Shown here: positions 1 through 34,166 of the stretch, piece after piece
Layout: every line of letters begins with the position of its first letter
Position numbering within the stretch: the stretch's first letter is position 1
From: an uncultured Bacillota bacterium
GTDB lineage: Bacteria; Bacillota_I; Bacilli_A; Izemoplasmatales; Hujiaoplasmataceae
Assembly: GCA_937862575.1 (NCBI GenBank)
Contig: CALMFM010000184.1
Span: forward strand, 1-34,166
Reading direction: 5' to 3'
DNA length: 34,166 nucleotides
The notes under the pieces: model-generated
Told to the model about the DNA's origin: nothing
What the model saw: only the letters and a program-made list of their open reading frames with translations
Database searches by the model: none
Translations under genes and position numbers: made by a program

Positions 1-1591
1 CATTGACTAAGATTTCCTTAATTTTGGATAATAGATCGACATTTTTAGATTCCAAATCTTTGATGGCTTCTTTTTCTGTTTCGTCAGCTATATCAAGATC
101 GCCTTGGTTGATTGATTTGAAGTGAAGTTTATCATATTCACCAAGAACACTTATCATGAACTCGTCGATTTCATCGGTCAAGACAAGAACGTCATACCCT
201 TTGGATTTGATTAGATCCATTTGAGGAGTAGCTTTTAGAGCTGCTTTAGAATGGGCTGATCCGTAATAGATGTCTTTTTGCCCTTTTGGCATCTTCTCAA
301 TGTATTCTTTTAAAGTAAGTAACTTATCTTCATTGACTGTTTGGAAAATCAGAATATCTTGAAGTAATTCCTTATTGGTTCCGAAGTTGTCATATACACC
401 GTATTTGATATTTATCCCGAACTCTTTCCAGAATTCTTCGTATTTTTCACGTTCGTTCTTGAGCGTCTTTTCAAGTTCACTTATTATCTTCTTTTCCAGA
501 TTTTTTTGTATTTTGGTCAATTGACGATTGTGTTGTAAGATTTCTCGGGAAATGTTTAGATTCAGGTCCGGAGAGACAACCAAACCTTTGATGAATCTTA
601 GGTAATCCGGAACAAGTTCTTTGCATTTTTCCATTACAAATACGCCTTTTGCATATAGCTGCAAACCTTTTTCGTAGCGTTCGCTGTAAAGGTTCTGCGG
701 AGCTTTTCCCGGTATGAAGACGATTGATTTATATGTTAATAATCCTTCGACGTCTGTCCAGATTCTAAACATTGGATCGTTGTAATCGTAATATTGATTT
801 TTATAGAACTCATTCAAATCCTCATCTTTGAGTTCGGAACGGTTTTTCTTCCAGATTGGAACCATTTCATTAAGTGTTTCATTTTCGATAACAGTATCAT
901 ATTCGTCTTTGACTTCTTTTCCTTCATCGTCCAGACGAGGTATTGTTTTCTCGCGTTCCATAGTAATTGGATACCTAACGTAATCAGAATACTTTTTCAC
1001 CAAAGAACGGATTTTATATTCTTCCAAGAATTCGTCGTAATTCTCCTCATCTTCGTTTTTCCGAATGAAGAGAGTAATCTTCGTTCCTCTTTCTTCACGT
1101 TCGAATTCTTCTACGGTGAATTCGTCTTCTCCGGCCGAAGTCCAACGATATCCTTTTTCACTGAATGGGGATTTGGTAATTATTTCCACTTTTTTCGATA
1201 CCATGAAAGCTGAATAAAAGCCGACTCCGAATTGTCCGATTAAGTCAGCGTCCTTCAGGTCTTTGTTTTTGACGTTAGCCAAAAATTCCAAAGTACCACT
1301 TTTGGCAATCGTACCAATGTTGTTGATGAGTTCATCATAGGTCATACCGATTCCGTTGTCGGAAATGGTAATCTTGCGTTTCTTCTTGTCAACTTCCAGA
1401 TGAATCTCATAATCGTTGGTTTTTTCCAATTTTTCGTCAGTAAGACTTAAAAGATGATACTTATCGATCGCATCACTGGCATTTGAAATTAGTTCTCTTA
1501 AAAATATCTCTTTGTTAGTATAGATTGAATGGATCATCAGACTCAGTAATTTCTTTGATTCGGTCTGAAATTGTTTTGTTTCTTTGTTCAT
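1..1591 (-). CDS. htpG: Molecular chaperone HtpG (Hsp90 family), 3' end truncated by window start
   Basis: Not in the ORF track because it is open at the window edge. Reading the minus strand from ATG at 1589-1591 gives MNKETKQFQTESKKLLSLMIHSIYTNKEIFLRELISNASDAIDK...ISDNGIGMTYDELINNIGTIAKSGT...GQFGVGFYSAFMV..., the classic Hsp90 N-terminal GHKL motifs. SD AGGAGG lies just upstream. Confidence 0.97.
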   Translation of the reverse strand, partial: MNKETKQFQTESKKLLSLMIHSIYTNKEIFLRELISNASDAIDKYHLLSLTDEKLEKTNDYEIHLEVDKKKRKITISDNGIGMTYDELINNIGTIAKSGTLEFLANVKNKDLKDADLIGQFGVGFYSAFMVSKKVEIITKSPFSEKGYRWTSAGEDEFTVEEFEREERGTKITLFIRKNEDEENYDEFLEEYKIRSLVKKYSDYVRYPITMEREKTIPRLDDEGKEVKDEYDTVIENETLNEMVPIWKKNRSELKDEDLNEFYKNQYYDYNDPMFRIWTDVEGLLTYKSIVFIPGKAPQNLYSERYEKGLQLYAKGVFVMEKCKELVPDYLRFIKGLVVSPDLNLNISREILQHNRQLTKIQKNLEKKIISELEKTLKNEREKYEEFWKEFGINIKYGVYDNFGTNKELLQDILIFQTVNEDKLLTLKEYIEKMPKGQKDIYYGSAHSKAALKATPQMDLIKSKGYDVLVLTDEIDEFMISVLGEYDKLHFKSINQGDLDIADETEKEAIKDLESKNVDLLSKIKEILVN

Positions 1592-1622
1592 AATATACCT
1601 CCTGCAATTTGATTTCATTACT

Positions 1623-1650
1623 ATTATAACATAAAAGTTAGCACTGTCAA
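1623..1650 (-). promoter_or_regulatory. htpG sigmaA-type promoter: TTGACA - 16 bp - TATAAT
   Basis: Minus strand TTGACA (1650-1645) and TATAAT (1628-1623). The -35 overlaps the CIRCE spacer and one arm. Confidence 0.8.
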
Positions 1651-1664
1651 TAAATGAGTGCTAA
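1638..1664 (-). promoter_or_regulatory. CIRCE element (HrcA operator) upstream of htpG
   Basis: Plus strand TTAGCACTG-TCAATAAAT-GAGTGCTAA against consensus TTAGCACTC-N9-GAGTGCTAA: 9-9-9 architecture with one mismatch. Confidence 0.93.
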
Positions 1665-1704
1665 CTTTTTTCATATCTGCTTTTTTTGTGAGAATATAGT
1701 GATT

Positions 1705-2298
1705 TTAGTCCAAACGATATTGGATGATTCCACGTTTGTGCATAATGTAACCTAATAGAATGGTAAGAATAGCTGATGGAACCATATAAAGTGAATTATA
1801 GATAAAAGCGCCAATGAAAATTAATGCATTCTCACTTAGTGATTCGACAATGTTTGTGTTGAATATTGTATCCACCCATTCCATCTCTCCCGGAATATAC
1901 TCAGCCCAATAAGCGACGCCAGCCAATGAAGCGGCGATAAGCCTTAAAACACTTCCTATAACAATCAACCAGATGAAACGAGAGGCTTTCTTTAAAGAAC
2001 CAGGTATAAACGCCCCGACTCCCAATACTGTAAAGGCAAGGATATAATCAAGGAAATACTGAGCAAAATTAAGGAAATATACTTTGATTGCGGTTTGAAT
2101 CAATCCAAATAACAATCCGGCCAGAAGTCCGTATTTAGGACCTCTTCTTGAAGCAACGATAAATATAGGCAACATTGCGAATCCGATGCTACCACCGTAA
2201 GGTAAAGAATATATCGCACCGAAAATAGCATCTAAAACCACTGCCATACCAACAAAGATTCCGGTTTCGATTAAAGCCAATACATGTTGTTTTCTCAT
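1705..2298 (-). CDS. thiT: Energy-coupled (ECF) thiamine transporter S component, ThiT
   Basis: Small polytopic membrane protein of ThiT/YuaJ type (AIFGAIYSLPYGGSIGFAMLPIFIVASRRGPKYGLLAGLLFGLIQ) located directly behind a TPP riboswitch. Confidence 0.9.
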   Translation of the reverse strand: MRKQHVLALIETGIFVGMAVVLDAIFGAIYSLPYGGSIGFAMLPIFIVASRRGPKYGLLAGLLFGLIQTAIKVYFLNFAQYFLDYILAFTVLGVGAFIPGSLKKASRFIWLIVIGSVLRLIAASLAGVAYWAEYIPGEMEWVDTIFNTNIVESLSENALIFIGAFIYNSLYMVPSAILTILLGYIMHKRGIIQYRLD

Positions 2299-2320
2299 TT
2301 AAATTCTCCTATTCCGGGAC

Positions 2321-2346
2321 AAAATAAAAGCCCCTATGAAAGGGAC
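2321..2346 (-). terminator. Rho-independent attenuator between TPP aptamer and thiT
   Basis: Minus strand GTCCCT-TTCAT-AGGGGC hairpin (one G.U pair) followed by TTTTATTTT, between aptamer and start codon. Confidence 0.75.
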
Positions 2347-2360
2347 CTAATTTGTAGAGC

Positions 2361-2443
2361 ATGCTCCTACGCTGGCATTATCCAGATCAGGTAAGGTCTA
2401 TGGCAGTCAGCCATACTCTCAGCCAGGTCTTCCTAGCTCCCCT
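2361..2443 (-). ncRNA. TPP (thi-box) riboswitch aptamer
   Basis: Minus strand GGGGAGCTAGGAAGACCTGGCTGAGAG...ACCTGATCTGGATAATGCCAGCGTAGGAG contains the conserved CTGAGA and ACCTGATCTGGATAATGCCAGCGTAGG blocks. Confidence 0.96.
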
Positions 2444-2455
2444 TTTACAATACTT

Positions 2456-2484
2456 ATTCTAACACAAATCAACTATATATACAA
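2456..2484 (-). promoter_or_regulatory. Candidate promoter of the thiT riboswitch transcript: TTGTAT - 17 bp - TAGAAT
   Basis: Boxes read by eye upstream of the aptamer; both imperfect. Confidence 0.5.
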
Positions 2485-2492
2485 GATTAATG

Positions 2493-3785
2493 TCAACTTA
2501 TGATTTGCTTGATCGTTTCTGGAATCGCAACGTGTTCAGGAACGATTTCAAAAGCTTCATCCAACAATTCAATTATGTCATCTGCCAAAGGCTTGTTGCG
2601 ATAGATTTCACAAAGCACATCGCCTTTCTTGACGAATTCCCCGACTTTCTTATTTAGAATGATTCCAACATTTGGATCAATTGTATCTTCTTTTGTTTCG
2701 CGTCCTCCCCCGAGTTTCATTGAGGCCAGTCCGATGTTCAACGCCTTGATTCTCTTGATGTACCCTTCTTTTTTAGCTGTGTAAGGCAGTATTTCTTCAA
2801 CCTTGATAAAGTTATCCAAATCTGGAATCCGTCCGCCTTGAGCTTTGACGAACTCATTGAATTTAGCCAAGGCTTTTCCGTTATGAAGTTGTTCATAACA
2901 AAGTTTTTCGGCTGCTTCCACCGATTCGGCTTTATCTGCTAAATAGATCATATTCGCAGCTATTTTTACACAAAGTGTTTCAAGGTCTTTTGGGCCTTTT
3001 CCCTGTAAAGTATAAATAGCTTCCATTACTTCCAAGCGATTACCGATAGTCATTCCTAGTGGTTGGTCCATGTCAGTGATGAATGCAACTACTTTCTTGT
3101 CGAAAGAACTACCGATAGATACCATGATTTTGGATAGGTCTACAGCATCTTCTATTGTCTTCATGAATGCTCCATCGCCGATTTTGACGTCAAGACAGAT
3201 TACATCAGCTCCACTTGCTAATTTCTTGGACATGATGCTCGATGCAATAAGTGGCTTTGATGGAACTGATCCGGTAACGTCTCTAAGCGCATACAACAAT
3301 TTATCGGCAGGCACAATCTTCTTGGTTTGCCCAGCGACTGCGATGTTAATTTTATTAACTTGTTCAATGAACTTGTCTTCAGGAATGTCGATGCTCATAC
3401 CATCAATCGATTCCATTTTGTCCAAAGTACCACCTGTATGGCCCAAACCTCTTCCAGAAAGTTTTGCCAATTTAGCGCCCAAGCTGGCCACTAGAGGTCC
3501 TAATACCAATGTCGTTTTATCTCCGACACCGCCAGTAGAATGTTTGTCGACTTTAACCCCGTCAATCATTGATAAATCGATGATGTCGCCACTATATAAC
3601 ATGGCCTTTGTCAGATATGAAGATTCTTCATCTGTCATGCCTTGGAAAAATATGGCCATCAACCAAGCACTTATCTGATAATCTGGAATTGTGCCCTTGA
3701 CATAACCGTCTATTGCGAATTCTATTTCTTTTTGCGTGTTGGCCAAGCCTTCACGTTTATTTACAATAATATCTACCATTCTCAT
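2493..3785 (-). CDS. pdp: Pyrimidine-nucleoside phosphorylase
   Basis: MRMVDIIVNKREG..., KVDKHSTGGVGDKTTLVLGPLVASLGAKLAKLSGRGLGHTGGTLDKMESI: thymidine/pyrimidine phosphorylase signature. Confidence 0.95.
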   Translation of the reverse strand: MRMVDIIVNKREGLANTQKEIEFAIDGYVKGTIPDYQISAWLMAIFFQGMTDEESSYLTKAMLYSGDIIDLSMIDGVKVDKHSTGGVGDKTTLVLGPLVASLGAKLAKLSGRGLGHTGGTLDKMESIDGMSIDIPEDKFIEQVNKINIAVAGQTKKIVPADKLLYALRDVTGSVPSKPLIASSIMSKKLASGADVICLDVKIGDGAFMKTIEDAVDLSKIMVSIGSSFDKKVVAFITDMDQPLGMTIGNRLEVMEAIYTLQGKGPKDLETLCVKIAANMIYLADKAESVEAAEKLCYEQLHNGKALAKFNEFVKAQGGRIPDLDNFIKVEEILPYTAKKEGYIKRIKALNIGLASMKLGGGRETKEDTIDPNVGIILNKKVGEFVKKGDVLCEIYRNKPLADDIIELLDEAFEIVPEHVAIPETIKQIIS

Positions 3786-3926
3786 GACTCTTTACCTCGC
3801 TTTTCATAATAATTATACTATTTTTTCAACTCAAAGTAAACTCAATAATCTCGGCAATGTAACCACTTACAAGCAAATTCTGCTTAACTTTATTCGTTTT
3901 TTTGATATAATACATGTGGTGATAAA

Positions 3927-4502
3927 ATGAATGAACTTATCCTGATGCGTCATGCACAGACTGAGGCAAACAGAAATTTTATAGTACAAGGCAGAATGGA
4001 CAATCCTTTGAATGAAGATGGCATCCGTCAAGCCTTTCAAACAGGTGTGTATTTCAAGGAACACAACATCGATTTTGACATGGTCATCAGTTCACCACTC
4101 AAAAGAGCATATGTCACCGCTGAACAAGTTAATAAAGGTATGATGTTACATCGACCGATCGTCATGGACAAAGGACTAATAGAACGTAATTTTGGCGATT
4201 ACGACGGAAAAGAAATAAATGATGATTACTATTATATGATCAAACGTGGTTTGGTACCAAATCAGGAAACTAATGATGAATTGGAAAAGAGAGTATGTGA
4301 CGCAATTCTTGATATTTGCAATCGTTTTCCGGGAAAGAAATTGTTGTTAGTCACTCATTCACATGTCATTAAGTCTCTCCTTACAAAATACGTTGAAGGC
4401 TTTAGCTGGGAATCCTGGCTTCACAATTGTTCGATCACAAGATTGGTTTGTGACAAAGGACAAATAAAAATTAAGAGTTACAATATCAATCCATTGGAAT
4501 AG
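3927..4502 (+). CDS. Histidine phosphatase family protein (phosphoglycerate mutase-like)
   Basis: LILMRHAQTEANRNFIVQGRMDNPLNEDGIRQA N-terminal RHxxT motif and LLVTHSHVIKSL second-His motif. TATAAT at 3906-3911. Confidence 0.9.
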   Translation: MNELILMRHAQTEANRNFIVQGRMDNPLNEDGIRQAFQTGVYFKEHNIDFDMVISSPLKRAYVTAEQVNKGMMLHRPIVMDKGLIERNFGDYDGKEINDDYYYMIKRGLVPNQETNDELEKRVCDAILDICNRFPGKKLLLVTHSHVIKSLLTKYVEGFSWESWLHNCSITRLVCDKGQIKIKSYNINPLE

Positions 4503-4504
4503 AA

Positions 4505-4537
4505 AACGAGCACAAAACGTGCTCGTTATTTTTTTAA
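4505..4537 (+). terminator. Rho-independent terminator after the histidine phosphatase gene
   Basis: AACGAGCAC-AAAAC-GTGCTCGTT perfect stem followed by ATTTTTTTAA. Confidence 0.85.
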
Positions 4538-6225
4538 TGTATTGTTAAACTTTGTTTCAATTCAAAATAATATATAGGATCATAATAGTCAAATCCAAGC
4601 GGATAACTGCTTCCGAGATTAGGATTGAAGTTTCCGATGGTGTTTTGCAAATCTTGTACAAGCAAGTCTCTCATCAGATAAGTTGTTTGAGTAATATTTT
4701 CTCCATCTAGAAAATCATAATAAGTCTTATCAAAGATGTAATCAACTGCTCCTACCGTATAGACACTTGCGCTTTGGACCTCTACGCCATCAATATAGAG
4801 ATGACTTCCATCATATGTGAGTCCGTCGTCAAAGACAACATCATAGTTTCTATCTATTACTTTTTCATAAAAATCAAGTAATTGTTGACCGGTCATTTCC
4901 GATGTCTTGATGTAATTGTCAAATGGGTAAATCTCTATCATTGCCCCCATGGTTATATCTCCGGAAGGCATTGTTACTCGAAAACCACCGCTGTTCAAAG
5001 CCCCGACATCTACTCCGGCGTAATCACGGATTACAGAAGCACCCCAAGGTGCAAGGTCCGTTCTGTTGAAACTGTATAGTGTGTGTGCCAATACTTGGGT
5101 TACGAATGCTACATAGATCGTGTCATTGGCATAGTTGTCGATAATTGTTTGAATATTCGAATTGGAATAACTTGATACGTTAGAATAAGTGATGGTTGCG
5201 GCTGAACCGCCGACAACTTCAGCTTCTACTCGATCATATGTAAGTGATATTTTACTAAACAAAGATGTTTCATAATTGCTGGCTTGTGCATAAAATAATG
5301 GATAACCTGAATAACGGCTGATTGATCCTGATTCATTGGCATGAGTATGGCCGTTAAAGATTGCGTCAATATAGCTGTCTCCAGTAAAATCTTTGACTTC
5401 ATAGTCTAATGAAGATCCTTCATGAGCGTAAACCACTACAAGGTCGCAATCTTCAGTTGTTCTTAAGTAAGCTGCATAATCTTGAATGGTGTCAGCTGCA
5501 TCTAAGAAGGTTATATTTTGGACTCTGGAAGCGGATATTGAATTGATGACATCTCCGATGACACCAATGATTCCTACTTTCACGCCATTGATTTCCTTGA
5601 TAATATAAGGTATGGTATTCTCTATAGGTTCTTGTGAATCAGTGTAGACAATATTGGCAGCTAAGATTGGATAAGACATCTCTCCGTTTTCAGTATCTCC
5701 GTCTCGATAACGTAAAATTTGTTCTATGCCCCAATCGAATTCATGATTTCCTAATACAAATCCATCAAATCCAACATAATTAAATACATCAACTATTGGT
5801 AGTCCGTAATAATAGTTTGACAAAGCAGAGCCTTGAAAAATATCGCCATTTCCGAGTATGATGGTATTATCTGTAGTTGCTTTTTCATTTTGAAGATAAG
5901 CACCCATATTTACAAGCATTGAAATATCAGAATATGCTCCTCCGTGGAAATCATTGATAGAATAGAAATTGATAGTCTGATAGCGATCATATTCGTCTGT
6001 GGTTGTTGCTTCTGTTGTAGTCGGTATTGTAGTAACAATAGCTTCCGTCGTTGTTTCTATTGTCGTGGAAACATTATCCGTGGCCGTCGTAACAGCTGTA
6101 TCGAACGATGTTGTAACTTCGTTTGTAGAACCGCTTGTCGTGACGGTTGTAGTCAAATTCAGATTGCATCCGACAAAGCCGAGTGATATCAAAAACAAAG
6201 CGATGAATATCAGGAATTTTTTCAT
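4534..6225 (-). CDS. 5'-nucleotidase / calcineurin-like metallophosphoesterase lipoprotein
   Basis: MKKFLIFIALFLISLGFVGC lipoprotein signal; Thr-rich linker; INFYSINDFHGG, ILGNGDIFQGS, FVLGNHEFDWG, FNGHTHANES metallophosphatase motifs; C-terminal 5'-nucleotidase domain (ALNSGGFR). Start set at the internal MKKF (ORF track gives 6237). Confidence 0.92.
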   Translation of the reverse strand: MKKFLIFIALFLISLGFVGCNLNLTTTVTTSGSTNEVTTSFDTAVTTATDNVSTTIETTTEAIVTTIPTTTEATTTDEYDRYQTINFYSINDFHGGAYSDISMLVNMGAYLQNEKATTDNTIILGNGDIFQGSALSNYYYGLPIVDVFNYVGFDGFVLGNHEFDWGIEQILRYRDGDTENGEMSYPILAANIVYTDSQEPIENTIPYIIKEINGVKVGIIGVIGDVINSISASRVQNITFLDAADTIQDYAAYLRTTEDCDLVVVYAHEGSSLDYEVKDFTGDSYIDAIFNGHTHANESGSISRYSGYPLFYAQASNYETSLFSKISLTYDRVEAEVVGGSAATITYSNVSSYSNSNIQTIIDNYANDTIYVAFVTQVLAHTLYSFNRTDLAPWGASVIRDYAGVDVGALNSGGFRVTMPSGDITMGAMIEIYPFDNYIKTSEMTGQQLLDFYEKVIDRNYDVVFDDGLTYDGSHLYIDGVEVQSASVYTVGAVDYIFDKTYYDFLDGENITQTTYLMRDLLVQDLQNTIGNFNPNLGSSYPLGFDYYDPIYYFELKQSLTIH

Positions 6226-6274
6226 ATGTGCCTCCAATATATCAGTAGAATATAATTATACCAAATTATGAGAA

Positions 6275-6300
6275 AAGAGGAAAGAAAAATCTCTCCTCTT
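6275..6300 (-). terminator. Possible terminator downstream of the 1315-codon giant gene
   Basis: AAGAGGA / TCCTCTT stem with a 12-nt loop between the giant gene stop and the nucleotidase gene. T-tract is weak. Confidence 0.4.
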
Positions 6301-6318
6301 CTTTTTATGAATTAGTTA

Positions 6319-9300
6319 TCAGGCTGGATAATAAAGTTCCATTGCATCAAGTGTAGCGGTCTTTGTCAAGAACTGCGGTACTGAACCTACTTCATAGTCG
6401 GCAGGAACGAAATCGAATCCAGGGTCAAGGTCAGCCAAAGCTTCCAAATCTGGTGTAATCTTGGTCCTGATAATCATGGAGTCAAATACGGTACCTCTTT
6501 GTTCAGTATCAAGTCCGGCTATAGCTGTGATATTGACATCAAAAGTTTCAAAATCGGTAGCGCCTAAAGTATTTACAGCGGTAATAAAAGCGACCAACTC
6601 TGTTCTTGTGGTCAAGTCGGAGACTCCGAAATTTTCCTCTTGAGCCAGATTAGGAATATAAGTATTGATAAAAGTATTGCTCTTGAGCATATTGTCGATT
6701 GTCACATGGAATGAAGCACTGTCCAGAATTGAATCAAGTTGGGTTGAATTAAGCCCAGTTACGATTGTTGCGTCCATGGAGTCAGTAAAATTATCCATTC
6801 CCAAAGTGTCCAAAGCTTGAATAATGTCAATCAACTCTTGTTTCTCGATTTGTTCTGTTGATGTGCTGTCGACTGTAATATCTTCGCGTTTAACATTTGG
6901 AACCAATAGTTTGTTGGTGCCTACTGCTGCTGTTTCATCGTCGGCGTTGTCAAGAACATATTTTGAAACTGTTGCTTGCATTATATATGAATTGAAGAAT
7001 GTATCAAGATCAACTGTAAAGATATCATCAGCTGCGATTGCGAAAGTATTAAAATCAGTTATTCCTAGTAATTTAATGGAAATTATGAAATCTTCCAATT
7101 CGGAATTTCTAATATATGTAACATCAGCTAAGACAATTCTGATATCATTTGTAAGTTCATCCTCGTCAGGAACAATTAAATTACCTGAAGTACTTGTTAG
7201 AATCTGATTGGATATTGTAGCTTGTAGAATCGATGATGTATAAATCAGATTATCATTGTCGAGCAAAGCCTGTGAAGAAACACCGGAATTGACATTATCG
7301 AAATTAGTGAATCCCATAACATTCATTGCGGTGAATAACGTTTTAAGTTCGGCTTTTATTACAAACTCAGTCTCTTCTCCTACCGGTCCAACTAATTTCC
7401 TGATTTCGGTTGTACCATTTTCCGCAAAGTCAGGAACAATCAAAGAACCGGAATTCAAGTTCATAACTCGATCGGATATAGTAGCGTGCATGATGGCTGA
7501 AGCAAGCAAAATGTCTTGATTGCCGGAATCTTCCAACAACGTGAAGTCAAAATTGGTGTTAGCCGTTTCCGGACTAGTTATTTGCAACATATCCAAAGCA
7601 GAGAAGAAAGCGTCAAGTTCATCAGATTCAATGTAGGTTATACTACCTTGAACAATCAAGATTGAGACATTGTCAACATCGGTCTGCGGAACTATCAATG
7701 TCGCTGATTGGTCCATGATCATTTTAGAGACAGTAGCGTGTATGATTGCGGAATCCAACAGTAAGCTCATATTATCCAAAATCAATTCTGTATCTTGGAA
7801 ATCGATTGATTCAAAATTGTCGATGCCAATTCCATATAGAGCTTTAAGTAAATGGGTAATTTCTGTATTGGTTATCAAATAAAGGTCATTGGTAGCGTCG
7901 TATACTTTAATGTCAGCGCCATCAGGTCCAAAGTCAGGTATAATCAGTTGACCTCCATAACTTTCATCCAGGTTGATAATCATATCGGAAACTGTGGCTT
8001 TAATAATCGCCGAATCCAATAGAATCGCTATTTTTTCGTCATCTAATCCGTCTTGAGTTTCATTTTCAAGATAACTGATAATGCTAGCATCGAAACTCAT
8101 CGAATTAATGTCTGTTATATTGAGAACGGCTAGGGCATTGAAAATCTTCTTGATCTCAGCGGCAATAACTACAAGTATTTCATCGTCACCTGATGTTACC
8201 GTATCTACCACATCTCCCGGAATTACTAGTGTTGATAATCCGAGTTCATGTAATAAATTACCGATAGTGGCCAAGATTATATCGGAAGACAACAAGGTGT
8301 CAAGTTCTTCATCAGACAAACTAAAGGCTTTCGTCAAATCAAAACCATCTCCTGAATCGGATACCAAAAGTCTGAGTGATTTCATCGCATTTGCCAATTC
8401 ATCCTGACTAAAATAGCCTAATTCATCGTAAACGGTGTCAGGAATTATCAGCAACATATCGGCGATATCCGCTACTTGCAAAATTTCGCTTACTGTCGCT
8501 CTGATCACATAAGATGAGAAAAGCGTATCTATTTCTTCATCACTCAATTCGAGCAATGCGGTCATATTAAGATTTTCCAAATCGATGTCACCTTGAAGGC
8601 TGGTTAAAACCTGAGCAGCTTCAAGCATGTTTCTCAGTTCTCCGGCTTGAATCAAGTTGCCTTGGTCGTCATATACATCACGCCAAACAAGTCCGTCAGG
8701 AATTACGAAGATATCGATTCCTTCGATTCCAGCTGCGCCACTAAAAATATTAATCAATGCCTCTGTGACAAGACGGGAATTTAACAATACTGTCAAGTCA
8801 ACTTTGCTGGCAGCTTCCAAAAGAACAGTGACACTGGCAGTTTCCAGATCGGCAAAACTGATATCAGCGTCAATAATTTGTGCGAATATCTCACCTAACG
8901 CCAAATATTCAGCTTCAATATCCAAATCGTCCGGTACGGTAAGAATAGCGTTTATTTCACCTTCTCCATTGGAAAGCATTGGCAGCAAAACAGAATCTGT
9001 AATCAATAGAATCGTATCGCTACCGGCAATATTGGCAAATAGGTCTCGTATTGCATCGCCGTCAATGGCGATTTGATCCAATGACCCTTCACCGCCGATA
9101 TAACCGGCGCCATTTAAAACGTCGAACAAAGCACCGGCAATTTCACCTAAAGTCGCTAATTCTTCTTCGAAATCGATATCATATAGTTCATCCAATGAAA
9201 TTGGAAGTTCTTGTTCATAGAGGTCGGCAGCGACTTCAATCGCTACTGGCATCAAACTCGTGATAAGAACAGATTGAGACAAATCTGCGAATACTTCACG

Positions 9301-10266
9301 GATTTCATCTCCGGTAATCGAACTGATTTCGTGAGTTGTCATATAATCCGAATTCAATAAGACAGATGCTGCATTGGACATTACTGAAAGTTCATAACGA
9401 ATACCAATAGTTTGATCGTTATATTCAAACGATAATACTTGGTCAAAAAGGTCAATATGAAGTGGTACTTCTACCGCTTCGTTCAAAGAGGACGGAACAG
9501 TAAGGCTATTAGCAATTTTAACCATTAGATTGTTATTGTATTCATCGACCATCGCCTGTAAATCCGTAACATAGGCATTGATATCTTCATTTTCCGCCAT
9601 TGGTATTACTGATTGACTGCCGTCAAAACTCATCGGCCTAATTTCAAAGGAAAGAGGTTCCGGTTCCTGATTGCCCATCAGGTTAAGTGCTGATTCGGCT
9701 ACTGACATGAATCCACCTAAAATAATCATCATGATGAAAACAGCCATGATACCATTCAATGCACCAAACAAGGCTCCGAACCCACGGTTTTTGGATGCTT
9801 TGTCTTTATTTCTGATAAAGATGGCTCCTATGATAGCCGTCAGTATTTTCCAAATCAGGAATACAACTGTAAAGTATACCAAAGTCCAGACCAATTTTAA
9901 AGCGAATTGGACCAGCCCGGTGGCTAAAGCAAGCACTTCGGCCGAACTGGCGTCTAAGTTGATTGAATCACCTAAAAGCATTCCAACGAAAGAATCGATG
10001 CTCGATTCAAACGAAGTGAAGTTGCTTAGGGTAGGATCAACTTGGCCTAAAACCCCTCCTAACCAAGGCATCTCGAATGTCCACAAGAACTGGACGACTT
10101 GGTTGATTGTAAGGAAAAAGACTACATAAAATATAGCCATTGTAATAAAAACATATACGGTCTTCTTGAATCCTCTCATGAACCCGGCTAGGATGGCTAA
10201 CCCCAGTATCAAATAGAAGATATAATTCAAAGTACTAAGAAAACCAAGATCGATTGCTAGAAACAT
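6319..10266 (-). CDS. Giant membrane-anchored repeat protein, short paralog (1315 aa): CvpA-like 4-TM N-terminus plus tandem ~85-aa repeats
   Basis: N-terminus FYLILGLAILAGFMRGFKKTVYVFITMAIFYVVFFLTINQ...NRGFGALFGALNGIMAVFIMMIILGG resembles the CvpA family. Then recurrent units of the form (L/F)xSxIIxATVSxxI...VPxxD...xxELxxLxxALxxLGIxxF. Start moved to MFLAIDLGF, which has SD TGGAGGG (ORF track starts 21 codons earlier). Confidence 0.88.
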   Translation of the reverse strand: MFLAIDLGFLSTLNYIFYLILGLAILAGFMRGFKKTVYVFITMAIFYVVFFLTINQVVQFLWTFEMPWLGGVLGQVDPTLSNFTSFESSIDSFVGMLLGDSINLDASSAEVLALATGLVQFALKLVWTLVYFTVVFLIWKILTAIIGAIFIRNKDKASKNRGFGALFGALNGIMAVFIMMIILGGFMSVAESALNLMGNQEPEPLSFEIRPMSFDGSQSVIPMAENEDINAYVTDLQAMVDEYNNNLMVKIANSLTVPSSLNEAVEVPLHIDLFDQVLSFEYNDQTIGIRYELSVMSNAASVLLNSDYMTTHEISSITGDEIREVFADLSQSVLITSLMPVAIEVAADLYEQELPISLDELYDIDFEEELATLGEIAGALFDVLNGAGYIGGEGSLDQIAIDGDAIRDLFANIAGSDTILLITDSVLLPMLSNGEGEINAILTVPDDLDIEAEYLALGEIFAQIIDADISFADLETASVTVLLEAASKVDLTVLLNSRLVTEALINIFSGAAGIEGIDIFVIPDGLVWRDVYDDQGNLIQAGELRNMLEAAQVLTSLQGDIDLENLNMTALLELSDEEIDTLFSSYVIRATVSEILQVADIADMLLIIPDTVYDELGYFSQDELANAMKSLRLLVSDSGDGFDLTKAFSLSDEELDTLLSSDIILATIGNLLHELGLSTLVIPGDVVDTVTSGDDEILVVIAAEIKKIFNALAVLNITDINSMSFDASIISYLENETQDGLDDEKIAILLDSAIIKATVSDMIINLDESYGGQLIIPDFGPDGADIKVYDATNDLYLITNTEITHLLKALYGIGIDNFESIDFQDTELILDNMSLLLDSAIIHATVSKMIMDQSATLIVPQTDVDNVSILIVQGSITYIESDELDAFFSALDMLQITSPETANTNFDFTLLEDSGNQDILLASAIMHATISDRVMNLNSGSLIVPDFAENGTTEIRKLVGPVGEETEFVIKAELKTLFTAMNVMGFTNFDNVNSGVSSQALLDNDNLIYTSSILQATISNQILTSTSGNLIVPDEDELTNDIRIVLADVTYIRNSELEDFIISIKLLGITDFNTFAIAADDIFTVDLDTFFNSYIMQATVSKYVLDNADDETAAVGTNKLLVPNVKREDITVDSTSTEQIEKQELIDIIQALDTLGMDNFTDSMDATIVTGLNSTQLDSILDSASFHVTIDNMLKSNTFINTYIPNLAQEENFGVSDLTTRTELVAFITAVNTLGATDFETFDVNITAIAGLDTEQRGTVFDSMIIRTKITPDLEALADLDPGFDFVPADYEVGSVPQFLTKTATLDAMELYYPA
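6701..8495 (-). repeat. Protein-coding tandem repeat array in the short paralog, 8 hand-located anchors at 76-91 aa spacing
   Basis: Same anchor codon at 8495, 8267, 7994, 7733, 7481, 7217, 6971, 6701; all spacings are multiples of 3. Confidence 0.85.
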
Positions 10267-10300
10267 TTTTACCCTCCAGAATATAAATAATTCCATTTTT

Positions 10301-10329
10301 ATTATACTACTATTTAAGTAAATCAACAA
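10301..10329 (-). promoter_or_regulatory. Candidate promoter of the 1315-codon giant gene: TTGTTG - 17 bp - TATAAT
   Basis: Minus strand boxes at 10329-10324 and 10306-10301, directly downstream of the terminator at 10338-10368. Confidence 0.6.
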
Positions 10330-10337
10330 ATATATCG

Positions 10338-10368
10338 ATAAAAAAACGATGACGTCTCCATCATCGTT
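10338..10368 (-). terminator. Rho-independent terminator after the 2639-codon giant gene
   Basis: Minus strand AACGATGA-N8-TCATCGTT stem followed by TTTTT. Confidence 0.85.
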
Positions 10369-10383
10369 TCTTAGTTTGTTTTT

Positions 10384-13300
10384 CTAGATTAATCCGTAGT
10401 GAGTCAAGACATTGTTGATGCCGTCTTCAGTCAGGAATGTACCTGGGTCACTGTTCATATAATCGGCATTTGCCGGCCAGTATAGATCAAACGGATCATC
10501 GGCAAGCATCATCGCTTCAAGCTCGTCCGTCAGCATGTTTCTAACGATCATCGAGTCAAGTGCAATGTCTCTTTCTTCCGGAGTCATAGCGGTAATTACT
10601 GCTGTCGAGAAGGTAACGTTGGTAATGTCACCGGCTCCGATTTGTTGTGTTGCCTTGATGAAGGCAATGATTTCAGTCTTGGTTGTGATGTCTGTCATAT
10701 TATAGACGTCTTCTTGTGCCAAATCCGGAATCTTAGTATTGATATTGGCATTACCTTTTAGCATGTTATCGATTGAAACTTGCATTGAACCGCTACCCAA
10801 CAAGGTATTGAGTTCGCTGTCATCCATCGAAGTTACTGTCGAGGCGTCAACTGAGCCGCTAAAGTCTGAGATACCCAAAGTGTCCAAAGAATTCAGCAAG
10901 GCTTTCAGTTCAACTTTTTCAATCCATTTATCACCGACAGAATCGACGAGAATGTCTTCTCTGAAGTAATTAGGAACGATCAAGCTACCGCTACCAGGTG
11001 CCGCTGTGTCATCAAGTGCACCACTAAGAATATTATAAGATATTGTTGCTTGCATTGTCGCTGATGCCAACAAGGTATCGAAGTCGGCTGCGAAGATTGC
11101 GGCCGGAGTGAAATCCATGCTAGAGTAGTCAGTAAGGCCCATCAGGTTCAAGGCTGTCAATAAAGCTTTTGTTTCGTTTTTCTCGATAAAGAAGAATGTT
11201 GATTGGATTATTCGTAGGTCAGTTGAAGTATTGATATCCTCATCCGGTATGATCAGATTGCCACCGGTGTCGTTTAATAGTTTGTCGGACAGGGTTGCAT
11301 GCATGATGGCACTGGCAAGGAGAGTAGTTTGACTTGTATCATCACCAAGGTTATCAAGACCGATGGTACCGCCGAAGGAATCCAAGTCGCCGGAGAATCC
11401 GACAACATCCAAGGCGTTGATCAGGTGTTTGATTTCCAATTTTGTAATGAATTCATTAGTTGAAACCGTTACGCGAATAGCTACGGCGTCGATATCGGTA
11501 TCAGGCAGAATAATCGTAGTCAGATTGGCGATTTGGTCGGACATTGTCGCATGCATAATCGCTGAGGCTAACATTATATCCTGATTAGTATCATAATCGA
11601 CATCTTGGCTTGCCAATAGTGGTGTCAAATCGATGGTTCCGCTGAATCCGTCAAGGTTTCCGTTGAATCCAAGAATATCCATGGCATTGATAAGTGATTT
11701 TATCTCGGCTTTAATGATAAATTCATTCAAGGAAACAGTCAATTGGATTGAGGTATCGTCAACATCCGTTGTCGGCATGATGATATTGCCAGAGACGGCC
11801 ATACCGGAAATTTGGTCAGTCATGGTCGCATGCATGATGGCACTTGCCAACAGAGTATTTTGATTTGCGTCATAACCAACGTCTTGCGAAGCGAACAATG
11901 CGGTTAATGCAATTGATCCATCGAAAGCGGTCAAGTCACCGGAGATGCCGATGACATCCATTGCATCTAGCATCGCCTTGATTTCGGCTTTTGTAATAAA
12001 TGCATTGCCGGATACGCTTATTTGAATAGCTACATCTGAAACGTCTGTAGTCGGAACAATCAATGAAGTTCCACCAAGACCGATAATCTGATCGGTAATG
12101 GTTGCATGCATGATGGCTGACGCCAACAAGGTATCCTGATCTGCTTCGGTTCCGATATTGTCGAGGTCGACATTACCGCCGAAACTGTCTAGGTCACCAG
12201 CGAAGCCAAGTAAGTCAATGGCATTCAGCAACGCTTTGATTTCTGTTTTAACGATGAAATCATTCAGCGATACGGTGACTGTTACATCGGTGCCGCTATC
12301 GTCTGTCGATGGCAAGACTATTGCTGTGCCGTCCATACCGCTTATTTGGTCAGATACGGTGGCATGCATGATAGCACTAGCCAACATCGTATCTTGATTT
12401 GTATCATAATTTACGTCTTGAGATGCCAAGAGGCTGGTAAGTCCGACGGTTCCCGTAAAAGTGGTGATGTCGGTTATTCCAAGTAAGTCCATGGCATTGA
12501 TCAAATATTTGATTTCAAAACGATAAATGTAATCAGTTCCGGAAACCAATACCTTGATTGAATTGTCCAAAACGTCTGTTGTAGGTATTGCCATATATCC
12601 ACTGCCTTCAAGATCAATAATCTGTTTCGAGATTGTCGCTTGAATTGATGATGATCCCAATAAAACATTTTGATTATCATCATAGTTGAGCGGTGATGTT
12701 GAAGGCAAGAAGGCGTTGAGTGAGATTGTTCCGGTAAAGTCTTGGATATCATCCATTCCGAGAATCTCAAGCGACTCGAAGATGGCATGGATTTCATCTT
12801 TGACAATATATTCGGTTTCAAATCCCGGATCGCCGACAGTGACTCTGACCGCGGTAACGCCGTCATCTTCAAACAGAGGAACGGTAATAGCAGCGCCTAG
12901 ATCGATGATTTGTTTGGAAATGGTTGCTTGCATGATTGATGATGCCAGCAAAACATCGCGACTTGTCGACTCGTAAAAAATGGTTAAATCGATTGCTCCA
13001 TCAAATACAGTCGGATCAGTAACTCCCAACATATCCATAGCCATAATGGCATTGACGATTTCGGCTTTTACAACCAAATCGACTTCATTGCCAACAGGTC
13101 CAACGGTTACTCGTAAATCTGTCAACTCATCATCTGTAATAAACGGAACTTCGATTGTTCCAGCAACATCCAAGTCAATCAATTGTTTGGATATGATGGC
13201 TTGGAAGATGGCTGATTCGGTCATTACTTCGGCATTGTCGTCTTGGGCGAAGGTCGCGAAGTTAACATTGCCACTATCGAAATTATTGACATCTGTTATA

Positions 13301-16300
13301 CCGAGGACATTCAGTGCCGACAGTAAATCAGAGATCTCAATATTGGAAATATATATTGTTTCAAATCCGATAGGTCCGGTTTCAATGACTACCGGTGTGA
13401 TTGTATCTTCTTCGAAATAAGGTATTATGAACGTTGTTCCATCAACGCTATTAAGCAGTTGTTCGGAGATTGTTGCCTGAATTATCGCTGATGACAGAAC
13501 GACTGTCTTATTGACTTCATCACTCAACAAACTTAGGTCAACTGCGCCATCGAATCCATTGACATCGGTAAGGCCTAATACATCAAGTGAAAGGACAAGA
13601 GCGCGAAGTTCAGCGGATGAAACATAATCTGTTGTATGTCCTAATCCGTCATCGACTGATATTCTGACGACGGTTAGATTGTCTTCTTTGAAATAAGGAA
13701 CCTGAATCGATGCACTGACGTCATCCATATCGAGAACCTGTCTTGATATGATTGCTTGAATCATTGCTGATTCTAATACGACATCGATGTTGTTATCAAC
13801 GGCGAGAAGCGATAAATCCAATTGGTCGTTGCCGGTGAACGATTCAACATCAGTGATGCCTAATACGTCAAGCGCATCAAAGATTGCTTCTAGTTCAGCT
13901 TTGACTAGGTATTCGGTTTCGAATCCCGGATCTCCGACTGTAATTCTTACCAGAGTAAGATCATCTTGTCTTTCATAAGGAACGATAATTGTGGAACCGT
14001 CTTCCAAGTCGATTATCTGTTTCGATATTGTTGCTTGAATTACTGAAGACGATAGAACCGTATTGACAGTTTCATCATCAGCCAAGAGGCTAAGGTCGAT
14101 TGAGCCGCTGAAGTTGTTTACATCGGTTATTCCGAGCACGTTAAGCGAATCAAATATCGCCTTTATTTCTGTCTTGATGATAAATTCTGTGGCTTGTTCA
14201 GCCAAACCGACAGTGACGCGGATGGCGGTGACTCCGTCTTCCGCATAATAAGGAACTTGCATCAAACTGTCGCCTGTTCCTTCATCAGTTAAATTCAGAA
14301 CTTGTTCAGATATGGTGGCTTGAATTACGGAACTTGTCAATAATGTATCCACCTTCAAAGGATCAGCTAAAATCGATCCAAAGTCGATACTGCCACTGAA
14401 TCCGGCAATATCAGTAATGCCAAGAACTTGCAAAGCATCAAACATCGCTTGTAATTCAGTTTTGACGATATATTCGGTTTCTTCTCCGATGCCACCGACA
14501 GTGACACGGATATTATCAGAAGTCTCGTCGAAATATGGAACAGTCACAACATCAGAGCCAAGATCGAATATCTGTTTCGATATGGTCGCATGCATGATGG
14601 CCGAATCCAATATTACGCTAATATTGTCAATCAATGTTTGCATTGATAAACTATCGACTGAATTGAAATCTTGCAAATCGAGAATCAAAATGGCTTCAAG
14701 CATGTTTGTTAGTTCTGCTTGACTGATATATTCGGTGCCGTCAGCCGGGTCGGTTGAACGGACCGCTACTGCGGCTTCATCTTCAAAAGGAACCACAATC
14801 AAAGGATCGTCTTCCGAAGTGAAATCGATAATGTATTTAGATAGAGTTGCGTTGATGATCGATGAAGCAAACAATTGATCGGCTTTATCCGGATCCAAAA
14901 TTGTCGGATCTTCATCATATCCTAGATTATTCAATATTGATACATCGATTGAAACATTATTGATGTCATTGATGCCTAAGACTTGCAAGGCGTCGAATGT
15001 CGCCTGCAACTCGTCTCTAGCAATGAAGGTTATTTCATTTCCCACAGGACCGGTAGTTATTCTCAACGGGTCGCCAAATTGATCGTTAAGTGGCACTGTT
15101 ACGACATCGGTCAAATCCAACAATTGTTTGGATATGGTCGCATGCATGATGGCTGAATCCAGCAGGACGTTGACATTGTCAAGCAATGTGCTAAGGTCCA
15201 AAGTCTCAACCGTATTGAAATCCTGAAGATTCAAGCTGAGTATGGCTTCCAAAACGTTTGTCAATTCGGCTTGACTGATATATTCCGTTCCGTCTGCCGG
15301 ATCGGTAGTTCTGACAGCAACACCGTCTTGGTCTTCATAAGGAATAATTACGAATGGATCATCGCCACTTGTGAAATCAATCAAGTAACCTGACAATGTA
15401 GCGTTGATGATTGACGAAGCAAACAGTTGGTCGGCTTTGTCTTGGTCTAGAATTGTTGGATCAGCTTCAGTTCCCAAGTTGTTCAGAATCGTCATATCGA
15501 AAGATACGTTGTTTATATCGGAAATTCCGAGAACTGAAAGGGCGTCAAGCGCGGCTTCAAGCTCGTTCTTGGCGATAAATTCAGTCTCATGATCAATTGG
15601 ACCGGTAACGATTCTTAACGGATTTCCTAATTGGTCATTTAAAGGAATCGTAACTATTTCAGTCATATCAAGTAACATCTTGGAGATTGTACTGTGAATT
15701 ATGGCTGAGTTCAATAAAGTCGAGGCATTATTTAGAATCAATCCCAAATCGAGGGTCTCGATATTGTTGATGTCTTGAATATCCAGGATCAGGAAAGCTT
15801 CCAAGATATGAGTTAATTCTGTCTCTGATATATATTCAGTTCCGTCAACCGGATCAATTATTCTGATTTCAACTTCATCTTGGTCCTCATATGGAACGAC
15901 GAGAACAGCATCAACTTCCTCAGAAAAATCAATCAGGAATTTTGACAAGGTTGCATTAAGGACTAATGACGAAAACAAAGTTTCGGCTTTGTCAGGGTCA
16001 AGTGTAGTCGGATCTTCAGCCAACCCTAAATTTGTCAGAATTGACAGATCCATTGTAATGTTGTTTATATCGGAAATTCCTAAAGTGGTTATCGCCAGCA
16101 AAGCGTTTTTGATTTCTTCGCGAGTTACAACTTCTACTGCGATTTCATTAACCAGAATCTCAGTTTTTGCGGATCCAGGTATTACCAACATGTCTGGCGC
16201 CACAGTCATAATCATGTTTCCTACTGTCGCAGCCAAGATGTCAGATAACATTAAAGTATCGATATTGGTCTCATCAAGGCCAAGAATTCCAGTTACATCG

Positions 16301-18303
16301 AATCCGATTGCTTGACATTCGGTATCGTCGACAGGACAAGCAAGTTCCGTCAAGAGCATGTGTGCCGCAGTAACGATGTTTTGGAGTTCGGTTTTCAACA
16401 AATAACCATCTTCATCAAAAACGGAATCAGGAATGATTATTGAAAGTGTATCACCAAAATCCAGACTGTTCATGACAAACTGAGTGATTGTCGCCACAAG
16501 AATTCTTGATTCGAAGATGGCATTAATCGCATCAACGTCAAAGTCCGCAAGAACTGAGATGTCAAGATTGTTGATATCGAAATCCGGCACCGCCGCAACG
16601 ATAACATTTACCGCTTGCAAGATATTTCGCAATTCACCATTGGCGATGATGTTTCCATCACCGTCTAATTCATCTAACCAGACTATGTCGTCAGGGATGA
16701 CGATATATTCACTAAGATTAAGTTCAGGTATTGCTCCACTTAAAATATTAATTAGAGCGTTTGTTATTATCCTTGAATCCAATAAGGTTGTGAAGTCTAT
16801 CTCCGAGAGAATGTTAATCAATGACATCACTTCGCCTTCATTTACCGCATCTATAGTAAGTCCGGCATCGATAACAGCTCCGGCAAGCGCTCCGATTGCA
16901 TCAAATTCCTCTTCCCAGACAATGTCGTCAGGGACAGTTATTATTGCTTGAACGGTGGTCCCGGCCATTTCTAAAATAGGTTCAATGGCCACATAGGCTG
17001 CTAAATTGACAATCTGTGAGTCACCTAATTCGTTGAATAGAGATTCGACTTGTTGACCGTCAAATACGACAAGTGCGATATCGAATTGGTCTTCAGTTAT
17101 AACCGCATAGCCAATCATATCAAAGGCTAAAGCGACTATTTCACCCAATTGCATAATTTCATTTTCCCAGTCAATGGCATAGAGGTCATCAACAGGTATT
17201 TCCACAGGCAGTTCTGTGGTGTTGGATAGATAATCCGCAGCCACTTCAATACCAACCGGTATTAAAGTAGTTAATAAATTTGATTGAGATAATTCTTCAA
17301 AGACGGCTCTGATTGTATCGCCGGTTACATTATCCAATAACAACCAGCCGTCTTGTGAATCCAAAGCGTCAAGCGCTATGGCTACCGCATTGGCATAAAC
17401 AGATATCTCCTGACGGAAAGCTATCTGTTCTTCTTGGAAGGTGATTGACAGTACTTCATCAAATAAATATAGATTAAGAGGTACTTCCTCACCGCTGTAT
17501 CTACTAGGCATCGTCACCATATTTTGATAGACGACGAATGGATTTTCATCAAAAGCTGTTACCATATCAACCAGCATATCATAAGCATCCTGGAACTCGG
17601 CTGAAGCCAAAGGATCTTCGATATCCGGAAGGGTTATAAGAGATATGTTTGGTTGCATTGACAGGTCTCTTACCTCAAAACTAAGAGGTTCAGTTTGCGG
17701 TTCCGGTATAACCATCAAAATACTGTTGGAAATACTAATGAGTCCGCCAAAGATGATCATAGTCATATAAAGACCCATCGCTCCGCTTAAAAGTCCGAAG
17801 ACGGCACCGATGCCACGATTCTTCGAACGATATTTATCAGTTTTCTTGTGACTCGGCAATACAATCATTCTGACAATCCAAAGGATCAAACGATAGATTA
17901 ATTGAATCACCGTGAAATAGAGAATTGTATATACGATTTTAACCGCGAAAAGCGCGATAGCACTCACTAATTCCAAGAAATTTTCATTTGTCAGGGTAGC
18001 TGACAGGTTGCCTTCAAGCAGATTGCCTAAATAGATTGGCAAAACATCCTGCAATGACGTAACGTTTTGCAGGTTGCTATCCACATTCGCAAGAAGGTCT
18101 CCGAGGAACGGCATGTTAACCGTCCAGAGGAAATTCACCGCCTGATTGATTGTCAGGAAGAAGAACACATAGAATATCAATGTCACGAAAAAGCTCCACA
18201 TGGCTTTCTTGAGCCCTCTCAAGAGACCGAACAGAAGTCCAAGTCCTAGAAAAGAGAGAAATGCGATATTGAAATATAGCGCAAAATCAAGATTTGTTGG
18301 CAT
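10384..18303 (-). CDS. Giant membrane-anchored repeat protein, long paralog (2639 aa): CvpA-like 4-TM N-terminus plus >20 tandem ~90-aa repeats
   Basis: Same N-terminal architecture as the 6319-10266 product (LGLGLLFGLLRGLKKAMWSFFVTLIFYVFFFLTINQ...SKNRGIGAVFGLLSGAMGLYMTMIIFGG). Repeats carry SAIMHATISKQIIDL...VTVPxxD...RVTVGxxGxETEYIxKxELxAxFDALxVLGITDxxxFxG. Start moved to MPTNLDFALYFN with SD GGAGGA (ORF track gives 18321). Confidence 0.9.
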   Translation of the reverse strand: MPTNLDFALYFNIAFLSFLGLGLLFGLLRGLKKAMWSFFVTLIFYVFFFLTINQAVNFLWTVNMPFLGDLLANVDSNLQNVTSLQDVLPIYLGNLLEGNLSATLTNENFLELVSAIALFAVKIVYTILYFTVIQLIYRLILWIVRMIVLPSHKKTDKYRSKNRGIGAVFGLLSGAMGLYMTMIIFGGLISISNSILMVIPEPQTEPLSFEVRDLSMQPNISLITLPDIEDPLASAEFQDAYDMLVDMVTAFDENPFVVYQNMVTMPSRYSGEEVPLNLYLFDEVLSITFQEEQIAFRQEISVYANAVAIALDALDSQDGWLLLDNVTGDTIRAVFEELSQSNLLTTLIPVGIEVAADYLSNTTELPVEIPVDDLYAIDWENEIMQLGEIVALAFDMIGYAVITEDQFDIALVVFDGQQVESLFNELGDSQIVNLAAYVAIEPILEMAGTTVQAIITVPDDIVWEEEFDAIGALAGAVIDAGLTIDAVNEGEVMSLINILSEIDFTTLLDSRIITNALINILSGAIPELNLSEYIVIPDDIVWLDELDGDGNIIANGELRNILQAVNVIVAAVPDFDINNLDISVLADFDVDAINAIFESRILVATITQFVMNSLDFGDTLSIIIPDSVFDEDGYLLKTELQNIVTAAHMLLTELACPVDDTECQAIGFDVTGILGLDETNIDTLMLSDILAATVGNMIMTVAPDMLVIPGSAKTEILVNEIAVEVVTREEIKNALLAITTLGISDINNITMDLSILTNLGLAEDPTTLDPDKAETLFSSLVLNATLSKFLIDFSEEVDAVLVVPYEDQDEVEIRIIDPVDGTEYISETELTHILEAFLILDIQDINNIETLDLGLILNNASTLLNSAIIHSTISKMLLDMTEIVTIPLNDQLGNPLRIVTGPIDHETEFIAKNELEAALDALSVLGISDINNVSFDMTILNNLGTEADPTILDQDKADQLFASSIINATLSGYLIDFTSGDDPFVIIPYEDQDGVAVRTTDPADGTEYISQAELTNVLEAILSLNLQDFNTVETLDLSTLLDNVNVLLDSAIMHATISKQLLDLTDVVTVPLNDQFGDPLRITTGPVGNEITFIARDELQATFDALQVLGINDINNVSIDVSILNNLGYDEDPTILDPDKADQLFASSIINATLSKYIIDFTSEDDPLIVVPFEDEAAVAVRSTDPADGTEYISQAELTNMLEAILILDLQDFNSVDSLSMQTLIDNISVILDSAIMHATISKQIFDLGSDVVTVPYFDETSDNIRVTVGGIGEETEYIVKTELQAMFDALQVLGITDIAGFSGSIDFGSILADPLKVDTLLTSSVIQATISEQVLNLTDEGTGDSLMQVPYYAEDGVTAIRVTVGLAEQATEFIIKTEIKAIFDSLNVLGITDVNNFSGSIDLSLLADDETVNTVLSSSVIQATISKQIIDLEDGSTIIVPYERQDDLTLVRITVGDPGFETEYLVKAELEAIFDALDVLGITDVESFTGNDQLDLSLLAVDNNIDVVLESAMIQAIISRQVLDMDDVSASIQVPYFKEDNLTVVRISVDDGLGHTTDYVSSAELRALVLSLDVLGLTDVNGFDGAVDLSLLSDEVNKTVVLSSAIIQATISEQLLNSVDGTTFIIPYFEEDTITPVVIETGPIGFETIYISNIEISDLLSALNVLGITDVNNFDSGNVNFATFAQDDNAEVMTESAIFQAIISKQLIDLDVAGTIEVPFITDDELTDLRVTVGPVGNEVDLVVKAEIVNAIMAMDMLGVTDPTVFDGAIDLTIFYESTSRDVLLASSIMQATISKQIIDLGAAITVPLFEDDGVTAVRVTVGDPGFETEYIVKDEIHAIFESLEILGMDDIQDFTGTISLNAFLPSTSPLNYDDNQNVLLGSSSIQATISKQIIDLEGSGYMAIPTTDVLDNSIKVLVSGTDYIYRFEIKYLINAMDLLGITDITTFTGTVGLTSLLASQDVNYDTNQDTMLASAIMHATVSDQISGMDGTAIVLPSTDDSGTDVTVTVSLNDFIVKTEIKALLNAIDLLGFAGDLDSFGGNVDLDNIGTEADQDTLLASAIMHATITDQIIGLGGTSLIVPTTDVSDVAIQISVSGNAFITKAEIKAMLDAMDVIGISGDLTAFDGSIALTALFASQDVGYDANQNTLLASAIMHATMTDQISGMAVSGNIIMPTTDVDDTSIQLTVSLNEFIIKAEIKSLINAMDILGFNGNLDGFSGTIDLTPLLASQDVDYDTNQDIMLASAIMHATMSDQIANLTTIILPDTDIDAVAIRVTVSTNEFITKLEIKHLINALDVVGFSGDLDSFGGTIGLDNLGDDTSQTTLLASAIMHATLSDKLLNDTGGNLIIPDEDINTSTDLRIIQSTFFFIEKNETKALLTALNLMGLTDYSSMDFTPAAIFAADFDTLLASATMQATISYNILSGALDDTAAPGSGSLIVPNYFREDILVDSVGDKWIEKVELKALLNSLDTLGISDFSGSVDASTVTSMDDSELNTLLGSGSMQVSIDNMLKGNANINTKIPDLAQEDVYNMTDITTKTEIIAFIKATQQIGAGDITNVTFSTAVITAMTPEERDIALDSMIVRNMLTDELEAMMLADDPFDLYWPANADYMNSDPGTFLTEDGINNVLTHYGLI
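10775..16490 (-). repeat. Protein-coding tandem repeat array, 22 hand-located anchors at 83-97 aa spacing
   Basis: The Thr codon of the ATIS-type motif, or its aligned residue, was located in each unit. Anchors at 16490, 16226, 15950, 15689, 15398, 15137, 14846, 14585, 14315, 14030, 13751, 13472, 13196, 12923, 12635, 12359, 12101, 11825, 11546, 11294, 11045, 10775. All spacings are multiples of 3; mean about 272 nt. Confidence 0.88.
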
Positions 18304-18338
18304 TATATTCCTCCTTTGCATAGTTATGTAATATATAT

Positions 18339-18344
18339 ATTATA
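18339..18344 (-). promoter_or_regulatory. Candidate -10 box (TATAAT) of the 2639-codon giant gene
   Basis: TATAAT on the minus strand upstream of AAAGGAGGAATATAATG; no clear -35. Confidence 0.45.
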
Positions 18345-18428
18345 CCTAATTTTAGGGAAATAAGAAATGATATAGTATAAAATCACTTTCTTTTGAATTC
18401 GTTTTCTGAGTTTAACCAATAAATATGT

Positions 18429-18434
18429 TATAAT
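18429..18434 (+). promoter_or_regulatory. Candidate -10 box (TATAAT) of the protease lipoprotein gene
   Basis: TATAAT about 26 nt upstream of ATG at 18460; -35 not clear. Confidence 0.45.
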
Positions 18435-18459
18435 ATTCGTATAAAAAGATGGTGATAAC

Positions 18460-19347
18460 ATGAGACTTAAAAAATTATTAATCTTCTTTATGATACTCTT
18501 CACAACCTTCGCTCTTGCCGGTTGCGATTACGTATTTACATTCAAACCTATTGATAACACAAACAATACTATCAGTACCTATCCGCTTCCTGTCAACGGC
18601 ACGATAACTTTTGATGAAGCAGATTACCTAAGTTTTCCGATATTTGTATCGGATACTTATTCATTGACTAATATTGATGCTTACAATGACGTTTTGTTCG
18701 ATACGCAAGAACATGTACGCCATGCCAATATCGAGGTTTACACCTCTTTATACGAAGAAAGACTTGTCAATCCTTGGTCTAATGAGACTACTACTGTCGA
18801 AGTTGGAGCTTCCAGCGGGTCAGGATTTGTTTTCATGGTCGATGATGATTATTTCTATGCCATAACCAACTTTCACGTTGTTGATCCTAGTGATTACATC
18901 GCTACTTATGAAATAAAGGCTTATGGAGATCTTGGTTTTAATGAAGCCACCCTAATCGCCTATGATAGCGACATTGATTTAGCTGTTCTCAGGTTCGATA
19001 TCAACGGTCGTCAAGAAGTGGAATTATTGGATATTTATGCCAGATTATATTACCGATTCAACGTCGGTGAAATGGTAATTGCGGTTGGCAATCCTTATCA
19101 ATTATATAACAACGTAACTTTCGGCCAATTTAAAGGCATGGAGTCCATTGATAATGTCGATTACAAGGTTATCTATCATGATGCCTATATAAACGAAGGC
19201 TCCAGTGGAGGAGCCTTGGTAGATGTCGACGGTAATCTTCTCGGAGTCAATACCTGGGGTATCGAAGAGGTCGATTCCATAGATTCATTCTCGATACCGA
19301 ATTATATTGTTTATATGTTCTTGGTAAATCATGGAATATTGGATTAA
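18460..19347 (+). CDS. Trypsin-like (HtrA/S1C-type) serine protease lipoprotein
   Basis: MRLKKLLIFFMILFTTFALAGC lipobox. GSGFVF...AITNFHVV (His), DSDIDLAVLRF (Asp), NEGSSGGALVDVDGNLLGVNTWG (Ser); no PDZ domain visible. Confidence 0.9.
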   Translation: MRLKKLLIFFMILFTTFALAGCDYVFTFKPIDNTNNTISTYPLPVNGTITFDEADYLSFPIFVSDTYSLTNIDAYNDVLFDTQEHVRHANIEVYTSLYEERLVNPWSNETTTVEVGASSGSGFVFMVDDDYFYAITNFHVVDPSDYIATYEIKAYGDLGFNEATLIAYDSDIDLAVLRFDINGRQEVELLDIYARLYYRFNVGEMVIAVGNPYQLYNNVTFGQFKGMESIDNVDYKVIYHDAYINEGSSGGALVDVDGNLLGVNTWGIEEVDSIDSFSIPNYIVYMFLVNHGILD

Positions 19348-19358
19348 TCCGATATACG

Positions 19359-21743
19359 TTAATTTATCTCTATAGGAATAGTGATTTCAGGATGGTGATC
19401 CGGAATCACTTTTATTTTGGCCTTGCCGGGTTTTCCGGTTGTTTTGACATAAAAGCCGAAACTTCCAGCGGAAAGCGATGCGTGATCCGGACCAATTATG
19501 GCTAGATTATCAGTTGTTTCTATTTTGAAGCCTTCGGTTGCGTACGTTATAACATTCTGATGTTGATCGACAAGACTTACAGTGATTCTAGCAACATCAT
19601 ACGTGTCTCCGTGTATCATAAGGTTTGAATTTATTTCCGCTTTGAATTCAGTTTTCTTGGAGTGGCCTCGGGTGTCTTTGGCTACCATTTCTTCTTCGAT
19701 GTATCCTTCGGCTCTAAATGTCACTGGTGCTTCCGATTGCATAGAGAGGTATTTCTCGAAAAGGTACATTATGTCTTCCATCTTCAATTTTTTTGTCAGC
19801 GAAAGCCAACCGAAAAGGATTTTGTCACCAAGAGGCATGTCAAACCCATTAAGATTGAAACTAACCAGAAGCCTGGTTATTTTTTTGGCTAGTTTCGGCT
19901 TGAATTTCTCGTTTTCAATCAACAAGTTTCCAATCAAGTCATCTATTATGATTGGTGGGTGCGGCATGTTAGGAAATGATTCCCAATCCGGATAATACTC
20001 ACCGACAAGTTGGTCATTTTTGAATAATTTAATATATTCACAATTTGTCATCACTGCGATTTCAGGCAGACGGAATTCTGGATGATCTCCTGGAATGATA
20101 TCAGACAGAAACTTGACGAACGGTTTATCATCCAATTGCGATTTATATGTGTAGGCCGCATACTTCGGTATTCTGAACATATCCATTACACCGTGGTGAC
20201 AAACTCTATCGTTTGAGCCGAATTGGATATGGGTGTTGTAATCAGCTAAACACCAGCCGATTGCTCCGCTGATACGTTTGTATTCATAAGCTGAATCAAT
20301 TACGCTAGCATGGCGCATCGCTTGGTCCACTCTTTTGGATTCGTGATCGTATTTCTTGACCGGATATACATGTCCGTTATGCTCTGTCACAATGTATGGT
20401 ACATATCCTTGAGTGATTTTATTAGGATTTTCCAACCCGGCATTATATCCGTTATGACTGAAATCATTGTAGGAATAGATATCTTCGAGAAACTCACCTT
20501 TTTTGGTATTTCTCACGCCATGAGTTTGTCTAGTTAAATCCAAAGACCTAGCGATATCATTGGTTTTTTCATAAAATTCCTTGTCATCGGCTGATTCATT
20601 GATTCTTACGCCCCATGAAATTATCGAAGGATGATTGTAGTGATGATTAATCATCGTTTCTAGGTTTTGATAAGTCAACTCTTTGAAGTGCTCATCGCCG
20701 ATGAATTGCCATCCAGGTATTTCTTCCAATACCAACAAACCTATTTCATCACATCTGTCGATAAAATGGTCGCTTTGCATATAATGCGATGTGCGGACGA
20801 TGTTACAACCGTACTCTTTCAAAATGTCTGCGTCAAGTCTTTGCATGCTCTTAGGCATTGCATAGCCTACATATGGATAGGACTGATGTCGATTCAATCC
20901 AATCAGCTTAAGATGCTTGTTGTTGAGGAAAAAGCCTTCTGGAGAAAAACTGACCGTTCGGAATCCGAACCTCACAGTTTTTGAATCGATAACCTCGTCT
21001 TTGTCAATTAGTTCTATTTGGAGTTCATACAATTTAGGATTATCAACGCTCCATCTTGTTATTCCTTTCATCGTCGAACTATAGACGATGGAATCTGTTA
21101 TCTTGTTTTCGAATATACTTGAGAATTCCGGATTTCCTTCTTTAATAATCGTCGCTTTGACCTGAAGTTCTTTCAGGTCCTTGTTTTCGAGTTTAAGGTC
21201 AATTGAAACCAGCATTTCATCTTCATGCATGCTGGCTGCTTCATCGGTAGATACATGGATGCTGTCGATATGGATCAGTGGTAAAACCATCAGCGTAACT
21301 TCGCGATATATTCCTCCGTAACCGAGATAGTCAACAATATGTCCAAACGGCGGAACCCCGGCTATTTCTGTCGAATCAACAACAACCTGCAAGAGGTTCT
21401 CTCCAGGTTTTACAGATGATGTAATATCTACAGTAAAAGGAACATATCCTCCTTCATGTATCAACAGTAATATTCCGTTGACATATACCTTAGCAATGTT
21501 CATCACAGCGCCAAAGTTAATTTTTAGAGTATGGTTCATCATTGATTCATCTATCGAGATAATCTTTGAATAAGTACCGATAAACTGATAGTCTTCCTCG
21601 TCAAAAGAACTGAAAGGTATTTCTTTCATGGTATGAGGTATTGAAACAATCACTGCCTCATCTATATGCTTGCTGTTTAAAAATTCACTTCGGAAATCAG
21701 GAATGAAAGTCCATTCATGATTTAAAGCTAACTGTCTTCTCAT
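19359..21743 (-). CDS. Glycoside hydrolase family 2 protein (beta-galactosidase / beta-glucuronidase type)
   Basis: GH2 sugar-binding N-terminus, LKLIGLNRHQSYPYVGYAMPKSMQRLDADILKEYGCNIVRTSHY, acid/base region ISWGVRINES, nucleophile region IVTEHNGH. No signal peptide. Confidence 0.92.
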   Translation of the reverse strand: MRRQLALNHEWTFIPDFRSEFLNSKHIDEAVIVSIPHTMKEIPFSSFDEEDYQFIGTYSKIISIDESMMNHTLKINFGAVMNIAKVYVNGILLLIHEGGYVPFTVDITSSVKPGENLLQVVVDSTEIAGVPPFGHIVDYLGYGGIYREVTLMVLPLIHIDSIHVSTDEAASMHEDEMLVSIDLKLENKDLKELQVKATIIKEGNPEFSSIFENKITDSIVYSSTMKGITRWSVDNPKLYELQIELIDKDEVIDSKTVRFGFRTVSFSPEGFFLNNKHLKLIGLNRHQSYPYVGYAMPKSMQRLDADILKEYGCNIVRTSHYMQSDHFIDRCDEIGLLVLEEIPGWQFIGDEHFKELTYQNLETMINHHYNHPSIISWGVRINESADDKEFYEKTNDIARSLDLTRQTHGVRNTKKGEFLEDIYSYNDFSHNGYNAGLENPNKITQGYVPYIVTEHNGHVYPVKKYDHESKRVDQAMRHASVIDSAYEYKRISGAIGWCLADYNTHIQFGSNDRVCHHGVMDMFRIPKYAAYTYKSQLDDKPFVKFLSDIIPGDHPEFRLPEIAVMTNCEYIKLFKNDQLVGEYYPDWESFPNMPHPPIIIDDLIGNLLIENEKFKPKLAKKITRLLVSFNLNGFDMPLGDKILFGWLSLTKKLKMEDIMYLFEKYLSMQSEAPVTFRAEGYIEEEMVAKDTRGHSKKTEFKAEINSNLMIHGDTYDVARITVSLVDQHQNVITYATEGFKIETTDNLAIIGPDHASLSAGSFGFYVKTTGKPGKAKIKVIPDHHPEITIPIEIN

Positions 21744-24100
21744 TGTATTTCCTCCTGTGCTATGAAATGATACATTCTTGAGCCAAAGTCACCCATAAGT
21801 CTGACTGACTCGTTGATTCCGGATCCAATGAAATTCTGTTGAGGGACAAAACCTTTGTTCACAAGAACATCTCCGGCTATTATTCGTTCTTCTTTTTCTG
21901 TTTCGTACATATAACGATTCTTTAAAAGATGAAACAGGATTCCGTTAGGGTTGATTTTGATTGGCAAAGCGTGTTTAACCAGATAGCCGAAAGTATCGAG
22001 ATTGAAATATTGCGGTCGATTAGATACTTTATATTGATAATTTTTGTCCAACATCCGCATTGGAATTATTTCAAATCCGGAATTAGGAACTTCCAATGTT
22101 TTGAAGATTCCTAATATCGCTTCTTTCTTGTCTTTCGACACTACTGCGAATGCGGTTCCGTTTTCTAAAAAAGGATTGCGGATTCTATATAATGTCCCAT
22201 ATTGAAACAAAGTTCTGTGCTCTTTGTAAAATGCAATCTGTTGCTTGATTACTTTGTCTTCAAAAGGCGTTGTCTTGGTGATGTCGAATTCATAACCCAA
22301 CAATCCAAAAGCGCTGATATTAAACCGGGTTTCAAGTGGTGTTCTCCTTATTGCCTGGGCCGATGGAGAATCACTGACATGCGCTCCCATGACCGATTGA
22401 GGATAAAGATAACTGGTTCCATATTGAATTAATTGTCTTGAGTATCCATCAGTGTTGTCAGATGTCCATATTTGAGGCATATATTGTAACATACCAAGAT
22501 CAAAGCGATTTCCACCGGAGGCACATGACTCAAAAAGCACACCGGGATGATGGGTTGTGACTTTGTCCATTACCTCATATAGACCGAGTTGATATAAATG
22601 CAACAATTTTCCTTGGTTTTCAGCTGATAATGCAGCTGAATATAAATCGGAGAAATTCCTGTTCATATCCCATTTGACATAAGATATTCCGCTTCCGATT
22701 AATATATCGTCAAGCGTAGAAACTATAAAATCTCTGACTTCTTGTTTTGAAAGATCCAAGATGAGCTGATTTCGACCCAAACTAGGATTTGTCTTATGAT
22801 GCTTAATTACCCAATCAGGGTGGTTTTTATAGAGATTACTGTCGGGATTGACCATTTCCGGCTCTACCCAAATACCAAAGTTTAGTCCGATTCTCTTGAT
22901 TTTCTTCGAAAGGCCAGTGATTCCCAAAGGTAGCTTCTTTTTATTTGTCTGCCAATCGCCAAGTCCTTTTGTATCGTCGTTTCGTTCACCGAACCATCCG
23001 TCATCGAGAACGAAGGTCTCGATTCCCAGTTTCTTCGCTTTTTTGGCTAATTTAAGGATTTTTGACTGATTAAAGTCGAACATAGTTGCTTCCCAATTAT
23101 TATATAAAACCGGACGATCTTTTTCTTTCCAGTCCGGTTTGATTATGTTGTTGGTTATCAGTTCATGATAGTTCTGAGACAACTTGTTAAGTCCCGTCTC
23201 TGAGAAAGACATCACAACCTCTGGCGTGATGAACTCTTCTCCTTTTTTAAGTTGCCAGTAAAAATCAAAGGAGTTTATACCCATCTGAACTCTCAGCATT
23301 TCAAATGGCGTTCTTTCAAGAGTAACTTCAAAATTACCCGAATATATAAGGCCAAAACCATAGCATTTTCCATATGTTTCATCAGTCTCATTTTTCGAAA
23401 TAACTATAAATGGATTATGGTCGTTTGAAGAAACGCCTTTCTTTGAGTCAATTTTAGTGATTCCTTGACCGATTCTTCTTTTGTTGATCATTCGCTCCCT
23501 AATCCAAGCGCCATCAAAAGTGGTAAGTTGATAATCTTCGTCGAACATGTCAATATTCATACTCAAAGCTTTTTCCAATATTATATCGTTTTCAGAAGTA
23601 TTTTTGACAATAGCTCTTCTAGCAATAACATCAACCTCCGAGAATACTGAATAGAAAAGATCAGTTTCAATGCCTGTGATAGTATCTTTTAGTGTAATTA
23701 CCAAAGATTCTATCTGTTTGCCATATGCCTTTGTTTCCGGCATTGTTTTTAATTCCGGTTTAGCTATAACAACATGTTTCAAATAGTGAAAATCGGTAAG
23801 GCGTGAGCCGTCAATATGTCTGATGTGTAGCATCGGTTCTCGGAAATCGCCTTTGCCATAAGTCGGACATTCTAAAAACTCTAAATTAAGATTAAAAGTC
23901 TTGTCATTTTGATCATAAACCACTTGATTTCCAACTTCTATCTCATGTTTAACTCTAAGCCCTTCAACACCGCTATTCAAGTCAACGATTTCACCATAAT
24001 AAAGTGTACCAATGTGTCCACTTGGCAGTACTTGAACTATATATGAAGTATTTGACGTTTGGATGTGAAAGATTAGTTTTTCTTCGTCTACAAAGATCAT
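21740..24100 (-). CDS. Alpha-galactosidase, glycoside hydrolase family 36
   Basis: NNWEATMFDF, FVLDDGWFGERNDD, GIWVEPEMVNPDS, YVKWDMNR (nucleophile), FESCASGGNRFD, WTSDNTDG (acid/base). No signal peptide. Confidence 0.96.
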   Translation of the reverse strand: MIFVDEEKLIFHIQTSNTSYIVQVLPSGHIGTLYYGEIVDLNSGVEGLRVKHEIEVGNQVVYDQNDKTFNLNLEFLECPTYGKGDFREPMLHIRHIDGSRLTDFHYLKHVVIAKPELKTMPETKAYGKQIESLVITLKDTITGIETDLFYSVFSEVDVIARRAIVKNTSENDIILEKALSMNIDMFDEDYQLTTFDGAWIRERMINKRRIGQGITKIDSKKGVSSNDHNPFIVISKNETDETYGKCYGFGLIYSGNFEVTLERTPFEMLRVQMGINSFDFYWQLKKGEEFITPEVVMSFSETGLNKLSQNYHELITNNIIKPDWKEKDRPVLYNNWEATMFDFNQSKILKLAKKAKKLGIETFVLDDGWFGERNDDTKGLGDWQTNKKKLPLGITGLSKKIKRIGLNFGIWVEPEMVNPDSNLYKNHPDWVIKHHKTNPSLGRNQLILDLSKQEVRDFIVSTLDDILIGSGISYVKWDMNRNFSDLYSAALSAENQGKLLHLYQLGLYEVMDKVTTHHPGVLFESCASGGNRFDLGMLQYMPQIWTSDNTDGYSRQLIQYGTSYLYPQSVMGAHVSDSPSAQAIRRTPLETRFNISAFGLLGYEFDITKTTPFEDKVIKQQIAFYKEHRTLFQYGTLYRIRNPFLENGTAFAVVSKDKKEAILGIFKTLEVPNSGFEIIPMRMLDKNYQYKVSNRPQYFNLDTFGYLVKHALPIKINPNGILFHLLKNRYMYETEKEERIIAGDVLVNKGFVPQQNFIGSGINESVRLMGDFGSRMYHFIAQEEIQ

Positions 24101-24840
24101 TTTCCTTTTTTAATCCCTTCATTTTGAATTGTCAATATCAAATATGATTTGAAGTATGGTCTTATTACGAAATATGTCATGGCACTTACATACACAAGTT
24201 GTAGTGCAATTGCCAAAACTATAAGCCAAATAGGCGAATAAGCATAGCCATAATATATCTCTTGGAATAAAATACCAGATAAATATGCCGGTGAGATCAC
24301 CATTACATATTGCAATGCGGTCGGTATCAGATTTCTAGCATAAAAGATTGGAATTAAAGAAAAAATTACAATGTACGCAATATAGCTGACTGACATGATA
24401 GATGTAGATTTGGATATGATAGCCAATACGGTTCCGACTACAACGTGCATAACCGCAGCCAATAAATATACAAGGAAGAAAAGCAATATGTTGAAATGAG
24501 TATTCAATACAAGAGCCATGACAAATATATCTAGTACAAAAGGAATCATCAATAACAGTAATGCACTGGTTAATTTAGCCAGTATCGGCACCATTGAAGG
24601 ACATTCACAGGTTGCTAAAGGAACCAAACTCTTTTCTTCAGATTCTAAAAAGAAGCTAATTGAGAAAATGATTACAGGTAGTATAAAAACAGTGATGTAG
24701 ATGATAATCAACGCATCAAAATTAGGGAAGAAGGCCATTATACCAGCAAAAAGCAATGACAGTATCACTACTGTCTGCAAAATTCCGAACTTCAAGTAAT
24801 ATTTAAAATCACTCTTGATTATTTCAATAAATTTACTCAT
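24097..24840 (-). CDS. ABC-2-type transporter permease-like membrane protein
   Basis: About six hydrophobic segments and an ABC-2-like loop FFLESEEKSLVPLATCECPSMVPILAKLTSALLLL. SD GGAG supports the start at MSKFIEIIK (ORF track starts 3 codons earlier). Confidence 0.75.
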   Translation of the reverse strand: MSKFIEIIKSDFKYYLKFGILQTVVILSLLFAGIMAFFPNFDALIIIYITVFILPVIIFSISFFLESEEKSLVPLATCECPSMVPILAKLTSALLLLMIPFVLDIFVMALVLNTHFNILLFFLVYLLAAVMHVVVGTVLAIISKSTSIMSVSYIAYIVIFSLIPIFYARNLIPTALQYVMVISPAYLSGILFQEIYYGYAYSPIWLIVLAIALQLVYVSAMTYFVIRPYFKSYLILTIQNEGIKKGK

Positions 24841-24845
24841 GTTTA

Positions 24846-26138
24846 TCACTCCATATACTCGACATCTCGGCGATTAAGTTTTCGGCTTTCTTTAATCGTA
24901 AGCATAGTTTTACTCTTATAATCATCGAAATTGAATTTATCTTTTTTGATTCTCTTTAATACCTGTTGTCCCGAATCATTAAAATATGATACTGTATAAC
25001 TTTCAAAAGGCAATTCATAAAGGATGTCTGGATTTATCTTAACAATATCATTTTCACTACTGATTCTGTAAATATTATTCACATTGCTTTCGGAAATAAA
25101 AATTTCCGAGTCTAACACTATTATTTTACTAGTTTTAGCCATCATTGGCAACAACTCGTCGAAAACTAATTTAATCTGGCTTGTTAATCTGAATATATTA
25201 GTAATATCTAAGATTATTTTTTCGGTTCCAATTAGTGTAAGGTATACCATTATAAGTATCGTTTGTTCGGAAAGATCAAGAAGATGAAAACTTTTGTTAG
25301 AAAAAGGCAAGTTAATCATCTTCTCAAGGTATGAGTAATCTCTCAAATTTCGGGATATTCCGGACATTATAATGTTTTTAAGGTCTATCTTTCGTATTTT
25401 CATAGTCTGATGAACATTGTCAATAAAAGAACGACTTTCTTTCAAGATATTAGATACAAAAATATTGTCAGTTGAGGAATCTACAGGAAATGCATTAGTT
25501 ATTATATATGACGGATTTGTGGGTAAATCTGTCAATAAGAACGATTTATTTTCTTTATTATTTATATAGGCGTTTTTCTTAAGACCTAAAATATACCTAG
25601 TCAGCAACACATCGGCAATTTCGTCTGTATTGAATGGAAAGTCAATATAGAAATGTTTATAACTTTTGATTATCATGTCCATATCAATATCCAGATTATC
25701 AATTACCTGTCTCAGTCTTCTAACCGACCTATCGAATAGTGACTCGATACAATTATTGGAAATTTCTTGCCTAAGCTCGCTTCTTTCTAATTCAATTTTA
25801 GAAATAAAATTATAATATCGAATATCGGCAGCATATACTTCTCTGAGATTATGCCAGATTGAATCGATTATACCCTGAGGAGTATTGAGGTCGGACATTC
25901 GTTCAGAATGAGCATTAAATAGCGATATTTGGACCGTATAAACGTAATCAATCAAAGCAAAATACAGTTCTTCTTTCGTCTTGAAACGATAATAGAAACT
26001 ACCTTTGTTATAATTCGCCTTTTTTATTATTTCATTCGTTGAAGCTAATTCAAAATTCTTTGTGCTAAACTCGTTTAGAGTGGCTTCAAAAAGCTTTTCT
26101 TCTTTTTTCAATAAATATGATTTGTCTTCTTGAATCAT
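24846..26138 (-). CDS. TetR-family regulator with a C-terminal degenerate ABC-ATPase-like domain
   Basis: N-terminus EKLFEATLNEFSTKNFELASTNEIIKKANYNKGSFYYRFKTKEELYFALIDYVY is TetR HTH. The C-terminal half reads colinearly with the second half of an ABC NBD (LEKMINLPFSNKSFHLLDLSEQTILIMVYLTLIGTEKIILDITNIFRLTSQIKLVFDELLPMMAKTSKIIVLDSE). SD AAGGTGA precedes ATG at 26138. Confidence 0.78.
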   Translation of the reverse strand: MIQEDKSYLLKKEEKLFEATLNEFSTKNFELASTNEIIKKANYNKGSFYYRFKTKEELYFALIDYVYTVQISLFNAHSERMSDLNTPQGIIDSIWHNLREVYAADIRYYNFISKIELERSELRQEISNNCIESLFDRSVRRLRQVIDNLDIDMDMIIKSYKHFYIDFPFNTDEIADVLLTRYILGLKKNAYINNKENKSFLLTDLPTNPSYIITNAFPVDSSTDNIFVSNILKESRSFIDNVHQTMKIRKIDLKNIIMSGISRNLRDYSYLEKMINLPFSNKSFHLLDLSEQTILIMVYLTLIGTEKIILDITNIFRLTSQIKLVFDELLPMMAKTSKIIVLDSEIFISESNVNNIYRISSENDIVKINPDILYELPFESYTVSYFNDSGQQVLKRIKKDKFNFDDYKSKTMLTIKESRKLNRRDVEYME

Positions 26139-26155
26139 AAAAATCACCTTTTTAT

Positions 26156-26179
26156 ACTATATGGTCTATTCTATACGGT
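26156..26179 (-). promoter_or_regulatory. Candidate operator: direct repeat ACCGTATAGA-ATAG-ACCATATAGT just downstream of a TATAAT box
   Basis: Two 10-bp copies with 8/10 identity and a 14-bp period. TATAAT at 26189-26184 on the minus strand, upstream of the TetR-like gene. Confidence 0.4.
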
Positions 26180-26200
26180 TTATATTATATCATACCTTTG

Positions 26201-26231
26201 AAAAAAAGAAAAGAGGTTGTTTTTACCTCTT
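26201..26231 (-). terminator. Rho-independent terminator at the 3' end of the YcxB-like gene
   Basis: Minus strand AAGAGGT-N7-ACCTCTT followed by TTCTTTTTTTC; overlaps the stop codon region. Confidence 0.7.
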
Positions 26232-26717
26232 CTTTTTGATGAATAAACTAGCCATCTTATCTTCAAAACTCAGTCTTTCAGGTTCGGAGTCAAAGCCTTT
26301 GATATCGATAATGAACGTCTTTCGATCAACCGAGTGCAATAGATAGAATAGTTTCGCCTTACGGTACTTAATGATATCTGAATATTTCATGTTATATGAT
26401 TTGATATTATGTACTTCGAATTCTTCATCCATAAATAGGTATGTCTGCAGTACTGGTTGTTCAACTAGTGGTGATCTTTTTAGCATCCTATTCATGGTCT
26501 GCTTTTGCATCAAAGCTGTCAACCCAAGATAAAACCCTAGAATTCCAAATAATAAGCCTGCATAAGCCCATTCTTGAATCACTAACATATAAATTATAAA
26601 TACCAATGAAATTGCAGTAATTACAATGAAGTTTCTTTTAATATACGAACCTAGATAATACTTATTATAATTTACTATCAAATCTTTGTCATAAAGAGTT
26701 TTATTTCTTATTTCCAT
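26223..26717 (-). CDS. Small membrane protein, YcxB-like
   Basis: Two hydrophobic segments, then LFMDEEFEVHNIKSYNMKYSDIIKYRKAKLFYLLHSVDRKTFIIDIKGF, typical of YcxB-like C-terminal domains. Confidence 0.65.
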   Translation of the reverse strand: MEIRNKTLYDKDLIVNYNKYYLGSYIKRNFIVITAISLVFIIYMLVIQEWAYAGLLFGILGFYLGLTALMQKQTMNRMLKRSPLVEQPVLQTYLFMDEEFEVHNIKSYNMKYSDIIKYRKAKLFYLLHSVDRKTFIIDIKGFDSEPERLSFEDKMASLFIKKKR

Positions 26718-26726
26718 GATAACCTC

Positions 26727-27686
26727 CTATATTTTCAGTAATTTAAACAATTTAGGATATAATCCGATGCCAACAAGCAACATTGCGGTATACCTAATAA
26801 AATCAAATAACGCTGCTAAAATTCCTTTGAGAGAATCACCAATTACAAGGCTTTCACTATCTACTATGAAACCAAATAAGAATTTGAGTCCGTATCTTAC
26901 AGCTAGGATTAAAACTATACCTATTGCAAATCTGGCCAGATTAAGCCAAATATGGCGATGATTTTCAAAATTGACGTGTGCTTTTTCATAATTAATTCCA
27001 ATAATAAAGCCTGCAACCGTCCCCAGCATCTTGAGAACCGATTCCGAGTCAAAGTAGAATTGTGCCGCATCAAAGCCTGCGTCAGTCGCATTGTTGAAAT
27101 AATTGATTATTATGACAACTGCTACAGCTATAAAAGATAAGATCAATAAAACATTATATACTTTGGTAATATTTTTTATCTTATCATAATATTTACTGAC
27201 AAGCCAAGCAATTAAGATACCAAGTATGGCACCAACTAGAACGTCCGTCAAATAATGGACTCCTAGATACATTCTTGACAAGGCGACGAGAGTGGTTACT
27301 ATAATCGCGACTATCAATAACCATTTCTTTTTAATGAAGTAATAAAGACTAAAGAAAGCAGTCGAGGCTGTTTGTGTATGTCCACTTGGAAATGAATACC
27401 CTTCGGCTGTTTCCGGTCTCATATTTTCGATAGTATTATCAACCATGAAAGGTCTTGGCCTTTTCACAACCAGTTTAATTAAACTATTCAATGTTAGTGA
27501 TAGAAAGACAGTGAATCCGATTTTTTCCCCAATCTTCTTATCATAACTCCAATAAACAAAACCAAGAATTATTATCAGCACTACTTCTTCGCCAAGAATC
27601 GTGAAAGTATTGAATAGAAAGTCCCATACGTCATTACCGATACTTTGCATCCAGCGGATTATATCCAGTTCAAATCCCATAATCAA
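26727..27686 (-). CDS. PAP2-family membrane phosphatase
   Basis: KLVVKRPRPF, YSFPSGHTQTAS, ALSRMYLGVHYLTDVLVGAI: the three PAP2 motifs. Confidence 0.93.
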   Translation of the reverse strand: MIMGFELDIIRWMQSIGNDVWDFLFNTFTILGEEVVLIIILGFVYWSYDKKIGEKIGFTVFLSLTLNSLIKLVVKRPRPFMVDNTIENMRPETAEGYSFPSGHTQTASTAFFSLYYFIKKKWLLIVAIIVTTLVALSRMYLGVHYLTDVLVGAILGILIAWLVSKYYDKIKNITKVYNVLLILSFIAVAVVIIINYFNNATDAGFDAAQFYFDSESVLKMLGTVAGFIIGINYEKAHVNFENHRHIWLNLARFAIGIVLILAVRYGLKFLFGFIVDSESLVIGDSLKGILAALFDFIRYTAMLLVGIGLYPKLFKLLKI

Positions 27687-27694
27687 TCCTCCTG

Positions 27695-28276
27695 TTATAG
27701 AAATCCATATATGATAAGACCCATTATTCCCGAAATTAAGACAATAATAACAGGATGGATCCTTTTCTTCAATTTGGAAACGATTAATGATACTGCAAAA
27801 ATGATTATAGCTCCAATTTCAAAGGTGAAATCTTGATAATTGAATCCAACAATCCCAAACACACCTTTTAATATGAACACAACAGCCACTGACATTATGA
27901 TTCCAGGAACAACCGGCCTAACTCCATCAAGAAAACCTCTGACATACTTATTTGTAGAGAAGCGTTTGAAAGCCATGGCGATGAAAAGAATGATGATGAA
28001 TGAAGGGAGAACAACACCGAATGTAGCGACGATAGCGCCGATCACTCCGGCTTGCTCAAACCCGATGAAAGTCGCGATGTTTATGGCGAACGGTCCCGGC
28101 GTTGATTCCGATATCGCAATGAAATCAATCAAAATGTCGGTCGAATCAACCCAAGCATGGGTCATTACTTCATCAGTGATAAGCGGAATCATCGCATAGC
28201 CACCACCAAAGGTGAATATGCCAATCTTGAAGAAACTAAGGAACAACTGCAAGAGCAGTCTCAACAACTCAGGCAT
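27695..28276 (-). CDS. Chromate transporter half-protein (short-chain CHR family)
   Basis: FFKIGIFTFGGGYAMIPLI...AISESTPGPFAINIATFIGFEQAG: CHR motifs. Confidence 0.93.
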   Translation of the reverse strand: MPELLRLLLQLFLSFFKIGIFTFGGGYAMIPLITDEVMTHAWVDSTDILIDFIAISESTPGPFAINIATFIGFEQAGVIGAIVATFGVVLPSFIIILFIAMAFKRFSTNKYVRGFLDGVRPVVPGIIMSVAVVFILKGVFGIVGFNYQDFTFEIGAIIIFAVSLIVSKLKKRIHPVIIVLISGIMGLIIYGFL

Positions 28277-28817
28277 CCTTGTTCACCTCTTTTCCATTTA
28301 TTACCGCATAATAGATGATACCGACTATACCACCAATCAAAATGACGAATACGATCGGTATCAGATCAAAATACACCGTGACCAACCCAAATACCACAAG
28401 TATATAAGCCATGATGTTCTTATCAATCTTTTTATAGATACGAATAGCGGCGTTCAAAATCAAGACGGCTACGCCGATTCTTATGCCTTTGAAAGCATAT
28501 TCAACGTAGACATTGTCTTTATATCTCATAAGAAATGCCGAAATTATCGTGATTATAATTATTGAAGGCAAAACAACTCCCAGTGTCGCCGCAGCACTGC
28601 CAAGAACACCTTTTGTCTTGTAGCCGACATAAGTAGCTGAATTGATGGCGATCGGACCAGGAGTTGACTCCGCTATCGCGATGATATCGATAAACTCTTT
28701 CTCATCAATCCAGTGAAACTTGTCCACTGCATAGAAGTGAATCAAAGGTATCATCGAATAGCCACCACCAAAGGTGAATAGACCTATTTTGAAAAAAGTA
28801 AAAAATATCCTGAACAT
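28269..28817 (-). CDS. Chromate transporter half-protein (short-chain CHR family)
   Basis: FFKIGLFTFGGGYSMIPLIHFYAV...AIAESTPGPIAINSATYVGYKTKG. Overlaps the second half-gene by 8 nt. Confidence 0.93.
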   Translation of the reverse strand: MFRIFFTFFKIGLFTFGGGYSMIPLIHFYAVDKFHWIDEKEFIDIIAIAESTPGPIAINSATYVGYKTKGVLGSAAATLGVVLPSIIIITIISAFLMRYKDNVYVEYAFKGIRIGVAVLILNAAIRIYKKIDKNIMAYILVVFGLVTVYFDLIPIVFVILIGGIVGIIYYAVINGKEVNKDA

Positions 28818-28826
28818 TATTGTCTC

Positions 28827-29642
28827 CTATCTCTTCTTGAAAATATCCATCTGGGCATTTATTATATCAAACAATTTGTCAGACAACTGAGCTGTATCTA
28901 ATTCTTTATAATCTTCATATTTAACTATAGGCAAAATGTGAATGTATACCTTTGTCGGAAAAATACGCCATTTTTTTGATAACTCATGCATATCAAACAA
29001 AGCAACCGGAGATATATCCGCTTTTGCTTTTTGAGGTAGTTTGAATGCTCCTGGTTTAAATTCAATCAAATCATTGCGATAAGATCTAGTCCCTTCCGGG
29101 AATATTCCCATTGGTTGACCTTCTTTGACTTGTTTGATTGATTTTACCATAGTTTCCAAAGCACTGCGATCTACGGCCCTTGACAAGGGAATGCATCCCA
29201 GGCTATACAAGAGGTTTTTCAGTATTATGATTTTGAACAAAGGATCCTTAGCCACAAAACCTACTGGATATTTCTTATATGCTTGCATGATAAAAAGCGG
29301 ATCGGTATATTCGATATGATTGGAAAATACCACAAAATTATTGTTCTTTGGCAAGTTCTCAATTCCTGTTACTATCAGTTTTGTTCTGTACAGGAAGCTG
29401 AACAAATAAATATTGTATTGATAAAGTATCCAATGTTTCCACATGGATTTCGGTGAAATCTTCTCTGTGGCATATATAAATACAACGAAAATAAATAAAA
29501 TAAGTACTATCATCAAGAGATTTGCGACAACCAATACTAAAAACAATGTCGCAACTCCGCCAAGAGTGAAAGGAATATCATTATTAACAGTGTATATAGC
29601 GGTCAATGCTAAACTAAATAAGATCTGAATCCAAGCTAACAT
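28827..29642 (-). CDS. plsC: 1-acyl-sn-glycerol-3-phosphate acyltransferase (PlsC family)
   Basis: FSNHIEYTDPLFIM (NHx4D) and MGIFPEGTRS motifs. Confidence 0.88.
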   Translation of the reverse strand: MLAWIQILFSLALTAIYTVNNDIPFTLGGVATLFLVLVVANLLMIVLILFIFVVFIYATEKISPKSMWKHWILYQYNIYLFSFLYRTKLIVTGIENLPKNNNFVVFSNHIEYTDPLFIMQAYKKYPVGFVAKDPLFKIIILKNLLYSLGCIPLSRAVDRSALETMVKSIKQVKEGQPMGIFPEGTRSYRNDLIEFKPGAFKLPQKAKADISPVALFDMHELSKKWRIFPTKVYIHILPIVKYEDYKELDTAQLSDKLFDIINAQMDIFKKR

Positions 29643-29647
29643 TTATG

Positions 29648-30115
29648 TTAAATCCTTTCATAGACCGCAAAGCTAAGTTCTGCAAGTTCTTTATTTCGAA
29701 TCAGTTTGAATCCATCAAGATTGAAATTAAGATATACATTACCTTTATGCGGTTTTTTGATATGTGTAATATACAACCTGTTGGCATAAGGAAAAGCCAA
29801 TTCATAAATGGTTTTTCCGCCAATAACAAATATTTCTTCTTCATGAGGTTGCTTGAGAAAAGCAATAAGATCTTTAATCACCGTGACGTTAGGATAACTA
29901 AATTCATCCAATGATGCAACAATCAAGTTGCGTTTCGGTAATGGTTTTCCTAATTTGTCGAGAATTGAGTAAAAGGTATTGAGTCCCATCAATACCGTTT
30001 TATTCAATGTTGTCTCCTTGAAATATTTTAAATCCTCAGGATAATCCCAAGGCAAGTCGTTATTCATGCCAATCAGATGATTGGGATCAGTTGCGAATAT
30101 AAGCGATATCATCAC
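29648..30115 (-). CDS. folA: Dihydrofolate reductase
   Basis: [73 protein letters not shown]. Confidence 0.95.
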
Positions 30116-30975
30116 ACAGCCACCTTTCCCTTGATTGCTGGATATGGGTCGTATTCTTCAAGTGAGAAGTCTTCATAAACGTAGTCAAGAATATTTTCAT
30201 GATGTCTTATTCTCATTTTCGGAAGTTGGCGAGGAGTTCTTGACAATTGCAAATTTACCTGGTCCAGGTGATTCATATAGATATGGGCGTCGCCGATAGT
30301 ATGAACAAATTCATGTGCTTTTAGTCCGGTTACTTCAGCAACCATCATTAATAACAAAGCATAAGATGCAATATTAAAAGGCACACCAAGAAAAGCGTCT
30401 CCTGATCTTTGATATAATTGCAGTGATAATTTCCCGTCTACAACATAGAATTGGTACAATAGATGACATGGCGGAAGCGCCATATCTTTTAGTTGTGGCG
30501 GATTCCAGGCTGATACAATTAGTCTGCGGCTGTTTGGATTGTGTTTGATTTCCTCGATGACTTTCATCAACTGGTCATAACCGCCGAAATCACGCCATTG
30601 CTTCCCGTAAACAGGTCCTAAATTCCCATGCTTTTCACAGAAAACAGAATCATTTTTAATTTTTTCAATATATTCATCCATGGATTCACCATGGTAGTCT
30701 TCTGATAAAGTGAAATTCCGGTAAGGCCATTCGTTCCAGATTCTTACTTGATTGTCAGCAAGATACTTAAGTGATGTGTCACCTCTTACAAACCATAATA
30801 ATTCATGGATAACTGATTTCAAATGAACTTTTTTTGTCGTTAACAAAGGGAATCCATCTTCAAGGTTGAATCGCATCTGATAGCCGAAAGTCGAGATAAT
30901 TCCGGTGTTTGTACGATCGTCTTTTCTGGTTCCGTTTTCGAGTATGTGTTTCAACAAATCCAAGTATTGCTTCAT
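30112..30975 (-). CDS. thyA: Thymidylate synthase
   Basis: [67 protein letters not shown]. Stop overlaps the folA start. Confidence 0.98.
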
Positions 30976-31027
30976 AATATCACCTTTAAAAATTATATCA
31001 TTTATCTATATAATAAAAAAGCATAAT

Positions 31028-31056
31028 ACAAAAAAACTATGGATTCCACCATAGTT
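31028..31056 (-). terminator. Rho-independent terminator after ssb
   Basis: Minus strand AACTATGG-N6-CCATAGTT followed by TTTTTG. Confidence 0.85.
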
Positions 31057-31063
31057 TCTTTGC

Positions 31064-31390
31064 CTATTCTTTTGTCTTGTTTATAAAGGTTATCTGTTCA
31101 ACTACAATTTCCGGGTATGAGAATACTTTCTTATCTTCTTGCATGTAGTTCTTTTGTTGGAGCCTAGCCTTTACTCCTACGGTATAACCTTTCTTGCAAT
31201 AACTGACTGTAGCCTCAGCGATTCCGCTCCAGAGAATGCATCTAAGAAAATCCGTTTCATATTCGTTGTTTTCACCACTCTTGAATGGACGTTTGACCGC
31301 AATGGTCACTGTAGTGGTCTTAACACCATTCTCAAGGACTGTAAGTTCCGGGTCGGTAACCAACCTTCCAACTAAAATTACCTGATTCAT
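31064..31390 (-). CDS. ssb: Single-stranded DNA-binding protein
   Basis: MNQVILVGRLVTDPELTVLENGVKTTTVTIAVKRPFKS: SSB OB fold. AGGAGG SD. Confidence 0.92.
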   Translation of the reverse strand: MNQVILVGRLVTDPELTVLENGVKTTTVTIAVKRPFKSGENNEYETDFLRCILWSGIAEATVSYCKKGYTVGVKARLQQKNYMQEDKKVFSYPEIVVEQITFINKTKE

Positions 31391-31504
31391 ACTGCCTCCT
31401 TTTTTGGAGATTATAACAGTATATCCAAAGAATAAACAAACCGTATTTTCTCATTTTAAACAATAAAAATCTTAAGAATATCCAATGATTTGTTAAAAAA
31501 TCTA

Positions 31505-31540
31505 TAAAAAAACAAGCCTTCATGTCGGCTTGTTTGTTTT
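31505..31540 (-). terminator. Rho-independent terminator after lemA (possibly bidirectional)
   Basis: AACAAGCC-N8-GGCTTGTT stem with A/T tracts on both sides. Confidence 0.8.
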
Positions 31541-31571
31541 TTTGATAATCTAACTATAATTCCTGTGATTT

Positions 31572-32147
31572 TTAAAACTCAAATTTGACATCCTCTCGCT
31601 TAGCTTCCTCTGCCTCAAAATATGGTTTCTTTTCCATGTGGATAGCATTGGCAACTATGCTTTGCGGGAACGTCACGATGATTGTGTTGATTCTAGTTAC
31701 ATTTGCATTGTACAGACGTCTAGCCGCTTGAAGATGTTCTTCAGTATTTGCGACAGCTGTTTGTAATTCCAAGAATACAGTATTGGCTTTCAAATCAGGA
31801 TATTTCTCGACAACGACATTGATACCCTGTGCGACTTGATTCATTTGGTTGAAGAATTCTTCTTTGTCCTTCAATGTTGCATCTTTAGGAATTCCACCAC
31901 GCCATTTAACTACTTTTTCCAAAGTCTCTGCTTCATGTTTGGCATACCCTTTTGTTGTTTGTAACATCTTTGTAAGCATATCGAATCTTTTTGTCAAAGC
32001 AACATCAATTCCTGATTCCGCTTCCTGTACTTTTAATTCCAATTGACGCAATTGGTTCATCACACCGATAAACCAAAATACAACGATTAGAACAAGTGCA
32101 ACTATGACTATCGCGATGATAGCGCCTGTGCTTAATAATGTAATCAT
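31572..32147 (-). CDS. lemA: LemA family protein
   Basis: Single N-terminal TM, then YNANVTRINTIIVTFPQSIVANAIHMEKKPYFEAEE, the LemA signature. Confidence 0.95.
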   Translation of the reverse strand: MITLLSTGAIIAIVIVALVLIVVFWFIGVMNQLRQLELKVQEAESGIDVALTKRFDMLTKMLQTTKGYAKHEAETLEKVVKWRGGIPKDATLKDKEEFFNQMNQVAQGINVVVEKYPDLKANTVFLELQTAVANTEEHLQAARRLYNANVTRINTIIVTFPQSIVANAIHMEKKPYFEAEEAKREDVKFEF

Positions 32148-33034
32148 TTTTTATCCTCCTTGATTTTGAATAAATTAGTATTTAATTTCAAGGTCATAAT
32201 GAAATCTTTTATGACCAACAAATCCTTTTTGAATTCCTCGACCATTGAATCGTCAATTTTTCTAAACATTTGTACTTCAAAGGTGTCGCGGTTATTATTT
32301 ATGGAAACAAATAAATGGTCCCCGTGGAAACTTAACCCAATCCTGCCTGGGTTCCGCCTTTCTAAAGCATAGATGGCTTCCATAATATCGGGAGTCAATA
32401 TATAGAAGGCTGTTATTTCTTCAGTAGCGTAAGTTTTGAACTTCTTGTTGAAATCGACGGATTCTAGATGAACTTTCTTGTATCCTCTGTTTAAAGGAGA
32501 GCCGGCTTCAAGAACTTGCAATGTCCCGACGAATTCCTTATTGAATTCGAATCTAAAGATTCTACCGATAAAGTAAGCGACATAATAGACTCTTGTGCCA
32601 TTCTTTGTGTGTTGAACGTGCCTTTCTTCCAATTTAACATCAGAAGATATAAAGGAAACACCATCAACTTCACCGCCGAGGAAATCCTCCGAATGAAAAC
32701 GGTCTGCCCTTTTTAAGTGACCAGTCTCATAAACAATGTTTTGAGATAAACCATTTATTGGTTCATAGGTAATTCCGGGTAAAGCATCAGAAAACATTTT
32801 CTTTAGAACTGTATCTTTGAAGTTGCGTTTAAGACTGGCAAAAGCGCCGTAACCAATCATCACTATGATGAATCCAACTATGGCAATTATAATACCTACA
32901 ACCATCAAAGCATTCTTGTTTACGTTGCCAATCAACGCCAGCAAGACTCCCAAAGCGGTAATCGACACTCCGATGAGGAATTTCGTTTCAGCTTGTTTCT
33001 TTTGGTTGTTGAAATTTAAATACTTGTCTTTCAT
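32144..33034 (-). CDS. DUF3137-family membrane protein
   Basis: Two TMs, then FSDALPGITYEPINGLSQNIVYETGHLKRADRFHSEDFLGGEVDGVSFISSDVKLEERH...; typical neighbour of lemA. Start at MKDKYLNF with SD AGGAGTGG (ORF track gives 33088, which would overlap glpK). Confidence 0.82.
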   Translation of the reverse strand: MKDKYLNFNNQKKQAETKFLIGVSITALGVLLALIGNVNKNALMVVGIIIAIVGFIIVMIGYGAFASLKRNFKDTVLKKMFSDALPGITYEPINGLSQNIVYETGHLKRADRFHSEDFLGGEVDGVSFISSDVKLEERHVQHTKNGTRVYYVAYFIGRIFRFEFNKEFVGTLQVLEAGSPLNRGYKKVHLESVDFNKKFKTYATEEITAFYILTPDIMEAIYALERRNPGRIGLSFHGDHLFVSINNNRDTFEVQMFRKIDDSMVEEFKKDLLVIKDFIMTLKLNTNLFKIKEDKK

Positions 33035-33045
33035 GTCCACTCCTG

Positions 33046-34166
<1,121 letters not shown>

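Follow-up and report, generated by a model that had tools for sequence, protein, structure and literature searches.

Introduction

Regulators and signal proteins controlled by transporters that bind them are known, and Mlc with PtsG and GlnK with AmtB exemplify this (PMC10710835). The locus described here shares this logic as proposed, namely that a membrane transporter binds a DNA regulator or signal protein. Whereas Mlc/PtsG and GlnK/AmtB are separate proteins of other folds, the proposed tether in the present case is the transporter's own former ATPase, fused to the repressor.

A second point of comparison is offered by the degenerate nucleotide-binding domains (NBDs) of heterodimeric ABC transporters, in which catalytic residues have likewise been lost while the NBD is kept. 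Such domains usually retain Walker A, and their partner within the same transporter is an active NBD. By contrast, the operon described here provides no active NBD partner, and the protein bears a DNA-binding domain. A third likeness is to conventional tetR–ABC ATPase–ABC-2 permease operons, such as one in the same genome (G000:C153) and L092, which have the same parts in the same order. There, the genes are separate, the ATPase is intact, and two permeases are encoded; the fused locus has one protein, a dead ATPase, and one permease. A regulator tethered by the dead ATPase of its own transporter is new as far as could be checked, and a TetR–NBD fusion was not found described in the open-access literature.

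The stretch of DNA analyzed (the window, 34,166 nucleotides) comes from a member of the Izemoplasmatales, which are wall-less bacteria. An earlier note, made from the letters alone, had proposed that one of its genes encodes a TetR regulator fused to a degenerate ABC-ATPase-like domain.

Domain organization of the fusion protein

Judged by orthologs, profiles, and predicted fold, the protein is a complete TetR repressor followed by a domain descended from an ABC-2 transporter ATPase (the pseudo-NBD). Its parts are as follows:

24846..26138, minus strand: tetR–pseudo-NBD fusion gene, 430 aa (ORF translation; orthologs)
25563..26138, minus strand: TetR part, residues 1-192, helix-turn-helix (HTH) plus full helical core (PF00440, AF2, Foldseek)
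25953..26090, minus strand: TetR_N helix-turn-helix, residues 17-62 (Pfam PF00440, E 2.5e-11)
24849..25562, minus strand: pseudo-NBD, residues 193-430 (238 aa), assigned to an ABC-2 transporter ATPase (orthologs, profiles, fold)

The reading frame is real and had been delimited correctly, with an ATG start at 26138, an AGGTGA ribosome site, and a TGA stop at 24848-24846. The HTH is as canonical as the earlier note had claimed, and its NKGSFYYRF stretch is almost invariant across the fusion family. AF2 helices span residues 6-183, of which 55-183 form the core past the HTH, and the full-length model finds TetR structures in Foldseek with prob 1.00. Pfam and NCBIfam scans both yielded TetR alone, with no match to the C-terminal half; a beta-lactamase model from NCBIfam in that half (E 0.2) was set aside as noise.

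Descent of the C-terminal domain

Family profiles all miss this domain in the window protein, so its descent has to be argued through intermediates. Among same-locus orthologs, the Pfam model ABC_tran scores best on L033 (3.8e-24), followed by L040 (2.1e-13), L031 (8.5e-13), L036 (2.5e-9), and L039 (1.2e-8); on L038 it falls slightly below the cut-off, on L034 and L035 the score is gone, and L050 matches a different P-loop model. In hhalign, a profile of 11 degenerate C-terminal halves matched the longer same-locus orthologs (Prob 94.6, E 7e-8, 149 columns), and these in turn matched ordinary unfused ATPases (Prob 100, E 5.5e-43, 280 columns), with all controls (20 column-shuffled and 2 reversed) at Prob <= 0.7. 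Direct comparison of the degenerate set with ordinary ATPases gave the correct register at p 0.055, which is not significant.

The C-terminal domain was also folded separately, since Foldseek with the full-length model is swamped by TetR matches. From an MSA of the 11 degenerate rows alone, AF2 produced a model with pLDDT 85 and pTM 0.81. Among its top 50 hits in the PDB, 47 are ABC-superfamily ATPases (FbpC, Wzt, PotA, MalK, and LptB, plus UvrA, ABCE1, and SMC), at low TM-scores of about 0.3-0.4. The profile chain and the predicted fold both point to common descent and a common fold with the ABC_tran ATPases. The earlier note had staked its reading on some profile or structural likeness to ABC NBDs, and both kinds of likeness were found.

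Motif slots in the window protein

The slots of the ABC motifs were assigned by alignment with unfused and fused homologs:

25464..25511, minus strand: Walker A slot, residues 210-225, reads SYIITNAFPVDSSTDN, no P-loop left (alignment)
25263..25274, minus strand: LSEQ, signature-motif slot (alignment)
25200..25220, minus strand: KIILDIT, Walker B slot, with the Asp retained and Ile in place of the catalytic Glu (alignment)
25104..25127, minus strand: KIIVLDSE, H-loop slot, with Ser344 at the position of the switch His (alignment)
25122..25151, minus strand: LPMMAKTSKI, invariant block that is new in the pseudo-NBD clade (ortholog alignment)
24849..25031, minus strand: C-terminal beta accessory subdomain retained from the ABC-2 ATPase, limits approximate (hhalign, AF2)

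The colinearity with an ABC NBD that the earlier note had read off is more than chance. The absence of a Walker A GxxGxGK[ST] is borne out, as SYIITNAFPVDSSTDN occupies the slot and aligns with the VAIIGPVGSGKST that the longer ortholog L033 retains. LSEQ does lie near the LSGGQ position, but about two residues off the exact register. The remaining assignments hold: KIILDIT aligns exactly to the Walker B LFLDEPT of homologs, TSKIIVLDSE to TVFITSH (with Ser344 in place of the switch His), and NNIYRISSEND, the block likened to ADRIAILxxGKIV, to DRVAFIVDGEI. Within the new LP...K.SKI block, P331, K335, S337, K338, and I339 are invariant in a clade of 13 members that includes the window protein. 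The beta accessory subdomain is covered for the most part by hhalign and contains AF2 strands at 380-422.

With Walker A absent and the signature, catalytic Glu, and switch His lost, the domain is the TetR-fused pseudo-ATPase of ABC descent that had been proposed. The window protein is predicted neither to bind nor to hydrolyze ATP, whereas L033, L031, L040, and L039 may still bind nucleotide.

Orthologs and stepwise decay

A search of 61 related genomes recovered the same gene at the same locus in most of the window's family; the search for the architecture in other genomes that the earlier note had suggested thus shows the fusion, with its adjoining ABC-2 permease, recurring across that family. 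A scan of named genomes placed the ortholog group in Candidatus Izemoplasmatales, with Tenericutes/Bacilli MAGs and the complete genome CP076020 (L027). The orthologs fall into two size classes, of about 430-440 aa (the window type) and 445-490 aa. Outside the window's family, no long fused frame was found with a TetR-part profile in 392 genomes of the phylum and 395 of the class, a search that covers fusions of this descent rather than independent TetR–ABC fusions. From these searches, the pseudo-ATPase-bearing autorepressor is so far found only in the window's family.

Unfused homologs carry the full set of ATPase motifs. No fused homolog has the canonical signature any more, only L034 has an unaltered catalytic Glu, and in most the switch His is changed. 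Five of them (L033, L031, L040, L039, and L050) still have Walker A; L036 and L038 have it in damaged form, and L034, L035, and the 13-member window clade no longer have it. As read from these alignments, decay took the signature, the catalytic Glu, and the switch His before it reached Walker A. The window clade forms one branch (support 100/99 at full length; 100/100 for TetR plus permease without the NBD columns). Because L034 and L035 branch outside it, and the L035 permease clusters with that of L114, whose protein retains GNHASGKT, Walker A was lost at least twice and probably at least three times.

The frame is nonetheless open at full length in all 13 pseudo-NBD orthologs, and pN/pS or dN/dS ratios of 0.2-0.43 (one of the pairs has a saturated dS) show, at the level of codons, purifying selection keeping the pseudo-NBD. 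At a mean identity of 21%, the domain is fast evolving.

The permease and neighboring genes

Two genes follow the fusion downstream:

24097..24849, minus strand: ABC-2 permease, GTG at 24849 (4-nt overlap with the fusion stop), alternative ATG at 24840 (PF01061, E 0.0042)
21740..24100, minus strand: GH36 alpha-galactosidase (PF02065, 1.9e-148)

Pfam support for the permease stays below the cut-off; in phmmer, fused-locus permeases match permease 1 of the unfused operons at 5e-12 to 3e-5, and permease 2 of the unfused operon gave no match to the fused-locus permease. The stop of the fusion and the start of the permease overlap or lie <=14 nt apart in 22 of 22 complete loci, so the ABC-2 permease that had been noticed immediately downstream is a constant partner. 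Its TM2-TM3 loop, where the coupling helix of ABC-2 permeases is expected, is variable across the pseudo-NBD clade; this drift may be a sign that docking is on its way out as well.

GH36 is probably on the same transcript as the fusion and the permease. It lies downstream in most loci, which agrees with the link to galactosides drawn earlier, but it is missing from the locus in one genus (L025, L027, L028, and L030) that conserves fusion, permease, and operator. The link to galactosides is thereby weakened to partial support, and galactoside sensing was rejected as a universal function. In three genomes of genus g8 (G011, G018, and G024), the locus has the permease (L110 2252-2995, L111 2126-2869, and L112 3631-4371) and GH36, without fusion or operator. 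The permease can therefore live without the regulator, and genus g8 is, on this genomic evidence, a natural knock-out in which regulator and operator vanish together.

Other neighbors were recorded as well. Some genera have a BadF/BadG-type kinase-like ORF (GIDGGGTKT) between permease and GH36 (L033 8203-9099, L034 5003-5965, L035 5679-6686, L113 1405-2346, and L114 1563-2492). At 26223-26717 of the window, a small YcxB-like protein (Pfam below cut-off) keeps its place beside the fusion, and the PAP2 phosphatase neighboring it keeps its position in most genera. Two adjoining chromate-transporter-like half genes upstream (27695-28817) are conserved in several relatives.

Operator and promoter

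A conserved double palindrome overlaps the promoter of the fusion gene:

26152..26182, minus strand: operator, two palindromes ACY-N4-RGT (TAAACCGTATAGAATAGACCATATAGTATAA), conserved in 25/25 fused-gene promoters
26184..26189, minus strand: -10 box TATAAT, immediately before the operator (read from sequence; placed alike in nearly all promoters aligned)
L092 upstream of 4344 and L093 upstream of 8770 (minus strand): operators of unfused operons

The spacing of the two palindromes is given as 4 bp or as 14 bp. Right after the -10 box, TAWACYNNNNRGTNTANACYNNNNRGTNTAA or a close variant occurs in 25 of 25 fused genes, with on average 15.8 of 20 consensus positions matched, as against 10.1 in shuffled upstream regions (max 10.6). 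The window genome has a single such site, at the fusion promoter, and 23 other genomes have about one each, either at the fusion promoter or at an unfused operon (G198 and G421). Extra weak matches are about as frequent as in a reversed-pattern control, and with essentially one site per genome a wider regulon was rejected. The site has the features of a palindromic TetR-type operator near its own promoter, and its conservation supports the predicted autoregulation and one-operon regulon.

Unfused TetR–ABC operons from a different family of the class bear the same double palindrome, which in L093 immediately follows the ATPase gene's -10 box. The DNA specificity would therefore predate the fusion and have outlived the death of the ATPase.

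Probable parent operons and shift of constraint

Apart from the paralogous operon of the window's own genome (L083; G000:C153), in which tetR, ATPase, and permease are unfused and the ATPase is intact, such operons occur at L092, L093, and L104-L106. Those at L092 and L093 share the operator of the fused loci and have a permease 1 homologous to the fused-locus permease, and the conventional operons are very likely the parent type, with L083 a paralog of that type. Of 34 family genomes, 33 retain the intact ATPase of the paralogous operon, among them those with a lone permease.

In the unfused set, identity is highest in the NBD (TetR 24, NBD 61, and permease 34%). In the two fused sets, it is lowest in the NBD and highest in the permease (TetR/NBD/permease 32/22/49 and 39/21/43%). 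In these comparisons, constraint visibly shifts away from the ATPase and towards the permease and the DNA-binding part.

Proposed mechanism and alternatives

On balance, we lean towards a TetR autorepressor whose dead ABC-2 ATPase domain docks on the permease, with the permease setting the state of the operon. In a conventional tetR–ATPase–permease–permease operon, the neighboring genes for TetR and the ATPase would have fused, the second permease would have been lost, and the ATPase motifs would then have decayed. The repressor dimer would occupy the double-palindrome operator and silence its own operon, while a pair of pseudo-NBDs would dock on the cytoplasmic face of the permease in the fashion of an NBD dimer. 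Membrane docking and DNA binding would be mutually exclusive or set by permease conformation; because docking or conformation would compete with DNA binding, the permease, as a receptor or through its free copy number, would decide whether the operon is on or off. The cycle would involve no ATP hydrolysis by the window protein.

Docking, and with it a coupling of repression to the state of the membrane, is the reading we favor because the ancestor of the domain would have bound the ancestor of the permease, because the adjacency of fusion and permease genes is invariant, and because helical and C-terminal accessory parts have been retained while catalysis was lost. Together, this suggests a membrane protein controlling a gene switch through a dead motor. 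Counting against it are the three genomes in which the permease persists alone, the variable TM2-TM3 loop, the fast evolution of the pseudo-NBD, the low TM-scores, and the nonsignificant direct comparison with ordinary ATPases.

The strongest competitor, which we consider unlikely yet worth serious weight, holds that the pseudo-NBD is a cytoplasmic ligand-binding or oligomerization domain and the permease a co-regulated neighbor without docking. A conserved HTH and operator would be enough for autoregulation, the permease survives alone in genus g8, and the 13-member clade has newly evolved an invariant block unrelated to catalysis. However, fusion and permease overlap or nearly abut at every complete locus while GH36 comes and goes, and what has been kept includes the helices that run from the Walker A slot to the signature helix, the region where NBDs have their permease-binding groove.

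It is less probable still that the permease remains ATP-driven, powered in trans by the ATPase of the paralogous operon, with the pseudo-NBD as a regulatory second subunit or competitor. The near-universal intact ATPase and the homology of the permease to permease 1 of that operon would fit; yet the paralogous operon has permeases of its own, and those of the fused loci sit apart on a long branch. Nor are the two operons linked, and in the window genome they have no operator in common.

The low conservation of the pseudo-NBD relative to the other two parts and the loss of the whole fusion in genus g8 could also mark the C-terminal half as a remnant heading for loss, with the TetR part alone at work. 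Given full-length frames throughout the clade, purifying selection, a confidently predicted fold, and the new invariant block, we regard this as highly improbable. Chance resemblance in an ordinary TetR extension without ABC homology, to which the blank profile scans of the C-terminal half might be credited, is refuted for practical purposes by the ABC_tran-scoring orthologs, the controlled hhalign chain, the fold matches, and the motif alignment.

Implications

Rarely can the whole path from enzyme to pseudo-enzyme be followed, as it can here, within a single gene family and mostly at one syntenic locus: it leads from an unfused active ATPase, through a fused form with Walker A only and one with nothing left, to the disappearance of the gene while the permease stays. 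Routine annotation misses the pseudo-NBD because no profile detects it in the derived members. The docking reading raises the possibility, which we hold at somewhat short of even, of a new transmembrane gene switch, in which a motorless ABC-2 permease would be the membrane receptor and the repressor-fused former ATPase its docking arm, relaying the signal to DNA. If docking is true, these bacteria would possess a direct wire from permease to promoter and thereby a natural template for such switches.
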